A stretch of 64,000 nucleotides of DNA from Spirosoma foliorum. GTDB lineage: Bacteria > Bacteroidota > Bacteroidia > Cytophagales > Spirosomataceae. The number at the start of each line of letters is the position of its first letter. Within the stretch, counting starts at the first letter, position 1. The position numbers were made by a program, and so were the translations under genes. The stretch is from NCBI RefSeq assembly GCF_014117325.1, contig NZ_CP059732.1:2493001-2557000 (forward strand), written 5' to 3'. The notes below the pieces were generated by a model that had not been told where the DNA came from, searched no databases, and worked only from the letters and a program-made list of their open reading frames with translations. Below, one piece after another: positions 1 through 64,000 of the stretch.

Positions 1-528
1 ATCTACCTCAACGGCCGCGTGTAGCATCGAAACTGGAATCAGGCCGTCACCATGCGTGCGAGGTACACGTGGATTCACCTGGGCAATCACATACTTCGCC
101 GAATGAATGGCCGCTAACGAAATATCGACCGAAGGACCCAGCGAACAGAAACCGTGCGCATCGGGGGGCGATACCTGAATAAGCGCTACATCGATGGGCA
201 ATATGTTTCGCTGGAACAAAAGAGGGACCTCACTCAGAAAAACTGGAACGTAATCGCCGATGCCCTGATTGAGTTGCTTCCGCATATTGGCACCGATAAA
301 GAAGGAATTAGGTCGAAACGAATTTTGGTACTGGGCATCCAGATAGGGCAATGGCCCTTCGGTATGCATATGACAAATCTCTACATCACGAAGCTCATGA
401 GCACGATCGACCATTGCCTTGATGAGCATATGAGGAGTTTGGGCAACACTATGTATAAAAACGCGATTGCCCGATTGAATAGCCGAAACGGCTTTTTCGG
501 GACTAGTGAGCGGAAGATGAACAGGCAT
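1..528 (-). CDS. Acetyl-CoA hydrolase/transferase, N-terminal part (cut by window edge)
   Basis: Reverse-strand frame open from ATG at 528 to the window edge, 176 codons, no stop. The translation begins MPVHLPLTSPEKAVSAIQSG and contains HTEGPLPYL, ISPPDAHGFCSLGPSVD-like (here VSPPDAHGFCSLGPSVD) and PRTHGDG, which are the signatures of the N-terminal domain of acetyl-CoA hydrolase / 4-hydroxybutyrate CoA-transferase (cat1/ScpC-like family I CoA-transferases). These enzymes move CoA between acyl-CoA and a carboxylate through a glutamyl-CoA intermediate; the catalytic Glu lies in the missing C-terminal half. An exact TAnnTTTG box lies 31 bases upstream of the start. Which acyl group is used cannot be decided from this fragment. 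Confidence 0.88.
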   Translation of the reverse strand, partial: MPVHLPLTSPEKAVSAIQSGNRVFIHSVAQTPHMLIKAMVDRAHELRDVEICHMHTEGPLPYLDAQYQNSFRPNSFFIGANMRKQLNQGIGDYVPVFLSEVPLLFQRNILPIDVALIQVSPPDAHGFCSLGPSVDISLAAIHSAKYVIAQVNPRVPRTHGDGLIPVSMLHAAVEVD

Positions 529-558
529 TGTTAGGTAAAAGCGTAATTTTTGACGCCA

Positions 559-566
559 CAAAAGTA
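559..566 (-). promoter_or_regulatory. -7 promoter element (TACTTTTG) for the CoA-transferase gene
   Basis: TACTTTTG on the reverse strand matches the Bacteroidota TAnnTTTG -7 consensus exactly and would start transcription about 20-25 bases before the ATG at 528. No clear TTG/TTTG -33 element is visible at the expected 19-21 base spacing. Confidence 0.5.
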
Positions 567-660
567 GGTGTTAGTGCTTCTGCATGAGGTGATTAATTTC
601 GGCATGGTTGGCTGAGTTTAATCAGGGTTTTTGCAGGAAAAAGTGTCAGGAAAATTCACG

Positions 661-1911
661 CTAATTTGGCCAGCCTATGGGAGCAATCGGGGTACGCTGG
701 TCAATAGGACCACAAACAGCAGTGGGCGGGCGAACCGGACCACCTACAAGAAATGTAGGGCCATTAGAGGGAGGAGGTGGCGATTCTGGATTAGGGATAC
801 GGCCGTTCAAGGCGTAAAACAAGGTAGGCGGAATGCCATCCGTGTCTTTTCGATCAATGTAATACGGTTTTATTGAAACAGCCGAAGCGGTAAAGTAGCC
901 AATTACTTTTTCTTTTGGATCGGCCTCATTTCGAATATTGCCGATCATTACCGTCGGTGGTGTGTCAGTCAATCCACCTGTTGATTGTGTCTGTTGCTGG
1001 AAAAAATTGAAGTACTCGTAAGCCGTTTTAGTGAGCGCTTCCTGTCGAATATCGACCAAACAAGGGCTATGCTGATAAAAGGGAACCTGAGCAACCAGTT
1101 GTCGGGAAATAAGCCCACCATTCGTAAACTTATCATCGAAAACATTGATGGTATGACTGTAGAGGATTTCCCAGCATTGCGTTCGACAGAAATAATCGAA
1201 CGAGGTACCCTGAACGTACAAATAGGCCTGTGAGCTAGCGGGTGGATAAACGCAATCCTCAAAAGGTTTATTGGTCGATTGAAATACGCCATTATTAAAC
1301 GGCAAAACTTCATTGACGGCATAAATACCCTGATAGCAAGTCCGACAATACTCCTGGGGCTCATAAAGCATCCAGGACCATCGATAGTAATTGTGCTCAT
1401 TGACAGGGTCCTGGGTGTCCAGGTAAACGTCATGCGCTGCGCGATAATGGCCATCTATTGCTTCAATGGGCGAAAGACTGGTTGGGTTGAATTGAACCGT
1501 CACCCGGCTAATGGGAGGAACGGAGGGCATCACCTGTTGCGTGGATATATAGCGAGTGCCATCACTCAGGGTAAAGCGGAGTTGGTAAGCGTGGTTTATC
1601 TGCCCTTTAAAATCGTTCGGCAATTGATAGCTGCCATTTATTGTTTCATGACAGCTAATCACCTCCGACGAATCGAGTATTACTTCAACCGTTGCTTTGG
1701 TAACGGGTAGTGTTCCACTTCGTCCAGTTAGCCGGTCAGCATGCGAACGATTAAGTCGAATGACCATCGGTTCGGCTACATTCGTAATCGTCCCGTCAAC
1801 AACAAGAACATCCACGGTATCGGCCAGGGTTTGGGCGAGGGGATCTACACAAGCGAATGGTAGAAGCAGAGCCGTTAAACAGCCAAGTCCAAGTAGAGCT
1901 AACGAACGCAT
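661..1911 (-). CDS. DUF4249 domain-containing lipoprotein
   Basis: 416 aa. The start has a hydrophobic segment ending in a lipobox (LLLPFAC, Cys21), so the mature protein is predicted to be lipidated in the outer or inner membrane. The body (VDVLVVDGTITNVAEPMVIRLNRS near the start; many paired cysteines in the middle, e.g. CRTCYQ and CRTQCWE) matches DUF4249, a Bacteroidota-restricted family usually encoded next to TonB-dependent receptors. No receptor gene is adjacent here, so the partner is unknown. The C-terminal 40 residues are proline-rich. Function is not known; a role in envelope uptake or assembly is only inferred from family context. Confidence 0.75.
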   Translation of the reverse strand: MRSLALLGLGCLTALLLPFACVDPLAQTLADTVDVLVVDGTITNVAEPMVIRLNRSHADRLTGRSGTLPVTKATVEVILDSSEVISCHETINGSYQLPNDFKGQINHAYQLRFTLSDGTRYISTQQVMPSVPPISRVTVQFNPTSLSPIEAIDGHYRAAHDVYLDTQDPVNEHNYYRWSWMLYEPQEYCRTCYQGIYAVNEVLPFNNGVFQSTNKPFEDCVYPPASSQAYLYVQGTSFDYFCRTQCWEILYSHTINVFDDKFTNGGLISRQLVAQVPFYQHSPCLVDIRQEALTKTAYEYFNFFQQQTQSTGGLTDTPPTVMIGNIRNEADPKEKVIGYFTASAVSIKPYYIDRKDTDGIPPTLFYALNGRIPNPESPPPPSNGPTFLVGGPVRPPTAVCGPIDQRTPIAPIGWPN

Positions 1912-2423
1912 ACATAGCTGGAATGTTAGACCAAAACCGCTTTACGAATAGATTCTACTTTTTTGAATTTACTGCTTGATGTAATTGTCTGATTTGAATT
2001 CATTAGCCTCCGAATTGGGCCCGCTGCCTATCCTCGTTATGTGTCCTCAACTACGATATATACAAAGCTCGGATGCTGGTGGAGCAACTCCCTCGTTGAG
2101 CGTAGTATGGACTACGTTCGAGTGTTATCCGGTCTTTGACCGGAGTGAACTAAATTGAAAAACCGGTCGGAGATGGCAACGGCCACCCGGCGGAAACACC
2201 ACGGCGTAGTCCAGACACTACGCCGAACAAAGGTCTGCCGTAGGTGCGACCTATATACTAAGAATTAGGTCGCACCTACAGCGCTTACTGGATGGAATAG
2301 GTTTATTTTTCTATTAACAGGTCGCACTTACAGTGCTTAAGAGAACGAGGGTGCCAATAAAAAATAATATATATTTTCTCCAAAATAACCAGCTATTCCC
2401 TACGTGTGCATCATCGACTAAAA
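1912..2423. other. Intergenic region with a cluster of short hairpins, no gene seen
   Basis: About 510 bases between two reverse-strand genes. No convincing reading frame on either strand. It holds four perfect short hairpins (2101-2116, 2128-2144, 2202-2225, 2240-2279) and a partial direct repeat of the last one near 2320-2340, described separately. Confidence 0.6.
2101..2340. repeat. Cluster of four palindromes plus a degenerate direct copy
   Basis: Arms seen: CGTAGT/ACTACG at 2101-2106 and 2111-2116; TCCGGTC/GACCGGA at 2128-2134 and 2138-2144; CGGCGTAGT/ACTACGCCG at 2202-2210 and 2217-2225; GTAGGTGCGACCTA/TAGGTCGCACCTAC at 2240-2253 and 2266-2279. The right arm of the last one plus flank (AGGTCGCACCTACAGCGCTT) recurs with two changes near 2321. 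The pattern looks like a composite REP-like intergenic element rather than a single terminator. Confidence 0.7.
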
Positions 2424-3812
2424 TCACCGGACAGCCACCAATTCTTCGGTTAATAGTTGTTGGAACCAGCGCCCTGATGCCTTCACAATCCGTTGCTGCG
2501 TTCGGAAATCGACATAGACCAGGCCAAAGCGGGGGCGATACCCTTCTGCCCATTCGAAATTGTCGAGGAATGTCCAGGCAAAATAACCCTCAACCGGGAG
2601 GCCTTCCTGTTTAGCCCGAAGTACTTGCTGTAGGTAATTCTGATGGTATTCGACTCGGGCTTTATCATGCACTTGTCCCTTCTCCACCTGATCGTAAAAG
2701 GCCGCACCACTTTCGGTAATGTAGATTTTTTTGATGCCTTCGTACTGTCCGAATTGTTTTATGATTCGGTACATACTTTCGGGGTATACCTCCCAACCCA
2801 TCTCCGTAATGGTTTGTACATTTCGCCGGAGGGGCGTTACATCTTTTGCCCACAGATACGGCATAAAGTACGATTGCTCGACCACTGCCCGGAAATAGTG
2901 CTGTAAACCAATAAAGTCGAAGTCAAATGCGAGCCGTTCCATGTCGCCGGGTTTAGCCACTTTTTTAGCAATGCTAGCCAGGAAGGGCAGCTCTTTCGAG
3001 GGGTAACCAAGGCCGAGAGATGGCTCGATAAAAAGCCGGTTCATGAGCGCATCCACCCGAATGGCAGCAGACTGATCGCCAGGGGTAAACGGATCGATGG
3101 GGGAGCAGGAGAAAGTGGTACCAACTAACGCATCGGGAACATTTTGCCGAACAATGCGCCCACCTTCGGCCTGGGCCAGCGCGGTATGGTGAATAACGGG
3201 CAACAGATTCCGGAAACTCCGCCGACCCGGTGCGTGCTGTCCCGTAAAATAGCCCAGTATCGAAAATGCCAGTGGTTCGTTCAGGATAATCCAATGCTTC
3301 ACTTTGTGGCCATACGCTTTTGTACAGACATCGGCAAAATCCGCAAACCAATCCACAATTTTTCGGTTGGGCCAGCCGCCTTTTAGTTCAAGCGCCTGCG
3401 GTAAATCCCAGTGGTAGAGTGTGATCCAGGGAGTAATGCCTAATTGAAGACACTGGTCGATCAGGCGGTCGTAGAAGGCAATTCCGGCTTCATTGATACG
3501 TCCGCCATGCGCTGGCCCTACACCGTCGGGAAGGATTCGTGACCACGATAGCGAGAAACGGAAGGCATTGAATCCGAGTTCTTTATGCAACAAAAGGTCC
3601 GATTCATAGCGGTCGTAGAATTCACAGGCTATATCGGCCGTTTCGCCCGTTTTGATTTTGCCTTTTTGCCGCCCGAACGTATCCCAGACGCAGGGCGTTC
3701 GTCCGTCGCGGTCAACCGCTCCTTCAATTTGATAGGCAGCTGTAGCAGTTCCCCAAACAAAGTCGGAACCGAAGGTATGGCGGTCAAAATTTAGTGGATC
3801 AGATGGGTTCAT
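2424..3812 (-). CDS. bglB: GH1 family beta-glucosidase
   Basis: 462 aa from the ATG at 3812. Glycoside hydrolase family 1 TIM barrel, a retaining exo-beta-glucosidase/galactosidase that splits terminal beta-linked sugars. Visible family motifs: FVWGTATAAYQIEGA near the N-terminus, LNEP with acid/base Glu179, ITESG with nucleophile Glu367, and WAEGYRPRFGLVYVD near the C-terminus. No signal peptide, so it should act in the cytoplasm on imported oligosaccharides. The frame stays open to a TTG at 3863, but the exact -7 box TACTTTTG at 3841-3848 lies between the two starts, so the TTG is not on the transcript. Length fits the family. Confidence 0.93.
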   Translation of the reverse strand: MNPSDPLNFDRHTFGSDFVWGTATAAYQIEGAVDRDGRTPCVWDTFGRQKGKIKTGETADIACEFYDRYESDLLLHKELGFNAFRFSLSWSRILPDGVGPAHGGRINEAGIAFYDRLIDQCLQLGITPWITLYHWDLPQALELKGGWPNRKIVDWFADFADVCTKAYGHKVKHWIILNEPLAFSILGYFTGQHAPGRRSFRNLLPVIHHTALAQAEGGRIVRQNVPDALVGTTFSCSPIDPFTPGDQSAAIRVDALMNRLFIEPSLGLGYPSKELPFLASIAKKVAKPGDMERLAFDFDFIGLQHYFRAVVEQSYFMPYLWAKDVTPLRRNVQTITEMGWEVYPESMYRIIKQFGQYEGIKKIYITESGAAFYDQVEKGQVHDKARVEYHQNYLQQVLRAKQEGLPVEGYFAWTFLDNFEWAEGYRPRFGLVYVDFRTQQRIVKASGRWFQQLLTEELVAVR

Positions 3813-3840
3813 CAATACGTTGGCACAGGTAAATCGTGCG

Positions 3841-3848
3841 CAAAAGTA
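3841..3848 (-). promoter_or_regulatory. -7 promoter element (TACTTTTG) of the GH1 gene
   Basis: Exact TAnnTTTG match on the reverse strand, 29 bases upstream of the ATG at 3812; it decides the start by excluding the upstream TTG at 3863. No clear -33 element. Confidence 0.5.
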
Positions 3849-3927
3849 CCGCCTGGTAAGCAACGAAAAACCCCAACTCGATAATTTAACATACCGAATT
3901 GGGGGACACGCTACAGGTTAGGTGGGA

Positions 3928-4332
3928 TTATCCTCGGCGGCCAAAAGGGCCAGGCTGATTCCGGTTGTATCGATTAGGCTGCTGAGCCGCAAATAACCGA
4001 TCGCGTTGGATTGGGGTTAACACGGCGAGCATATCCTGACGTTTGCGTAGTTGGAGCTGACGAAGACCGTCGGGCGTCATGCGCGAGGTTTGCATGATGT
4101 GGTCATAATTGTCTTCGATTTTATGCAATTGTTTCTCCTGACGACGAGACAACCCAACAATGGCGTCGATTCTGTCAATTTTTACCTCGTCCTGATATTG
4201 GTCGTAGTCGTAACGAGAGTTGCCGTGTTGTGGAGGGCGGTTGTCAAAAGGTCTTGAATAAACACCCTGAGCGAAGGTTACCGTGGTTGCTAAGCTGAAG
4301 AGGGTGAAGGCGGTTGCAATTATCGTTTTCAT
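3928..4332 (-). CDS. Secreted Spy/LTxxQ-like small protein (copy 1 of a duplicated pair)
   Basis: 134 aa. Signal peptide MKTIIATAFTLFSLATTVTFA, then an Asp/Tyr/Gln/Arg-rich segment and a predicted helical core with IVGLSRRQEKQLHKIEDNYD and LAVLTPIQRDRLF; the second has the L-T-x-x-Q signature of the Spy/CpxP family of periplasmic chaperone-like proteins. About half identical by eye to the gene at 4997-5419, and the ~45 bases directly upstream of both starts are nearly identical, so this is a tandem duplication including the promoter. Ends in FGRRG like its paralogue's YGRRG. Periplasmic chaperone or envelope-stress role is inference. Confidence 0.7.
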   Translation of the reverse strand: MKTIIATAFTLFSLATTVTFAQGVYSRPFDNRPPQHGNSRYDYDQYQDEVKIDRIDAIVGLSRRQEKQLHKIEDNYDHIMQTSRMTPDGLRQLQLRKRQDMLAVLTPIQRDRLFAAQQPNRYNRNQPGPFGRRG

Positions 4333-4655
4333 GATCAGTACGTGTTTAGTTGTGCGTTACTGATTCTTAGAAGCGAACTAGGCTTCATCGTTTAATAAGG
4401 CTATAGGCCCATCTGGCCGAATGCCCATTTTTAGCTGTTAAAACCGCTGAACGGCCTTCTGAATGCCGAATAAAATTTATCTATCAGTTGATTTTTTAGC
4501 CTGGTACCTTGACGCGTGTAGTTGCCATAGTACTCTTTACTTAACATTATCCTGCAACGGCATCGCTTTGCGCTGCGATATAGGGGGGCGCTGGCAGTTA
4601 TAGCCTAGTGGACGATACCAATACAAAGAGAATAAGGACCCCAAATTAGAACACC
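4333..4655. other. Intergenic region, upstream leader of Spy-like copy 1
   Basis: Roughly 320 bases. The part next to the gene (4333-4440) is clearly related to the region upstream of the paralogue (5420-5530). The remainder shows no reading frame, hairpin or recognisable site. Confidence 0.5.
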
Positions 4656-4901
4656 ATGAACGAAAAGGAATGTCAACGTCAGAATCGTAGTATCGGCCGT
4701 TTTTTTACAAAGCATACCCTGGGCGTGCCGCAGCTGAAATCAGCGACTACCTACAAGGTATTTACGGGTGGAAGTGTGTCGGCGGTTAGTACAAACGTGA
4801 ATGGTATCTACACCAGTGGCGCGTATACATCAGGCACACAGTCAACATCATTTACAATGAGCAGTGTTGTGATGCAGGTAGGTGGAAGCGTAGGACCGTA
4901 G
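4656..4901 (+). CDS. Small Ser/Thr/Gly-rich hypothetical protein
   Basis: 81 aa from an ATG; the only forward gene candidate between the two reverse Spy-like paralogues. The N-terminal 35 residues are basic (NEKECQRQNRSIGRFFTKH), the rest is Ser, Thr, Gly and Val rich with a repeated TSGxYTSG-like texture. No signal peptide, membrane segment or family recognised. A 12-bp hairpin follows the stop at 4933-4974. It may be a real orphan gene or a chance frame; only the isolated position and biased composition support it. Confidence 0.35.
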   Translation: MNEKECQRQNRSIGRFFTKHTLGVPQLKSATTYKVFTGGSVSAVSTNVNGIYTSGAYTSGTQSTSFTMSSVVMQVGGSVGP

Positions 4902-4932
4902 TGTATCATTATTCGTAAGGAATGGTATAAAC

Positions 4933-4974
4933 ACAAAGACCGCAACGAGTTTTTACACTCTCTGCGGTCTTTGT
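4933..4974. terminator. Hairpin between small ORF and Spy-like copy 2
   Basis: ACAAAGACCGCA at 4933-4944 pairs perfectly with TGCGGTCTTTGT at 4963-4974 (18-base loop). It lies between convergent genes and probably ends transcription from both sides, although no long T-run follows. The CTCTGCGGTCTTTGT wording resembles the repeat at 17946-18026. Confidence 0.5.
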
Positions 4975-4996
4975 CTATCTGTGTTATATCCCAAAA

Positions 4997-5419
4997 CTAG
5001 CCACGACGGCCATAAGGCATTGGCTGATTTTTGTTGTATCGATTAGTTGGCTGCGACTGATAGGCGAACAACCGATCGCGCTGGGCCGACGTTAGAACGG
5101 CAAGCATATCCTGACGTTTGCGCAATTGGAGTTGGCGTTTGGCATCGACTGATTGTCGAGGATTAGCCATGAGTCGGTCATAGTTGTTCTCGATTTTACG
5201 CAGCTCTTTTTCCTGTTTGAAGGATAGTCCCACCATGTTATCCAACTGATCGATTTTCAGATCATCCTGAAACTGATCGTTGTTGCCAAAGCGAGGAGCC
5301 TGAACTTGTGGCTGACCAGGCCGATTGTTGTTAAATGGTTTCGAATATATGCCTTGTGCGAACGTTACTGTAGTAGCTAAGCTAAAAAGGGCAATAGCGG
5401 AAATGAGTGTCGTTTTCAT
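4997..5419 (-). CDS. Secreted Spy/LTxxQ-like small protein (copy 2)
   Basis: 140 aa. Signal peptide MKTTLISAIALFSLATTVTFA, followed by a Pro/Gln/Asn-rich stretch and the helical core MVGLSFKQEKELRKIENNYD and LAVLTSAQRDRLF. Paralogue of the gene at 3928-4332, sharing the secretion signal, the core, the RKRQDMLAVLT segment and the upstream leader. Three such LTxxQ-type proteins occur in the window (third at 29436). A periplasmic chaperone-like role is the family expectation, not shown by the sequence. Confidence 0.7.
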   Translation of the reverse strand: MKTTLISAIALFSLATTVTFAQGIYSKPFNNNRPGQPQVQAPRFGNNDQFQDDLKIDQLDNMVGLSFKQEKELRKIENNYDRLMANPRQSVDAKRQLQLRKRQDMLAVLTSAQRDRLFAYQSQPTNRYNKNQPMPYGRRG

Positions 5420-5539
5420 GATCAGTATGTGTTTAATTGTGCGTTACTGATTCTTAGAAGCGAACCACTCAACAGCGTTTAATCGGCCTGTAAGTCCATC
5501 TGGTTGAATGCCCATTTTGGTCCGTTGAACCCGGCTGAA

Positions 5540-6556
5540 TCACTCCTGAATGACCTCTATTTTTTCAGTCTGTCGCCGAGCCATTGCCTGTGCTAAAATA
5601 CTAGCAACAATGAGCTGGAGGGCATGATAAATCATGATCGGCAGTAATGCTATGCCCGCCATACTGCCCGGAAACAGGACATTTGCCATCACACTACCCT
5701 GTACCAGCGATTTCTTGGAACCACAAAACAACGCTGTAATTCGGTCTTCCCGGTTAAAATTCAGGAGTCGGCTGAGGAATGTGATGAGTCCGTAAATTAG
5801 AAAGAACAAGGCCAGCATCAGGGTGGCCAGCCAAAGTAGATCGCTCGCTGAAATCTTCTCAAATGAATGAAGGGCAAACGATTCGCAGAAGGCAGTGTAA
5901 ACAATGAGTAAAATGGTGAACTGGTCGAAATACCGGAGTGCTGTTTTATGCTGGGAAGCCAGCCAGCCCAGGCGCTTATTCAGTAAAAGCCCAAGTACGA
6001 CCGGTAGAATAACCTGAAGGGTTAACTTGCCAATGACACCGGCGAGGTCATATTGTCCAGTGGTATTGGCCAGTAAAAAACTCATCCAGATAGGTGTAAT
6101 GAATACCCCAATCAGGCTGGAAATGCTGGCATTGAAGATCGCAGCCGGCAGATTTCCGCCCGCAATAGAGACCATCACCACCGATGATGAGACCGTTGAG
6201 GGTAAGGCTGCTACATAGAAAATGCCCAGCCAAAGCAACTCAGTATCTGGTGTTAGGAACAGCGAGCGGGCAGCCAGTACAACCGCCGGAAATACGACGA
6301 AGGTGGTAAGATGAATAACCAGATGAAGTCGGTGATTTCGCAGTCCTTCGCGCAACTGGCTGAAATTCAATTTTAAGCCATAAAAGAAAAAAATCAACGA
6401 AACGCCGTAGGTGGCCAGGGTCGACAATGAAAATATGCCCTCTTGGATACCCGGCTCGGGCCAGAGTTTGGCCAGGCCGATCATGGCTAGCAAAGCGAAG
6501 ATAAACCAATCGAGTCCAGCGCGGGAGAGGAGAGAACCTAGGGACGTTTTTGCCAT
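5540..6556 (-). CDS. SBF-like (bile acid:sodium symporter family) membrane transporter
   Basis: 338 aa, about nine to ten hydrophobic segments. Opening WFIFALLAMIGLAKLWPEPG, then FFFYGLKLNFSQLREGLRNH and SSVVMVSIAGGNLPAAIFNA, features of the SBF-like/YfeH (SLC10A7-type) branch of the bile acid:Na+ symporter superfamily in the inner membrane. The typical second crossover motif region (CGSKKSLVQGSVMANVLFPG) is present, so the transport core looks complete. Substrate unknown. Monocistronic, transcribed away from the REP-like palindrome at 6663-6734. Confidence 0.88.
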   Translation of the reverse strand: MAKTSLGSLLSRAGLDWFIFALLAMIGLAKLWPEPGIQEGIFSLSTLATYGVSLIFFFYGLKLNFSQLREGLRNHRLHLVIHLTTFVVFPAVVLAARSLFLTPDTELLWLGIFYVAALPSTVSSSVVMVSIAGGNLPAAIFNASISSLIGVFITPIWMSFLLANTTGQYDLAGVIGKLTLQVILPVVLGLLLNKRLGWLASQHKTALRYFDQFTILLIVYTAFCESFALHSFEKISASDLLWLATLMLALFFLIYGLITFLSRLLNFNREDRITALFCGSKKSLVQGSVMANVLFPGSMAGIALLPIMIYHALQLIVASILAQAMARRQTEKIEVIQE

Positions 6557-6662
6557 AATTTACTCGGTATCGGAAAGGCAGATGACTATGGTCGTACTAG
6601 CCAAGTGTATGTACAAGAGCTAACCAGTCAACCGCTTTAGGAGTTCGTGTATTGGGTAATTC

Positions 6663-6734
6663 GCTTGTACCCGCGGGCTTCAGCCCGTGTTTTAATTCAC
6701 ACACATATACGGGCTGAAGCCCGTGGGTACAAGC
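6663..6734. repeat. REP-like long palindrome at a divergent junction
   Basis: 26-base arms at 6663-6688 and 6709-6734 with one mismatch and a 20-base loop; the core reads GGGCTTCAGCCCGT / ACGGGCTGAAGCCC, a motif that is itself nearly palindromic. It sits between the divergent transporter (reverse) and the barrel-protein gene (forward), so it is not placed as a terminator for either. Confidence 0.8.
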
Positions 6735-6833
6735 AAAATCAAGAGTCTTGGGTATGAAGGAAAATGCCTAATAATAAATTATTTATAAGAAGAGTAATGA
6801 GGACAACCGTTAAGGAGGAAACACACCTTTTTT

Positions 6834-7478
6834 ATGAGAAAAGTACTACTGCTTCTGCTAGTATGCGTATCGGGTTATGTTCGAGCGCAGGAAACTCCAC
6901 GGCTAAAAACACCAGTGAACTATTCCCAACCGTTTGCGAGAGGTTCCGGGTTGATTGGCTTGCAAGCGGGCTATTCCCAAGGAGTATGGTTTGGCCGTAA
7001 TCTCACGATTCATCCATATGGCGGGTATTTTGTCGCCAATAAGCTACTACTTGGGGTAACTGGTACCATAAGTCAGGAAGGATTTGATCGGGTTCGGGAA
7101 ATTATCAACTCGGTAGGCCCTATGATTCGCTACCAGATAACCCGTACTCGTCTTTCCCCTTTCCTGACAGCTTCCTGTCAAATCGGGCAGCGTACACTTT
7201 CAGGGGCTGATAGTCGCACAACTACTCAGACGCAGGTTGTTGGTGGTCAGGTGATTACATCAACAAGTGGATCGTATGTGTTTAGCGATGGAATACCCCA
7301 TTTGATCTACACCCGTTCGATGGGCGCGGGATTGAGTATGGGCGTCAGCCGAGCTTTATGGATTGATTTAGCCGTTACTTCACAGGATCAAGCGGTATCG
7401 CCTGGTTCGAAAATAGACAGTTACACGATACTTTGGCAATTACAGGCAGGACTGAATTATAAGCTGGGCGGCAGATGA
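6834..7478 (+). CDS. Secreted outer-membrane beta-barrel-like protein
   Basis: 214 aa. Signal peptide MRKVLLLLLVCVSGYVRA followed by alternating aromatic/glycine strands (GSGLIGLQAGYSQGVWFGR, PYGGYFVANKLLLGVTG, MGAGLSMGVSRALWIDLAV, LQAGLNYKLGG). This is the texture of a small outer-membrane barrel of the OmpW/opacity-like or PorT-like fold; no specific family is recognised. A strong AAGGAGG lies about 15 bases before the ATG, unusual in this genome. Ends three bases before the convergent gene, with no space for a terminator. Confidence 0.65.
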   Translation: MRKVLLLLLVCVSGYVRAQETPRLKTPVNYSQPFARGSGLIGLQAGYSQGVWFGRNLTIHPYGGYFVANKLLLGVTGTISQEGFDRVREIINSVGPMIRYQITRTRLSPFLTASCQIGQRTLSGADSRTTTQTQVVGGQVITSTSGSYVFSDGIPHLIYTRSMGAGLSMGVSRALWIDLAVTSQDQAVSPGSKIDSYTILWQLQAGLNYKLGGR

Positions 7479-7481
7479 TGC

Positions 7482-8564
7482 TTAACGGCTGGCAACCAGT
7501 TTTTTATCCTTACTCTTGAGCTGGATTTTGGTAAGCGTCGGCCAGTTTTTGCCCGTAACGTAAAACGCGTTTTCGGTAGGTTGGAACGCTATGCCGTTCA
7601 GAACATTCTCTTTATCGATGTTCGTTGGGCGAATGCCTTCCATGTTCAGATTGCCAACAACCTTTCCAGTCTTGATATCGATCTGGACAATCCGATTGGT
7701 TTGCCAGACGTTGGCGTACACATACCCGTTTACATACTCCAATTCGTTGAGATTCATGACAGGCCCCATGTTGTCATAGACAACGAGTTCGCCTTTGCGC
7801 TGGAAATCTGGCGAAAGAAAATAGAGTTTGTTCGATCCATCACTCTGGATAAGAACCGAATCGGTATGGGTCAACCCCCAGCCCTGCGTTGGGTATGCGA
7901 ATGTTTTGGCAAGCTTAAAATCCATCGTATACTGGAAACAAACGCCCGAAGTCCAGGTGAGCTGGTAAATCCGGTCGTTCAGAATGGTAATACCTTCGCC
8001 AAAATACTGACTGTCTAGTGATACAGATTTAATCGTGGAGCCCGTTGCCAGGTCAATCTGCATGAGCTTTGATTGGCTATTCAGTCCAGTGCTTTCGTAC
8101 AATGTCCCCTTATAAAACTCAAGTCCCTGTGTGAAACTACTGGACTGATGAGGAAGCGTTTTGAGCACCGTGTAAGTAATGGATCGCGGATTAATATCAG
8201 ACCAAAATTCAACGCTGAGGGTATCCGCATTGACTGTGTTATTGGCCGTTTTACCACGGACAACTAGTTGGTGTAGCCCTATTTTTTCAGCCCCAGTATG
8301 GATAGAAAGTGACGTTGCGGATTTCTGAACCAGTGGTGAGCCAACATCATCGAGCGAAACGGTAGCCTCGCTCAAGGGCTGACTGAGCTGAATGGTTATC
8401 GTATCGCCAAGGGTGTACGTCGACTTGGTCAGCGAAGCAATTGGTTGTTTAGTATCTTCGGTGGTCGTCGTTTGTTCCTTTTTCTGTTTGCAGGTGAGCA
8501 CCGACAAACCTAATAGGGCAATGAATAAAAAACGGTAACGGGCTAACTTGTTGGGACGTTGCAT
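7482..8564 (-). CDS. Glutaminyl-peptide cyclotransferase lipoprotein (Glu_cyclase_2)
   Basis: 360 aa. Lipoprotein signal with lipobox LSVLTC (Cys25), then about 100 residues of a beta-rich linker, then the five-bladed propeller of plant-type glutaminyl cyclases: SSFTQGLEFYKGTLYESTGL, LDSQYFGEGITILNDRIYQLTW, LNELEYVNGYVYANVW and LNGIAFQPTENAFYVTGKNW. The family converts N-terminal Gln to pyroglutamate; extracytoplasmic proteins of Bacteroidota often have Gln after signal cleavage, which fits a periplasmic job. Followed downstream by nothing co-directional; starts 26 bases from the end of icmF. Confidence 0.88.
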   Translation of the reverse strand: MQRPNKLARYRFLFIALLGLSVLTCKQKKEQTTTTEDTKQPIASLTKSTYTLGDTITIQLSQPLSEATVSLDDVGSPLVQKSATSLSIHTGAEKIGLHQLVVRGKTANNTVNADTLSVEFWSDINPRSITYTVLKTLPHQSSSFTQGLEFYKGTLYESTGLNSQSKLMQIDLATGSTIKSVSLDSQYFGEGITILNDRIYQLTWTSGVCFQYTMDFKLAKTFAYPTQGWGLTHTDSVLIQSDGSNKLYFLSPDFQRKGELVVYDNMGPVMNLNELEYVNGYVYANVWQTNRIVQIDIKTGKVVGNLNMEGIRPTNIDKENVLNGIAFQPTENAFYVTGKNWPTLTKIQLKSKDKKLVASR

Positions 8565-8589
8565 TGGTGATTTCTAACTAATTTATTGC

Positions 8590-11500
8590 TTACATATTTC
8601 GTCTGTATCGACCACCCACTGCATAGAGTGCGTTGGATAGTTGACCCAAGGAACACACTTTGGTGGCTTCCAGCAGGCTTTCAAAAATATTGCCATTCGT
8701 TAAAGCTGTTGCCTGTAAATTGTTCAGAGCAGCTTCTGCTTCAACCTGATTGCGCTCCTGAAAAGCCCTACAAGATTCAACGGCGTAGCGTTTTTCGTCA
8801 TCGGTCGAGCGAATAACTTCGCTGGGAATAATAGTTGGCGAACCAGCTGGGTCGAGAAAGGTATTCACACCAACAATAGGCAGATCGCCGTTATGTTTCA
8901 ACGTTTCGTAATACATCGATTCTTCCTGAATCTTGCTACGCTGATACATCCGTTCCATAGCCCCCAGTACACCACCCCGCTCGTTAATAGCTAAAAACTC
9001 CTGATAGACCGCTTCTTCCACTAAATCAGTAAGCTCTTCTACGATGAACGCGCCCTGCAATGGATTTTCGTTTTTCGTCAGACCAAACTCACGATTAATT
9101 ACTAACTGAATGGCCATTGCCCGCCGAACGGATTCTTCGGTAGGGGTGGTGATGGCTTCATCGTACGCATTGGTATGCAGTGAGTTACAGTTGTCGTAAA
9201 TGGCTAATAGCGCTTGTAACGTTGTCCGAATATCGTTGAATGCGATTTCCTGCGCGTGTAGACTCCGACCAGAAGTTTGAATATGGTACTTGAGTTTCTG
9301 CGAACGGTCGTTGGCTTTGTATTTATGTTTCATAGCCTTGGCCCAGATGCGCCGGGCCACACGTCCAAGAACTGTGTACTCCGGGTCCATGCCATTCGAG
9401 AAAAAGAACGACAAGTTGGGCGCAAAGGCATCGATGTGCATCCCCCGACTCAGATAATACTCAACAAAGGTAAACCCATTGGAAAGCGTAAAGGCCAACT
9501 GGGAAATGGGGTTAGCACCCGCTTCGGCAATGTGATAGCCCGAAATCGAAACGGAGTAGAAATTCTGAACCTGATTGTCCGTGAAGTATTGCTGAATATC
9601 GCCCATCATTTTAAGGGCAAATTCTGTCGAGAAAATGCAGGTGTTTTGCGCCTGATCTTCCTTTAAAATATCAGCCTGCACCGTCCCGCGAACCTTCCGA
9701 AGCGTATCGGCTTTAATTTGCTCGTAAACGTCTTTGGGCAAAACTTTATCGCCTGTAGTACCCAATAATAATAAGCCAAGACCATCATTGCCGTCGGGGA
9801 GGGGGGCGTTGTAGGTGACCTCACCCCCCGGCCCCCTCTCCTTGAAATAAGGAGAGGGGGAGTTGTGGCTAGCCCCTCCCCTGAAATAAGTGGAGGGGTT
9901 GGGGTGGGGTTGCGCCCTCAACCATTTCTCGCACTGCTGATCGATTGCTGCGTTCAGGAAGAATCCGAGGAGCATAGGTGCGGGGCCATTAATCGTCATG
10001 GAGACCGATGTCGCCGGGTCGCAGAGGTCGAAGCCGGAATAGAGTTTCTTGGCATCATCAAGCGTGCAGATGCTGACACCTGAATTGCCGATTTTGCCGA
10101 AAATGTCGGGCCGAAAAGCTGGGTCTTCACCGTAAAGTGTAACCGAATCAAAGGCCGTCGACAACCGTTTGGCGGGTAACCCTTTCGATACATAGTGGAA
10201 TCGGCGGTTTGTGCGTTCTGGTCCGCCTTCGCCTGCAAACATGCGGGTGGGATCTTCACCTTCACGTTTGAGGGGAAACACACCGGCAGCGAACGGAAAC
10301 TCACCGGGCACATTTTCGGTCAGGAGCCAGCGCAGAATGTCGCCCCAATCGTTGTACTTCGGCAGGCTGACTTTCGGGATTTTTAGGTGCGAAAGGGTTT
10401 CTGAATAGAGCGGCTGCCGAATGATTTTGTCCCGGACTTTAAACTCATAAAATTCGGCCGCATAGCGTTTCTGAACATCGGGCCACTGTTGCAACATCGC
10501 CTGGCAATCTGGCTGAAGTCTGGTGCTGAGGTGCTCTGAAATTCGTTTTAATTCATCCTGAGCCGAACTGTCAGAAACAAGTTTCAGGACTCCATCAAGC
10601 TGGTAAAGCTGTCGGGCCATGGTTGTCTGTTCCTGTACAAACTGATCGTACCGGCGGCTCTCTTCTACAATCTCCGCCAGATAACGAACGCGATCGGGCG
10701 GAATGATGGCCTGTTGAGCTGAGTGTTTGGCGTTTGCTCTCTGCTCGCTGACCCCGCTCTCTGCTTCCTGCTCTTTACCATTTTCTCCCAACAGCCTCAT
10801 CAAACGAGCAAACAAGGCATTCATGCCCGCATCGTTGAACTGAGACGCTATAGTTCCCAAAATGGGTAATTCGTCGTCGGGTATATCCCAGCGGTTATGG
10901 TTCCGGCGATATTGTTTGCGTACATCGCGTAGGGCATCCAGCGAGCCCCGTTTGTCGAATTTATTGATCGCAATAACGTCGGCAAAGTCAAGCATGTCGA
11001 TTTTCTCCAACTGCGTGGCTGCCCCGTATTCAGCCGTCATCACGTATAGCGTTTTGTCGGCATGCTCCGTAATCTCGGTATCCGACTGGCCAATGCCCGA
11101 TGTTTCGACAATAATCAGATCAAACTGAGCGGCTTTACAAACATCAATGGCATCCTGTACGTAGCGACTTAACGCCAGATTCGATTGGCGAGTGGCCAGC
11201 GAACGCATATATACTCGACCGGGCTCTCCAACCTGGGCACTGATTGCATTCATGCGAATCCGATCGCCGAGAAGCGCACCGCCCGTTTTTCGTTTCGACG
11301 GATCGACCGAAATAATTGCCAGCGTCTGATCGGGATACGTCCGTAGAAACCGTAGCACCAGCTCATCCACCAATGATGATTTTCCTGCCCCCCCCGTACC
11401 CGTAATGCCCAGAACTTTGGGCGAATGCGCAAATGAGAGAAAGGACGATTGTTTAAATTGATCTGGATAGTTTTCGGCGGTGCTGATGAGCCGGGCTATT

Positions 11501-12003
11501 TGGTTGGTATTGAGCGATTGCGTGGGTTGGGTAATTGGCGGCAAGGCAAAATCGCACTGACGAAGCAAATCGTCAATCATACCCTGTAAACCCATCGCTC
11601 GCCCATCGTCGGGCGAGTAGATCCGGGTGATCCCATATCTATGAAGCTCCTCAATTTCTGTTGGTAGAATGGTGCCACCACCGCCACCGAAGATCTTAAT
11701 GTGTCCTGCGCCCAGTTCGTGAAGCAGGTCGTACATGTATTTGAAAAACTCCAGATGGCCTCCCTGATAACTCGTTACGGCAATACCCTGTACGTCTTCC
11801 TGAATAGCGCAATCGACAATTTCGGCCACCGATCGATTGTGCCCAAGGTGGATGACTTCAGCGCCAGACGCCTGCATCAGTCGGCGCATGAGATTAATGG
11901 CTGCATCGTGCCCATCGAACAACGAAGCCGCTGTAACGATGCGGATTTTATGCGTAAACGGTTGCGGTTGCTGGGCGGCTGGTTTAGGAGATTGAGCAAT
12001 CAT
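8590..12003 (-). CDS. icmF: Fused isobutyryl-CoA mutase (B12-binding, G-protein chaperone and mutase domains)
   Basis: 1137 aa. Order: B12-binding domain (about 20-150, D30-G-H32 with His32 as the expected cobalt ligand), MeaB/ArgK-type G-domain (P-loop GTGGAGKSS 202-210, NKFD 347-350), and the TIM-barrel acyl-CoA mutase (after about 560; [45 protein letters not shown]). The enzyme interconverts isobutyryl- and n-butyryl-CoA with adenosylcobalamin, and the built-in GTPase guards cofactor loading. Residues about 697-730 are encoded by a palindromic repeat (separate entry). A low-complexity linker (about 405-425) contains an 11-base direct repeat. No cobalamin riboswitch in the short leader. 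Exact -7 box upstream; divergent from the TraB gene. Confidence 0.95.
9815..9911. repeat. GC-rich palindromic element inside the icmF coding sequence
   Basis: CCCCCTCTCCTT (9832-9843) pairs perfectly with AAGGAGAGGGGG (9849-9860); a second hairpin pairs CCCCTCC (9873-9879) with GGAGGGG (9892-9898). Both loops carry GAAATAA. The wording is typical of intergenic repeats, yet it is read through in frame and gives a Pro/Gly/Ser-rich stretch ([20 protein letters not shown]) in a linker before the conserved PDGNDGLGL motif. Confidence 0.8.
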
Positions 12004-12038
12004 CGGATTATTGACTCAAACATTGAACTAGATTGCAC

Positions 12039-12046
12039 CAAAGGTA
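12039..12046 (-). promoter_or_regulatory. -7 promoter element (TACCTTTG) of icmF
   Basis: Exact TAnnTTTG match on the reverse strand 36 bases before the icmF ATG; predicted leader about 30 bases, too short for a riboswitch. Confidence 0.5.
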
Positions 12047-12156
12047 CGCGTTACGAATCGAACGTGAATGCAATTTATCCGCCGTTCGTCCTGCTAAACG
12101 GCTTACTGCCCCCAATGTTTCGCTGATGAATTGCGTTAATAGGTAGCTTTACCGAA

Positions 12157-12164
12157 TATCTTTG
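12157..12164 (+). promoter_or_regulatory. -7 promoter element (TATCTTTG) of the TraB/GumN gene
   Basis: Exact TAnnTTTG match 10 bases before the ATG at 12174. The potential TTG start at 12162 is part of this box, so it cannot be the translation start; transcription would begin almost at the ATG. Confidence 0.5.
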
Positions 12165-12173
12165 ATAACGAGC

Positions 12174-13055
12174 ATGAGAAAAAATATAGCGTCTAAACTT
12201 GCGCTGGCAGGTTTATTAGTAACCAGTATAGCAGCTACAGCGGTTCAGGCTCAGGATAAAGCCTTACTGTATGAAGTTACGGGTCCTGGCTTGGCTAAAC
12301 CATCCTACCTCTATGGCACATTCCACCTCATTTGCCCGGCCGATTTGCAAATAACGGACGCGATCAAGAAAGCAATGAGCGATTCCCAGCAAGTTTATCT
12401 GGAGTTGGATATGGATGATCCTAACATGATGATGAACATGCAAAAAGCGGTTATGATGTCGGGTGGAAAAACAATTAAAGATCTACTTTCCGCCGATGAT
12501 TATACTGTCCTGGACAATTATTTGAAGCAGAAAATGGGCATGGGCCTGGCTCAGATGGGTATGTTTAAACCCATTGGCATTATGTCGATGATGTACATGA
12601 CTATGCTTCCCTGTCAGCCTGCTTCCTACGACATGACGTTTGCGCAGATGGCCGCAACGGATAAAAAAGAGGTGTTTGGACTTGAGACGCTTGAGGCTGA
12701 GATGGCTGCGCTGGATAAAATTCCCTTGTCGGAACAGCTAAAAGGGTTGGTTGAGATGGCTAGAAACCCCGATGAAGCCAAGAAGGAGTTTTCAGAAATG
12801 GTTGATAATTATAAAGCGCATGACCTGAATAAACTGATGGGCGGCATGAAATCCAGCAAATTTAGCGGAGGTGATTTTTCGCAGTTTGAAGAGAGTTTGC
12901 TGGGCGAGCGGAATGTAAGCTGGATGCCGGTTATTGAAAAAGCGGCTAAAGAAAAACCAACTTTTTTTGCCTTCGGTGCCGGGCATTTGGGCAACGAAAA
13001 GGGCATTGTGAATCTGCTTCGCAAAAAGGGGTACACCGTGAAACCTGTGCAATAA
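12174..13055 (+). CDS. TraB/GumN family secreted protein
   Basis: 293 aa from the ATG at 12174. Signal peptide (LALAGLLVTSIAATAVQA), then the family hallmarks: KPSYLYGTFHLICPAD near the mature N-terminus (the GT.H motif) and FFAFGAGHLGNEKGIVNLLRKKGY at the C-terminus (the GxxH motif). TraB/GumN members are proposed metalloprotease-like proteins built on these paired His motifs; substrates are unknown in bacteria. The central part is very methionine-rich (about residues 85-150, e.g. MMMNMQKAVMMSGG), which is odd for an exported protein and could bind metal or heme (inference). Confidence 0.88.
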   Translation: MRKNIASKLALAGLLVTSIAATAVQAQDKALLYEVTGPGLAKPSYLYGTFHLICPADLQITDAIKKAMSDSQQVYLELDMDDPNMMMNMQKAVMMSGGKTIKDLLSADDYTVLDNYLKQKMGMGLAQMGMFKPIGIMSMMYMTMLPCQPASYDMTFAQMAATDKKEVFGLETLEAEMAALDKIPLSEQLKGLVEMARNPDEAKKEFSEMVDNYKAHDLNKLMGGMKSSKFSGGDFSQFEESLLGERNVSWMPVIEKAAKEKPTFFAFGAGHLGNEKGIVNLLRKKGYTVKPVQ

Positions 13056-13095
13056 CTGGTGTTGGAATTAGATCTCCCACCTAAAACTGAATTGT

Positions 13096-13179
13096 CTTTT
13101 GTCATCCCGACCTTAGGAGGGATCTCAAGCTTCGTACTAATCAAACTTGAGATCCCTCCTAAAGTCGGGATGACAAAAG
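13096..13179. repeat. GTCATCCCGAC palindrome, copy A (convergent junction)
   Basis: 34-base arms at 13096-13129 and 13146-13179 with one mismatch; core GTCATCCCGACCTTAGGAGG. The 16-base loop is the reverse complement of the loop of copy C at 61698-61713 apart from one base, so the two copies are the same element in opposite orientation. Lies between convergent genes and likely serves as a two-way terminator. Confidence 0.85.
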
Positions 13180-13220
13180 TCAGTCTGGATTTTTCTATTG
13201 AAGAAAAAGTTTGAACCTGA

Positions 13221-13712
13221 TCAATACCGCCGGTGAGTTAGGGTAAACATATAACCTTCATAATTACCCGACATGCCCGTTGCATTCGTGGCTGGTTGAC
13301 AACTAACTACCGTATTTGCGTCTTTCGCTGAGGTAAACAACTCTCGATCAACGACAACAGGGTCAATTGTATAGCCGAGTTTAATTAACTCAGTTCGCAG
13401 AAGTTCATACTGTTCTTTTGAACGGACCTGGTACGTAAGCACATCTGACCGGCTGTTGCGGTCGTATTGTATTATAGCCGTTGCTTTCGATGGATCTTGT
13501 TGTAATGGACTTGGATGATACGCAAACAAACAAGTCCAGCCATTCAAACCGCCTGAGCTTTTATAGCACACAAATCCCTGTTGAAACATACTGTACTCAA
13601 ATTTATCGGCTGAAGCACTTAAGCATTGGAATAAGTCTGGCATGTGTATTCGTTGAGCAAAGGAGACAGATGTCCAGAGGAACAGGCCAAGTAAAACGGT
13701 TAAAAAACGCAT
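13221..13712 (-). CDS. Secreted hypothetical protein
   Basis: 163 aa. Signal peptide MRFLTVLLGLFLWTSVSFA; mature part has four cysteines (CLSAS, VCYKS, TCLFA, VSCQP) that could form two disulfides in the periplasm. Mixed alpha/beta texture with YQVRSKEQYELLRTELIKLG. No family recognised. Stands alone between the palindrome at 13096-13179 and the terminator of the next gene. Confidence 0.6.
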   Translation of the reverse strand: MRFLTVLLGLFLWTSVSFAQRIHMPDLFQCLSASADKFEYSMFQQGFVCYKSSGGLNGWTCLFAYHPSPLQQDPSKATAIIQYDRNSRSDVLTYQVRSKEQYELLRTELIKLGYTIDPVVVDRELFTSAKDANTVVSCQPATNATGMSGNYEGYMFTLTHRRY

Positions 13713-13781
13713 CTGATCTTTAGTGAATGAGGTAGAGTAACTAGGTGTTATTTTGCCTCCATCAATAATTCGGCCAAAAAA

Positions 13782-13818
13782 ACAGCTCCAGATAAGACTG
13801 TTTCTTACCTGGAGCTGT
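13782..13818 (-). terminator. Rho-independent terminator of the 13865-14686 gene
   Basis: ACAGCTCCAG (13782-13791) pairs with CTGGAGCTGT (13809-13818); on the reverse strand the hairpin is followed by a run of seven T. It lies 46 bases after the stop of the upstream gene. Confidence 0.75.
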
Positions 13819-13864
13819 AATAAATGAGTAGAATTGCCAGAAATATTCTGGCAGGTTTCAACGA

Positions 13865-14686
13865 TTAATTGCTGGGTTTTGTGGTGTATTCCATGAATCG
13901 GTACACTTCCTGCCGGACAAAATCGAACATCTGGGCCGTCTGGCTACGAAGTTGTTTGTAGGCTGGAGCCGCTATGACGGGGTTGGGTGTATCGGCGAGA
14001 ACTGGATTCGCGACGGCTTCCATAGTGGAAACGTAACTGGCAATACTGAACTCATAGCCTTTTTCGCTTCCGTTCGGAATAAGTAAGGACGAGAAGTCCC
14101 AACCCAGCAGCGTTCCCCGTTTGATGCGTTCCTCGCCAAGTCGTTTTAATTGACTGACAACACCATCGTAATCAGCGCCAGGGTTCCGACGACGAATCCG
14201 ATCAATAACCATCAGTTGCGTGCCATCGGGGGCAAATTTTGGCGCAAAGGTGCCGTCGGTTATCTCCCAGATTTCTATTTTGACGACAGGTGCCGTATTA
14301 CGATCCCGTCGTTGCAGGTCTGCCATTTTCTGTTGAACACTATCGCCGTAAATACGCGCCATTGCCTCTGGTGATGCTCCTTTGATGGACATCCCATGTG
14401 TAACGATACGAGTCACATAGTCATACTCCGTCTGGTTCGGATTCGAGGTAAACTGCTTAACGGTCATGTACCAGCCTTCCAGTTTTCCTTCATCGACAGC
14501 CGCCTGATTGACCTTTTTCCACTCCCGTTCAACGGGCAATGCGTCCTGAATCGTAAGACCTGGATTTAGCTTGTGGTAAATCAAATACATGTATGTTTTC
14601 TGGGTCGCTTTCGATTGCGCTATGACACCCGAAACACAGAAAAAGGAAAGACTTAGCAAGAACAAAGTACGATGGAGACAACGCAT
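13865..14686 (-). CDS. Secreted protein with internal duplication, unknown function
   Basis: 273 aa. Signal peptide (LFLLSLSFFCVSGVIA). Two halves resemble one another: first PVEREWKKVNQAAVDEGKLEGWYM...SNPNQTEYDYVTRIVTHGM, second QLKRLGEERIKRGTLLGWDFSSL...GSEKGYEFSIASYVSTM. Each has a helix with a conserved 'GxLxGW' turn followed by a Y(D/E)(Y/F) strand, which suggests two ferredoxin-like (dimeric alpha-beta barrel) modules fused in tandem; this is inference. No catalytic motif seen. Own rho-independent terminator at 13782-13818. Confidence 0.6.
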   Translation of the reverse strand: MRCLHRTLFLLSLSFFCVSGVIAQSKATQKTYMYLIYHKLNPGLTIQDALPVEREWKKVNQAAVDEGKLEGWYMTVKQFTSNPNQTEYDYVTRIVTHGMSIKGASPEAMARIYGDSVQQKMADLQRRDRNTAPVVKIEIWEITDGTFAPKFAPDGTQLMVIDRIRRRNPGADYDGVVSQLKRLGEERIKRGTLLGWDFSSLLIPNGSEKGYEFSIASYVSTMEAVANPVLADTPNPVIAAPAYKQLRSQTAQMFDFVRQEVYRFMEYTTKPSN

Positions 14687-14882
14687 AGGAAGAGGGATTT
14701 AGGTCCAGATTGGCAGACTGAAAATTCAGTTTGACAGAAAAGGCATCAGGTGCTTATGGATACCTACCCGTGTCTCCTTTTGAGGGAATGATTTAAAATA
14801 GATTAGGTTATTTCTCTTTGATCTCACTCCACAAAAAAGAACAACAACGACTGGGTATAACCCAACTTACCCAACAGTTCCG

Positions 14883-14890
14883 TACTTTTG
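14883..14890 (+). promoter_or_regulatory. -7 promoter element (TACTTTTG) before the aminotransferase gene
   Basis: Exact TAnnTTTG match ending 5 bases before the first in-frame ATG (14895). Transcription starting 6-8 bases after the box would begin at or after that ATG, which favours the internal ATG at 14937. Confidence 0.5.
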
Positions 14891-14936
14891 CGGCATGGAA
14901 TTAGCGTGCATAGAAGAAGTTGTAGAAGTACCTGGA

Positions 14937-16148
14937 ATGGAAATACTGAAAAGCGATCGGCTTACGCATTTGAAATACGATATTCGGGGACCTATTTATG
15001 AGAAGTCTCTTGAACTCGAAAGTCAGGGTTTTAAAATTATCAGTCTGAATATTGGCAATCCTGCCACCTTTGGCTTCGATGCCCCCGACGAAATTGTCCA
15101 TGATATTATTCTGAATATCCGTAATGCGCAGGGGTACTCTGACTCTCGGGGTTTGTTTGCCGCCCGAAAAGCGGTTATGCACCACACACAGAATATTGGC
15201 CTTCCTGGTATTACTATCAACGATATTTACATCGGTAACGGGGTAAGTGAGTTGATCATGCTTTCTATGCAAGCGCTCCTGAATGAAGGCGACGAAGTAC
15301 TGGTGCCCTCTCCCGATTATCCGCTGTGGACAGCTTCGGTTGCTTTTTGTGGCGGCAAACCAGTCCATTACGTTTGTGACGAAGCTTCCGATTGGAATCC
15401 GGATCTGGCTGATTTAGAGCGTAAAATTACTCCCCGTACACGGGCCATCGTTGTCATCAACCCAAATAACCCAACGGGGGCAGTTTATGATAAAGAGGTA
15501 TTGCAAGGCATTGCCCGCATTGCCGAGCGTCATAAACTGATCGTCTTTTCCGACGAGATCTACGATAGGATTCTATACAACGGAGCCGTTCATTATCCAA
15601 TTTCTAAAATGATTAACGACACGCTCTGTATCACGATGGGCGGATTGTCGAAAAATTACCGGGCCGCTGGTTTTCGGGGTGGTTGGATGATTTTGAGCGG
15701 TGCGCGGAAACGAGCTAAATCCTACATCGAAGGCCTGACTTTACTGGCAAGTATGCGTCTTTGTGCCAACGTTCCAACACAGTATGCGATTCAAACAGCT
15801 TTAGGCGGCTATCAGAGCATCAATGATTTAGTGCTTCCTACGGGTCGTTTATACAAACAAATGATGCTGGCGTATGACCGCATGACGGCCATTCCGGGTA
15901 TTACCTGTGTGAAACCCAAAGGTTCATTGTATATTTTTCCGAAGATTGATTTGAGCCAGTTTAGATTGGAAGGCGATGACGATTTCGTACTAAATCTATT
16001 GACGGAGCAAAAAGTACTGGTTGTATCAGGAAATGGGTTTAACTATACCAAGAATGATCACTTCCGAATTGTCTGTCTGCCAACTGTCGATGAACTAAAT
16101 GTAGCAATGGATCGGATCGAATATTTCCTTGAAAGCCGACGAAAATAA
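14937..16148 (+). CDS. alaA: AlaA-type PLP-dependent alanine (glutamate-pyruvate) aminotransferase
   Basis: 403 aa from ATG 14937 (14 residues shorter than from ATG 14895, which the -7 box makes unlikely). Fold type I aminotransferase, class I/II: YDIRGPIYEKSLELESQG and ISLNIGNPATFGF at the N-terminus, GYSDSRGLFAARKAV, VVINPNNPTGAVYD, SDEIYDRILY, and the PLP lysine in LSKNYRAAGFRGGW. The YDIRGP and GLSKNYRAAGFRGGW motifs are those of E. coli AlaA (YfbQ) and relatives, which make alanine from pyruvate and glutamate. Cytoplasmic, single gene with its own terminator. Confidence 0.92.
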   Translation: MEILKSDRLTHLKYDIRGPIYEKSLELESQGFKIISLNIGNPATFGFDAPDEIVHDIILNIRNAQGYSDSRGLFAARKAVMHHTQNIGLPGITINDIYIGNGVSELIMLSMQALLNEGDEVLVPSPDYPLWTASVAFCGGKPVHYVCDEASDWNPDLADLERKITPRTRAIVVINPNNPTGAVYDKEVLQGIARIAERHKLIVFSDEIYDRILYNGAVHYPISKMINDTLCITMGGLSKNYRAAGFRGGWMILSGARKRAKSYIEGLTLLASMRLCANVPTQYAIQTALGGYQSINDLVLPTGRLYKQMMLAYDRMTAIPGITCVKPKGSLYIFPKIDLSQFRLEGDDDFVLNLLTEQKVLVVSGNGFNYTKNDHFRIVCLPTVDELNVAMDRIEYFLESRRK

Positions 16149-16176
16149 ACAAGGTTAATAAGAACGATATACGTAA

Positions 16177-16201
16177 AATGGCCCGAATTAGTCGGGCCAT
16201 T
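16177..16201 (+). terminator. Rho-independent terminator after the aminotransferase gene
   Basis: AATGGCCCGA (16177-16186), 5-base loop, TCGGGCCATT (16192-16201), followed by TCTGTTTTT. Begins 29 bases after the stop. Confidence 0.85.
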
Positions 16202-16332
16202 TCTGTTTTTACACAGCGTTGATACTAAGGTGTTTTGCCTACGGGTTAATCAATTTTTAACCCAATAAACGATTTCTAAAGTCTGGAAACGTTTTTACAA
16301 GATCGCTTGTTAATAGATTCTTTCTCAGTAAT

Positions 16333-16364
16333 AAATCTCGTTGGTAAGGCTATCAACGAGATTT
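16333..16364 (+). terminator. Second hairpin upstream of the LOG gene
   Basis: AAATCTCGTTG (16333-16343) pairs with CAACGAGATTT (16354-16364), followed by TTGATT. There is no gene between this hairpin and the terminator at 16177-16201, so it either terminates an unseen small RNA of up to about 150 bases or is a leader hairpin of the next gene. I see nothing that decides this. Confidence 0.45.
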
Positions 16365-16441
16365 TTGATTAGTTTGGATGGCTATTATATAACTTAACGA
16401 AGTGAGTACGATTCGCGCCCACTGCCTTTTTTAGTACATAC

Positions 16442-17242
16442 ATGGACGAAACAAAAGAAAATGTTCATCGCTCTGAAACGCAGAGCACCGAACGAATTGC
16501 ACACGATTTACCTAAGCGCGACGAGTTACTCCTTACACCCGACGAACAACGCATTAAAGAAGCTTTTCAGGACCACGATTGGAACGAGATCAAAACCGCA
16601 GATTCCTGGGTTATCTTCAAGGTGATGGCTGAATTTGTGGAGGGTTTTGATAAATTAGCCAAGATAGGTCCCTGTGTATCCATTTTCGGTTCAGCCCGTA
16701 CCAAGCCCGACAATCCATACTATAAAATGACCGAAGAAATTGCGGCCAAGTTAGTACGTCACGGCTATGGTGTTATTACGGGTGGTGGCCCTGGTATTAT
16801 GGAAGCTGGTAATAAAGGAGCTTTTGAACAGGGGGGCAAATCCGTTGGCCTAAACATCAAATTACCCTTTGAACAGCATAGTAATATTTACATCGACCCC
16901 GATAAGAGCATCAACTTCGACTTCTTTTTTGTGCGGAAGGTGATGTTTGTCAAATACGCACAGGGCTTTGTGGTTATGCCCGGAGGTATGGGTACGCTCG
17001 ATGAACTGTTTGAGGCCATGACGCTGATTCAGACCCGAAAAATTGCCCGTTTCCCAATCGTACTCGTTGGAAAGTCCTATTGGCAGGGCTTGATCGACTG
17101 GATCACAAATGTCATGCTGGAAGAACAGCATAACATCAATCCGGAAGACATGAAACTCATCAGTATTGTTGACACGCCCACAGAGGCTGTTAAAGTCATT
17201 GATGAGTTCTACAATAAATACTTGCTGAAGCCAAACTTCTGA
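16442..17242 (+). CDS. LOG-family phosphoribohydrolase (TIGR00730)
   Basis: 266 aa. Rossmann-like nucleotide 5'-monophosphate phosphoribohydrolase of the LOG family. Motifs: SIFGSARTKPDNPYY, GYGVITGGGPGIMEAGNKGA, and the catalytic PGGMGTLDELFEAMTLIQT (PGGxGTxxE). Known members hydrolyse nucleoside monophosphates, including cytokinin ribotides, to base and ribose-5-phosphate. The N-terminal 65 residues are charged and helical (an extension common in Bacteroidota members). Ends 8 bases before a perfect 30-bp palindrome. Confidence 0.9.
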   Translation: MDETKENVHRSETQSTERIAHDLPKRDELLLTPDEQRIKEAFQDHDWNEIKTADSWVIFKVMAEFVEGFDKLAKIGPCVSIFGSARTKPDNPYYKMTEEIAAKLVRHGYGVITGGGPGIMEAGNKGAFEQGGKSVGLNIKLPFEQHSNIYIDPDKSINFDFFFVRKVMFVKYAQGFVVMPGGMGTLDELFEAMTLIQTRKIARFPIVLVGKSYWQGLIDWITNVMLEEQHNINPEDMKLISIVDTPTEAVKVIDEFYNKYLLKPNF

Positions 17243-17250
17243 TAAACTGT

Positions 17251-17317
17251 ACGCGGCTGGAAAGCCGTGCATCTTATAAACAATAGCTTTATAAGATGCA
17301 CGGCTTTCCAGCCGCGT
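17251..17317. repeat. Perfect 30-bp palindrome between convergent genes
   Basis: Arms 17251-17280 and 17288-17317 are exact complements with a 7-base loop; core GCGGCTGGAAAGCCGTGCAT. Outer TGTAC/GTACA ends extend it imperfectly. Position between the LOG gene and the DUF2911 gene suggests a two-way terminator; the GGCTGGAAAGCC core resembles REP-type elements such as that at 6663-6734 in style but not in sequence. Confidence 0.85.
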
Positions 17318-17337
17318 TACTTGTACATTAAATGATC

Positions 17338-17913
17338 TTAAAACGAAACTGGAACTTCAACCAGTGTATTGTCCCAGGCAATCATCATTATAGATTCTTT
17401 GACGTTTTCTCCAGCCTTTTTGAACTGAATCGTCAGGTTTTCAACCGTTTCTTCTGGTTTCTTAACAGGAGCGGTCACGCGTAAAACATCCAGACTTTCC
17501 TTATAGCTATAGGCGCCCCACTGGTCTAAATCAGAGCTAAAAATAAGCGTCCACTCGGTTTCGTTGGGGATTGCATAAAACGAATACACACCCGCTTTGA
17601 TCTTTTTCCCCTGAATCGTGGCATCCGAGAAAAACTTGATTTCAGTTGCTTCGTTTGCACCAACCCGCCACACTTTACCGTAGGGAATCAGTTTACCAAA
17701 CACTTCTCTTCCATTTTTAGCCGGACGACTGTAGGTTACTCGGGCAAATACTTTGTCGCCTACTTTGGCGGGAGCAAACTTCCGGTCGTGGGCAAAATCG
17801 TCAGGATAGTAAGCCATATCCATCGGACTTTTGTCAAGACCTCTTAATTTTTGTGCTTGAGAAATTGAGGTAAAACCGATGAGCAGGCAGGCGAGTAAAC
17901 CAATAAATTTCAT
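17338..17913 (-). CDS. DUF2911 secreted protein
   Basis: 191 aa from the ATG at 17913 (a GTG 39 bases upstream is inside a repeat and is not used). Signal peptide MKFIGLLACLLIGFTSISQA, then the DUF2911 core: VFARVTYSRPAKNGREVFG, LIPYGKVWRVGANEATEIKF, IKAGVYSFYAIPNETEWTLI and the C-terminal WDNTLVEVPVSF. Widespread secreted family in Bacteroidota and Gemmatimonadota with no known activity. Confidence 0.88.
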   Translation of the reverse strand: MKFIGLLACLLIGFTSISQAQKLRGLDKSPMDMAYYPDDFAHDRKFAPAKVGDKVFARVTYSRPAKNGREVFGKLIPYGKVWRVGANEATEIKFFSDATIQGKKIKAGVYSFYAIPNETEWTLIFSSDLDQWGAYSYKESLDVLRVTAPVKKPEETVENLTIQFKKAGENVKESIMMIAWDNTLVEVPVSF

Positions 17914-17945
17914 GTTTGTGAAGGGGTATAATTGAAGTATAAATG

Positions 17946-18026
17946 TAACCACAGAGATACAGAGAACGCAGAGTTTTAATTCTATTATTGCAATTAAATT
18001 CTGTGTTCTCTGTGCCTCTGTGGTTA
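17946..18026. repeat. AACCACAGAG-type inverted repeat
   Basis: About 81 bases: TAACCACAGAG at the left and CTCTGTGGTTA at the right, with inner segments (ACAGAGAACGCAGAG versus CTGTGTTCTCTGTG) pairing imperfectly around an AT-rich loop. The same wording occurs in part at 4933-4974 and as a half copy near 61758-61780. Sits between the DUF2911 gene and the end of the dnaB paralogue. Confidence 0.7.
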
Positions 18027-18039
18027 AAAAGACTGTTAT

Positions 18040-19119
18040 TTAAAACGGAGTTTCCTGACTTGGATCGGCGTTACCGAAGTTCGACATGGTTTTGGCTTTG
18101 CTCTTAAATACACTGCCTGCTGATGGGGGAGCATCAAAGCTGCTCATGCCATTTACATCGGTTGCAAAACCCTGCGCCTGAATGGGTTCGAAATACGAAT
18201 CAAGGTCGCAGAACTTGGTGAACTTGCCAATAAACTTAAGTTGGACGGTATCTTGCGAGCCACTCCGGTTTTTAGCGATAATGACTTCACCAATGCCCAA
18301 TGTCGAATTACCGTTTTCATCGGCTGTAATATTGTAATATTCAGGACGATATAATATCATGGCAATATCTGCATGTTCTTCTATTGCTCCTGAACCTCGT
18401 AAATCGTGAAGTTGTGGCCTTTTGTCTCATACTCGAGTTTCAGCTGTTCGGTTTATTTGAGATAAAGCTATTATGGGTATTTTTAACTCAGAGGATAGTG
18501 CTTTTAGGCTTCTAATAAGCTTTGATAATTCTTCGTATTCACTAGTAGATTCTTCTAGGTTAGTAGATAGCATAAGTTGTATATTATCAATAGCTACTAA
18601 CTTAACATCATGTCGCTTTATCATTTGCAAGCATTTGACTCGCAAATCTTCAAATTTTAGGTTGTGATTATCGTCAATGAAAATTGGCGCTTCACTGAAT
18701 CGTTGGAATTGGAGAGATGATAGTTTTACCCATTCATGAGGAGCAAACGACCCTGACCGAAATTTTTCTAAATTAATTTCTGTTTCTGCTGCCATTAAAC
18801 GATTTAGTACTTGATTCCTTCCCATTTCTAACGAAAAGAGAGCTACGGGTGCTCCAAAGTCAACTGCGGCATTTCTAAGGATTGATAGAAGAAAAGATGA
18901 TTTACCAATTGATGGACGTGACGCCAATATAATTAGCTCCGACTTTTGCCATCCAGAAAAAATTCTATCTAAAGCTGTAAGTCCTGATGGAACACCGGTC
19001 AAGCCCAGTAAAGACTGTTTATTGTCTAACTCGTTTAACGCGCTATTTAGAGTATCCCCCAAATTTGGAATCGCAGAATCAACTTGAATTGGGTCGAAAT
19101 CATATGGTGCGTTATCCAT
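18040..19119 (-). pseudogene. DnaB-like helicase paralogue interrupted by an in-frame TGA, mosaic 3' end
   Basis: 360 codons from ATG 19119 (a TTG 36 bases upstream is possible) with one in-frame TGA at 18427-18429; the same frame continues to 18040. It lacks the DnaB N-terminal domain and starts at the linker/RecA-like ATPase core: GLTGVPSGLTALDRIFSGWQ, P-loop ASRPSIGKSSF without an intein, Walker B VAIDNIQLM, IIALSQINRTAETR, stop, then KRPQLHDLRGSGAIEEHAD. From codon ILYRPEYYNIT on, the last ~105 residues are close to dnaB (about 80 percent by eye), while the core is much more divergent and markedly AT-rich. Starts 47 bases after the dnaB stop. As written, the product would be a 230-aa truncated ATPase; more likely a decaying or recombining copy. 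Confidence 0.8.
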
Positions 19120-19165
19120 AATAAGGGTGGTTATTAAAGTTAAGCTACAAAACAAAAAAGATTAC

Positions 19166-21769
19166 TCAAAAAGGAGTCTCTTGACTTGGATCGGCGTTGC
19201 CGAAGTTCATATTGTTAGCCTTGCTCTTAATTGTACTACCTAACTGTGGTCCTTCAAAACTATTAAGACCATTTACATCAGGTAAAAATCCATGAGTCTG
19301 AACGGGTTCAAAATACGAGTCAAGATCACAGAACTTAGTGAACTTGCCGATAAACTTAAGTTGGACTGTATCGAGTGAGCCACTCCGGTTTTTGGCAATG
19401 ATTACCTCTCCGATACCGACTGTCGAGTTACCGTTCTCATCCTGTGTAATGTTGTAATATTCAGGACGATATAAGAAGCAAACCATATCGGCATCTTGCT
19501 CAATAGATCCCGATTCCCGAAGATCGGAGAGCTGCGGTTTCTTGTCGCCACCACGGGTTTCAACAGCCCGACTTAACTGCGACAGGGCAATAACCGGAAC
19601 GTTTAGCTCTTTAGCCAGGTTTTTGAGCGCTCGAGAAATCGACGCAATTTCTTGTTCACGGTTACCACCCATCCGCCCTGACGAGTCCCCCGACATTAGC
19701 TGAAGATAGTCGATTACGACCATTTGAATGTCGTGTTGCGCTTTCAGACGACGGCATTTGGCCCGAAGTTCCAAAATGGATAGGGCAGGGGTATCGTCAA
19801 TAAAAATAGGCGCTTCGGTCAGCCGCTGAATTTTGTGGTGCAACTGCGTCCACTCGTGTGGGGCCAGCGTTCCTTTCCGGATTTTCTCCGAATCAATTTC
19901 GGCTTCGGCCGAGATCAGACGATTGACCAACTGAACCGACGACATCTCCAATGAGAAAATCGCTACCGGTTTTCCATGATCGACAGCCGCATTTCGGAGA
20001 GCTGAAACGACGAAAGCCGTGTTATGCGTCACGGTCATATCTTCGAGCAGAAACAAACGATTTCCGTCGATAGAAAAACCGTAATAGTCATCTACCTTAT
20101 CGTATTCAACCTGAATACCTGTAACACGCCAGTCGGCCCGCGCTTTGAGCGCACGTGCCTTCTTTCGTTCAATACGAACAGGAATCGAATCCAGATTACC
20201 AAAAATACGGAGCCGATAAACTGTAGAGATATAACCTATCTTGGCAATTGTAGCCTGTTTTTCTTTCAATGAACACCGAAAACCGAGTGTATCGCAAAGG
20301 TATTTTAGCTGCTCAGCCAGTTCTTTATTTTTCTGGGTAATCTCGTAACAATTGAATTCTTCCTGATAATGGCCGTCACTGTCAACCAGTCCGGCCAGCA
20401 GTTTTAATCTGTTTTCAGTTGAATTGATCAGATAAGATCGTGGAATATGCTTGTTTTCAATGACCGATAATCCACGTAACTGTTCCTGAACATTAAACGC
20501 GACTTTCGCACCTCGTTGCCCCGTTGTAATAGCGTGATTAGGTGCTTTCCCAACTTGTTGATAGGTCGAAAACGTTAGATTCAGGTCATCTGCATAACCC
20601 TTTAAATAATCAACGACTTCGTTATCGACAGATGTAATTCGGGAGCTATAGGAATGGCCATCTCCTAGCCACAACCCCACAAAATAAGGATCAAGCGGAA
20701 CGGTCTGTTCTGGAAACTCTACGGCAACTTTATACCCTTTATAATTGGTCTTAAACTTATCCGATTTCGTCAGATAGTCTCGAACAGTTATGTTAAGCAC
20801 ATCTCCTTTGGTATGTCCACCTTCATTTCGACTTCGTTTCAGGGATAGAATGTGGCTTTCATTTACCCGATAATCGATGCCCTTATTCTGTTTTACCCAG
20901 TACATTCGCTCCCGACCACGGGCAATAGAGAGAACCCTACGAGGAGTAGAATCGTCGCCCATTAACAGATCGCCTTCACGTACATCTTCGACTTTTCGAA
21001 GTGACCCATCGAACATCACAACTTTAGTCCCTTTCCCGAGGCATTTGCCCATCGCTGGCCGAGCCGCCAGAATGATCAATTCGGTGGGCTGCCAGCCCGA
21101 TGTAACTCGGTCCAGACCCGTAAATCCAGACGGCACACCCGTTAAACCTTCCTGGTTTTTCTTGGTTTCAAGCTCATTCAGCGCCATCCTGACGATGGTG
21201 CTCATGTCAGCATAGTTCTTCTTGATGTTCGATTCCGAAATTTTGAAGAGCGATTGTTCCGTGCGGTCAAGGAGTTCGAACACGTCGGTTGTGTCCTCAT
21301 AGGCATCCCGAAGGATCGTTGACGACATGGCAATGAGTGCCCGTTTGAGCGCCTGTTCCGATACAATACGAGCGTGATACTCGATGTTTGCCGCCGAATT
21401 AACCCGGAAGGTCAGCTCGGCCACAAAGCCACCTCCACCAATAAGTTCGATCTCGCCAGTTTTACGTAGCTGATTCGTAACGGTCAGTAAGTCAATAGGA
21501 TCGGAGTTTCCGAACAGCGTTAGAATAGCCTGATAAATCCGCTGATGGGCTTCTTTATAGAACGTTTCAGGCTTGAGAATGTCGACAACAGATGACAGGG
21601 CATCTTTCTCAATCATTAACGCACCAAGTACGGCTTCTTCGAGGTCAAGGGCTTGTGGGGGGAGTTTACCAAGGCCTGTATCAAGCCAATGATTTCCGGC
21701 CTGTTGCCGACCTCCGGCGAACGCCGATGGTTTTCGAAGATGTTGATTGGGGCGGGCGTTATTCTCCAT
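19166..21769 (-). CDS. dnaB: Replicative DNA helicase DnaB with P-loop intein
   Basis: 867 aa precursor: 526 extein residues plus a 341-residue intein. DnaB N-terminal domain about 38-140 (PPQALDLEEAVLGALMIEKDAL, RIYQAILTLF), then the RecA-like helicase core: GLTGVPSGFTGLDRVTSGWQ, P-loop AARPAMGK / TAF split by the intein after Lys242, Walker B VVIDYLQLM, VIALSQLSRAVETR, DLRESGSIEQDAD, and a C-terminal tail ending NFGNADPSQETPF. DnaB is the hexameric 5'-3' fork helicase; splicing is required because the intein breaks the ATP-binding loop. Divergent from phoH with a 360-base gap. Encoded next to an intein-free paralogue. Confidence 0.96.
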   Translation of the reverse strand: MENNARPNQHLRKPSAFAGGRQQAGNHWLDTGLGKLPPQALDLEEAVLGALMIEKDALSSVVDILKPETFYKEAHQRIYQAILTLFGNSDPIDLLTVTNQLRKTGEIELIGGGGFVAELTFRVNSAANIEYHARIVSEQALKRALIAMSSTILRDAYEDTTDVFELLDRTEQSLFKISESNIKKNYADMSTIVRMALNELETKKNQEGLTGVPSGFTGLDRVTSGWQPTELIILAARPAMGKCLGKGTKVVMFDGSLRKVEDVREGDLLMGDDSTPRRVLSIARGRERMYWVKQNKGIDYRVNESHILSLKRSRNEGGHTKGDVLNITVRDYLTKSDKFKTNYKGYKVAVEFPEQTVPLDPYFVGLWLGDGHSYSSRITSVDNEVVDYLKGYADDLNLTFSTYQQVGKAPNHAITTGQRGAKVAFNVQEQLRGLSVIENKHIPRSYLINSTENRLKLLAGLVDSDGHYQEEFNCYEITQKNKELAEQLKYLCDTLGFRCSLKEKQATIAKIGYISTVYRLRIFGNLDSIPVRIERKKARALKARADWRVTGIQVEYDKVDDYYGFSIDGNRLFLLEDMTVTHNTAFVVSALRNAAVDHGKPVAIFSLEMSSVQLVNRLISAEAEIDSEKIRKGTLAPHEWTQLHHKIQRLTEAPIFIDDTPALSILELRAKCRRLKAQHDIQMVVIDYLQLMSGDSSGRMGGNREQEIASISRALKNLAKELNVPVIALSQLSRAVETRGGDKKPQLSDLRESGSIEQDADMVCFLYRPEYYNITQDENGNSTVGIGEVIIAKNRSGSLDTVQLKFIGKFTKFCDLDSYFEPVQTHGFLPDVNGLNSFEGPQLGSTIKSKANNMNFGNADPSQETPF
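20021..21043 (-). mobile_element. Intein with LAGLIDADG homing endonuclease in DnaB
   Basis: 341 aa in frame, Cys243 to Asn583 of the precursor. Splicing motifs: first residue Cys (CLGKGTKVVMFDGSLRKVED), block B with NESHILSL, block F YYGFSIDGNRLFLLEDMT and block G VTHN followed by +1 Thr. Two dodecapeptides of a LAGLIDADG endonuclease are visible: FVGLWLGDGHS and LLAGLVDSDGHY, both keeping the catalytic Asp, so the element could still home. It sits inside Walker A (GK/T), a different site from the Synechocystis DnaB intein, which lies at SG/SIEQD. Confidence 0.95.
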
Positions 21770-22128
21770 GTCTTACTGCAAGTTTACGCAATCCTCCTCG
21801 CAAAAGGCAACTTCTGCCCGTCTGACGTATACACATCAACCGGGCTAAATTGTTCGTAACATTCTGGTAATGTTGACGCTATCTCGCCAAAAAAAAATTC
21901 ATTTTTTTAAGCAACGGTGGAGGGCAGGATTTGCGTACTAGATACTGAAACTAAGCAGCCAACTGTATGTCAGCAAGATAAGTATTTATCCCCAATAAGC
22001 ACGGGGTTTACGCAAAAAAGGGCAATGAATAAGAAACTGACTTAAACGAATAATTTTTTAGTAAAACGCGTTGAAGAAGTAAAGAAATCGCTTACTTTTC
22101 GGATATCACACGTAAACCTATTCATCGT
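21770..22128. other. Intergenic region between divergent dnaB and phoH
   Basis: About 360 bases holding both promoters. AT-rich tracts (poly-A/T near 21890-21910) but no exact TAnnTTTG box for either gene; the nearest match for phoH is TACTTTTC at 22093-22100. No hairpin or reading frame seen. Confidence 0.5.
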
Positions 22129-23094
22129 TTGGTCGAAAAAGTCATTACCCTCGACAATGTATCGCTCATCGATTTTCTGGGCGTAGAGAACCACAACATC
22201 AAAGAAGTGGCAGCTGCGTTCCCAATGAGCAAAATTATCTCCCGCGGCAACGAAATCCGTATTAAGGGCACTACGCCCGAGATTAGCCGGATCAGCGACA
22301 TTCTGGAATCGTTGATCGAGCATTATCAGAAATACGGTAAAATTACCCAGGAAAATGTCCAGAATTATATTAGCCATAGTGGGCAACCCGTGAATGGTGG
22401 TTTACCCACTGCGCCTGTCCCTCCTGATGACGATGAAGTACTGGTGTACGGCAATCGGGGGGTGGTTGTTCGGGCTCGAACCGATAATCAAAAACGTCTC
22501 GTTGAAGCGGCCGAAAAGTCTGATCTGGTGTTTGCGATTGGGCCAGCCGGTACGGGTAAAACCTATACGGCTGTAGCGATTGCGGTGCGGGCGCTGAAAA
22601 ACAAAGAAGTCAAGAAAATTATTATTACGCGTCCGGCGGTTGAAGCAGGCGAAAATCTGGGCTTCCTTCCCGGTGATCTGAAGGAAAAAATTGATCCCTA
22701 TCTGCGCCCGATTTATGACGCCTTGGATGATATGATTCCGGCTGAGAAGCTGAAGTTTTATACGGAGAATCGGATTATTGAAATTGCGCCACTAGCCTAC
22801 ATGCGGGGACGAACATTAAATAACGCCTTTATTCTGCTCGACGAAGCCCAGAACACAACGCCGATGCAGATGAAGATGTTTCTGACCCGGATGGGACCAG
22901 CGTCGAAAGCGATTATTACCGGCGACCGGTCGCAGATTGATTTACCGAACCGGCAAAAGTCTGGATTGATTGAGTCGGTAGCTATTTTAAAAAACATCAA
23001 AGGGATTGCGTTCGTTGAACTAGACGGACGCGATGTGGTTCGCCACCGGCTCGTTCGTGAAATTATTACAGCGTATGATAAAGCTGGGCAATAA
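22129..23094 (+). CDS. phoH: PhoH-family ATPase
   Basis: 321 aa. The reading frame has no ATG or GTG near its 5' end; the family N-terminus (VEKVITLDNVSLIDFLGVEN) begins directly at TTG 22129, so TTG is the likely start. P-loop FAIGPAGTGKTYTAVA, IIITRPAVEAGENLGFLPGD and LLDEAQNTTPMQMKMFLTRMG are the PhoH/YbeZ hallmarks; the N-terminal part is the KH-like domain. PhoH proteins are cytoplasmic ATPases linked to RNA/ribosome metabolism, normally next to ybeY, which is not seen here. Overlaps the next gene by 20 bases. Confidence 0.93.
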   Translation: MVEKVITLDNVSLIDFLGVENHNIKEVAAAFPMSKIISRGNEIRIKGTTPEISRISDILESLIEHYQKYGKITQENVQNYISHSGQPVNGGLPTAPVPPDDDEVLVYGNRGVVVRARTDNQKRLVEAAEKSDLVFAIGPAGTGKTYTAVAIAVRALKNKEVKKIIITRPAVEAGENLGFLPGDLKEKIDPYLRPIYDALDDMIPAEKLKFYTENRIIEIAPLAYMRGRTLNNAFILLDEAQNTTPMQMKMFLTRMGPASKAIITGDRSQIDLPNRQKSGLIESVAILKNIKGIAFVELDGRDVVRHRLVREIITAYDKAGQ

Positions 23095-24433
23095 TAGCCT
23101 GATTAGAAACAAGCGGACCAACTGGCATTGGCTGGCTGGTTCGCTTGTTTGTTTACTGACATCGGTAGCAGGGGCGCAAACGCTCCAGGAGCCAATCTAT
23201 AAGCGGTGCGCCATAGTCGACCATGAACTCATTCTCCAGCAACGAGACCCTGATCGACTTCGCCAGTTGACGAATCTGAACAAGCAGGTTCAACAGGCGT
23301 TGGAAAACAAGAAGTCGTTACGGCAACAAGCTGATAATACGATCTATCGAATTCCGATTGTTGTTCATGTGGTGCATAGTAACGCATCCGGTGTAATTGG
23401 CGGCACGAACAATGGCAATATTTCTGATGCCCAGATTGCTTCTCAGATCCAGGTGTTAAACGAAGATTACCGACGTCAGGCAGGTACGAATGGCTATAAT
23501 ACAAGTGCTATTGGTGCCGATGCGGGCATTGAGTTTTTTTTGGCTACCACTGATCCGGATGGTCAACCAACTACAGGCATTACGCGACATTATTACGCAC
23601 AAAAATCATCATTTGATATCGAGACAGATGATGTATTGCTATCTCAGATTGCCTACTGGCCTAGTGATCGCTACTTAAATATTTGGGTAACCAACTTGAA
23701 TAGCAACTATTTAGGCTATACACAATTTCCGACAGCAGCCGACACGTTAAAAGGCTTGCCACCCTCAACGAACGATTTAACCGATGGGTCAATCATTGAT
23801 CATCGAACGTTTGGGCGTCAAACTGGTACAGTTACTCGGTCGTTATACCTGCTTGGTCGAACGGTTACGCACGAAATTGGGCACTGGCTTGGACTCATAC
23901 ACCCTTGGGGTGATGGGCTTGGTTGTAATGAGGATTATGTTGCCGATACCCCGTTAATGGCCGATGGGTCGAATGCGCAGCAATCCTGCAAACAGACGTA
24001 TTCGAATTGCGACGGTAAAGGTCAGGTTCGTGATTTGATGGAAGATTATATGAATTACTGGCCGGATGCCTGTATGAATATGTTTACGGCGGGTCAGGTT
24101 GCCCGAATGCGAGCGGTTCTTCAATTGAGTCCGCGACGGGTTAAATTGCTTAAATCGGTTTCATCGCCTTTACCCGAAACCGAAGCTCTCACCGTGACTG
24201 TTTACCCGAATCCAGCCACTGCTGATCCTACTGTTGATGTTCAGCTCAAAGGATTTCAGTCGTTCAATGTTTCTTTGTTCGATGCAACTGGTCGGCAGTT
24301 ACGCACTACCACATTTACCGATGCACCTAGTACCCGTACTACACTTTCGGTAACCGGATTAGCAACTGGTGTGTATATTGTACGCGTAAAAACAGACGGC
24401 GAAATGGTCAGCAAACGACTTCTGGTCCCCTAA
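23075..24433 (+). CDS. Secreted M43 (pappalysin-like) metalloprotease with T9SS sorting domain
   Basis: 452 aa from ATG 23075, which overlaps phoH. Sec signal in LAGSLVCLLTSVAGA after a basic N-terminus. M43 cytophagalysin-type zinc protease: IPIVVHVVH, QVLNEDYRRQ, the zinc motif HEIGHWLGLIH (266-276) and the downstream Met-turn region DYMNYWPDACMNMFTAGQ. The last ~75 residues (VTVYPNPATADPTVDV to VSKRLLVP) are a type A Por/T9SS C-terminal sorting domain, so the mature enzyme should be exported across the outer membrane and anchored or released. Coupling to phoH is probably by chance proximity. Confidence 0.93.
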   Translation: MIKLGNNSLIRNKRTNWHWLAGSLVCLLTSVAGAQTLQEPIYKRCAIVDHELILQQRDPDRLRQLTNLNKQVQQALENKKSLRQQADNTIYRIPIVVHVVHSNASGVIGGTNNGNISDAQIASQIQVLNEDYRRQAGTNGYNTSAIGADAGIEFFLATTDPDGQPTTGITRHYYAQKSSFDIETDDVLLSQIAYWPSDRYLNIWVTNLNSNYLGYTQFPTAADTLKGLPPSTNDLTDGSIIDHRTFGRQTGTVTRSLYLLGRTVTHEIGHWLGLIHPWGDGLGCNEDYVADTPLMADGSNAQQSCKQTYSNCDGKGQVRDLMEDYMNYWPDACMNMFTAGQVARMRAVLQLSPRRVKLLKSVSSPLPETEALTVTVYPNPATADPTVDVQLKGFQSFNVSLFDATGRQLRTTTFTDAPSTRTTLSVTGLATGVYIVRVKTDGEMVSKRLLVP

Positions 24434-24558
24434 GTCTGGTTTAAGATATTCTGTTTAGAGCGTGTCTGTAGGATTTAAAATTGACTGATGTAGATACGAA
24501 TCGCGTATTAACCAGTCATAAAACCTGTAGTATACGACCATTTCTCGCTATAAACTTT

Positions 24559-25011
24559 ATGATTAACGTTTTACCTATTTCAACTCCGGCTGATCTTGAC
24601 ATAGCTTTTGCTATTCGTCGAACGGTATTTGTGGAGGAGCAGCATGTGTCGGCAGAGGAGGAGTATGATGAATTTGAAGAAGTGAGCACTCATTTCCTGG
24701 CTTATTCAGACGGTACTCCCTGCGGTACGTCCCGCTGGCGACGAACGTCGAATGGTATTAAGCTAGAGCGGTTTGCCGTTTTGCCTGCCTTTCGTGGGAA
24801 AGGAGTTGGTAAGGCTCTTGTTCAGGCTGTTTTGAACGATGTATTTAATCAGCAGCCAGAACCCATTGAGCGTATTTATCTTCACGCACAGATAACGGCC
24901 ATGCCCCTGTATGCAAGCTTTGGGTTTGTAGCGGTTGGCCCCATGTTTGAGGAAGCGGGTATCCAGCACTATAAAATGGTATTACCCGGCGCTGCTTACT
25001 CGAAAGAATGA
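24559..25011 (+). CDS. GNAT family N-acetyltransferase
   Basis: 150 aa from ATG 24559 (the longer TTG start adds an unrelated 26 residues). GNAT fold: AIRRTVFVEEQHVSAEEEYDEFE at the substrate side, acetyl-CoA loop RFAVLPAFRGKGVGKALVQA (motif A, R/Q-x-x-G-x-G/A), and a C-terminal YASFGFVAVGPMFEEAGIQHY typical of the YjcF/ElaA-like branch. Substrate unknown. Its TGA overlaps the comEC ATG (ATGA), so the two are translationally coupled. Confidence 0.88.
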   Translation: MINVLPISTPADLDIAFAIRRTVFVEEQHVSAEEEYDEFEEVSTHFLAYSDGTPCGTSRWRRTSNGIKLERFAVLPAFRGKGVGKALVQAVLNDVFNQQPEPIERIYLHAQITAMPLYASFGFVAVGPMFEEAGIQHYKMVLPGAAYSKE

Positions 25012-27161
25012 AAGGTCAGCCGTTTGTACGTTACGTAGTCGCTCTAATTACTGGTATCATTCTCTACACATTTCTGCCCGAGTTACCTGTTTTGCCATTA
25101 GGTGGACTGGTCCTCGGGCTTACTATGCTGATTTGGGGATTTGTACAAACTTCGGGAAAAGCAACTAAACCAGTCCAAGTCAGTCAAGGCGTTGGAGGCT
25201 TACTGGTCTTTGTTGCTTTAGGCTGGGCCATTACCTATCAACGCACAGCCAGCAATCGACCAGATAACATTAGTCACGTCGCGGATACCTTACGAGCTTA
25301 TGAGGGAGTCGTTGCAGCGCAACCTGAAGAACGTGCCAAAACCTATCGGGTTGAGTTGGAAATCCGTCGGGCTACGTTTCAAACGAGCGATCGGCAAAAC
25401 AAGCTACAACCAGAGACCGGTGCCTGGAAACCGCTCAGTGGTCGAGTTATTGTTTATCTGGATAAAGTGGGGCAGCAACGACCGCAGTATGGAGAGATTT
25501 GGCTGGTATCGGGCGCGCCCCGCTCAATTGACCCTCCGCTGAACCCTGGCGAATTTAATTACAAACGGTATCTCAGCTATCGGAACATTTATCACCAGCA
25601 ATACCTGCGCCCGTTTCAGCGGCAAATTCTAGGGCTCGATCCCTCCAGCCGAATTACGCAGATTGCCACCGTTGTCAATCGTTGGGCAGATAGTGTATTT
25701 ACCCGTCAGATTGGCGATCGGGCCGAATACGGTATTGTGAACGCTATGATTCTGGGCGTTCGGGATGATCTGGATACCGAACTGTATCGAGCCTATTCGG
25801 CAGCAGGGGCCGTCCATATTTTATCCGTATCTGGGTTGCATGTGGGCATACTGTTTCAGGTCCTCACAATCCTACTTGGCTTTCTGGCTAAACGGCCGCG
25901 TGGTAAACTCCTGATGGCCGCCCTACAGCTGACCATTTTGTGGTTCTATGCGCTCATTACTGGGTTTTCGCCACCCGTGCTTCGGTCAGCCGCTATGTTT
26001 ACCATGGTTATTCTGGCGAATACCTTTGGACGTCAACAACAGATGCCCAATACGTTAGGCGCGTCGGCATTTTTTATTCTCTGTTTAGATCCATACGCCT
26101 TGTTTTCGGCTGGGTTTCAGCTGTCATATCTGGCTGTAGCAGGCATTAGCGCCTGGCAATCACCGTTATATCAGTCGATCACCTTTCGAAGTAAATGGGC
26201 TGATAAACTTTGGAAATTAACGGCAGTAGCTTTAGTTGCCCAGTTGATCACATTTCCGCTTGGGGTCTATTACTTTCATCAGTTTCCCACTTATTTCCTG
26301 CTGGCAAACCCAATCGTCATTGTAATGTCGGAAATATTATTGCCCTTGGCGATGGCGACTCTGGCGTTGAGTTGGGTGCCGTTTGTGAATGATGGGTTGG
26401 GATGGCTGTTGCAGAAAGCAGCTTGGTTTCTCAATTACGCTGTTACACAAACGGGCCAGCTACCAGGAGCTGCCTGGGATGGATTATGGTTATCTACCTT
26501 TCCGATGCTGCTTGTATACGCTGTGATTTTTGGAGGAATCGCCTTAGTGCTAACTCGTAACCGTTCGTACATATGGATGACCACAATGGCGGCTGTTCTC
26601 TTGGCGGTTTTTACCTGTTGGGAAGAATATCGCCAGGCTCACCAACAACAAATAGCTGTCCATTTCCTGCCACATCGGACGGCAATTAGCCTTACCTACG
26701 GGCACCATAGCACACTCCTAACTGATTTAGATACGAACGATACCCGCTCGTTCGATTTCTATCTCAAAAATACGTTTGGGCAGTGGGGTGTTTCGGATAT
26801 GACGATTATCAAGGCGAAACCAACTGATCAATCAGCCACATCACTAACGGGCATTCCAACTTCCTATCGAAATCAGGATTATGCGTTGTGGGTGTCAAAG
26901 GGGAAATCGCTGTTATTGGTTAATAAATTTTCCAGTTCGAGTAATTGGCGACTACCTGCGGTGGTGGATTACCTCATCATTCGTCGAAATGCGTTGCAGG
27001 AGTGGGGGCAGCTCAGCGGGCGGGTAGTTGCTCGACATATTATTTTTGATGACTCGAACAAAACACCACTCACAGACAGGTTATTAGCTGAAGCGAAACA
27101 ACAAGGAATTGCCTGTTATTCCGTTCGCCAAATGGGGGCTTATGTCGCTGATTTGGACTGA
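25008..27161 (+). CDS. comEC: ComEC/Rec2-type DNA-uptake membrane protein
   Basis: 717 aa. N-terminal hydrophobic hairpin, an OB-like periplasmic DUF4131 domain (about 60-190), then the Competence domain with about eight membrane segments and the signature VHILSVSGLHVGIL. The C-terminal metallo-beta-lactamase domain of Bacillus ComEC is absent as an intact motif; only about 170 residues follow the last membrane segment, with no HxHxDH. Expected to form the inner-membrane channel for single-stranded DNA during transformation; no other competence gene is nearby. ATGA overlap with the GNAT gene. Confidence 0.9.
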   Translation: MKGQPFVRYVVALITGIILYTFLPELPVLPLGGLVLGLTMLIWGFVQTSGKATKPVQVSQGVGGLLVFVALGWAITYQRTASNRPDNISHVADTLRAYEGVVAAQPEERAKTYRVELEIRRATFQTSDRQNKLQPETGAWKPLSGRVIVYLDKVGQQRPQYGEIWLVSGAPRSIDPPLNPGEFNYKRYLSYRNIYHQQYLRPFQRQILGLDPSSRITQIATVVNRWADSVFTRQIGDRAEYGIVNAMILGVRDDLDTELYRAYSAAGAVHILSVSGLHVGILFQVLTILLGFLAKRPRGKLLMAALQLTILWFYALITGFSPPVLRSAAMFTMVILANTFGRQQQMPNTLGASAFFILCLDPYALFSAGFQLSYLAVAGISAWQSPLYQSITFRSKWADKLWKLTAVALVAQLITFPLGVYYFHQFPTYFLLANPIVIVMSEILLPLAMATLALSWVPFVNDGLGWLLQKAAWFLNYAVTQTGQLPGAAWDGLWLSTFPMLLVYAVIFGGIALVLTRNRSYIWMTTMAAVLLAVFTCWEEYRQAHQQQIAVHFLPHRTAISLTYGHHSTLLTDLDTNDTRSFDFYLKNTFGQWGVSDMTIIKAKPTDQSATSLTGIPTSYRNQDYALWVSKGKSLLLVNKFSSSSNWRLPAVVDYLIIRRNALQEWGQLSGRVVARHIIFDDSNKTPLTDRLLAEAKQQGIACYSVRQMGAYVADLD

Positions 27162-27197
27162 TTTTGGTTAACTTTACGACGTTAAGATACTACGGCA

Positions 27198-27806
27198 ATG
27201 ACAATCAATATTGCAAACTTACCGGAAGAGCAGCGTCCTACAACTGTCGAATTTGCTAATTATCAGATGGACGATGATGCGTTCTACGATTTTTGTCGTC
27301 AAAACGAACATCTGAAATTTGAGCGCGAACCTGACGGAACTATTATTGCGATGCCAAACACAGGCGGAAAAACTGGGAATAGAAACACAAAACTGACATC
27401 TAGACTGGATTTCTGGTCAGAATCATTTGGCGGACTTGTATTCGATTCGTCGACAGCGTTTAAGTTTCCAAATGGAGCGACACGTTCTCCCGATGCTGCC
27501 TGGATAAGTGATACACGATGGGATTCGCTGACGGCCAGTCAACAGGAAAAGTTTCCACCAATTGCCCCTGAGTTTGTAGTTGAATTAATGTCAGCGACAG
27601 ATTCAATTACGAATGCAAAAAAGAAGATGCAGGAATACATTGCGAATGGTGTGTTGCTAGGATGGCTTATTGATCCTAAAAATGAGGAAGTCATGATTTA
27701 TCGGGCTGATGGTACGATTAGCCGACATACTGATTTTGAGAACCCCCTCACTGGAGAGGCTATTCTGCCAGGGTTTGAATTTAATTTACGATTACTGCTT
27801 CGGTAA
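27198..27806 (+). CDS. Uma2 family (DUF820) PD-(D/E)xK nuclease-like protein
   Basis: 202 aa. Core motifs of the Uma2 family: GNRNTKLTSRLDFW, SSTAFKFPNGATRSPDAAWI (Asp), APEFVVELMSATDS (Glu), KKKMQEYIANGVLLGWLIDP (Lys). Restriction-endonuclease-like fold; biological role unresolved despite abundance in cyanobacteria and Bacteroidota. 36 bases after comEC, so probably in the same transcript. TAACTTTA just upstream is a near match to the -7 box and may add a promoter. Confidence 0.9.
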   Translation: MTINIANLPEEQRPTTVEFANYQMDDDAFYDFCRQNEHLKFEREPDGTIIAMPNTGGKTGNRNTKLTSRLDFWSESFGGLVFDSSTAFKFPNGATRSPDAAWISDTRWDSLTASQQEKFPPIAPEFVVELMSATDSITNAKKKMQEYIANGVLLGWLIDPKNEEVMIYRADGTISRHTDFENPLTGEAILPGFEFNLRLLLR

Positions 27807-27825
27807 CTTTTTTGAACGCGATACC

Positions 27826-27878
27826 AATTGCTATAGCTTCCCGAAAAGAGTTTGCGCTTTCGGCAAGCTATAGCAATT
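27826..27878. terminator. Bidirectional hairpin between convergent genes
   Basis: 21-base arms at 27826-27846 and 27858-27878 with one mismatch (core AATTGCTATAGCTT). The right arm ends one base inside the 3' end of the reverse gene, whose stop starts at 27879-27877. Confidence 0.75.
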
Positions 27879-29322
27879 ACCTCGTATACAAAGCTCCTTT
27901 GGCTATGGTAGACTCGTATTCGTAATTAATAGTTTCCAGAAACTTACCCGTCACCCAGCCAACATCGGCATTGCGGACGAAAACGAACCGCTTGGGTGAG
28001 GAGGCTGTTGAATAAGCTTTCATCAGGGACTCTAACCAAAGGGCACCAGCAATGAGTTGTTTTTCAGTGAGTTGACTTTGGAGTGTCATGATATCTTTCT
28101 CCGCTTTATCGCGAATTGCTGGGGCCAGGATGGCATTCAGATTGGGCTTTGTAAGCTCCCGATAATCTGTTAACGCAAGTCGTTTAAATTGATTCACATC
28201 ATCCATGGTAACTGGAACCGCCACAAGCCCGGCTCGTTCGGGGTGCAGATAGGTGACTAAGGCCCAAACAATATCGCCACCAATGCCAACTGTATTGCGC
28301 TGTTGTAGCCCTCGATTGCCTGCCATAAAACCACTGGTAAAGACCGAGTCGGCAATGGTTTTGATGACCCGTTGTGCCTCGCGTTTATAAGCATCCATAG
28401 ATAACGAGCGCTTCGCTTCGATCTTATCCACGAACGAACTTGTTCCCAAAGAGAGATTCAGGCTATGAAATGTTTTAGAACCCAGTCCTGTGCCTACATC
28501 GAAATAGCCGCCGATGGTACTATTTTTTCCTAAGTCCAGCGCCGAGGTGGTAGGCCACACTTTACGGGGAATAGCCCCAGTCGTAAATAATTCCGCTTCC
28601 CGATCTGCCGTAAGCGTTGTGTCTATTTTTAGCGTACTGTTTGGGAGGGCACGCAACAGTTGATCGTATACTTTTCGTCGACTGTCGGGGTTACGGGCCA
28701 GCTCTTCCCGAACGTCATTACTGAGAACGATGAAAACGCGCTCGTTTGGAATATTGTAGCGCTGAATAGAATCAATACAGGTTCGTAACGCATCCTGTTC
28801 GGCCCGAAAGCCTTTCGATGCATCGGCGAAAAGAGTCGTTGAAGGATTCGCAATTTCAGCAATCGACTTAATGTCTTTCTCGTAAAAATCCGTTTCGTAT
28901 TTCGTTTTGAGAATCGCCAGCTTGATGCTCGATAAACCAATTTGGATGCCTGCATACAGATTTTTATTCGATAAACCCCGTACGATCTCATTGACTCCCC
29001 ATGCGCTGGCCACATAGTTCAGTTTGAGGTACTGAGCGCCCGCTCGCTGGAGATATCGGACAGCCGTAGTGGTATCGTGTAGATCGCTGTACGAAAGTCC
29101 CAATAGTTCATTAGTGACAGCTTCCCAATATAAACTGGTAGTTTTGGTAGCGGGCAAAGCCCGTTGCAGCAGATTGATAGCCGCATCCGACTTGTCAACT
29201 TCCCGGAGGGTGTTGGCCAGCTTAATGTAGCGGATGGCCTGATGAAGACTGGTGGCTTTCTGAGCGAAGCCTGTCAGCCCCCAGCAATTCAGTACGAAAA
29301 GTAATGTGAGTAAGGATTTCAT
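27877..29322 (-). CDS. Secreted TPR protein with Ppx/GppA-like (ASKHA) domain
   Basis: 481 aa. Signal peptide MKSLLTLLFVLNCWGLTGFA; two to three TPR-like repeats (about 25-120: AAINLLQRALPATKTTSLYWE, TTAVRYLQRAGAQYL). The rest recalls the exopolyphosphatase/guanosine pentaphosphatase fold: GIQIGLSSIKLAILKTKYET (compare the D-x-G-S-N-S phosphate-1 loop, here Q-I-G-L-S-S), GYFDVGTGLGSKTFHSLNLS (compare DIGGGSTE) followed by LGTSSF, and VGIGGDIVWAL (compare GxGGT). The first Asp and the GGGS glycines are changed, so catalysis is doubtful. Exported location is unusual for this superfamily. Assignment is by motif pattern only. Confidence 0.55.
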   Translation of the reverse strand: MKSLLTLLFVLNCWGLTGFAQKATSLHQAIRYIKLANTLREVDKSDAAINLLQRALPATKTTSLYWEAVTNELLGLSYSDLHDTTTAVRYLQRAGAQYLKLNYVASAWGVNEIVRGLSNKNLYAGIQIGLSSIKLAILKTKYETDFYEKDIKSIAEIANPSTTLFADASKGFRAEQDALRTCIDSIQRYNIPNERVFIVLSNDVREELARNPDSRRKVYDQLLRALPNSTLKIDTTLTADREAELFTTGAIPRKVWPTTSALDLGKNSTIGGYFDVGTGLGSKTFHSLNLSLGTSSFVDKIEAKRSLSMDAYKREAQRVIKTIADSVFTSGFMAGNRGLQQRNTVGIGGDIVWALVTYLHPERAGLVAVPVTMDDVNQFKRLALTDYRELTKPNLNAILAPAIRDKAEKDIMTLQSQLTEKQLIAGALWLESLMKAYSTASSPKRFVFVRNADVGWVTGKFLETINYEYESTIAKGALYTR

Positions 29323-29435
29323 AAGCGGGACGAGTCAAACGGGTTATCGCCACACTTACGTAGTAAATCCACAAGTAGACTTATTTGGCCAGCGTTATGC
29401 GCCAAAAGTCGATTAAACGGGAAAATGAACCGGAG

Positions 29436-30002
29436 TTAGGGTTGATTACCCACTTTGCTCAGCGAGTCAGCTTTAGGAGCAGGTGGGCGGAAGCCACCGA
29501 TTTCCTTTTGCATATCTGCTTTTTTGGATTGATACAGCGTCCACTGTTCGGGAGTGAGAATAGGTTTCAGCTTTTCCTCTTTCTCTTCATTGAACATCAT
29601 CATCATTTCCCGAATCTGCTTAATCGTCTCAGGAGAAGGACGACCACCAGCACCTCCATTCGCACCTACGATGTCTTTAATGGCATCCTGCTGTTGGCTG
29701 GCGTATTCGTTGTTAAGACGTTTGACTTCTTTTAACTGATCTTTCGTCAGTGACAAATTCTCTTTAAGCCATTTCGTTTCCTTCATGGCCATATCGCCCG
29801 CAATGTTCGGTACCGACGATCGGGGTGTGCTGGGCATCTGATTCATGCCACTCATTCCGCCCATGCGGCCTCCGCCATACCCACCCCCTCCATATCCGCC
29901 ACCATAGCCACCATACTGGCCAAAGCTATGGGCTGTCAGGAACAAGCTAAGGCTTAGGCATACAAGGCAAGAAAGGAATAAACGGGGTAACGACGAAGTC
30001 AT
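29436..30002 (-). CDS. Secreted Spy/LTxxQ-motif protein with Gly/Tyr-rich N-terminus
   Basis: 188 aa. Signal peptide (LFLSCLVCLSLSLFLTAHSFG), then a GGY-repeat stretch (YGGYGGGYGGGGYGGGRMGG, about 30-50) and a helical core with LSLTKDQLKEVKRLNNEYA and ILTPEQWTLYQSKK, two LTxxQ motifs of the Spy/CpxP family. Spy-type proteins are ATP-independent periplasmic chaperones and often react to envelope stress or metals. The Gly/Tyr repeat is a low-complexity addition not found in E. coli Spy. Confidence 0.75.
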   Translation of the reverse strand: MTSSLPRLFLSCLVCLSLSLFLTAHSFGQYGGYGGGYGGGGYGGGRMGGMSGMNQMPSTPRSSVPNIAGDMAMKETKWLKENLSLTKDQLKEVKRLNNEYASQQQDAIKDIVGANGGAGGRPSPETIKQIREMMMMFNEEKEEKLKPILTPEQWTLYQSKKADMQKEIGGFRPPAPKADSLSKVGNQP

Positions 30003-30075
30003 GATGTTGATTAGCTAGTTACGAATAGGATGATTTTGGGGCAAAGTTCGATAAAAAAAAGCAAAACCCTGGCTG

Positions 30076-30627
30076 TTATCGAATTGGTGCCTTTTCGAGG
30101 GGCTTTATACGAACCCGTAAGTGAGGCTCCTCGCCATCGGGTACAAGTACAACGATGTTGTTTGTCAATGTTTCGCCATTTTCGAACGTATGTCCTGTCT
30201 GAACACGCAGGCTCATATCCTCCGGATTTTCTGGCGACTCGGTTGTGCTGGCTGAAGCGGTATAGGATGTTGAAACGGGACGAGCGCGGAGGCTAATCGT
30301 TTTAGACGTTAATTTGGCTCCCGTAGCGTTGATACAGTCGAAACGGGCTAACAGATCCTGATCCCGAACACCGAAGGACGTTTGGCGAGGGCTGAATACT
30401 TTCGTATTACCACTTTTATTGGTGGCATAGACCGTCAGCTCATAGCGTTTGAAGGTACCCAGATTATTGATTTCTCGTTTACATTCCGTTCGAATCGTGT
30501 AGCCGTACTCGATACCGTTGATTTGGGCCGGTTGGTTTATTTTGATTTCGTACGATTGTTGGGCAAAGGTGGGAAAGACCAGCGCAACGCCCAATAGAAT
30601 AAGCAGGCAAACAGAGCAGTTATTCAT
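30076..30627 (-). CDS. Secreted hypothetical protein
   Basis: 183 aa. Signal peptide (LLILLGVALVFPTFA) and a beta-rich body (INGIEYGYTIRTECKREINN, YELTVYATNKSGNTKVFSP) like an immunoglobulin-type sandwich; two cysteines in the mature part. Ser/Thr-rich insert (TSYTASASTTESPENPED) before a last strand pair. No family recognised. Monocistronic, divergent from the TetR-like gene by 116 bases. Confidence 0.55.
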   Translation of the reverse strand: MNNCSVCLLILLGVALVFPTFAQQSYEIKINQPAQINGIEYGYTIRTECKREINNLGTFKRYELTVYATNKSGNTKVFSPRQTSFGVRDQDLLARFDCINATGAKLTSKTISLRARPVSTSYTASASTTESPENPEDMSLRVQTGHTFENGETLTNNIVVLVPDGEEPHLRVRIKPLEKAPIR

Positions 30628-30743
30628 GCGAATATCAAGAGGATAAATAGTATCCGAAATTTACAAGAAAAACAGATGCAATGGATAAGATATTGTAAGA
30701 ACGATACCAAACTTTTCCGTCGTACAGACCGTTGACCTTTTAT

Positions 30744-31421
30744 ATGGAAACGCTCGAAAAAATCCGCAAGGCGTACACGGAATATGTACTTGAGAATGGA
30801 AAGCAACCGACCTCAGTTTTTCAGTTTGCCAAGAAATTGAAAATTGCGGAAGCTGACTTCTATACCAATTATGCTTCCTTTGATGCGATCGAAGCCGATA
30901 TCTGGCTCACGTTTTTTACCGAAGCCCAGTCAACTGTCGAAGCCGACGAAACGTATCAGGGGTATTCAGTCCGCGAAAAGCTTCTGGCATTCTATTACAC
31001 CTGGATTGAGCTACTGAAAGCCCAACGCAGTTTTGTGGTCTATAGCTATGGGCGCTTACGCGCAGAAAGCCGACAGCCTGGTGTGCGAAACATAGGGCAG
31101 AGCGGCTGGATGTCTGGTCAAAAATCGCCGGTGTTGAATCCGTTTAAAGACGCTTTCTTTGATTATGCCCGCGATCTGCTGGCCGAAGGTCGGGAAAGTA
31201 AAGAAGTAGAGCCACGCCCGTTTGTAACCGACCGTTACCCGAATGCACTCTGGGGGCAAACGCTTTTTCTGCTCGATTTCTGGGTGCGTGATGTGAGCAA
31301 AAATTTCGAAAAAACCGATTCGGCTATCGAAAAGTCAGTAAATACAGCCTTCGACCTCATTGGCCGTTCTCCGCTGGATACGCTCTTCGATTTCGCCAAG
31401 TTTGTGTACCAAAATAAATGA
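30744..31421 (+). CDS. TetR-like regulator (with TetR C-terminal-type domain)
   Basis: 225 aa from ATG 30744. The N-terminal ~45 residues form a TetR-like helix-turn-helix (IRKAYTEYVLENGKQPTSVF, FAKKLKIAEADFYTNYASFD), the rest is all-helical with SVREKLLAFYYTWIELLKA and DFWVRDVSKNFEKTDSAIEKSV. This architecture, TetR-like HTH plus a helical sensor domain, is commonly encoded next to AarF/UbiB kinases in Bacteroidota, as here. Its stop codon TGA is the first element of a 29-bp inverted repeat. Ligand unknown. Confidence 0.75.
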   Translation: METLEKIRKAYTEYVLENGKQPTSVFQFAKKLKIAEADFYTNYASFDAIEADIWLTFFTEAQSTVEADETYQGYSVREKLLAFYYTWIELLKAQRSFVVYSYGRLRAESRQPGVRNIGQSGWMSGQKSPVLNPFKDAFFDYARDLLAEGRESKEVEPRPFVTDRYPNALWGQTLFLLDFWVRDVSKNFEKTDSAIEKSVNTAFDLIGRSPLDTLFDFAKFVYQNK

Positions 31422-31499
31422 GTGAAAGAATGAATGAGCGAAAGAGTGCAAAAGGCCTATGTAAGCAAATCACTCTTTCGCTCATTCATTCTTTCGCTC
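31420..31499. repeat. GAGTGAAAGAATGA inverted repeat, copy 1
   Basis: 29-base arms at 31420-31448 and 31471-31499, one mismatch, 22-base loop. Built of GAGTGAA/GAGCGAA and AATGA units. It starts within the stop codon of the TetR-like gene and ends 10 bases before the kinase ATG. A related element lies at 37697-37780 in the same relation to a gene end and the next start. Confidence 0.8.
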
Positions 31500-31509
31500 T
31501 TTCCAGCGT

Positions 31510-32835
31510 ATGAAAAGCCAAACCTCAGTTCCGACGACTAAAGTTGCCCGTGCCAGCCAGTTTGTGAAAGCCGGAGTAAAAGTAGGTGGGAACTATATTA
31601 AGCATTACAGCAAAAAGCTGCTCGACCCCGATTTATCGAAGGAGGAACTCCATAATGATAATGCCGCTGATATTTATGACGCCCTGAGTGAATTGAAAGG
31701 GTCTGCCCTGAAAATGGCTCAGATGTTAAGTATGGACCGGGGGCTGTTGCCAGTTGCCTATTCCGACAAGTTCACAATGGCCCAATACTCAGCTCCTCCG
31801 TTGTCGGGCCCGTTGGTTGTGAAAACGTTTAAGACGTATTTTGGCAAAACTCCGACGCAACTGTTCGATAGGTTTGATAGTCAGGCTGTCAATGCCGCGA
31901 GTATTGGGCAGGTTCATCAAGCCTGGAAAGACGGAAAGAAACTGGCCGTGAAGGTGCAGTATCCGGGCGTTGCCGATGCCGTGAGTTCCGACCTGAAGAT
32001 TGCGAAGCCATTGGCTGTTCGATTGTTAAATCTGAACGAACGCGACATTGATCGCTACATGGGCGAGGTGGAGTCGAAGTTGCTGGAAGAAACGGATTAT
32101 GAGCTTGAACTTCGCCGGTCCATTGAGATTTCGGAAGCCTGTGCGAACATTCCCGATCTGGTGTTCCCAAAATACTATCCAGAACTATCGTCGAAGCGCA
32201 TCCTGACGATGGATTGGCTGGATGGATTGCATTTGAAAGAATTTTTGAAGACCAATCCAGATCAGGAAATCCGTAACCGGATTGGGCAAGCGTTGTGGGA
32301 TTTCTATGATTTTCAGATTCACACGCTCCGACAGGTCCATGCCGATCCACATCCCGGTAATTTCCTGATGCGGGCCGATGGCACTATGGGCGTGATTGAC
32401 TTCGGCTGTGTGAAAGTAATTCCTGATTTCTATTACGATAATTACTTCCGATTGGTCAACCCCGACACGCTTGAGAATGCGGAACTGACCGAGGAAATTT
32501 TTGAGAATCTGGAGTTTTTAACCCCAGCCGATTCACCAAAGGAGCGTGTCTTTTTCTCGGATTTATTCAAAGAAATGACGCTTATGTTGGCTGAGCCTTT
32601 TGCCGTCGATTCGTTCGATTTTGGCGACGATGCCTATTTCACGAAAGTGTACGCCTTTGCCGAAGGATTGGCGAACATACAGGAACTGAAAAACTCGAAA
32701 GTGGCGCGGGGATCGCAGGATGGATTGTACGTAAACCGCACGTATTACGGCTTATACGCCATGTTGAACGAACTCAAAGCCCGCGTAACAACCACCAAGC
32801 CCGAATGGCTGCGCTCGAAAAAGGAGCTGGTTTAG
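31510..32835 (+). CDS. AarF/ABC1/UbiB family atypical kinase
   Basis: 441 aa. UbiB-family protein-kinase-like fold: the KxGQ-type motif (KGSALKMAQML), the A-rich loop AASIGQVHQAW, lysine in LAVKVQYPGV, ADPHPGNFLMR and IDFGCVKV (metal-binding DFG equivalent). The family has ATPase activity and supports isoprenoid-lipid (quinone) metabolism or membrane lipid transport. Here it follows a TetR-like gene, separated only by an inverted repeat; cotranscription is likely but the repeat could attenuate it. Confidence 0.9.
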   Translation: MKSQTSVPTTKVARASQFVKAGVKVGGNYIKHYSKKLLDPDLSKEELHNDNAADIYDALSELKGSALKMAQMLSMDRGLLPVAYSDKFTMAQYSAPPLSGPLVVKTFKTYFGKTPTQLFDRFDSQAVNAASIGQVHQAWKDGKKLAVKVQYPGVADAVSSDLKIAKPLAVRLLNLNERDIDRYMGEVESKLLEETDYELELRRSIEISEACANIPDLVFPKYYPELSSKRILTMDWLDGLHLKEFLKTNPDQEIRNRIGQALWDFYDFQIHTLRQVHADPHPGNFLMRADGTMGVIDFGCVKVIPDFYYDNYFRLVNPDTLENAELTEEIFENLEFLTPADSPKERVFFSDLFKEMTLMLAEPFAVDSFDFGDDAYFTKVYAFAEGLANIQELKNSKVARGSQDGLYVNRTYYGLYAMLNELKARVTTTKPEWLRSKKELV

Positions 32836-32844
32836 GTGACATTT

Positions 32845-32877
32845 AAACCTATAAGGTTTTGGAAACCTTATAGGTTT
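32845..32877. terminator. AAACCTATAAGG hairpin after the kinase gene
   Basis: Perfect 15-base arms at 32845-32859 and 32863-32877 around TGG. Ten bases after the kinase stop. The CCTATAAGGTTT/AAACCT wording recurs in the hairpins at 48480-48516, so this is probably a repeat family used as a terminator. Confidence 0.7.
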
Positions 32878-32880
32878 GTA

Positions 32881-32940
32881 ATCAGAATGAATAAAAAAGG
32901 TCATCCTACACACAGGATGACCTTTTTTATTCATTCTGAT
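32881..32940. terminator. Perfect 27-bp bidirectional terminator
   Basis: Arms 32881-32907 and 32914-32940 match exactly around a 6-base loop; the arms include AAAAAAGGTCATCCT and AGGATGACCTTTTTT, so a GC-containing hairpin with a T6 run exists in both directions. It separates the convergent kinase and glnS genes. Confidence 0.9.
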
Positions 32941-32955
32941 ATATCAACGTCGTTC

Positions 32956-34698
32956 TTACCCCTTCTTCTGCTCCTTCGCCCAGCCATCTTTTAGCGTAAC
33001 GGTCCGGTTGAATACGGGCCGGTCGGTGGTGGAGTCCTGGTCGAGGATGAAGTAGCCTTTACGCATGAACTGGAAGTTACTTTGTGCGCCAGAACGAGCC
33101 GCTTCAACCAAAGCCGGTTCAACAAAAGCACGCACAACTTCCAGCGAATTTGGGTTCAGTAACTCCCGGAATTCACGTTCGTCGGCGGCAGGATTTTCTA
33201 CCGAGAATAGACGGTCATACAGACGAACTTCGGCTTCGACTGCGTGCGGAACCGATACCCAGTGAATCGTGCCTTTTACGTTGATGCCTGACGTGTCGGA
33301 GCCACTGCGGCTTTCGGGGATGTATGTGCAACGCAGTTCAATGATTTCACCCGCATTGTCCTTTACCACTTCGTCGCATTTGATGATATAGGCCCCTTTC
33401 AAACGAACCATACCCCCCGGAAACAATCGGAAGAACTTCTTCGGTGGATTCTCCATGAAATCATCCCGCTCGATATACACCTCCCGACTGAACGGTACGT
33501 TGCGCTCACCAGCGGTTGCATCTTCTGGGTTATTCTCTATCCGCATGATCTCTTCACGACCCAGTTCATAGTTCGTAATGACGAGTTTCAACGGCTTTTC
33601 GTCGAGAACGGCCATTACCCGGTGAGTCGTTTTGTTCAGTTCTTCACGGATACAAAATTCTAGCAGACCTACATCGATCAGGTTATCCCGCTTGGCAATC
33701 CCGATACGGTCGGCAAACTCGCGGATGCTGGCAGGCGTATAGCCACGACGACGAATACCTGCAATAGTTGGCATCCGGGGATCGTCCCAACCACTTACAT
33801 GACCATCTTCTACCAGTTGTTTCAGTTTACGTTTGCTCATAACCGTGTAGGTTAAATTGAGTCGTGCAAACTCGATCTGGCGAGAAGGGAAAATATTGAG
33901 TTTATCAATAAACCAATCGTACAAAGGGCGGTGTACCTCAAACTCCAGCGTACAAAGCGAGTGCGTAATGTGCTCAATCGAGTCGGATTGCCCGTGTGCG
34001 AAATCGTACATAGGGTAAATACACCAGGCGTCGCCCGTACGGTGGTGATGCGCGTGCTTGATGCGGTAAATGATCGGATCACGCAACTGCATATTTGGCG
34101 AGGCCATATCAACTTTCGCCCGGAGAACTTTGGCGCCATCGGGATACTCACCCGCTTTCATCCGACGGAACAGATCGAGATTTTCATCAACGCTCCGGTC
34201 ACGATACTGACTCAGGCGACCCGGTTCGGTAGGTGTACCTTTCTGAGCGGCAATTTCCTCCGATGTCGAATCATCTACGTACGCTAATCCTTTCTGAATC
34301 AGAGTTTCGGCGAAGGAATAAATCGTATCGAAGTAGTCGGATGCATAGAATTCGTTCTCCCAGTTAAAGCCTAACCAGCGAACATCGTTCTTGATCGAAT
34401 CGACGTATTCGGTATCTTCCGTAACAGGATTGGTGTCGTCGAAACGGAGGTTTGTCTGCCCGCCGTATTTATCGGCCAGCCCAAAATTCAGACAAATAGA
34501 TTTGGCGTGGCCAATATGTAAATAGCCGTTGGGTTCGGGTGGAAAGCGCGTATGAATACGCCCACCGTTCTTGCCAGCGGCCAGGTCTTCTTCTACGATT
34601 TGTTCAATAAAGTTGAGGGAATTGCCAACACCGCTGCCATTGGCAGAATTATTTTCGTTGGTAACGCCTTCGCCGGAATCTTTAGTTGCTTCAGTCAT
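32956..34698 (-). CDS. glnS: Glutaminyl-tRNA synthetase
   Basis: 580 aa class I aminoacyl-tRNA synthetase. Motifs: [17 protein letters not shown] (HIGH at 61-64), [28 protein letters not shown], and VMSKRKL (KMSKS equivalent). C-terminal beta-barrel anticodon-binding domains are complete ([17 protein letters not shown] region, [13 protein letters not shown]). Charges tRNA-Gln in the cytoplasm. The N-terminal 25 residues are Asn/Ser-rich and not part of the fold. A promoter with TTTG, 20-base spacer and TAATTTTC lies upstream. Confidence 0.97.
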
Positions 34699-34723
34699 GT
34701 GGTTGCGTACTGATAAATAGTGC

Positions 34724-34755
34724 GAAAATTACGGCCTTTGCCCCGCTTTGGCAAA
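34724..34755 (-). promoter_or_regulatory. Promoter of glnS (TTTG-N20-TAATTTTC)
   Basis: Reverse strand: TTTG at 34755-34752, 20-base spacer, TAATTTTC at 34731-34724. It agrees with the Bacteroidota -33/-7 layout with one mismatch in the -7 element. Confidence 0.45.
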
Positions 34756-35136
34756 CCCAAACTGTGCTAAAGCAAAAACGAACGGATTTTAGGTTGTGGT
34801 GTATAGGTACCGAAAAGGCCCTATCGCATTCGCAAAAATCCAGCTGAACGGGGGACCGTTGGCTGGACGTTTTAGTGTTATTGGAGGCCTCAATGAACAG
34901 ATTAAAGATATTTTAACATGGCGCTTATTGGCATCGTTCAAAAACTAGCCATCGGTCAAATCGCTTCATTATCAGGCTAATAAAGAAAGTTGTTTTACGG
35001 ATAGGTAGGGCCGCAAAATTACTTAAGTAGCCTGTGCCAATCGCTAATTTATTGACCATGCGCGAACAAAATGGTTGCTCGAACGAGTTGTAAGTAGTAC
35101 ACGCTGTTGACTATATTCGAACGACGGGTGTTCTGT
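34756..35136. other. Intergenic region upstream of the first efflux operon
   Basis: About 380 bases between divergent glnS and the TolC gene. No reading frame, no hairpin longer than a few bases, and no exact -7 box in front of the efflux operon. Confidence 0.5.
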
Positions 35137-36477
35137 ATGAATAAAACGTTTATTGCCTTTCTTTTTACGATTGGGTGGTTTTTTTCAATTGATGTAGTAG
35201 CTCAGAAAACAACGGATTCTTTAGCCAGGCAAGCCTATTTAGCCGATTGCATTCAGTACGCTTTAGGCCATCAGCCAGTTGTTCGCCAATCGATTATCGA
35301 TCAGGATATTGCCGAACGTACCGTGCAAAGTTCATTAGCCGCCTGGTATCCGCAAATCAATGCTTCGTACAACCTGCTTCACTACCTCAAACTACCTGTC
35401 ACACTCATTCCCAACGCCACTACGGGCGAGAAACAGCCGGTAAGCCTGGGAGCGGCCAACACCTCGACCGCTTCGCTTTCGGTGACGCAAAGTATTTTTA
35501 ATCGGGATGTTTTATTAGCTAGTCGGACTGCTGATGTTTATCGGACGCAGGCTACACAAACCACCGTCAGAAATAAGATTGATGTGGTGGTCAATGTTAG
35601 CAAAGCATTCTATGACCTGATTCTAACGCAACGCCAGGTTGATATTCTGAGTCAGGACATTGCCCGATTGCAGCGCAGTTTGCAGGACGCGACGAACCAG
35701 TATCAAAGCGGTATTGTCGATAAAACCGATCCCCAGCGAGCGAAGATTGCCCTCAACAATTCGCTGGCCCAGCGGAAGCAGTATCGAGATCTGATTGGGG
35801 CCAAATACCAGACGCTAAAACAAACCATGGGCTATCCACCGAACAGCCAACTGGCCGTGTCGTATGATACCCTGCAATTAGTTCGCGAGGTTGCCCTGGA
35901 TACGTTGCAACTGGTGAACCCGCAAAACCGAATTGAATATCAGCTCTTGCAAACGCAGGGCCGATTGCTGGATGCCAATGTTCGTTACAATCGCTGGGCC
36001 TATTTACCCTCGGTATCGGCCTTTGGCAACTATAACTTGTTGTATCAGAATAGTTCATTCGGGCAGCTTTACAGTCTTTCCTTTCCGAACTCACTGGTTG
36101 GGTTAACACTAACACTGCCTATTTTTCAGGGAGGACGGCGTATCCATCAGACAAAGATTGCGGAGTTGCAGGTTCAACGACTTAACTGGGATTTAGCCGC
36201 CCTGAATAGTGCTGTCGACGCGGAGTATGCAACGGCTTTGGCCAACTATAAAGGGAACTTGGCGAATTATCTGGCACTGGTCGAAAATCAGCAGTTAGCC
36301 GAAGATGTATACCGAGTTATTAACCTGCAATATCGATCTGGCATCAAAACCTACCTGGATGTGACCATTGCGGAAGCCGATCTTCGCACTGCCCGATTAA
36401 ATGTATTTAATGCATTATATCAAGTGCTAGTCAGCAAATTAGACGTTCAGCGCTCCCTCGGCGTAATCCAGATTTGA
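35137..36477 (+). CDS. TolC-family outer-membrane efflux protein
   Basis: 446 aa from ATG 35137 (TTG at 35107 would put ten residues before the signal peptide). Signal peptide FIAFLFTIGWFFSIDVVA; OEP repeats forming the trimeric alpha-barrel channel: RTVQSSLAAWYPQINASYNL, ALNNSLAQRKQYRDLIGAKY, NVRYNRWAYLPSVSAFGNYN, TAELQVQRLNWDL-like segment and YRSGIKTYLDVTIAEADL. First gene of a TolC-MFP-RND operon; supplies the outer-membrane exit duct. Confidence 0.92.
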   Translation: MNKTFIAFLFTIGWFFSIDVVAQKTTDSLARQAYLADCIQYALGHQPVVRQSIIDQDIAERTVQSSLAAWYPQINASYNLLHYLKLPVTLIPNATTGEKQPVSLGAANTSTASLSVTQSIFNRDVLLASRTADVYRTQATQTTVRNKIDVVVNVSKAFYDLILTQRQVDILSQDIARLQRSLQDATNQYQSGIVDKTDPQRAKIALNNSLAQRKQYRDLIGAKYQTLKQTMGYPPNSQLAVSYDTLQLVREVALDTLQLVNPQNRIEYQLLQTQGRLLDANVRYNRWAYLPSVSAFGNYNLLYQNSSFGQLYSLSFPNSLVGLTLTLPIFQGGRRIHQTKIAELQVQRLNWDLAALNSAVDAEYATALANYKGNLANYLALVENQQLAEDVYRVINLQYRSGIKTYLDVTIAEADLRTARLNVFNALYQVLVSKLDVQRSLGVIQI

Positions 36478-36561
36478 TTTTGTCATGCTGACGAAGCCGG
36501 GCGGCCGGTGCCGAAGCATCTTCGGAAAAAGCAACTAATATTTTTTGTCATGCTGACGAAG
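36477..36561. repeat. Direct repeat TTTTTGTCATGCTGACGAAG (two copies)
   Basis: Identical 20-mers at 36477-36496 and 36542-36561, between the TolC and MFP genes. Between them a short hairpin-like CCGAAGCATCTTCGG. The GTCATGCTGACGAAG wording parallels the GTCATCCCGAC palindromes elsewhere in the window and may be a relic of a related element. Confidence 0.7.
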
Positions 36562-36589
36562 GAAACATGACAAGCGTACTCTCAGAATT

Positions 36590-37717
36590 ATGAAGCATCC
36601 TATAAATCTGGCCATTTCGGGATCTTTCCTGGCCTTGTTACTTACCGCCTGTGGCGGAGATAAAAACCAACAGCAAGCCCCACCACCTCCTACTGCAGTA
36701 ACGGCTGTGAAGGTTTCTAAAGGCAGTGCTGTTTACTACGATCAATTTCCGGCAACGGTAACGGCTCTTCTGCAGGTGGATATTCAGCCGCAGGTGGCCG
36801 GAAATATCACGGGGATCTTTTTTCAGGATGGTCAACACGTTAGTAAAGGGCAAAAACTCTACACCATTGACCCTCAGCAGTATCGGGCAACCTACGATCA
36901 GGCTGTGGCCAATCTGAATGTGCAGAAAGCCAACCTGAACCGGGCCCAGAAAGATGCTGACCGTTATAATACGCTGGCGCAGCAGGATGCGGTAGCCAAG
37001 CAACTGGTCGATAATGCCAATGCTACGCTGGAAGCAGCTAAAATGCAGGTTGAAGCTTCTCAGGCCACCATCCAGCAAGTTGCGACAAATCTGAAATACA
37101 CAACTATCTATGCTCCAATGGATGGTACAATCGGTATCTCGCAGGTACGACTAGGAGCTGCTGTGGCACCCGGCTCAACACCACTCAACACCATCTCGTC
37201 GGACAATCCGATTGCGGCTGATGTTCAGATTGATGAATCGCAGATTCCACGGTTTCTCAAATTACAGAACCAGCCCAATGTCGTCCGCGATTCAACGCTG
37301 ATACTTGTGTTGCCCGATGGCAGTAAATACCCATATCCTGGTACTGTGAAGATCATTGACCGGGCGGTTGATCCCCAAACGGGTACGTTGCGGGTTCGGG
37401 TTGCTTTTCCAAACACCAATAAACAATTGAAGGTGGGACTGAATGCCAACGTTCGGGTGAAAAACAGCAGTGGGGAACCCCAATTGCTGATTCCGTACCA
37501 GTCGGTAACCGAGCAGATGAGTGAATACTTTGTGTTTGTAGTGGGCGATAGCAGTAAGGTCAGTCAGAAAAAAGTAACCCTGGGCGCTCGCATTAACGGT
37601 CAGGTAATCGTGAAAAACGGCCTGACCGAAGGCGAAACTATTGTAACCGAGGGGACGCAGAAAATTCGTGATGGAGCAAAGGTGCAGGTAACAACAAATG
37701 AGCGAAAGAGTGAATAA
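36590..37717 (+). CDS. RND efflux periplasmic adaptor (MFP) lipoprotein
   Basis: 375 aa. Lipobox LLLTAC (Cys21) after a short signal; Pro-rich linker; then barrel-sandwich hybrid and coiled-coil hairpin (VDIQPQVAGNITGIFFQDGQ, YDQAVANLNVQKANLNRAQK, YTTIYAPMDGTIGISQV) and the beta-barrel/MP domains. AcrA/MexA-type adaptor linking RND pump and TolC. The last six residues and the stop are encoded by the left arm of the inverted repeat at 37697-37780, so the tail (NERKSE) is repeat-derived. Confidence 0.93.
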   Translation: MKHPINLAISGSFLALLLTACGGDKNQQQAPPPPTAVTAVKVSKGSAVYYDQFPATVTALLQVDIQPQVAGNITGIFFQDGQHVSKGQKLYTIDPQQYRATYDQAVANLNVQKANLNRAQKDADRYNTLAQQDAVAKQLVDNANATLEAAKMQVEASQATIQQVATNLKYTTIYAPMDGTIGISQVRLGAAVAPGSTPLNTISSDNPIAADVQIDESQIPRFLKLQNQPNVVRDSTLILVLPDGSKYPYPGTVKIIDRAVDPQTGTLRVRVAFPNTNKQLKVGLNANVRVKNSSGEPQLLIPYQSVTEQMSEYFVFVVGDSSKVSQKKVTLGARINGQVIVKNGLTEGETIVTEGTQKIRDGAKVQVTTNERKSE

Positions 37718-37780
37718 GTGAAAGAGTGTTCCACCAGGATCGCTTAATCACCCATTCGCTCATTCACTCATTCACTCATT
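37697..37780. repeat. GAGTGAA-type inverted repeat, copy 2, overlapping a stop codon
   Basis: Imperfect arms about 37697-37728 (AATGAGCGAAAGAGTGAATA) and 37752-37780 (CATTCGCTCATTCACTCATT). Contains the last codons and stop of the MFP gene and ends 5 bases before the RND permease ATG. Sister to 31420-31499. Confidence 0.75.
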
Positions 37781-37785
37781 AAGTT

Positions 37786-40700
37786 ATGTTCGCAGAAATA
37801 TTTATAAATCGACCCGTTACGGCCATCGTCGCATCCGTTGTGATTGTTGCGTTGGGCGTGCTGGCCTTATTGAGTTTACCCGTTAGCCAGTATCCCGACA
37901 TTACACCGCCGGTTGTGCAGGTGACGGGTACGTATACGGGTGCTGATGCCCAGACGGTAGAACAGACCGTGGCTACGCCCATTGAAACGCAAGTGAATGG
38001 TACACCGGGTATGGACTACGTACAAACCAATGCCACGAACGATGGTCGGATGACCATGAACGTGACATTTAAGGTTGGTACCGATGTGAATATTGCAGCC
38101 CTCGATGTGCAGAACCGCGTTGGTATTGCTCAGCCGCAATTGCCACAGGAAGTTACTCGTCTGGGGGTTGTGGTTCGTAAACGGAATCCATCGTTGTTTA
38201 TGCTGGTGGCTATTTATTCGCCAAATGGTACGCACAATGTCTCGTTTCTGGATAACTACACAAACATTTACATTCGGGATGCCTTATTACGGGTACCAGG
38301 TGTAGGTGATATTTTCAGCCGGGCCGATGATTTCAGCATGCGTATCTGGCTCAAACCCGACCGGTTGACCCAACTCGGAATGACCCCCGATGACGTAGTC
38401 GCTGCTTTACAGGAACAAAACCTACAGGTGGCCGGTGGTTCGGTAGGTGCTTCGCCCCAGCCCGCTTCCCAGGCTTTTGAATATTCTGTTTTTACCAATA
38501 GCCGACTGAGTAAGGAGGAGGATTTTAAAAAAATCATTGTTCGTAGCGATCCCTCTAAAGGGTCTCTTGTGTACCTCGAAGATGTAGCGCGTGTGCAGCT
38601 AGGGAAATTTTCCTATGCCAGCAATTCATTCGTAGATGGCAAACGGGCTTCGTACCTGCTTGTCTATCAGCTTCCGGGTAGTAATGCACTTGCCACTGCC
38701 GAAGGTGTGTATGCGGCCATGGATAACCTGAAAAAAACCTTCCCGAAAGATATTGAATATGTCGTTCCCTTTGAGTCGGTATCGGTGATTCAGGTATCTA
38801 TTTCTGAAGTGGTCGAAACGCTTTTGGAGGCATTGGTTCTGGTTATCCTTGTTGTGTTCCTGTTCCTCCAGAGCTGGCGGGCTACCCTCATTACCTTGCT
38901 GGCCATTCCGGTGTCCATTGTGGGTACATTCGCCTTGTTTGTTCCTTTGGGCTTTACCATTAACACACTGACACTCTTTGCGTTTGTATTGGCGATTGGG
39001 ATTGTGGTGGATGATGCCATTGTGGTGGTGGAAGCCGTGCAGGTTAACCTCGACAAGGGCATGACACCCAAGGAGGCTACCCGAGAAGCCATGCGCGAAA
39101 TTTCGGCTCCGGTTATTGCCATCGCCCTGATTCTGGCCGCTGTGTTTGTGCCGGTAGGCTTTATTCCAGGTATCGTCGGTCGTTTGTACCAGCAATTTGC
39201 GATCACGATTGCGGTGTCGGTACTGATTTCGGCTTTTGTCGCCTTATCGCTGACCCCCGCATTGTGTACGCTGCTGTTACGCCCGATGCATATTGATGAA
39301 AAAGCAACGGGTCTGAATAAGCTATTTTATAAGTTTAATCAGTGGTTCGAGCGAGTTACGAATGCCTATTCCAATGGTGTGCAGCGGCTCATCAAGGCCA
39401 CACCACTAGTCATTGTGGGGCTGGTTGTGGTCTACATTGGCACAGGCTTATTGTTCCGCGCCAAACCAACCGGCTTCATTCCGACTGAAGATGAAGGACG
39501 ACTGATTGTTACCTACGAAATTCCCGAAGCGGCTTCTACGACTCGTAGTTTGGTGGTGCTCAACAAGATTATGAGTATCCTGAAAGAGCAGCCCTATGTT
39601 GCCCACTTTGCCGCTCTGGGTGGTTTGAACGCAGTTACGTTTGCGTCCAAATCAAACAGTGGGACGGTCTTTATGTCCTTAAAACCCTGGGATGAACGGA
39701 AGGAGCGAAATATGCAGGCCGATTCACTCGTGGTGAAGCTACAAAAGGCATTATCGGGCTTGAACGATGCCCGACCTCAGGTGTTGCAGCCACCCGCTAT
39801 TCCGGGATTGGGGCAATCGTCAGGATTTACATTTGAGATTCAACAGCGCGAAACCAATGATGACGTCCAGGCATTTGATGGGGTTGTACAGAATTTTCTG
39901 GCTGAGGCTAACAAACGCCCGGAAATTGGCCGCGCCTTTACATATTTCACGGCCAAATCACCTGCTTATCGGGTCGATGTCGATCGGGATAAATGTAAAA
40001 AACTGGGTATTTCAGTTAGTTCGGTTTATACGACCATGCAGACGCTTCTGGGAAGTCAGTACGTTAACGATTTCATTATTTACGGTCGAAAATTCCGGGT
40101 CGTTGCGCAGGCCGATACCATGTACCGGGATGATATAAAGGCACTTAATCAATATTATGTTCGCAATGGGGCGGGCCAATTGGTACCCATCAGTACGGTT
40201 ATTAAAACCAGTGTGATCGAGAATGCACCGTTGATTTCCCACTTTAACCTGTTCCGTTCTGTCGAACTGAATGGCGTTGCTAAACCAGGGTATAGCAGTA
40301 GTCAGGCCAACGACGCCCTTCGGGAAGTGGCAGCTAAGGTACTCCCTGCTGGTTATGCCTATGACTTTGGGGGATTGAGTCGGGAAGAGATCAATGCGGG
40401 TAGCAGTTCGATTTACATCTTCATGCTGTCGGTTGGTTTCGTATTCCTGTTCCTGGCAGCCTTGTATGAAAGCTGGTCGGTGCCGTTCTCTGTACTTCTA
40501 TCCGTGCCAATTGGGGCTTTAGGGGCGATCACGGCACTGATTCTGTTTCCCTATCTAACGAATAACGTATACGCTCAGATTGGTCTGATTACTCTGATTG
40601 GGCTTGCGGCCAAAAACGCTATCCTGATCGTGGAATTTGCCAAAGAGAGGGTCGATAAAGGTGAAGACTTGCTCGAATCGACGATCGAAGCCGTTCGGTT

Positions 40701-40974
40701 GCGACTGCGACCAATTCTGATGACATCCCTTGCATTCATCCTGGGTGTGTTTCCACTGGCCCTGGCGAGTGGGGCAGGGGGCGTTGCCAGAGCTACCATT
40801 GGCCGTACCGTGTTAGGTGGTATGCTGGCTGCCACGTCACTGGCTATTTTCGTAGTGCCGGTTTTATACGTTGGTATTACCCGACTGGCCTATGGCAAGA
40901 AAGGCCTGGCGGCCCTGAAGGCGAATGCAAAAAAAGATGACCCGAAAGAGGGTGAACAGCCTGCACATGCCTGA
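37786..40974 (+). CDS. HAE1-type RND efflux permease
   Basis: 1062 aa, 12 membrane segments and two large periplasmic loops. Family signatures: MFAEIFINRPVTAIVASVVI, LPVSQYPDITPPVVQVTGTY, VDDAIVVVEAVQVNLDKGMT with the proton-relay acidic residues (GIVVDDAIVVVEAV), and LIGLAAKNAILIVEFAKE. AcrB/MexB-like drug:proton antiporter. Third gene of the operon after TolC and MFP. No local regulator gene; substrate range unknown. Confidence 0.95.
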   Translation: MFAEIFINRPVTAIVASVVIVALGVLALLSLPVSQYPDITPPVVQVTGTYTGADAQTVEQTVATPIETQVNGTPGMDYVQTNATNDGRMTMNVTFKVGTDVNIAALDVQNRVGIAQPQLPQEVTRLGVVVRKRNPSLFMLVAIYSPNGTHNVSFLDNYTNIYIRDALLRVPGVGDIFSRADDFSMRIWLKPDRLTQLGMTPDDVVAALQEQNLQVAGGSVGASPQPASQAFEYSVFTNSRLSKEEDFKKIIVRSDPSKGSLVYLEDVARVQLGKFSYASNSFVDGKRASYLLVYQLPGSNALATAEGVYAAMDNLKKTFPKDIEYVVPFESVSVIQVSISEVVETLLEALVLVILVVFLFLQSWRATLITLLAIPVSIVGTFALFVPLGFTINTLTLFAFVLAIGIVVDDAIVVVEAVQVNLDKGMTPKEATREAMREISAPVIAIALILAAVFVPVGFIPGIVGRLYQQFAITIAVSVLISAFVALSLTPALCTLLLRPMHIDEKATGLNKLFYKFNQWFERVTNAYSNGVQRLIKATPLVIVGLVVVYIGTGLLFRAKPTGFIPTEDEGRLIVTYEIPEAASTTRSLVVLNKIMSILKEQPYVAHFAALGGLNAVTFASKSNSGTVFMSLKPWDERKERNMQADSLVVKLQKALSGLNDARPQVLQPPAIPGLGQSSGFTFEIQQRETNDDVQAFDGVVQNFLAEANKRPEIGRAFTYFTAKSPAYRVDVDRDKCKKLGISVSSVYTTMQTLLGSQYVNDFIIYGRKFRVVAQADTMYRDDIKALNQYYVRNGAGQLVPISTVIKTSVIENAPLISHFNLFRSVELNGVAKPGYSSSQANDALREVAAKVLPAGYAYDFGGLSREEINAGSSSIYIFMLSVGFVFLFLAALYESWSVPFSVLLSVPIGALGAITALILFPYLTNNVYAQIGLITLIGLAAKNAILIVEFAKERVDKGEDLLESTIEAVRLRLRPILMTSLAFILGVFPLALASGAGGVARATIGRTVLGGMLAATSLAIFVVPVLYVGITRLAYGKKGLAALKANAKKDDPKEGEQPAHA

Positions 40975-41008
40975 TAAAGGCGTATCTTCGTCTGACAGAG
41001 TAAATTTT

Positions 41009-41066
41009 TGATTCTGTAGATTCGGCTGATTCTATACACATAGAATCAGCCGAATCTACAGAATCA
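41009..41066. terminator. Perfect 27-bp palindrome after the first efflux operon
   Basis: Arms 41009-41035 and 41040-41066, exact complement, loop ACAC (core GATTCTGTAGATTCGGCTGA). 35 bases after the permease stop and 29 bases before the next start; probable terminator, although no T-run follows on the forward strand. Confidence 0.75.
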
Positions 41067-41094
41067 TTGTCAATACGTAGCTTGTTAGATTATC

Positions 41095-41865
41095 ATGAGT
41101 TTGTTTATTACCTCCTTAAATTCGGGCAGTAACGGAAATTGCTATTACGTTGGAAATGAGCAGGAAGCAGTCCTGATTGATGCGGGAATTTCCTGTAAAG
41201 AAACCGAACGGCGGATGCTGCGTCTGGGTTTATCGATGGATAAAGTGAAGGCAATTTTTGTTTCTCACGAACACTCCGACCATATCCGGGGTATTCCTCA
41301 GCTGGCCAAAAAATATCAGTTGCCGGTCTTTATTACACCCGGTACGTTACAGAATTCGGGCTTTTCTATTCAAACATTCCCACTTCGGGCCTTGCGCGGG
41401 TATGAGCCGGTCTGGATTGGTGATCTCTGTATTACGGCGTTCCCTAAGTTGCATGATGCCAGTGATCCGCATAGTTTTCTGGTTTCTTACAAAGAAACGA
41501 ATGTGGGCGTTTTCACAGATATTGGCGCTCCCTGTGAGCATCTGATTCATCATTTCCAGAAATGTCATGCGGCCTTTCTAGAGGCCAACTACGACGATGA
41601 TTTGCTGGCAAATGGTCGTTATCCGTATTTCCTCAAACAACGGATTCGGGGTGGAAAGGGGCACTTGTCCAATCAGCAGGCGTTGGATTTGTTCAGAGCA
41701 CATAAGCCCGACTACATGAGCCACGTGCTATTGGCTCACCTCTCAAAAGACAATAATTGCCCGCAGGTGGCCAGCGATTTGTTTACACCTCATATGGGCA
41801 ACACCAAGCTTATTGTGGCTTCCCGTTTTCAGGAAACGCCGGTATTTACAATTACAGCCGGTTAG
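41095..41865 (+). CDS. MBL-fold metallo-hydrolase (WalJ/YycJ-like)
   Basis: 256 aa metallo-beta-lactamase fold. N-terminal ITSLNSGSNGNCYYVGNEQE and VLIDAGISCKETERRM, zinc motif VSHEHSDHIRGI (HxHxDH), then DIGAPCEHL, ANYDDDLL and the GHLSNQQALDL segment. The SLxSGSxGN opening and GHLSN motif are those of the YycJ/WalJ group, proposed 5'-3' exonucleases or hydrolases tied to DNA repair and cell-wall regulation. Stands alone. Confidence 0.9.
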   Translation: MSLFITSLNSGSNGNCYYVGNEQEAVLIDAGISCKETERRMLRLGLSMDKVKAIFVSHEHSDHIRGIPQLAKKYQLPVFITPGTLQNSGFSIQTFPLRALRGYEPVWIGDLCITAFPKLHDASDPHSFLVSYKETNVGVFTDIGAPCEHLIHHFQKCHAAFLEANYDDDLLANGRYPYFLKQRIRGGKGHLSNQQALDLFRAHKPDYMSHVLLAHLSKDNNCPQVASDLFTPHMGNTKLIVASRFQETPVFTITAG

Positions 41866-41914
41866 CCAATCAGTAAATTACGACGGCTTGCAACGTTAAA
41901 ATTTAGGTAAAAAG

Positions 41915-41944
41915 TTGACCTGCTCGAAAAACAGGCTACCTTTG
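41915..41944 (+). promoter_or_regulatory. Promoter of the FadR-type gene (TTG-N19-TACCTTTG)
   Basis: TTG at 41915-41917, 19-base spacer, exact -7 box TACCTTTG at 41937-41944. Transcription would start about 41950, within the operator-like motif at 41946-41965 and a few bases before the ATG at 41957. It also excludes the TTG at 41915 as a translation start. Confidence 0.6.
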
Positions 41945-41945
41945 T

Positions 41946-41965
41946 CATCAGATGATATGATGAAT
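41946..41965 (+). promoter_or_regulatory. Putative FadR-type operator, copy 1
   Basis: CATCAGATGATATGATGAAT; the first 17 bases are a near-palindrome (14 of 17 positions self-complementary). The identical 20-mer lies at 42632-42651, also at a gene start. Position over the predicted transcription start suggests autorepression. Confidence 0.55.
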
Positions 41966-42616
41966 AGTCCAATACAAAAACGATCACTTGCCGAAGAAGT
42001 TGCGAATCAAATCAGCAACTACATTCAATCAGGGCATTACGTGGCTGAACAGAAACTGCCTACCGAACCCGAACTGATGAAACAGTATGGTGTCGGTAGA
42101 TCGACCATTCGGGAAGCCGTTCGCATGCTGGCGAATTCGGGCTTATTGCGCGTTCAGCAAGGTGTTGGAACATTCATTAAGGCGTATTCATCTAGTAATG
42201 AGACATTGGACCAGCGCTTAAAGCGAGCAGAGGCCAGCGACATTGATGAGGTGCGGCAACTAATTGAAGTGAAAATTGCGCAGAAAGCCGCCATCAATCG
42301 GACGCAACAACAGCTTGAGCGTATGGAACAATTTCTTACACAACGTGTTCAGGCAGCGCAAAACGGATTTCTGGAAGAATGCATCCAGGCCGATATTAAC
42401 TTTCATCTGAGTATTGCCGAAGCATCGGGTAATGCAATTTTGACCGACATGTATCAAGCTTTTTCGGCTCGCCTGAAAAGTTGGTTTCTGCAGATTTATC
42501 CGGATACAAAGGCATTTGTTCAGACTAATGGTCTGCATAAAGCACTGCTTCAGAGTATTAAAGAGCGTGATGAGATAAAAGCGCTGAACTATGCAACCCA
42601 GATTTTGAAACATTAA
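41957..42616 (+). CDS. FadR-subfamily GntR transcriptional regulator
   Basis: 219 aa. Winged HTH (SLAEEVANQISNYIQSGHYV, LPTEPELMKQYGVGRSTIRE, VRMLANSGLLRVQQGVGTFI) at 5-75 and a helical FCD effector domain after a linker (DEVRQLIEVKIAQKAAINRT, FLEECIQADINFHLSIAEAS with the metal-binding D-x-x-x-H pattern). Start is ATG 41957 or 41960; both fall inside the operator motif. Directly upstream of an Fsr-like exporter and separated by 26 bases, so it probably controls itself and that gene. Ligand, likely a small carboxylate or sugar acid by family habit, is unknown. Confidence 0.88.
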   Translation: MMNSPIQKRSLAEEVANQISNYIQSGHYVAEQKLPTEPELMKQYGVGRSTIREAVRMLANSGLLRVQQGVGTFIKAYSSSNETLDQRLKRAEASDIDEVRQLIEVKIAQKAAINRTQQQLERMEQFLTQRVQAAQNGFLEECIQADINFHLSIAEASGNAILTDMYQAFSARLKSWFLQIYPDTKAFVQTNGLHKALLQSIKERDEIKALNYATQILKH

Positions 42617-42631
42617 TTTTTTAGGTTTAAA

Positions 42632-42651
42632 CATCAGATGATATGATGAAT
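42632..42651 (+). promoter_or_regulatory. Putative FadR-type operator, copy 2
   Basis: Same 20-mer CATCAGATGATATGATGAAT as at 41946-41965, covering the start codon of the MFS gene. A weak -7-like TAGGTTTA lies at 42622-42629 but without a -33 element at correct spacing. Confidence 0.5.
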
Positions 42652-43854
42652 GATGGACAACTGGCACCTATCCAACAACCTGAAGAGCGTATTCAGCAAA
42701 CCGCTTATTCAGTCTTGTACTCAATTAGCCTAGCTCATTTGTTGAACGATATGCTCCAGGCGATCATCCCTGCCATTTATCCGCTGATTAAGGTTAGCTT
42801 CCACCTCGATTTCTCCCAAATTGGGCTGGTGACGTTAGCGTATCAGTTAACGGCTTCAATTCTTCAACCGTTTGTTGGCTTTTATACAGATAAGCACCCT
42901 AAGCCTTTTTCGTTGGCCTTCGGCATGAGTATTTCGCTGTTGGGGCTAGTAAGTCTTGCTTACGCTTCGAGTTTTTACTGGATTTTGGCCTCTGTCAGCC
43001 TGATCGGAATCGGGTCTTCTATTTTTCATCCTGATTCTTCGCGGGTTGCCTATTTAGCGTCGGGTGGAAAACGGGGATTGGCTCAATCGATTTTTCAACT
43101 GGGTGGTAATGCGGGGAGTGCTTTAGGGCCGTTGCTGGCTGCCTTGCTCGTTGTTCCATTTGGTCAACGAAGTGTGATGTGGTTTGGCCTGGTCGCCTTA
43201 TTCGGAATTGTTTTGCTAACGAAGATAGGGCAATGGTATAAAACGGTTGTTTTGCCCAAAGTAAGTAAAACCCTTACCGAGAATCGGGTAGGCTTGAGTC
43301 GTGCCCGGATCATCGCTTCGATGGCAATTCTGCTGATACTGATTTTTTCCAAGTACTTCTATCTGGCAGGCATGACCAGTTATTATACGTTTTACTTAAT
43401 GGATAAATTCGGACTATCGGTCGAAAGTGCTCAGATTCAGTTGTTTATTTTCTTGGCTTCGATCGCCGTAGGCACCTTGGCGGGCGGCCCACTGGGCGAT
43501 CGATTCGGGCGAAAATATATTATCTGGATTTCTATTCTGGGAGCCGCTCCGTTTACACTGTTGCTACCCTACGGGAATCTGTTTTGGACAGGTGTACTTT
43601 CCGTATGTATTGGCTTATTGATCTCATTAGCCTTTTCTGCCATTATTGTCTACGCTCAGGAGTTGATGCCCGGCAAGGTAGGGATGATAGCCGGTTTATT
43701 CTTCGGTTTTGCCTTTGGCATGGGCGGTCTTGGGTCGGCTTTGCTTGGTAAACTTGCCGATGAGACAAGCATTAACTACGTGTTTTATGTGTGTTCGTTT
43801 TTGCCTTTATTGGGTATTTTAACCGCTTTTCTGCCCAATTTGGAAAAGGAATAA
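42643..43854 (+). CDS. MFS transporter, Fsr (fosmidomycin resistance) type
   Basis: 403 aa, 12 membrane segments. Opening SLAHLLNDMLQAIIPAIYPL and the motif GSSIFHPDSSRVAYLASGGKRGLAQSIF are hallmarks of the fosmidomycin-resistance (Fsr) branch of the major facilitator superfamily; GGPLGDRFGRKYIIW is the MFS loop 8-9 signature. Drug or metabolite:proton antiporter in the inner membrane. Downstream of and likely controlled by the FadR-type regulator. Start codon lies inside the shared 20-bp motif. Confidence 0.9.
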   Translation: MMNDGQLAPIQQPEERIQQTAYSVLYSISLAHLLNDMLQAIIPAIYPLIKVSFHLDFSQIGLVTLAYQLTASILQPFVGFYTDKHPKPFSLAFGMSISLLGLVSLAYASSFYWILASVSLIGIGSSIFHPDSSRVAYLASGGKRGLAQSIFQLGGNAGSALGPLLAALLVVPFGQRSVMWFGLVALFGIVLLTKIGQWYKTVVLPKVSKTLTENRVGLSRARIIASMAILLILIFSKYFYLAGMTSYYTFYLMDKFGLSVESAQIQLFIFLASIAVGTLAGGPLGDRFGRKYIIWISILGAAPFTLLLPYGNLFWTGVLSVCIGLLISLAFSAIIVYAQELMPGKVGMIAGLFFGFAFGMGGLGSALLGKLADETSINYVFYVCSFLPLLGILTAFLPNLEKE

Positions 43855-43877
43855 TTTCTGATGTAAGAACTTCTTAT

Positions 43878-43939
43878 CTATAAAAGAACTACCTCTTTGA
43901 TCATTAAGCCGAATGGTCAAGGAGGTAGTGTCTTTATAG
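43878..43939. terminator. Imperfect hairpin between convergent genes
   Basis: 23-base arms at 43878-43900 and 43917-43939 with several mismatches (CTATAAAAGAACTACCTC versus GAGGTAGTGTCTTTATAG). Separates the MFS and acetyltransferase genes. Confidence 0.6.
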
Positions 43940-43943
43940 GTCG

Positions 43944-44534
43944 CTACAAGGTTTTTACCACCTGCGCTGGGATACCTGCCACTACGCTATTAGGCAGAAC
44001 ATCTCGATTTACTACGGCACCAGCCGCGACAACCGAGTTTTCCCCAACAGTAACACCGGGAAGTATCGTTGCTCCTGCACCAATCCAGGCATTGCGTTTA
44101 ATGACAACCGGCTTAGGGATCAGTGTTTGCCGATCAAGAGGATCTAATGGATGGTTTTCCGAGGTCAGATTGACTCGGGGGCCGATCTGCACATCGTCTT
44201 CGATGGTGATGCCGCCAATATCCAAAAAAGAGCAGGCATGATTGATAAATACATTCTTACCGAGACGGATAGACCGACCAAAGTTGGTGTAAAAGGGCGG
44301 GAAGATTGCTGAAGACGGATCAATCGGGCTGCCGATAATATCACTCAATTGATTCCGAACCTGATCAACATCGGTAGCCGTGGCATTCATCTGAACGCAT
44401 AGCCGGATGGTGCGTGAAACCACTTCAGCAAATTTCCCATACTCAGGATCGTCCTTTCGTAAAAACTCCCCAGCGCTTAGCCGCTCGAAAATATCTGGGC
44501 TAGTTACTGGCTGTTTATTCACTTCCTGACTCAT
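43944..44534 (-). CDS. Hexapeptide-repeat sugar O-acetyltransferase (maltose/nodulation type)
   Basis: 196 aa from ATG 44534 (the open frame to a TTG at 44648 adds 38 residues with no homology). N-terminal Mac domain (SPDIFERLSAGEFLRKDDPEYGKF) and a left-handed beta-helix (PFYTNFGRSIRLGKNVFINH, IGPRVNLTSENHPLDPLDRQ with catalytic His, NSVVAAGAVVNRDVLPNSVVAGIPAQVV). Transfers acetyl from acetyl-CoA to sugar hydroxyls. Last gene of the reverse block starting at the Fe-alcohol dehydrogenase. Confidence 0.9.
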   Translation of the reverse strand: MSQEVNKQPVTSPDIFERLSAGEFLRKDDPEYGKFAEVVSRTIRLCVQMNATATDVDQVRNQLSDIIGSPIDPSSAIFPPFYTNFGRSIRLGKNVFINHACSFLDIGGITIEDDVQIGPRVNLTSENHPLDPLDRQTLIPKPVVIKRNAWIGAGATILPGVTVGENSVVAAGAVVNRDVLPNSVVAGIPAQVVKTL

Positions 44535-44651
44535 CTTATTTTGATAGTGCTGTCTAAATCGAATTGAATCAGTAACCTTTATTAGTCCCAGTTGATCGTA
44601 GTTCACACTACGCTCAACAAAGAGTCTATAATAATGCAAATCAATCAAGGG

Positions 44652-45047
44652 TTATTTCGTGTCTGCTACCGGTTCTAGCCAGGTCACTACGCCCTTCTCA
44701 GTGTTGATGTTGATCGCTGTATGGATCATTCTGCCGTCCGGCGATGCGCCATGCCAATGCTTAATGCCAGGTAGAACGTTGATAACTTCACCTGCCTGGA
44801 ATTTTTGTAACGGCTGGCCTTCCTCCTGATAGTAGCATACGCCTTCTTTTACCAGTAATATCTGATTACTCGGGTGAGTATGCCAGTTGTTGATAACCCC
44901 CGGTTCGAAGTACACGTCGGTAATACTGCAATTGGTTATAGTGTCTGCGACAACCAACGGCTTCACATATACATTCCCCGAAAAATACTGTACGGCACCC
45001 AGTTGATAACCTTCAGGTATACCCTTATCTTGATCTTGCTTGTCCAT
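44652..45047 (-). CDS. Cupin-domain protein
   Basis: 131 aa single cupin. Motif 1: VYFEPGVINNWHTHPSNQIL with WHTHP metal ligands and downstream Gln/Glu; motif 2: INVLPGIKHWHGASPDGRMI. This WHxHP/KHWHG form belongs to the small cupins often paired with carboxymuconolactone decarboxylase-like proteins and alcohol dehydrogenases, as in this block. No signal peptide. Metal and substrate unknown. Confidence 0.88.
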   Translation of the reverse strand: MDKQDQDKGIPEGYQLGAVQYFSGNVYVKPLVVADTITNCSITDVYFEPGVINNWHTHPSNQILLVKEGVCYYQEEGQPLQKFQAGEVINVLPGIKHWHGASPDGRMIHTAININTEKGVVTWLEPVADTK

Positions 45048-45092
45048 GTTGCGTTATATTCATGGTAATATACCAGACAATCAGGTTTTTGC

Positions 45093-46136
45093 TTATAAGG
45101 TGGCCATATCGATCACAAACCGATACCGCACATCACCTTTAAGCATTCGCTCATAGGCTGTGTGAATATCCTTGATGTCAATCATTTCAATGTCGGAAAC
45201 GATGTTGTGCTCGGCACAAAAGTCCAGCATTTCCTGCGTTTCGGCGATGCCCCCAATGCTTGAGCCCGCTAAACTTTTTCGGCCAATGATCAGGCTGAAG
45301 GACATGATAGCTGAAGGAGACGGAGGGGCACCCACGCATATGTGTACGCCATCACTTTTTAGTAAATTCAGGTATTGGTTATAATCGTGCTCGGCGGAAA
45401 CGGTATCAAGAATAAAATCGAAATAACCCGCTACAGATTGAAGCTGTTCTGGATCGCTAGTCACCACAAACTTGTGTGCGCCCAGTTTCCGGGCATCTTC
45501 TTCTTTTTTGGGCGAGGTGCTCAGAACAGTTACCTCTGCTCCCAGCGCTACGCCAAACTTAACGCCCATATGGCCCAGTCCACCCAAACCTAATACCGCC
45601 AATTTGTGTCCTTTTCCAACTTTCCAGTGTTTCAGAGGAGAGTAGGTCGTAATACCCGCACAAAGTAGGGGAGCCGCAGCCGCCAGATTTAGCTTATCGG
45701 AGATGTGCAGCACGAAATCTTCGTGAACGACAATGGTATTTGAATACCCACCATAGGTCGGGGTTTTATGATCTTGTTCCAGACTGTTGTAGGTGAGCGT
45801 ATTTCCGTTGGTGCAGTATTGTTCCAGTCCGTGCTGACAGTTGTCACAAACCCGGCAGGAGTCGACCATACAGCCAGTGCCCGCCAGATCGCCTACTTTA
45901 AACTTTGTCACATGATTGCCAACTGCCACAACACGACCGACAATCTCGTGTCCGGGCACCATTGGAAAAATACTGCCGCCCCACTCGTCGCGTATCTGAT
46001 GAAGATCGGAATGGCAAACACCACAATACGTAATATCAAATTGAACATCGTGCGGCCCTACCGTCCGACGTTGAAAATTCCAGGGTGCCAGATCCGTCTC
46101 TTTTGTTTGAGCGGCATAGCCTTTTGCTGCAATCAT
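45093..46136 (-). CDS. Zinc-dependent alcohol dehydrogenase (cinnamyl-alcohol/YahK-type aldehyde reductase)
   Basis: 347 aa MDR superfamily. Catalytic zinc ligands in CGVCHSDLHQ and VPGHEIVG, structural zinc in CMVDSCRVCDNCQHGLEQYC, Rossmann loop VLGLGGLGHMGVKF. The GVCHSDLHQIRDEWG motif places it in the CAD/YahK/AdhA group of NADPH-dependent broad aldehyde reductases. Exact -7 box TAGTTTTG at 46174-46181 gives it its own promoter. Genome context, next to an Fe-alcohol dehydrogenase and an AraC regulator, supports aldehyde detoxification. Confidence 0.93.
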   Translation of the reverse strand: MIAAKGYAAQTKETDLAPWNFQRRTVGPHDVQFDITYCGVCHSDLHQIRDEWGGSIFPMVPGHEIVGRVVAVGNHVTKFKVGDLAGTGCMVDSCRVCDNCQHGLEQYCTNGNTLTYNSLEQDHKTPTYGGYSNTIVVHEDFVLHISDKLNLAAAAPLLCAGITTYSPLKHWKVGKGHKLAVLGLGGLGHMGVKFGVALGAEVTVLSTSPKKEEDARKLGAHKFVVTSDPEQLQSVAGYFDFILDTVSAEHDYNQYLNLLKSDGVHICVGAPPSPSAIMSFSLIIGRKSLAGSSIGGIAETQEMLDFCAEHNIVSDIEMIDIKDIHTAYERMLKGDVRYRFVIDMATL

Positions 46137-46173
46137 AACTGTGTATTAAGTTGAGTACTCGATAAAACCAAAG

Positions 46174-46181
46174 CAAAACTA
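46174..46181 (-). promoter_or_regulatory. -7 promoter element (TAGTTTTG) of the Zn-alcohol dehydrogenase
   Basis: Exact TAnnTTTG match on the reverse strand 38 bases before the ATG; no good -33 element. Confidence 0.45.
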
Positions 46182-46351
46182 ATGTAGCCTGCTCAGGGGC
46201 GGGTGACGATTATCAAACCAAAAGTTAAGGATTTCAAACAGCCTGCCCGTGTAAGGATCTGGGAGCCGCTTCTGTCATTTTTTTGAAGACACAAGGATTA
46301 TCCATGTGGCAAAGTTAAGAAAATCAACCGTTGAGACAGGGGATTTTAGAG

Positions 46352-47206
46352 CTATTCCAGCTTAGCCTCCCTGATCACGCTGATGGCGTTTGAAATGCGC
46401 GGGAAGCCAATGTAAGGATAGAGCTGCACCATTGCCGACAGCATCGTTTCTTTGTCGTTGCCCGCTTTCAGATTACCCGATGCATGGGATACCATTTGCC
46501 GTTCGGTACCACCTAAGGTAGCCAGAGCACAGAGGATCATGAGTTCTCTTGTCTTCAGATCCAGTCCGCCCCGCGTATAGAAATCACCAAAACAGGACTC
46601 TGTCAGGATTCTGGGCACTGCATCGGCGAATTCACCCGGCAATGTTTTCATGTTTTGTTTCATGCCGTCACCGTAAAGAGGATCTTGCTTTTCTTTTCCT
46701 TTATCGAAACGCTGGCCTTCCTGAACTGTTCCCTGATTGGCCAGCGGCAAGCTGATGCCCCGACTTTCAAAGACTTTGTTAATGGCTTCCATCGCATTCA
46801 ACACCTTTGGATAGCCAATAAATGGGGCAAGTTGATAAATCACTTCCCGAATTTCGATGGGCGTTATTCCGACATTCAGGGCAGCATTAGTATGTGGAGT
46901 TAATTGCGGGATCGTCTGATTGGTAGCCAGAGCAGTAATCGTGATCAGCTCCCGTGTTTTATCGCTCAGATTACCAATATAAAATACCTCGCCGAAGATG
47001 AATCGCTGCAGAATGGTCAGCAGTTCAGGATCGGTTTTGCTGGCCATGATCTGCTGATGGAATAATTCCTGGTATTTTTTCTCGGTACGTTCGATGCGGT
47101 TCATATCCGTTGATTTGGGGGTGGTTCCTTTGGGCGATACTTGCCCGAGTACTGTGGAGGTTATCGAAAAGAATGTAAGAGTATAGACTAAAAGGCTGAT
47201 TTTCAT
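46352..47206 (-). CDS. Exported carboxymuconolactone decarboxylase-family protein (two CMD domains)
   Basis: 284 aa. Signal peptide (LLVYTLTFFSITSTVLG) and two CMD repeats: RELITITALATNQTIPQLTPHTNAALNVG with AMEAINKVFESRG, and RELMILCALATLGGTERQMVSHASGNLKAGNDKE with ISNAISVIREAKLE. The AhpD-type CxxC is missing, so this is a gamma-CMD-like protein rather than a peroxidase partner. Starts 10 bases after the Fe-alcohol dehydrogenase stop, so cotranscribed. Confidence 0.9.
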   Translation of the reverse strand: MKISLLVYTLTFFSITSTVLGQVSPKGTTPKSTDMNRIERTEKKYQELFHQQIMASKTDPELLTILQRFIFGEVFYIGNLSDKTRELITITALATNQTIPQLTPHTNAALNVGITPIEIREVIYQLAPFIGYPKVLNAMEAINKVFESRGISLPLANQGTVQEGQRFDKGKEKQDPLYGDGMKQNMKTLPGEFADAVPRILTESCFGDFYTRGGLDLKTRELMILCALATLGGTERQMVSHASGNLKAGNDKETMLSAMVQLYPYIGFPRISNAISVIREAKLE

Positions 47207-47216
47207 CGTATTAAGC

Positions 47217-48416
47217 TTAGTTTGCGTGAGTTAGTTTATGGTAGGCGGCTGTATAGATGGCTACACAATCGTTGTCACTAAGGGGAGTACGGTCGGCCAG
47301 AAACAAGCCGCCCATCGTGGCCCTTGCATTCAGGGTAAACCTGGCAAACTCATCGGGCGAAATGCCGTAGTCTGCCATGCTCAGATCGGCTACTCCACAG
47401 TCGGCCATCAGCTGGGTTAGGGCCGTTATAAAATCCATTGGCTGGGTCGCTTTAGGCATACCCATAACTCGGGCAAGTTGCACAAACCGTTCATCGCAAA
47501 CGTGCTTGTTGATCATGTCGGTGAAGTAGGCTTCGCAGAGAATAAGCAGGCCTGCGCCGTGCGGTAAATCGGGATAAAAGGCCGTCATCGCATTTTCGAG
47601 CGAGTGGTGCGAAATGCCGCTGCTGAGTTTCATGATGAGCCCCGACATCAAATTACCCAGCCCAATTTGCGCTCGAGCATTGAGGTTATCGCCCTGATTA
47701 ACAGCCTGGGTGATGTGGCCCGCAATGATTTCAACGGCTTTTAATGTGATCAAATCGCTCAGCGCATTCGCTGTTTTGGATACGTAGCGTTCGATGCTGT
47801 GGAACATCGCGTCGAAACCCTGGTAGGCCGTAAAAGCAGGTGGAACGCTCAGAGTAAGTTCTGGGTCGATTACCGCGAGTACGGGGTACGTATCGTCGAT
47901 GCCGAAGCCTACTTTTTCAGCCGTTTCCTCATTGATGATTGCGCCCCACGGGTCGACTTCAGAGCCAGTTCCGGCGGTGGTTGGAATGGCGACAATCGGT
48001 AAGGGCTTGTGTTCAACTGGTTTTCCTTTGCCAGTACCTACGAGAATATAATCCCAGAAATCGCCCGGATTAGTCGCCATCACCGCAATGGCTTTCGATG
48101 CATCGATAACGCTCCCTCCACCCAGCGCCACAATGAAATCACACTGGTGCTGACGAGCGAGGACACTGGCAGCCATGACCGTCGATTTGAACGGATTAGC
48201 CTCGATCTGATCAAATAGCACCGTGTCAACCCCTGCCTGTTTCAACTGCGCTTCGGTACGCGCCAGATAGCCATATTGTCGGGTCGATTTGCCCTTAGAA
48301 ATGAGCAGTAACGCTTTCTTGCCCGGCATCGGCTGGCTATGTAAATTGTTAAATTCGCCTACACCAAAGACAATCCGGGTAGGGACGAACAGGCTGAAAT
48401 TTAGTTTGGTGTACAT
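47217..48416 (-). CDS. Iron-containing alcohol dehydrogenase
   Basis: 399 aa group III (Fe-type) alcohol dehydrogenase. NAD(P)-binding IVALGGGSVIDASKAIAVMA and IPTTAGTGSEVDPWGAI; metal ligands in FDAMFHSIERYVS and ISHHSLENAMTAFYPDLPHG. Reduces aldehydes or oxidises alcohols with Fe2+ or Zn2+. First gene of the reverse block and next to an AraC-type gene, like E. coli yqhD beside yqhC, although the sequence is nearer the general Fe-ADH branch than YqhD itself. Confidence 0.92.
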   Translation of the reverse strand: MYTKLNFSLFVPTRIVFGVGEFNNLHSQPMPGKKALLLISKGKSTRQYGYLARTEAQLKQAGVDTVLFDQIEANPFKSTVMAASVLARQHQCDFIVALGGGSVIDASKAIAVMATNPGDFWDYILVGTGKGKPVEHKPLPIVAIPTTAGTGSEVDPWGAIINEETAEKVGFGIDDTYPVLAVIDPELTLSVPPAFTAYQGFDAMFHSIERYVSKTANALSDLITLKAVEIIAGHITQAVNQGDNLNARAQIGLGNLMSGLIMKLSSGISHHSLENAMTAFYPDLPHGAGLLILCEAYFTDMINKHVCDERFVQLARVMGMPKATQPMDFITALTQLMADCGVADLSMADYGISPDEFARFTLNARATMGGLFLADRTPLSDNDCVAIYTAAYHKLTHAN

Positions 48417-48467
48417 GATGTAAGCCAGTTGATTTCTTAGTGATGTTGGTTACTTATAACCGACACG

Positions 48468-48542
48468 GTAGGTTTCTTAAAACCTACTGTCCGCACCTAT
48501 AGGTTTTGAGAAACCTCATGTGTCAGATTTAAGAATCTGACA
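48468..48542. repeat. Three tandem hairpins (AGGTTT and TCAGATT families)
   Basis: GTAGGTTT/AAACCTAC at 48468-48475 and 48480-48487; AGGTTT/AAACCT at 48501-48506 and 48511-48516; TGTCAGATT/AATCTGACA at 48521-48529 and 48534-48542. Located between the AraC gene stop and the Fe-alcohol dehydrogenase start, so RNA from the AraC gene would pass through them. The first two share wording with 32845-32877. Confidence 0.7.
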
Positions 48543-48562
48543 TCACCGCAAGTCGTAATTGT

Positions 48563-49459
48563 TTAGTTCAACAGTCGGTATTCATTAGGCGATTGACCCA
48601 CATGCTGCTTGAAGAGTCGCGTAAAGTGCTGTGGGTATTTGAAGCCCATTTCATAGGCAATCTCGCTGAGCGACTTGCTGACATCGAAGACCTTTTCTTT
48701 GGCAACCTCAATGACTTTGGTCTGGATGTAGTCCTGGGCCGATTTGCCGGTTTCTTTCTTGACCAACTCGCCGAAATAATTAGCTGACAAATTCAGTTGA
48801 TCGGCGCAATAGCCCACCGACGGCAGCCCTAAGTTTTGTGGTTTATCGGAGTCAAAGTAGCTATCCAGTAGGTCCTCAAATCGGACCAGAATATCTTTAT
48901 GCAAATGCTCCCGAGTAATAAATTGCCGATCATAAAACCGGACGCAGTAGTTCAAAAACAGCTCAATTGTACTGACGATCAACGTCCGGCTGTGTTTATC
49001 AATAGGGTGATCCAGTTCGTACTGGATTTTCTGAAAGCATTCGAGTACAACCTGCCGCTCGCGCTCTGAAATATGTAGCGCTTCGCTGATGTCGTAGCCA
49101 AAAAAAGTATAGTCCTTGATGTGCCTGCCCAGCCCCGTGCCCCGGATCAGATCGGGATGAAAAGCCAGCGCCCAGCCATTGGGCTGCAGCGTTTCTTCAC
49201 CTTCCTCAAAGCCAAAGACCTGGCCGGGCGCAATGAAGAGCAGAGTCTCATTCTGATAGTCATACTGATTGCGTCCATAAGTCAGGGGCGAACAATGGGC
49301 ATCTTTCAAAAAGATAATGTATAGCTCCGACAGGTGCCGAAAGGGATGAATCGGTGACGATTTCGACTGATCCAGCACCGTCACGAGCGGATGCAGGGTT
49401 TGCTGTCCACGCTGTGCGTTGAACTGGGCAACGCTCTCTACTTTTTTGATTTTATCCAT
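48563..49459 (-). CDS. AraC-family transcriptional regulator
   Basis: 298 aa from ATG 49459. N-terminal cupin-like sensor (LYIIFLKDAHCSPLTYGRNQ, ETLLFIAPGQVFGFEEGEE) and C-terminal double HTH (LNLSANYFGELVKKETGKSA, KSLSEIAYEMGFKYPQHFTR, FKQHVGQSPNEYR). An exact -7 box at 49481-49488 rules out the GTG at 49513. Likely activator of the aldehyde block downstream and/or the divergent MBL gene; the arrangement resembles E. coli yqhC-yqhD. Confidence 0.92.
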   Translation of the reverse strand: MDKIKKVESVAQFNAQRGQQTLHPLVTVLDQSKSSPIHPFRHLSELYIIFLKDAHCSPLTYGRNQYDYQNETLLFIAPGQVFGFEEGEETLQPNGWALAFHPDLIRGTGLGRHIKDYTFFGYDISEALHISERERQVVLECFQKIQYELDHPIDKHSRTLIVSTIELFLNYCVRFYDRQFITREHLHKDILVRFEDLLDSYFDSDKPQNLGLPSVGYCADQLNLSANYFGELVKKETGKSAQDYIQTKVIEVAKEKVFDVSKSLSEIAYEMGFKYPQHFTRLFKQHVGQSPNEYRLLN

Positions 49460-49480
49460 CGGCTTATGCGTCAACTGACT

Positions 49481-49488
49481 CAAAAGTA
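49481..49488 (-). promoter_or_regulatory. -7 promoter element (TACTTTTG) of the AraC gene
   Basis: Exact TAnnTTTG match on the reverse strand, 22 bases before ATG 49459; fixes the start. Confidence 0.5.
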
Positions 49489-49662
49489 ACAGCCGGATTT
49501 CAGGAGTGTTCACCCGATAGCCTCAATCGGTAATATTGGTAAGTAAAACCGGAATCTGTATAAGTGGCTGACCATAAAAGCGAAGGACCTTTGTGCCATC
49601 TAATCATCCAATCGACTGGGAGCGAAACGCTTTTACTTCTGGGAGAGCTAAAAAGTACACCA

Positions 49663-50580
49663 ATGATACGGGTAAACAAATTGGGATTTCTTGTCGTAGC
49701 TGGCATTTTCTGGACGCTCAGTGCACAAGCGCAAACAGCGGCCGACAGTACCAAAAAGACCGTTAAGAAATACCAGGCTAGAGCACCCAAAACCCAGCCT
49801 TTTGGGGGCAGTGCGTTTGCAGCCTCCAAACAAACTACGATCCGTTGGCTGGGATTCGCAGGCTTTTTTGTCAACTCCCGTGGAACCACGTTTATGGTAG
49901 ACCCGCTGTTAGAAGGCTTTGATATGCCTGTGCTGATTGACTTTCCCATTGCCCCAAAAGACGTCCCCCGGCTGGATGCTGTCTTAGTTACACATGCGGA
50001 TAACGATCACTTCAGCGTGCCGACCAATCAGGATCTGAAAGGGGTGACTCGTGTCTATCACTCAACCGTTTATGTCGATTCCCTGATGAAAAACTTAGGC
50101 CTACCATCTGTCGGTCATGATATTGGGGATTCGTTCAAGTTTGGTCCTATCCGGGTGAAGCTAACACGTGCGGATCACGCATACCAAAATGCGTATCCGG
50201 GGATGAGTAAGCGACGATTCAGAAATGAAGACGCCTGTGGCTTCTGGATCGAAACTCCCGATGGCAATATCTGGGCAACCGGGGATTCCCGCCTGACACC
50301 GAGCCACCTGACGATGCCCACTCCCGATGCTATTTTCTTTGATTTCTCCGATAGTGAGTGGCATTTCACCTTCGACGGTGCGGTGAAAATTGCCAATGCA
50401 TACCCCAACACCCCGCTATTGCTTTGCCATTGGGGCTCAGTCGATGCACCTGATTTCAACCCGTTCAACGGCGACCCCGAAAAACTGGCGAAAGCAATTG
50501 TCAATCCGGGACGGATCAAAGTCCTGGCACCAGGCGAACCATTTACGCTCAGTAAGCTAAAAAAATCGACAACGAAGTAA
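49663..50580 (+). CDS. Exported MBL-fold hydrolase (UlaG/lactonase-like)
   Basis: 305 aa from ATG 49663, where a signal peptide begins (LGFLVVAGIFWTLSAQA). MBL fold of the beta-lactamase-2/UlaG type: TIRWLGFAGFFVNSRGTTFM, VDPLLEG, VTHADNDHFSVPTNQDL (HxDxDH, first His shifted to THADNDH), ATGDSRLTPSHL and CHWGSVDAPDFNPF. Periplasmic location is unusual for UlaG-like lactonases, which are cytoplasmic in E. coli. Divergent from the AraC gene, 200 bases apart, so a plausible regulatory target. Confidence 0.85.
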   Translation: MIRVNKLGFLVVAGIFWTLSAQAQTAADSTKKTVKKYQARAPKTQPFGGSAFAASKQTTIRWLGFAGFFVNSRGTTFMVDPLLEGFDMPVLIDFPIAPKDVPRLDAVLVTHADNDHFSVPTNQDLKGVTRVYHSTVYVDSLMKNLGLPSVGHDIGDSFKFGPIRVKLTRADHAYQNAYPGMSKRRFRNEDACGFWIETPDGNIWATGDSRLTPSHLTMPTPDAIFFDFSDSEWHFTFDGAVKIANAYPNTPLLLCHWGSVDAPDFNPFNGDPEKLAKAIVNPGRIKVLAPGEPFTLSKLKKSTTK

Positions 50581-50695
50581 TCTAATCGTTTACCTGTACT
50601 ACTCAGCGATTCTGGACCAGTTGATGTATATGGCCTTTTCTTCGTTTTATCGATTAGTTCCCCAACAAGAGGCTCTCCAATGACCCTAATATGGT

Positions 50696-51397
50696 TTAGG
50701 CATTGTCATATTCCTTCATGACAAAACCGATTCCTTTCCGGGTGTGAATCAGTTTTATCGCAAAATCCTTGTCAATTTTTTTACGCAACGAATTCATATA
50801 TACGTTGAGTAAATTGTTGCCAACGTTCGTTGGCATTTCCCAAACATTCTGCGTAATCTCTTCGCGACTGAGTACCGTTCCTTTATTTCGTAAGAAGTAT
50901 TCCAGCAACGCAAATTCGCGGGGTGTCACATTGATCTGCTTATTTCCGGCCCGATTAACCGTCTTTGTTCGAAGATCGAGCGTTAAGTCGGCCATCGTTA
51001 ACTGAGTTGACTCGGCTAGTTCAACATCGTAGGATTGGTAACTACGTTTAATATTCGCCTTAATTCGAACGAGTAGTTCACTAAACTCGACAGGTTTAAC
51101 CACATAGTCGTCGGCGCCAGTCTCAAACCCGATCAGTTTACTCTCAATAGCTCCCTGGGTCGTCAGGATAATAATAGGGATTTGGATATTCTGAGACCGG
51201 ATGTCACGGCAGAGTTCGTACCCACTCATATCGGGCAGATTAATTTCGGTTATAATCAAATTAATCCCCCCAAACCCAATTAGCTTTCGGGCACTTGCCC
51301 CATCGAGCGCTACAGACACCTTAAAGCCATACTCCCTTAGGCTACGCTTCAGAGACATTGCCAGTTTAACATCTTCGTCAACCAGTAAGATTTGCAT
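50696..51397 (-). CDS. OmpR/PhoB-type response regulator with Glu in place of phosphoacceptor Asp
   Basis: 233 aa. Receiver domain 1-115 and winged-helix Trans_reg_C domain 130-230 (VTPREFALLEYFLRNKGTVL, NVYMNSLRKKIDKDFAIKLI, RKGIGFVM). Acidic pocket D7-E8-D9, switch Thr79 and Lys101 are conserved, but the position of phosphorylation reads IITEINLPDMSG with Glu51 (codon GAA) instead of Asp. Substitution by Glu often mimics the phosphorylated state. No histidine kinase gene is near. Divergent from the second efflux operon with a 640-base gap. Exact -7 box upstream. Confidence 0.93.
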   Translation of the reverse strand: MQILLVDEDVKLAMSLKRSLREYGFKVSVALDGASARKLIGFGGINLIITEINLPDMSGYELCRDIRSQNIQIPIIILTTQGAIESKLIGFETGADDYVVKPVEFSELLVRIKANIKRSYQSYDVELAESTQLTMADLTLDLRTKTVNRAGNKQINVTPREFALLEYFLRNKGTVLSREEITQNVWEMPTNVGNNLLNVYMNSLRKKIDKDFAIKLIHTRKGIGFVMKEYDNA

Positions 51398-51419
51398 AAG
51401 AATAGCGCTTTAACCTCGT

Positions 51420-51427
51420 CAAATTTA
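51420..51427 (-). promoter_or_regulatory. -7 promoter element (TAAATTTG) of the response regulator
   Basis: Exact TAnnTTTG match on the reverse strand, 23 bases before the ATG. Confidence 0.4.
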
Positions 51428-52040
51428 TAAACCATATTCTTTCTGGAAATGATTAAAATGACTTCTAACCTGTTTTTAATAATCTTTTCATCATTCTTTA
51501 ACCAATTTTGCTTAAGTCAATTTTAATGACAACTATTTATTTGAATTGTACAATTAAAACCGCATGAAAATCAGAATAGAATGGGCCTGACCCGGTATTA
51601 TCCAAAAAAAAATAATTGTTTAAAGAATTTCTAATCGGGTCTTAAGTTTTTTTTAATGTAGTCCGCGTACTGGTAAAATACCTTTGTGTAAGTCGATTCT
51701 AAGCCCATAGGCGTCTAGGTCCCATTGATTTCTCTGTGCCCAGCGAGCCCTTCTTCAACTTGCCGAAGCCGCCGACAATCCGTTTGAAAATTCGTATACT
51801 CTACGGACATGGGATCAGATCAACCGACCTATGATGCAGTCGTTACATTAAAAAATGTTTTAGTCATGGTCGCTTTTAGTAGCTTTGTCAAGCTCGGTTT
51901 GCCCGTTAACAGCAGTCGTAGAAAAAACCAGACGGGCTGATGTAGGCCTTGAAAATCAAAAAGTTCGACAACAAAACCAATTGGCTAGCGCTCACTTATT
52001 AAAATTTTAAAAAAGTTTCTTGTAATAAATTTAGATTATC
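51428..52040. other. Long intergenic region / leader of the second efflux operon
   Basis: About 610 bases, AT-rich near the regulator gene. It contains an exact -7 box at 51679-51686, giving a leader of about 350 bases for the efflux operon. Within it an ATG-started frame at 51809-51940 would encode 43 aa (MGSDQPTYDAVVTLKNVLVM at its start) but lacks supporting signals. No strong hairpin was found by eye. Confidence 0.5.
51679..51686 (+). promoter_or_regulatory. -7 promoter element (TACCTTTG) upstream of the second efflux operon
   Basis: Exact TAnnTTTG match; predicted transcription start near 51693, leaving an unusually long untranslated leader before the MFP ATG at 52041. Confidence 0.45.
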
Positions 52041-53129
52041 ATGAAGAGAAGTCTGATGCTAATGCTTATGAGCTTGTGTACGTTATTAGGTTATACAAGC
52101 TGCACTCATAAAGAAGAGGAAAAAGAGGAGGAAATTAAATATTCGGTCAGTAGCCCTTTGGTGACAGACACGACAATTACAAATCAGTTCGTATGTCAAA
52201 TTAAGGCCATCCAGCACATTGAGTTAAGAGCGCTGGAAAAGGGCTACCTTCAGAAGATTTTTGTGGATGAAGGTCAAAACGTCAAGAAAGGGCAACTGAT
52301 GTTCCAGATTCTGCCGATTCAATATCAGGCTGAATTACAAAAAGCAGAAGCGGAAGCCAATTTTGTTGGTGTGGAGTATAAAAACACCAAAGCGCTGGCC
52401 GACAGCAATATTGTCTCGAAAAACGAGTTAGCCTTGGCAAAAGCGAAACTCGATAAGGCAAATGCTGAAGTATCGTTAGCCAAAGTGCATTTGGGCTTTA
52501 CGGAAGTAAGAGCACCTTTCGATGGAATCATGGATCACTTTCAGGTACGATTGGGAAGCCTTGTGAACGAAGGTGATTTGTTAACCACACTTTCGGATAA
52601 CAGTAAAATGTGGGTGTATTTCAACGTTCCGGAAGCCGAGTACCTGAACTACAAAACGCACGCGCAGCAGGAAAACCTGAACAGCGTAAACTTACTGATG
52701 GCCAACCAACGGATTTATAACTATCCGGGTGTGGTTCAGACGATTGAAGCCGACTTTAACAATGAAACCGGTAACATTGCTTTCCGGGCTACCTTCCCAA
52801 ATCCAAGTGGCTTGTTACGGCACGGCGAAACCGGCAATATTCAGATGACTTTGCCGCTCAAAAACGCCATGATTATCCCGCAGAAAGCTACGTTCGAGGT
52901 TCTGGAAAAGAAGTACGTATATGTAGTGGATAAAGAAAACAAAATTCGGTCGAGAGAGATCACAATCGGCGCAGAGATGCCGCACATTTTTGTTGTTCGA
53001 TCGGGTCTGAACAAAGATGATAAGATTCTTCTGGAAGGTTTACGGCAGGTAAAAGAGAACGAAAAAATAGAATACAAATTCGTGCAACCTGCTGCTGTAA
53101 TCTCGAATCTAGGGCTTTATGCCGAGTAA
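52041..53129 (+). CDS. RND efflux periplasmic adaptor (MFP) lipoprotein
   Basis: 362 aa. Lipobox GYTSC (Cys21) followed by an acid/Lys-rich spacer (HKEEEKEEEIKY). Adaptor domains: LRALEKGYLQKIFVDEGQNV, coiled-coil QYQAELQKAEAEANFVGVEY to LAKAKLDKANAEVSLAKVHL, lipoyl half GFTEVRAPFDGIMDHFQVRL, then the barrel. AcrA-type component of the second tripartite pump in this window; order MFP-RND-OMF differs from the first operon. Confidence 0.93.
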   Translation: MKRSLMLMLMSLCTLLGYTSCTHKEEEKEEEIKYSVSSPLVTDTTITNQFVCQIKAIQHIELRALEKGYLQKIFVDEGQNVKKGQLMFQILPIQYQAELQKAEAEANFVGVEYKNTKALADSNIVSKNELALAKAKLDKANAEVSLAKVHLGFTEVRAPFDGIMDHFQVRLGSLVNEGDLLTTLSDNSKMWVYFNVPEAEYLNYKTHAQQENLNSVNLLMANQRIYNYPGVVQTIEADFNNETGNIAFRATFPNPSGLLRHGETGNIQMTLPLKNAMIIPQKATFEVLEKKYVYVVDKENKIRSREITIGAEMPHIFVVRSGLNKDDKILLEGLRQVKENEKIEYKFVQPAAVISNLGLYAE

Positions 53130-53257
53130 GTAAATGGTTAATGGTTAATGACTAATGGGCAATGAAATTCACTTCATTATCAGGCCATTACTCATTATAC
53201 ATTATTCCGCGCGGGCAGCCCCGATTTTGAATTATTCATTTACTTAAAGCAAAAGAC

Positions 53258-56200
53258 ATGTTCACACAATTTATTCGCAGACCGGTATTCGCTATCGTGA
53301 TTTCCATCATGATAGTCTTTATCGGTGTGCTGGCAATCAAGCAGTTGCCGATTTCTCAATTCCCGGATATTGCGCCTACTACCGTAAACATATTTATTGA
53401 CTATCCAGGATCCAGCGCTGATGTATTGGTTAAATCCACGCTGATTACGCTGGAACAGGCGATCAACGGGGTTCAGGACATGCGATACATAGCAACCGAT
53501 GCAACCAGCGCCGGTGAAGCTACCCTTCGGATTATTTTTGAACCGGGAACCGACCCGAACGACGCCGTTATCAGGGTAAAAACAAGGGTTGACCAGGTTA
53601 TGCCGCTCTTGCCTGAGCTGGTTCAACGGGAAGGGGTTATCATTACGCCAATCCAGCCTAGTATGTTGATGTACGTTAACCTCTACGCCAAGGAAAAGGG
53701 GATTGACGAGAAGTTCCTGTTCAACTACGCTACAGTTAAAATGATCCCCGAAATCCAACGGACGAAAGGGGTGGCGAGGGCGCAAATATTGGGTAGCCGA
53801 CGATATGCTATGCGTGTCTGGCTGAATCCTGACCGTATGCGGGCCTACAACATTTCGGTAGAAGAAGTAATGAAGGCCTTAGGGGAGCAAAGTATCATTG
53901 GTCGGCCGGGCCGACTTGGTCAAAGCTCCGGTATTGCTGCTCAATCGCTTGAATACGTACTTACGTATAAAGGACGGTATAGCGAACCCAAAGAGTACGA
54001 AAGTATTATTATCCGAGCTAACTCGCAGGGGGAAAGTATTCACTTAAGGGATATTGGCCGGGTTGAATTGGGTAGTGAATTCGTGAACATCTACTCCAAT
54101 CTGGATGGACACCCATCGGCGGCTATCGTGTTGCGGCAAAACTACGGTAGTAATGCCAGTGATGTAATTGAGCAGGTGAAAAAGAAGCTCGAAATAATGA
54201 AGGAGTCCTTCCCGCCGGGCGTGGATTATAAAATTAGCTACGACGTTTCGAACTTCCTGGATGCATCGATCGAGCAGGTAATTGATACACTGCGGGATGC
54301 CTTTATTCTGGTGGCCTTCGTGGTGTTCATATTCCTGGGCGACTGGCGGTCAACCCTGATTCCAATTCTTGCGGTACCGGTATCCTTGATTGGTGCGTTC
54401 TTCGTGATTCAGGCGTTTGGCCTTTCCATCAACTTAATTACGCTCTTCGCGTTGGTACTGGCTATCGGTATCGTGGTTGATGATGCCATCGTGGTCGTGG
54501 AAGCGGTACACGCCAAGATGGAAGAAAAACCGCATTTGTCTCCCTTTGGGGCTGTTAAGCAAGTACTGGGTGAGATTAGTGGTGCTATTATCGCCATTAC
54601 CCTGGTGATGGTATCGGTATTCCTGCCGATCTCCTTCATGACGGGTCCGGTTGGTACCTTCTATCGTCAGTTCTCTATTACAATGGCTAGCTCCATTGTG
54701 ATTTCGGCGCTGATCGCTCTAACGCTGACACCCGTGTTGTGCGCCATGTTGCTGAAAAACCATCATGGTCATGAGCACAAGAAAAATATCTTAACCCGGA
54801 TGATCGACAGTTTCAACCGGGGCTTTGACAAGATGACCGGACGCTATGTAAGTCTGTTGCGACTGATCGTTAACCGACGATTCGTTACGTTCCTGATCTT
54901 AGTCGCTTTCTGTCTGGGTATTGCCTACGAGAACCAGATTCTGCCATCGGGCTTTATCCCGAACGAAGACCAGAGTACGATTTACGCCATCATTCAGACG
55001 CCACCAGGCACCACGCTGGAAAAAACCAACCAGGTTTCTCAATCGCTTCAGAAAATTTGCGAAGAGGTTCCAGGTATCGAATCGGTGTCTTCACTGGCTG
55101 GTTACGAGATCATGACAGAAGGTCGGGGTTCTAACGCCGGTACCTGTCTGATCAACCTCAAGCCCTGGGGCGATCGTTCTAAGAACGTGAAGGAAATCAT
55201 GGAAGAGCTGGAAGGAAAAACAAGAAACCTTGGCGCGACCATCGAATTCTTCGAGCCACCAGCTATCCCAGGTTTCGGTACATCGGGCGGTTTCTCCATG
55301 CGTTTGCTGGATAAAAATACCGAAACAGACTACCATGAATTTGATATTGTTAACAAAAAATTCATGGAGGATTTGGGCAAACGTAAAGAGCTGATGGGCT
55401 TGTTTACCTTCTTTGCAGCCAACTATCCTCAGTACGAACTGGAAATTGACAACAACCTGGCCATGCAGAAAGGCGTATCCATCGGAAAAGCGATGGATAA
55501 CCTAAACATCATGATCGGTAGTACCTACGAGCAAGGGTTCATTAAATTCAACCAGTTCTTCAAGGTATACGTGCAGTCTGATCCTGAGTTCAGAAGACTA
55601 CCTTCTGATATTCTGAAGCTCTTTGTTAAAAACGACGCGGGTGAAATGGTGCCTTACTCAGCTTTCATGAAGTTGAAAAAAGGTCAGGGTCCGAACGAAA
55701 TTACCCGCTTCAATTTGTATAATTCAGCGGCTATTCAGGGGCAACCAGCGAAAGGCTACACGACGGCAGATGCCATCGCGGCCATCCGGGAAGTTGCTGC
55801 GAAGACCTTGCCAAAAGGCTATGACATTGCCTTCGAAGGTCTTTCATACGATGAATCGATTCGGGGTAACGAAACGTTGATCGTCTTCCTGATTGTGGTA
55901 TCCTTCGTTTATCTGGTGTTAGCTGCCCAATATGAAAGTTTCATCATCCCGTTAGCGGTATTAACCTCGCTGCCGGTTGGTATCTTTGGTTCGTTCTTCC
56001 TCTTAAAAGCAATGGGGCTGGAGAACAACATTTATGCACAGATCGGTCTGATCATGCTGGTAGGTCTATTGGGTAAAAACGCCGTACTGATTGTGGAGTT
56101 TGCGGTTCAGAAACGTCAGCAGGGTGAAACCATTCTGAACGCAGCCATCGAGGGTGCCAAGGTTCGTTTCCGACCGATCCTGATGACCTCCTTTGCGTTC

Positions 56201-56461
56201 GTGGCTGGTTTGATTCCACTTATTGTTGCAAAAGGAGCTGGAGCAATTGGTAACCGTACAATTGGTGCATCGGCCATGGGCGGTATGTTATTCGGAACCA
56301 TTTTTGGGGTCATCATCATCCCTGGACTATACTACATATTTGGTAGTCTGGCCGATGGCAGGAAGATGATTAAAGATGAAGATGATAGTTCCTTAACTGA
56401 AAACCTGGTTCATTCAGTAGACAGTTTCCACCAACCTGAAGAAAGTGAAATCAATGAGTAA
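53258..56461 (+). CDS. HAE1-type RND efflux permease
   Basis: 1067 aa. MFTQFIRRPVFAIVISIMIV, LPISQFPDIAPTTVNIFIDY, GIVVDDAIVVVEAVHAKMEE with the proton-relay acidic pair, and LVGLLGKNAVLIVEFAVQKR are the RND hallmarks. A His/Lys-rich cytoplasmic stretch (KNHHGHEHKKN) lies in the central loop. Homologous to but clearly distinct from the permease at 37786-40974. Overlaps the OMF gene by 8 bases, so the two are coupled. Confidence 0.95.
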   Translation: MFTQFIRRPVFAIVISIMIVFIGVLAIKQLPISQFPDIAPTTVNIFIDYPGSSADVLVKSTLITLEQAINGVQDMRYIATDATSAGEATLRIIFEPGTDPNDAVIRVKTRVDQVMPLLPELVQREGVIITPIQPSMLMYVNLYAKEKGIDEKFLFNYATVKMIPEIQRTKGVARAQILGSRRYAMRVWLNPDRMRAYNISVEEVMKALGEQSIIGRPGRLGQSSGIAAQSLEYVLTYKGRYSEPKEYESIIIRANSQGESIHLRDIGRVELGSEFVNIYSNLDGHPSAAIVLRQNYGSNASDVIEQVKKKLEIMKESFPPGVDYKISYDVSNFLDASIEQVIDTLRDAFILVAFVVFIFLGDWRSTLIPILAVPVSLIGAFFVIQAFGLSINLITLFALVLAIGIVVDDAIVVVEAVHAKMEEKPHLSPFGAVKQVLGEISGAIIAITLVMVSVFLPISFMTGPVGTFYRQFSITMASSIVISALIALTLTPVLCAMLLKNHHGHEHKKNILTRMIDSFNRGFDKMTGRYVSLLRLIVNRRFVTFLILVAFCLGIAYENQILPSGFIPNEDQSTIYAIIQTPPGTTLEKTNQVSQSLQKICEEVPGIESVSSLAGYEIMTEGRGSNAGTCLINLKPWGDRSKNVKEIMEELEGKTRNLGATIEFFEPPAIPGFGTSGGFSMRLLDKNTETDYHEFDIVNKKFMEDLGKRKELMGLFTFFAANYPQYELEIDNNLAMQKGVSIGKAMDNLNIMIGSTYEQGFIKFNQFFKVYVQSDPEFRRLPSDILKLFVKNDAGEMVPYSAFMKLKKGQGPNEITRFNLYNSAAIQGQPAKGYTTADAIAAIREVAAKTLPKGYDIAFEGLSYDESIRGNETLIVFLIVVSFVYLVLAAQYESFIIPLAVLTSLPVGIFGSFFLLKAMGLENNIYAQIGLIMLVGLLGKNAVLIVEFAVQKRQQGETILNAAIEGAKVRFRPILMTSFAFVAGLIPLIVAKGAGAIGNRTIGASAMGGMLFGTIFGVIIIPGLYYIFGSLADGRKMIKDEDDSSLTENLVHSVDSFHQPEESEINE

Positions 56462-57887
56462 TAAACGAATAGTAAGCGGATTAGGAGTAACGTTTATTAC
56501 TCTATTCGCGGCTTCCTGTACGGTACCACTTCTGGTCCAGAAAGATGTGAATAAAGCAGTGCCAGCGAGTTACAATAACTCGCTGGATAGCACCAACACA
56601 GGGCAGTCCAGATGGCGGGACTATTTTACAGATGCCAATCTGACGGCCCTGATTGACACGGCGTTGTATAACAACCAGGAACTTAATGTTACGTTACAGG
56701 AAATCCAGATTGCCAACAACGAAGTATTCGCCAGAAGCGGGGCCTACCGACCTTTCGTTGGTCTGGGTGGTGGAGCTGGTATTGACAAAGTATCCCGGTA
56801 TACCAGTCAGGGAGCCAGTGATGAGATTTCAGAAATTAAACCGGGGGTACCCACTCCAGCTGTTTTACCGAATTTCTATTTTGGTGCCACAGCTAGCTGG
56901 GAAGTGGATATCTGGCACAAACTACGGAATGCCAAGAAAGCAGCTGTAGCGAGTTATCTGGCTTCTATCGAAGGGAAAAATTTCCAGGTAACCAATCTGG
57001 TTGCCGAAATCGCCAACTCATACTATGAACTTCTGGCGCTGGATACACAACTGGATATCATACAGCGTAACCTGGTTATCCTGAACAACGCTTTATCGAT
57101 CACCAAGCAGGAAAAAGAAGCGGCTAAGGTTACTGAACTGGCTGTTCGCCGATTTGAGGCTGAAGTATCTAAGACGCAGAGTCTTCAGTACGAAATTCAG
57201 CAGAAGATTGTTGAAGCAGAAAACCGGATCAACTTTCTGGTGGGACGTTTTCCGCAGCATGTTCAGCGGAATTCGCAGAGTTTTAGCGAATTAGTGCCAC
57301 CTAGAATCCAGGCGGGCATTCCATCGCAACTGTTAGCCAATCGGCCCGACATCAGACAGGCCGAATGGAATCTGGAAGCGGCTAAACTGGATATCAGTGT
57401 TGCAAAAGCAAACTTTTATCCCTCGCTCAATCTAAGAGGATTTCTAGGCGTGATGTCCTATAGTCCGTTGTATCTTCTGAATACTCCACAAGCGTTGGTC
57501 GCTTCATTAGCTGGCGATTTAGTGGGGCCAATTGTGAACAAAAATGACATTACGGCCAGATACAAAAGCGCTAATGCCAAGCAAATCCAGACCGTATATA
57601 ACTACCAGAAAACGGTGCTGAACGCCTATATTGAGGTAGCCAATCAGTTGTCAAATATTGATAACCTGAGTAAAAAATACGACGCAAAAAATAATCAGGT
57701 GCAGGCACTTACCCAGTCGACTAACATATCGCTCAAGTTATTCACATCTGCCAGAGCCGATTATATGGAGGTTCTGCTGACTCAACGTGATGTACTTGAA
57801 GCAAGAATGGAGCTTATTGAAACCCGAATGCAGCAAATGCATGCCCTGATCAATACTTATCGGGCATTGGGTGGCGGCTGGAAATAA
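56454..57887 (+). CDS. NodT/OprM-family outer-membrane efflux lipoprotein
   Basis: 477 aa from ATG 56454, inside the end of the permease gene. Lipobox LFAASC, then OEP repeats: LTALIDTALYNNQELNVTLQ, ATASWEVDIWHKLRNAKKAA, SQLLANRPDIRQAEWNLEAA (the P-x-x-L-L-x-x-R-P-D-I signature of the NodT family) and YMEVLLTQRDVLEARMELIE. Outer-membrane duct for the second pump. Confidence 0.94.
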   Translation: MSNKRIVSGLGVTFITLFAASCTVPLLVQKDVNKAVPASYNNSLDSTNTGQSRWRDYFTDANLTALIDTALYNNQELNVTLQEIQIANNEVFARSGAYRPFVGLGGGAGIDKVSRYTSQGASDEISEIKPGVPTPAVLPNFYFGATASWEVDIWHKLRNAKKAAVASYLASIEGKNFQVTNLVAEIANSYYELLALDTQLDIIQRNLVILNNALSITKQEKEAAKVTELAVRRFEAEVSKTQSLQYEIQQKIVEAENRINFLVGRFPQHVQRNSQSFSELVPPRIQAGIPSQLLANRPDIRQAEWNLEAAKLDISVAKANFYPSLNLRGFLGVMSYSPLYLLNTPQALVASLAGDLVGPIVNKNDITARYKSANAKQIQTVYNYQKTVLNAYIEVANQLSNIDNLSKKYDAKNNQVQALTQSTNISLKLFTSARADYMEVLLTQRDVLEARMELIETRMQQMHALINTYRALGGGWK

Positions 57888-57914
57888 GCGAGTCGCGCGT
57901 TAACTAGACAATAA

Positions 57915-57966
57915 ACGAGTCCCGAACTGGATTAACCATAAGCTGTTAATCCAGTTCGGGACTCGT
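57915..57966 (+). terminator. Perfect 22-bp terminator-like hairpin of the second efflux operon
   Basis: Arms 57915-57936 and 57945-57966 are exact complements around an 8-base loop (core GAGTCCCGAACTGGATTAAC). 27 bases after the OMF stop. Confidence 0.8.
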
Positions 57967-57996
57967 GCTTTACCAAAGTTGATTTTATTGGTAATC

Positions 57997-58184
57997 TTAA
58001 CGTGAATTATGAATAAAATATGGGTTTATCAATTGATTGTTAACTATTTATAGTATTGTTTTTTGTCATCCCGACGCCAGGAGGGATCTTCGGCAACTGG
58101 TTATTTACCGAAGATCCCTCCTGGCGTCGGGATGACAAAAAACTAGTATCATGCTAGTTGTAAATTGGCCATAATTCACGTTAA
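57997..58184. mobile_element. MITE-like nested palindrome containing GTCATCCCGAC copy B
   Basis: Outer 15-base perfect inverted ends TTAACGTGAATTATG (57997-58011) and CATAATTCACGTTAA (58170-58184); inner perfect 35-base arms at 58059-58093 and 58108-58142 with GTCATCCCGACGCCAGGAGG. Total 188 bases, no reading frame. The structure is that of a small non-autonomous element or a stacked repeat; no transposase is present to confirm it. Confidence 0.5.
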
Positions 58185-58273
58185 TATTCTGCTGATAGTC
58201 AGCGTATAAGCCATCAATTAGAAGCAAAAGAATCTCTAGAATCTAAACTGGACAAGTACTCGTCATTTATAGA

Positions 58274-60646
58274 TTAATCCAGAATCAATACCGTAGCCGA
58301 TTTGCCCTGAATAGGCAGCTCGTCCGAATTGGCGACTAATGTCTTCCCATTTAATACGTAGTTCTTGCCCTTAAGATTCGCAAGTTTAAGTGTATAATGC
58401 CAGTCCGCGGTCTTCGAGTTAAGCGTATACTGGACACCTTTGCCGGTTTTTTGTACGGCAAACGAAATCAGGTTATCGCCAACCGGGAGTTCGGCCAGAC
58501 TGATAGAATCCCAGCCAGAAGGCAGGTGTGGCGCAAACGTGATCGCTTTTTTGTAGGCATCAGGTTGCACACCAAAAACGTGGGTAACAAGCGGTACCGC
58601 CAGCCCGTAAATTGTCCAGGCCTGGGCAGGGCACCCGTAATCAGGCATCATTTCGGAAATAGAACCGGGCAGGACTCGGCTAAACGTTTCCACAATTTTA
58701 TTGACGTACCACAGGGATTCATCCGTACGTCCATAGGCAGCCTCTGCCACTGCCTGAACACCGGTCGCAATGGTCATCATGTTCCGTCGTTCAACAGCCG
58801 ACAGGTAGGGACCATACTCGCCCGTATGTTCAGTACGCACTTTGTCAAGCAATCGGATGGCTTTAGCGGATGGGGCAATCCCCGATTCGATTGGTGTACT
58901 GATCACCCAGTTTTTATTGGTGAACCACCCTCTCTGAGTACCAGCAGGGAGCGTTTCCAGATGCGCAAGCAGTGTCTTGTAAAATTCTTGTTTTTTGGCT
59001 AGAGCCGCCGACTGTTTATCCGCTTCGAGATCGAGTTGAACCTGTTCTATCGCTCCTTTGGTGGTCGTTATGGCCTGTTCGCGAGTGCCATAGAAATCGC
59101 AGTAGCTCCCTTCGGTTTCATCCCAGAATAACGTGTTGACTTTGTTTTTAAGCAGAGCGGCTTTCTGCGCATAATCTTTTTGCGATTTGGGGTCGTTAAC
59201 AATGGCGGCCATTTTAGCAGCTACCTCCAATGCCTGCTGTGTGTATACGGCTACATCGACTAATTCGGCATTCAGTCCTTTCACCTCCATAATGCCATAG
59301 CCTTCAGGAAACATATCGCCATTTTTATCCTGATCCACTAATAGCCAATGGATTCCTTTCTGAATATACGGGTACATTTCCCGGAGAAAAGCAACATCGC
59401 CCGTCCACTCAAATACTTTCCAGACAGCTATGGCAAACTGAGCCGTTTCCTGTGTATTGCCTTTATTGCCGACAAATCCATTGGACGACATTTCGTGGAT
59501 AATACGGCCATTAGCGTTCGTTTTCTCGGAAACCTGCTTGATCGTTCTGAGGGTAGATTTTGCCAGTTCGTGCCCGCCAAGGGCAACGACTCCCTGTTGC
59601 GCATAGGAGTTATCGCAGCCAAAAAGCCAGGGATACTCGATGGCACCAGCGCCGAGAAAACGGCCAATACCAGGGAGATCGCTAACTAACCACTCGGTAT
59701 CTACTTTCCCCCAATTGACGGCCTGTTGCAGTTTCTTGTCTGGAATGTCAATTTTGGCCCGGTTAATGATAGCTGCGTAATGCGCCTGTTTTTCGCGCAG
59801 TAACTGATCCCGATTTTTTAAAATAGCTTCATAACTGGCCAGCGCCAATTCACTGGTTTTAGTAGAACCAGCTACAACGAAAACGGCGGTAAGGTGTTCG
59901 TTTGGTTTAAGGGCCACCGAGTGCGTTGATGAGGCTGACTTGCCCAGGCCAATGGTTTCCGTGGGCGTCGGAACATTGAGTGCATGACCACTAGTGGGTA
60001 CAGAAGACCCCCAGACCGTAAACCACGAATGTTTGGTATCCTTTGCCGAATAAACCGCCCGTTTGGCATTCCATGAGATGGAATCGGGCGCGTCAATAAT
60101 ATTGTTTTCCGCCGAATACCACACGGGGCTAACGTCTGTTTTGACGACGAAATCCAGTTGTAAACGACGCGGTTTATTGGTCGTATTAGCGAGCGTGTAG
60201 GTAATAATCATGCCCTCTTTACCTTGTGGGCAATACTGGAACCGCTCGACCTGAATGCCATCCAGCACGGGTTTATAGGAAAATTTGCTACCGTAGGGAT
60301 AGGTGATAAACTCGCTGGCATCGTTTAGCCAGGTAGCATCGTTTTTGTCTGAATCCGTCAATTTTAACCAGAATCCATCTAGTAGTTTGATCGGAGCCAT
60401 CCATAATCCCCCCATTTCTCCCTTCACATGCGACCCCAGATCGGGGAAATCGCCGTTTTGTGTGCCGACAATGTAGGTTCGATCCCCGGCGGTAATGTAT
60501 GGTTTTGTTACATGCGCCCCCTTATTTGAGAGGCCACGCATAAGTTCAGCACTGTACACTTCTTTAGTTTGGGCGAACGAAGTGCCCGCAGCCATTCCGG
60601 CCAGTATCGATACGACCAAAAAGGCCGTATAACGAAGTTTTTGCAT
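58274..60646 (-). CDS. Exported (alpha/alpha)6-barrel glycoside hydrolase
   Basis: 790 aa from ATG 60646, where the signal peptide starts (LRYTAFLVVSILAGMAAGTS); the longer frame adds repeat-derived residues. N-terminal beta-sandwich (about 30-300) and a six-hairpin barrel: VNWGKVDTEWLVSDLPGIGR, EYPWLFGCDNSYAQQGVVAL, GRIIHEMSSNGFVGNKGNTQ, ETAQFAIAVWKVFEWTGDVA, GYGIMEVKGLNAELVDVAVY, EMMPDYGCPAQAWTIYGLAV. Pattern fits the amylo-alpha-1,6-glucosidase / MGH1-like (GH63-related) hydrolases; likely acid/base and nucleophile acids lie in the CDNSYA and EMMPDYGCPAQAW segments (inference). Periplasmic; substrate unknown. Confidence 0.75.
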   Translation of the reverse strand: MQKLRYTAFLVVSILAGMAAGTSFAQTKEVYSAELMRGLSNKGAHVTKPYITAGDRTYIVGTQNGDFPDLGSHVKGEMGGLWMAPIKLLDGFWLKLTDSDKNDATWLNDASEFITYPYGSKFSYKPVLDGIQVERFQYCPQGKEGMIITYTLANTTNKPRRLQLDFVVKTDVSPVWYSAENNIIDAPDSISWNAKRAVYSAKDTKHSWFTVWGSSVPTSGHALNVPTPTETIGLGKSASSTHSVALKPNEHLTAVFVVAGSTKTSELALASYEAILKNRDQLLREKQAHYAAIINRAKIDIPDKKLQQAVNWGKVDTEWLVSDLPGIGRFLGAGAIEYPWLFGCDNSYAQQGVVALGGHELAKSTLRTIKQVSEKTNANGRIIHEMSSNGFVGNKGNTQETAQFAIAVWKVFEWTGDVAFLREMYPYIQKGIHWLLVDQDKNGDMFPEGYGIMEVKGLNAELVDVAVYTQQALEVAAKMAAIVNDPKSQKDYAQKAALLKNKVNTLFWDETEGSYCDFYGTREQAITTTKGAIEQVQLDLEADKQSAALAKKQEFYKTLLAHLETLPAGTQRGWFTNKNWVISTPIESGIAPSAKAIRLLDKVRTEHTGEYGPYLSAVERRNMMTIATGVQAVAEAAYGRTDESLWYVNKIVETFSRVLPGSISEMMPDYGCPAQAWTIYGLAVPLVTHVFGVQPDAYKKAITFAPHLPSGWDSISLAELPVGDNLISFAVQKTGKGVQYTLNSKTADWHYTLKLANLKGKNYVLNGKTLVANSDELPIQGKSATVLILD

Positions 60647-60662
60647 ACGCTTAAGGGTCAAT

Positions 60663-60795
60663 AGACCGCTGATTTTTATGATTTCTGTGATTTTTGCTGA
60701 TTTTAATTGGGTTAGGGATTTCACTCAGAGCTACAATTTTAAGCGAAAACAACAAAATCATACCTCATCGTAAACGTCATAAAAATCAGTGGTCT
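60663..60795. repeat. GACCGCTGATTTTTATGA inverted repeat unit
   Basis: 19-base ends at 60663-60681 and 60777-60795 with one mismatch; the interior has repeated TGATTTTT/GATTTCTG wording. Lies upstream of the glycosidase gene and includes its upstream ATG-less extension, so the longer N-terminus of that frame is repeat-encoded. Confidence 0.65.
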
Positions 60796-60825
60796 AACTA
60801 GGAAATAGTCAAAAGCCAATCTTGC

Positions 60826-61557
60826 TTAGCGAGCTACTGTCTGCAGGGCTTTTTGGAGTTGATCATAATCTGACCCCTCAATATAATTGGCCACTTTGCC
60901 GGAGCGATCAATGATGATAAAACTGGGTATGCTTGTTACCTGAAATTTGCTATTAAAGCCGAGAGAATCAGGAATTGGCATAAACGGAAGGGTTTCGGTG
61001 GCCATTACGCTGGCGATTTCTTCCTTCGAATCCTGTAAAATGCCTAAGATAATAGGCGCGTTTTCTGACTGGAAAGGTCGCAAGGCATCGGCGAATCGTT
61101 TTGCATCATTGGGACCCCAAAACGGTTTCTGTAAGCTAACCCAGAAGCTCAAAACAACGACCTGACCTTTTAATTCTGATAATCGGTATACTTTCCCATC
61201 GATCCCCTTCATGATAAATTCCTGCATTGGTTCGCCTATTTTAGGTCGCAGCGTTATATCAATATCGTTGAAACTATGCGTTGTTCGCTCTTCGGGGGTG
61301 CAAGCCCGAATGCTGTAGGCGCTGGGCTGTCCGTATTCATCGATAATAGGCTCTAAATGGTAGCCAAATGGGTCTTTGGTCATCAACTCCTGATACGCCG
61401 AATAGGAGATGGGTTTGCCTGTAACTTTGTCAATGAATCGGGTGTTCTTATCAATTTTTACGGCCCGTCTGATGCCGACCTGACTTGTTTGGGGCATTTG
61501 AGCAAATGAAGACCGAAGTGCGAAGGCGAATAAAACAACGAGAAGGACAAATTTCAT
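60826..61557 (-). CDS. Exported redoxin/TlpA-fold protein lacking catalytic cysteines
   Basis: 243 aa. Signal peptide (FVLLVVLFAFALRSSFA), about 80 residues of unrelated N-terminal domain, then AhpC/TSA-Redoxin fold: IGEPMQEFIMKGIDGKVYRL, GQVVVLSFWVSLQKPFWGPN, and the cis-Pro loop VTSIPSFIIIDRSGKVANYI (Pro211). Where TlpA has W-C-x-x-C this protein has WVSLQKP (139-145), so it cannot do thiol-disulfide exchange in the usual way. Exact -7 box upstream. May act as a binding protein; inference. Confidence 0.85.
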   Translation of the reverse strand: MKFVLLVVLFAFALRSSFAQMPQTSQVGIRRAVKIDKNTRFIDKVTGKPISYSAYQELMTKDPFGYHLEPIIDEYGQPSAYSIRACTPEERTTHSFNDIDITLRPKIGEPMQEFIMKGIDGKVYRLSELKGQVVVLSFWVSLQKPFWGPNDAKRFADALRPFQSENAPIILGILQDSKEEIASVMATETLPFMPIPDSLGFNSKFQVTSIPSFIIIDRSGKVANYIEGSDYDQLQKALQTVAR

Positions 61558-61583
61558 GGGTTGTATGGATGGTAATGTTCGCC

Positions 61584-61591
61584 CAAAATTA
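61584..61591 (-). promoter_or_regulatory. -7 promoter element (TAATTTTG) of the redoxin-fold gene
   Basis: Exact TAnnTTTG match on the reverse strand 27 bases before the ATG. Confidence 0.45.
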
Positions 61592-61664
61592 GCGGGAGTA
61601 CCCTTATCGTTAGTTGTACACGCTTTAAACTTTTCCTTTTATTGAAAAATCTAGGCTAGGCTAC

Positions 61665-61746
61665 TTTTGTCATCCCGACCTTAGGAGGGATCTCAAGTTT
61701 GACTAGTACGAAGCTTGAGATCCCTCCTAAGGTCGGGATGACAAAA
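61665..61746. repeat. GTCATCCCGAC palindrome, copy C (divergent junction)
   Basis: Perfect 33-base arms at 61665-61697 and 61714-61746. Same element as 13096-13179 but inverted, judged by the loop. Here it is between divergent promoters, so a terminator role does not explain it. A half copy of the AACCACAGAG-type repeat follows near 61758-61780. Confidence 0.85.
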
Positions 61747-61801
61747 AAAGCGATAATTCATTGCGCTCTCTGCGGTTAAAAAAGAACAAAAACAAACAGT
61801 G

Positions 61802-61809
61802 TACTTTTG
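61802..61809 (+). promoter_or_regulatory. -7 promoter element (TACTTTTG) of the acyltransferase gene
   Basis: Exact TAnnTTTG match; it overlaps the TTG at 61807 and so rejects that start in favour of ATG 61876, giving a leader of about 60 bases. Confidence 0.5.
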
Positions 61810-61875
61810 CCACAAAAACTGAACCGTCCCTTTTTAGTACATAATTTTATTCGGATTAACTCCTCCAAAACAAGC

Positions 61876-62997
61876 ATGACCAACCTAAACGTCGAGACTT
61901 CTGTTGGTACTTCCCATATTCCTGGGCTTCTAAAGCCGAAATCGCATTTTGTCATTCTTGACGGATTACGAGGCATAGCTGCGTTCGCTGTGGTGATTTT
62001 TCATTTCATGGAATGCGTCTACCCCGAGCCTCGCCAAAACTTTATTGGTCATGGTTTTTTAGCCGTCGACTTTTTCTTTTGTCTATCCGGATTTGTTATC
62101 GGGTATGCCTATGATGACCGAATTGAAAAAATAGGGATTACGGAGTTCTTAAAAGCCCGACTAATCCGGTTGCATCCATTGGTTATACTAGGGTCTGTGC
62201 TGGGCCTGATCGCTTTTCTGGCCGATCCGTTTGTCGATAATTCGGAGGCCTACACGATCGGTAAACTTATACTGCTATTTACCTGCTCGATTCTTGTGAT
62301 TCCGCTTCCCATCATGAAGGAGCGTGTTTTTAACCTCTTTGGCTTCAATGCCCCTGCTTGGTCATTGTTTTGGGAGTATATCGCCAATCTGGTTTATGTG
62401 CTTATTCTTTGTCGGCTCAAACGTCGTTATCTGGCTGTGCTGACCATACTGGCAGGCGCGTGGATTTTTTGGATTAGCTACCAGACCGGGAATCTGATGG
62501 GTGGCTGGAGTAAAGACAATTTCTGGGATGGCTGTGCCCGTGTTTCCTATTCGTTTTCGGCGGGCCTGTTCATCTACCGGGCTAACTGGATTATCAAAAA
62601 CAAAATCGGATTTCTTGGGCTGGCCGTATTCGTATCGTTTGCCTTCTTGATGCCATATGGTAACTGGAATTGGCTTGCCGAAGCGCTGGTAGTATTAGTG
62701 TATTTCCCGCTTATCATTTCGTTGGGAGCGGGTTCGACATTGTCGCCCAGCATGGTCAATTTCTCGGATTTCCTGGGGAAATTGTCCTATCCCTTGTACA
62801 TGACGCATTACTGGGCTATCTGGCTATTTGCCTACTACATCAGCAACCACAAACTCAGCGCCCAAGAACTTTTCCTGATTATATCGCTAACCATCGTTTT
62901 CATGATCGTGCAAGCCTATATCGCCATGACCTTGTACGATATTCCACTTCGTGGATATTTGAATGGGAAGCGGTATAGAGGAGATATGAAATCATAA
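61876..62997 (+). CDS. Acyltransferase family 3 membrane protein (OafA/OatA-like)
   Basis: 373 aa from ATG 61876. About ten membrane segments; N-terminal signature FVILDGLRGIAAFAVVIFHF with the catalytic-region His, FFFCLSGFVIGYAYDDR, LKARLIRLHPLV (R-x-x-R-x-x-P type), and GKLSYPLYMTHYW. Acyltransferase-3 proteins acetylate or succinylate sugars of surface polysaccharides or peptidoglycan across the inner membrane. No SGNH domain attached. No polysaccharide genes nearby, so the acceptor is unknown. Confidence 0.92.
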   Translation: MTNLNVETSVGTSHIPGLLKPKSHFVILDGLRGIAAFAVVIFHFMECVYPEPRQNFIGHGFLAVDFFFCLSGFVIGYAYDDRIEKIGITEFLKARLIRLHPLVILGSVLGLIAFLADPFVDNSEAYTIGKLILLFTCSILVIPLPIMKERVFNLFGFNAPAWSLFWEYIANLVYVLILCRLKRRYLAVLTILAGAWIFWISYQTGNLMGGWSKDNFWDGCARVSYSFSAGLFIYRANWIIKNKIGFLGLAVFVSFAFLMPYGNWNWLAEALVVLVYFPLIISLGAGSTLSPSMVNFSDFLGKLSYPLYMTHYWAIWLFAYYISNHKLSAQELFLIISLTIVFMIVQAYIAMTLYDIPLRGYLNGKRYRGDMKS

Positions 62998-63095
62998 CTG
63001 GGACGCAACTGTTATAAACTTACAATGATTTCACTAACTCGCTTTTTGGGGTTCAGGACTATTATCTTTACGACAAATAATCCTACTACATTATT

Positions 63096-63260
63096 ATGAC
63101 TATTCGGCTAAAGAAGGACGCTACGCCTAAACAGATTAAGGAAGCCCTGGACAAAATCAAGCCATCTACTGGGCAGCCTTTGGATGTGAGCCGATTTTCG
63201 GGAAAAATAAAGTGGGGGCAGGATGCTGTGGAATATCAGCGCGAATTACGGGGTGAATAA
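63096..63260 (+). CDS. Small antitoxin-like protein upstream of PIN toxin
   Basis: 54 aa: opens MTIRLKKDATPKQIKEALDK and ends VEYQRELRGE; charged, with a predicted N-terminal strand-helix and a C-terminal KIKWGQDAVEYQRELRGE segment that likely wraps the toxin. Its stop is directly followed by the toxin ATG, the usual antitoxin-toxin coupling. No classical AbrB/MazE or RHH family could be named with certainty, but Lys-rich 'KDATPKQI' openings with an IKWGQDAVEYQ tail are typical of PIN-associated antitoxins in Bacteroidota and cyanobacteria (family recall, not tested). Confidence 0.75.
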   Translation: MTIRLKKDATPKQIKEALDKIKPSTGQPLDVSRFSGKIKWGQDAVEYQRELRGE

Positions 63261-63632
63261 ATGAAAGAACGCCTGTTTTGCGATACAAACGCCCTAATCC
63301 GGTTATTAGAAGGGGATGCTCTAGTAAGTGCTTTATTGGCTGAAAAGCGGATCTATATTTCAGCTATTACTGAGATGGAAATGCAGTGCAAACCAAATAT
63401 CAAGGCGAGTGAACGAGCAATTATTCGTGATTTATTATCCTATTGCATCATTGTCGATCTGACAGATGCAATTAAAGATCGGGCTATCAAGGTCCGCTTA
63501 TCAACCCGACTTAAATTAATGGATGCAATCGTTGGTGCATCGGCTATAGAGGCTGGATTACCCTTAGTAACGGCCGACGAGAAGTTTAGTAGCTTACGTG
63601 GTACTGATGTAATAATGCTCCCACAGCGTTAA
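63261..63632 (+). CDS. vapC: PIN-domain (VapC-like) ribonuclease toxin
   Basis: 123 aa PIN domain with the full acidic set: Asp8 in FCDTNALIRLL, Glu38 in ISAITEMEMQC, Asp88 in KLMDAIVGASA, Asp106 in LVTADEKF. Metal-dependent endoribonuclease of type II toxin-antitoxin systems, typically cutting tRNA or rRNA. Paired with the antitoxin-like gene that ends immediately before it. Confidence 0.92.
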   Translation: MKERLFCDTNALIRLLEGDALVSALLAEKRIYISAITEMEMQCKPNIKASERAIIRDLLSYCIIVDLTDAIKDRAIKVRLSTRLKLMDAIVGASAIEAGLPLVTADEKFSSLRGTDVIMLPQR

Positions 63633-63690
63633 GAATCCAAAAAAAAAATACTATTTATTAGCTTTAGTAAGGTGTGCACTGCCGCAAATA

Positions 63691-63723
63691 AAAATCCCCA
63701 AATTCAGCGAATTTGGGGATTTT
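63691..63723. terminator. Bidirectional terminator between vapC and tRNA-Val
   Basis: AAAATCCCCAAATTC (63691-63705), AGC loop, GAATTTGGGGATTTT (63709-63723). Gives a GC-containing stem with T-run in both directions; ends three bases from the 3' end of the tRNA. Confidence 0.85.
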
Positions 63724-63725
63724 AG

Positions 63726-63800
63726 TAGGAAGTAGCGGGCTCGAACCGCTGACCTCTGCTCTGTCAAAGCAGCGCTCTGAACCAACTGAGCTAACCTCCT
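63726..63800 (-). tRNA. tRNA-Val (GAC)
   Basis: 75-base cloverleaf read by eye on the reverse strand: acceptor AGGAGGT/ACTTCCT plus discriminator A, D-arm GCTC...GAGC with AGTTGG loop, anticodon stem CTGCT/AGCAG with loop TTGACAG (anticodon GAC, reads GUC), T-arm AGCGG TTCGAGC CCGCT. No CCA encoded, as usual in Bacteroidota. Terminator follows immediately. Confidence 0.93.
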
Positions 63801-63872
63801 TTAGTGAATGACAATGATTCAATGGCATAATGCATTATCCACTATACATTATTCATTCCCGTTTAGGGAGTG

Positions 63873-63880
63873 CAAAATTA
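63873..63880 (-). promoter_or_regulatory. -7 promoter element (TAATTTTG) of tRNA-Val
   Basis: Exact TAnnTTTG match on the reverse strand, 73 bases before the tRNA; it includes the TAA stop codon of the upstream membrane-protein gene (63880-63878). Confidence 0.5.
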
Positions 63881-64000
63881 CAAAACTTCCTCAGTTTCTA
63901 AAGGGGTGTGGTAAACTTTTTGTGAAGGAATTCGCAATAAAAGTAGGAACCCAATGACAAACAGGACCAATAGCGCTAGTATACTGTTGCGCATGCTGCC
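63878..64000 (-). CDS. C-terminal end of a membrane protein (cut by window edge)
   Basis: Reverse-strand frame open from the window edge to TAA at 63880-63878, at least 40 codons. The visible part reads MRNSILALLVLFVIGFLLLL followed by a short polar tail ending LETEEVL; one membrane segment. It is either the last helix of a larger transporter-like protein or a small protein starting at ATG 63994. Family unknown. Confidence 0.55.
   Translation of the reverse strand, partial: GSMRNSILALLVLFVIGFLLLLRIPSQKVYHTPLETEEVL

Follow-up and report, generated by a model that had tools for sequence, protein, structure and literature searches.

A DnaB paralogue without N-terminal domain, probably carrying a displaced native dnaB end, beside an intein-bearing dnaB in Spirosoma foliorum

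In the 64,000-nucleotide stretch of Spirosoma foliorum DNA analysed here (hereafter the window), the gene lying directly after an intein-bearing dnaB is, judged by its alignments and motifs, a rare tandem DnaB paralogue of a few Spirosomaceae with a RecA-type motor core and no DnaB N-terminal domain. Our preferred explanation, which we hold with somewhat more confidence than doubt, is that an AT-rich segment entered the 3' end of dnaB by homologous recombination, thereby giving dnaB a new end and leaving the native end on the paralogue, of which the window copy would since have decayed. The native end of dnaB would thus probably reside on the paralogue, and the replacement on dnaB itself, a direction opposite to that of an earlier reading of the same DNA (the sequence-only reading), according to which a foreign DnaB-like gene or an incoming intein-less allele had been joined to the 3' end of dnaB.

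The paralogue runs from an ATG at position 19119 to a stop at 18040–18042 without frameshift (Table 1). Its lack of the N-terminal domain, its uninterrupted P-loop (SIGKSSF) and its single in-frame TGA were all as the sequence-only reading had described them. Pfam profiles recognised the DnaB N-terminal domain and DnaB_C in dnaB, with Hint and LAGLIDADG inside the insert, and DnaB_C (PF03796) in both pieces of the paralogue (192.1 and 75.2 bits, for a cut-off of 27). An intact orthologue of 351 aa (P0001) occupies the same locus in Spirosoma fluviale and matches PF03796 at 313.2 bits over profile positions 1–254 of 255, and a third copy (P0002) comes from a metagenome; in a profile search, the N-terminal domain (PF00772) matched neither of them, nor the window paralogue piece. 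The Walker A, SLEM, Walker B region, ALSQ and YRPEYY/AKNR motifs are found in all three paralogues, the last two being located past the TGA in the window copy, and solved DnaB structures are among the sequence matches of the family. From these kept motifs, one might guess that the intact form is an ATPase able to form rings, either alone or with DnaB.

Table 1. Features of the dnaB locus in the window (positions are those of the window).
Feature	Position	Strand	Details and evidence
Lysine-decarboxylase/LOG-type gene, conserved neighbour of the locus	16442..17242	+	
DUF2911 gene, next gene after the paralogue	17338..17952	-	
DNA past the paralogue stop	17940..18039	.	alignable with the sequence following dnaB in G022 and G032
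DnaB paralogue without N-terminal domain	18040..19119	-	359 codons + stop, frame broken by one TGA; ORFs 18427-19155 and 18040-18360, alignment to dnaB
Paralogue tail, YRPEYY to end	18040..18351	-	similar to the native 3' end of dnaB in this lineage; identity, tail trees
In-frame TGA of the paralogue	18427..18429	-	Gly there in dnaB and both other paralogues
AT-rich segment, presumed insertion, spanning the new dnaB end, the spacer and the core of the paralogue	18352..19309 (boundaries approximate)	-	GC, 100-bp profile, identity breaks
dnaB with intein	19166..21769	-	867 codons; ORF list, alignment, Pfam
dnaB distal tail, diverged; presumed replacement end	19166..19309	-	identity, trees; third-position GC the lowest among 33 genomes
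dnaB proximal tail, YRPEYY to DSYF	19310..19471	-	
Intein in dnaB P-loop	20021..21043	-	341 aa; alignment, Hint and LAGLIDADG matches
PhoH gene, conserved, flanking dnaB on the opposite side	22129..23094	+	

Base-by-base alignment recovered the divergent AT-rich core and the dnaB-like tail reported earlier. Computed per 15 codons on codon-aligned DNA, identity with dnaB is 31–71% in the core (about 57% at the DNA level), 76–91% in the first 60 codons of the tail and 62–88% in the remainder, with a change at about 18343–18354 (the sequence-only reading had placed it near 18355); the identical run that had been noticed at this junction is real and spans 23 nt in full. The divergent part has a GC content of 37%, compared with 44% for the paralogue tail and 49% for the dnaB exteins. 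Phylogenetic trees also bear out that the gene is a mosaic produced by recombination with a dnaB 3' end: the three paralogue cores form a single clade (100/100) near Spirosoma/Fibrella-type DnaB, whereas their C-terminal tails do not (AU test, p=0.008) and instead follow the host lineages, a conflict that excludes uniform identity along the copy. The paralogue tail of the window genome (G000) groups with the dnaB genes of G017, G003 (a sister species), G022 and G000 itself (99/99), that of P0002 with a g10 dnaB (98/88) and that of S. fluviale with the sister species G009 and G027 (95/74), its own dnaB being placed elsewhere. G032 was excluded from these trees on account of the broken dnaB frame in its assembly. 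Confronting a core derived from Spirosoma dnaB proper with one derived from the common Spirosoma/g10 ancestor gave an AU p of 0.48. Separate recent duplications from each host's dnaB are rejected, the cores being one clade, as is a link to DUF4062-DnaB fusions, which the core tree places away from the paralogues.

The same comparisons point to dnaB as the gene with the new end. The G000 paralogue tail is 85.4% identical to the dnaB of G003 versus 79.2% to the adjoining dnaB, and the former value is at the level observed between G000 and G003 dnaB elsewhere (86–87%), while the proximal tail of G000 dnaB, for its part, has a low identity of 81% to G003. In the distal-tail and GC comparisons, which were made after the pattern had been seen and involve two carrier genomes only, the distal dnaB tails of G000 and S. 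fluviale (G007) reach at best 74.5% and 69.4% identity to any compared tail (65% to each other), are among the three long rows of a tree with 39 rows and have residuals of -0.049 (moderate) and -0.118, respectively, with one of the 31 other genomes (G024) at -0.083; the AT-rich tract extends past the paralogue start to cover roughly the final 50 codons of dnaB, the whole presumed segment having a GC content of 37.3% (0.56% of equal windows are at or below); and the two carriers show both the two lowest third-position GC values of the distal tail among 33 genomes (0.298 and 0.339, the next being 0.449) and the two largest third-position GC drops, at 8/8 boundaries. In the window's species and S. 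fluviale, the two genomes covered by DNA-level comparisons, both the end of the paralogue and the DNA downstream of it resemble those of dnaB in sister species; in the window, the DNA past the stop is not alignable by eye with that after the dnaB of G003 or G017. In S. fluviale, the proximal tail of the paralogue falls below the species level (81% to G009, versus 90% for dnaB). As for the trees, the grouping of the G000 paralogue with G003 receives 94/76 for the proximal tail, and AU p values of 0.30 (whole tail) and 0.25 (distal) that do not demonstrate it. Altogether, identity, third-position GC and downstream DNA fit a replacement end on the gene and a displaced native end on the far side in 2/2 genomes, with AU tests that are also compatible with conversion.

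Within the genus, the paralogue occurs in two non-sister species out of 34 genomes with any DnaB match (G026 and G028 have no DnaB match whatever), which excludes a second gene conserved across the genus. The intact two-gene arrangement that had been worth looking for in related genomes is present in S. fluviale, where the mosaic has no TGA and the pair no intein. Since the mosaic was found there independently, neither chance nor a single faulty assembly suffices to explain it, and an assembly artefact as sole cause is rejected, the same two-gene order being intact in that species. Scans of viral contigs for exact words of P0002 and of the contigs of named genomes yielded no confirmed relative. 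In a filtered subset of short DnaB-core database proteins, most begin within the linker and look cut by contig ends, and none was accepted, by eye, as a further paralogue; likewise, a 354-aa open frame in G206 was taken for a contig-cut dnaB.

According to the scenario that we favour, the incoming AT-rich segment would have brought a new 3' end for dnaB together with a spacer and the core of the paralogue. Its entry would have been by homologous recombination, with one crossover located within the C-terminal portion of dnaB and another between the dnaB-like tail of the incoming paralogue and the resident dnaB tail. As a result, dnaB would retain a full reading frame with a new end, while the resident native end would become the tail of the paralogue, and a precise loss might proceed through the same homology. 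In the window genome, the core would afterwards have drifted and acquired the TGA.

The most serious competitor, possible in our view but doubtful, is an old tandem duplicate from a Spirosoma/Fibrella-type ancestor, whose tail has been repeatedly overwritten by gene conversion from the adjoining dnaB and which was lost in most species. The shared locus in two non-sister species is in line with it, as are AU tests in which placing each paralogue tail beside the dnaB of its own genome is not rejected (p 0.10–0.41) and 32 consecutive identical nucleotides shared by the S. fluviale paralogue and the adjoining dnaB, immediately ahead of the point where the tail divides. However, it requires at least six losses after the G000–G007 ancestor, or 13 if the P0002 host belongs to g10 (some forks being weak), conflicts with a G000 paralogue tail nearer to a sister species than to its own dnaB, and leaves the AT-rich, diverged dnaB ends of both carriers unexplained. 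Alternatively, the locus could be what is left of a larger element, phage or satellite, after its integration in the dnaB 3' end by its own integrase and subsequent shrinkage to a stub. The presumed displaced native 3' end and restored host frame recall what is described for e14 at icd, but no integrase was detected in six scanned neighbouring or related proteins nor recognised in the ORF list of 15000–25000, the core resembles dnaB and its junction with the tail is in register, and no phage relative exceeds 60%, all of which make this origin improbable. Even less probable, to the point of being nearly discounted, is the foreign gene or intein-less allele of the sequence-only reading, possibly exposed as an intein homing target. 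The AT-rich core and the mosaic junction would suit it, yet all matches, in 1018 phage and 1190 plasmid records, are below 60% identity, which leads us to reject a phage or plasmid origin, and the core belongs to a family-specific paralogue clade too distant from dnaB to be an allele. Homing finds no support either: none of the three paralogues has an intein, the S. fluviale pair is devoid of it, and no link between paralogue and intein was found; around the insertion site, the paralogue shares 29/48 nt with its own dnaB by manual count.

A separate possibility, compatible with either origin, is that the TGA reflects a sequencing error or arose very recently, so that the paralogue is a working gene here, or was until lately. 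The pseudogene test returned a TGA and a long core branch, yet a conserved tail: the end branch of the window copy is 0.78 in the core tree versus 0.096 in the tail tree, and the tail has a pN to G003 of 0.012 (proximal) and 0.069 (distal). For the cores, pN and pS were given instead of dN/dS, because synonymous sites are saturated. A lone stop without frameshift in 359 codons, the intact orthologue in S. fluviale and the conserved tail speak for an error or a recent event, but such a tail is equally expected from a young junction, and 27/121 otherwise constant columns are altered in the window copy (TGA codon counted), versus 5/99 in a like test of S. fluviale. We regard this possibility as rather unlikely; owing to the core drift and the TGA, the full-length protein is probably no longer made in the window genome.

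If segment entry by homologous recombination is true, an extra helicase gene can be set beside an essential one without breaking the latter. Moreover, a common tail can mislead, in that the native gene end may be found on a truncated copy and the imported one on the working gene. Tentatively, and with more doubt than conviction, one may go further and see the dnaB 3' end in Spirosomaceae as a landing site for a bare cassette of ~1 kb (replacement dnaB end and DnaB without N-terminal domain) that would move between species by ordinary homologous recombination, rebuild dnaB on entry, take the native end of the host as its own tail and exit precisely in the same way, i.e., a mobile unit without recombinase, made from a piece of its host's essential helicase. 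A rare natural DnaB without N-terminal domain, intact in S. fluviale, also offers material for asking whether such cores act alone or join DnaB rings.

Compared to replicative DnaB (PF03796 core), the intact orthologue has the whole DnaB_C domain and the motor motifs, but the paralogues lack the N-terminal domain and have 17 changes in common at columns that do not vary across the DnaB proteins compared. In orphan or displaced Rhs/CDI toxin ends, recombination in a conserved part swaps the 3' end and the old end stays nearby. There, the ends are those of polymorphic toxins, whereas in the present case an essential helicase is concerned and its presumed old end lies on another helicase-like gene. 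Among the titles and abstract beginnings of one library on DnaB inteins, gene conversion and paralogues, second DnaB copies and Spirosoma DnaB, none appears to describe the present arrangement (PMC3290774 included). The DnaB of Mycobacterium smegmatis has inteins at two sites, of which site b is of the P-loop type, and its DnaBi1 has no endonuclease domain, according to PMC6195587; the intein of the window occupies the same kind of P-loop site, but has endonuclease-domain matches and lies beside an intein-free paralogue. Finally, PMC6379469 and PMC11148124 describe e14 of E. coli K-12 as a prophage integrated by site-specific recombination in the 3' end of icd, which supplies a replacement end, the displaced native end (163–165 bp) being found on the far side. 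The likeness to that description would lie in the presumed replacement of the 3' end and displacement of the native end beyond the insert. In contrast, no integrase or other element gene lies between the two dnaB ends in G000 and S. fluviale, where the paralogue stands alone: the presumed insert measures only about 1 kb and holds a single dnaB-like gene, to which the displaced end is joined in frame.

The dnaB locus of S. foliorum, whose 8.85-Mb genome lies in one contig, includes a tandem copy after dnaB (hereafter the paralogue), in which the DnaB_C domain was found, with an uninterrupted P-loop, and the N-terminal domain of DnaB was not. GC content per 100 bp is 29–41% throughout positions 18301–19300, 42–55% in the four steps past 19300 and 44–48% in 18001–18300, and the identity between paralogue and dnaB changes sharply near 18352. 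Inverted repeats resembling the one next to the paralogue were also seen by eye 3' of dnaB in two other Spirosoma genomes (G022 and G032).

Features of the dnaB locus of S. foliorum (window positions)
Feature	Position	Strand	Remarks
dnaB	19166–21769	minus	contains the intein
P-loop intein	20021–21043		341 aa
Paralogue	ATG 19119, stop 18040–18042	minus	
In-frame TGA	18427–18429		the only one in the paralogue
DUF2911 gene		minus	neighbour of the paralogue
Lysine-decarboxylase/LOG-type gene		plus	past the DUF2911 gene, paralogue side
PhoH gene		plus	other flank of dnaB
Imperfect inverted repeat (accacagag...ctctgtggt)	17949–18030		between paralogue and DUF2911 gene (by eye)
Terminator-like long inverted repeat	17251–17318		around LOG-type gene end (by eye)

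DnaB was matched in 34 of the 36 genus genomes (S. foliorum counted), and two of these 34 carry the tandem copy: S. foliorum and Spirosoma fluviale (G007), in which the paralogue, the same protein as database entry P0001, comprises 351 codons without internal stop and is followed by a LOG-type gene. A protein search (best 8000 candidates scored, 120 matches listed) yielded one more full-length relative, the metagenomic P0002 (353 aa, from a 2649-bp contig). Across 390 order genomes, a sample in which S. fluviale was not drawn, S. foliorum alone beats the leading dnaB frames among the matches listed (2.2e-193; next match, a 530-aa frame, 6.3e-173); for these and for 222 family genomes, results hold among the matches listed, so that tandem copies with weaker scores may have escaped notice. 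No separate second copy adjoining dnaB was found in the 34 family genomes with a complete list at E 1e-20, 32 of which have at least two matches.

The S. foliorum paralogue is altered at 27 of 121 otherwise constant columns, the TGA codon among them (S. fluviale, in a like test: 5 of 99). Its tail, from YRPEYY to the end, is conserved relative to the Spirosoma genome G003 (pN 0.012 in the first ~54 codons, or proximal tail, and 0.069 in the remaining ~50, or distal tail), which would fit either a junction of recent origin or decay that set in only lately. In S. fluviale, the sequence of the intact paralogue protein can be matched to solved DnaB chains, and its motor motifs are preserved; our guess is that it might be a ring-forming ATPase working with or beside DnaB.

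In the core tree, the three paralogues form one clade (100/100), nearest to the DnaB of a Fibrella-type genus (g10), and without the long S. foliorum row neither Spirosoma nor g10 is settled as their relation. A single paralogue clade is rejected in the tail trees (AU p 0.008): the S. foliorum tail groups with G017, G003, G022 and its own dnaB (99/99), that of P0002 with a g10 dnaB (98/88), and that of S. fluviale, in the DNA tree, with G009 + G027, the sister species (95/74), while the protein tree placed it nowhere firmly. Since the S. foliorum core branch is long (0.78 vs. 0.12 in S. fluviale) and its tail branch short (0.096), the fusion of the two parts probably postdates the onset of drift in the core.

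The dnaB + phoH tree places S. foliorum with G003 (97/87), then G022 (100/98), and S. fluviale with G009 + G027 (100/100). The S. foliorum paralogue tail is 85.4% identical to the G003 dnaB tail, the level seen between the two dnaB genes outside the tail (86–87%), and 79.2% identical to the adjoining dnaB. The sequence 3' of its stop is similar to what follows dnaB in G022 and G032; the corresponding DNA in S. fluviale resembles that of G009 and others. After ~54 tail codons, the identity of dnaB drops from 90% to 67% in S. fluviale (against G009; paralogue there 79%) and from 81% to 72% in S. foliorum (against G003; paralogue there 83%). The dnaB ends of both carriers have the lowest third-position GC among 33 genomes (0.298 and 0.339; next 0.449), and at each of the 8 boundaries tried, theirs are the two largest drops relative to the rest of dnaB. 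By our own arithmetic, a given pair of genomes would take both bottom places in 1 of 528 draws, but the test was chosen once the pattern had been seen. Against the insertion proposed below, no donor of these ends was found among the compared tails (best 74.5% for S. foliorum, 69.4% for S. fluviale).

Other results also speak against that insertion. In the proximal tail, the S. fluviale paralogue is 81% identical to G009 (dnaB 90%) and S. foliorum dnaB just 81% to G003, and only in this part is the pairing of the S. foliorum paralogue with G003 favoured (94/76). The distal residual of dnaB is moderate in S. foliorum (−0.049) and −0.083 in G024, which has no known tandem copy. In the 39-row distal-tail tree, the long rows are the dnaB genes of both carriers and of G024.

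Inteins are absent from all three paralogues and present in the P-loop of 9 of 34 genus dnaB genes (eight inteins that were removed plus the broken one of G032). No link between intein and tandem copy is seen, because eight of the nine intein carriers are devoid of the copy and S. fluviale has the copy and an intein-free dnaB. The dnaB frame of G032 (L044) has one break inside the intein and another in the C-terminal part, likely through assembly errors. The dnaB of G011 (L039) bears two inteins, a 347-aa one in the P-loop and a 430-aa one at the SIEQDAD (H4) site; these are the two sites described for M. smegmatis in the excerpt of PMC6195587.

S. foliorum has a third, intact DnaB (495 aa, N- and C-terminal domains; G000:C1:3847236-3848015, L003:904-2391), whose gene neighbours look phage-like. 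It ends in DDIPF, and an SSB of the same genome in DDDLPF; PF also ends all 115 full-length DnaB homologues listed (P0003–P0120, >500 aa), the dnaB C-terminus lying at 19169–19186. The DnaB tip resembles the C-terminal tip of SSB, which has a known role. Away from dnaB, a DUF4062 domain is fused to a DnaB_C core in two Spirosoma genomes, G006 (L040:2855-4462) and G023 (L042:2981-4567), a combination not found in the literature searched.

An old duplicate with a repeatedly converted tail could also be envisaged, and AU tests do not reject trees in which the paralogue tail of either carrier groups with that carrier's own dnaB (p 0.10–0.41). Such a history requires at least six losses, however, and does not account for the odd dnaB ends. 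We lean instead, with some reserve, towards one event accounting for both ends: an incoming AT-rich segment, consisting of a replacement end for dnaB, a spacer and the paralogue core, would have recombined into the 3' end of dnaB, the native end staying behind as the tail of the paralogue. The excerpts of PMC6379469 and PMC11148124 offer a precedent for a replacement end and a displaced native end, the prophage e14 in icd of E. coli K-12; as far as these excerpts go, the proposed insertion would follow the same pattern, but without an integrase.
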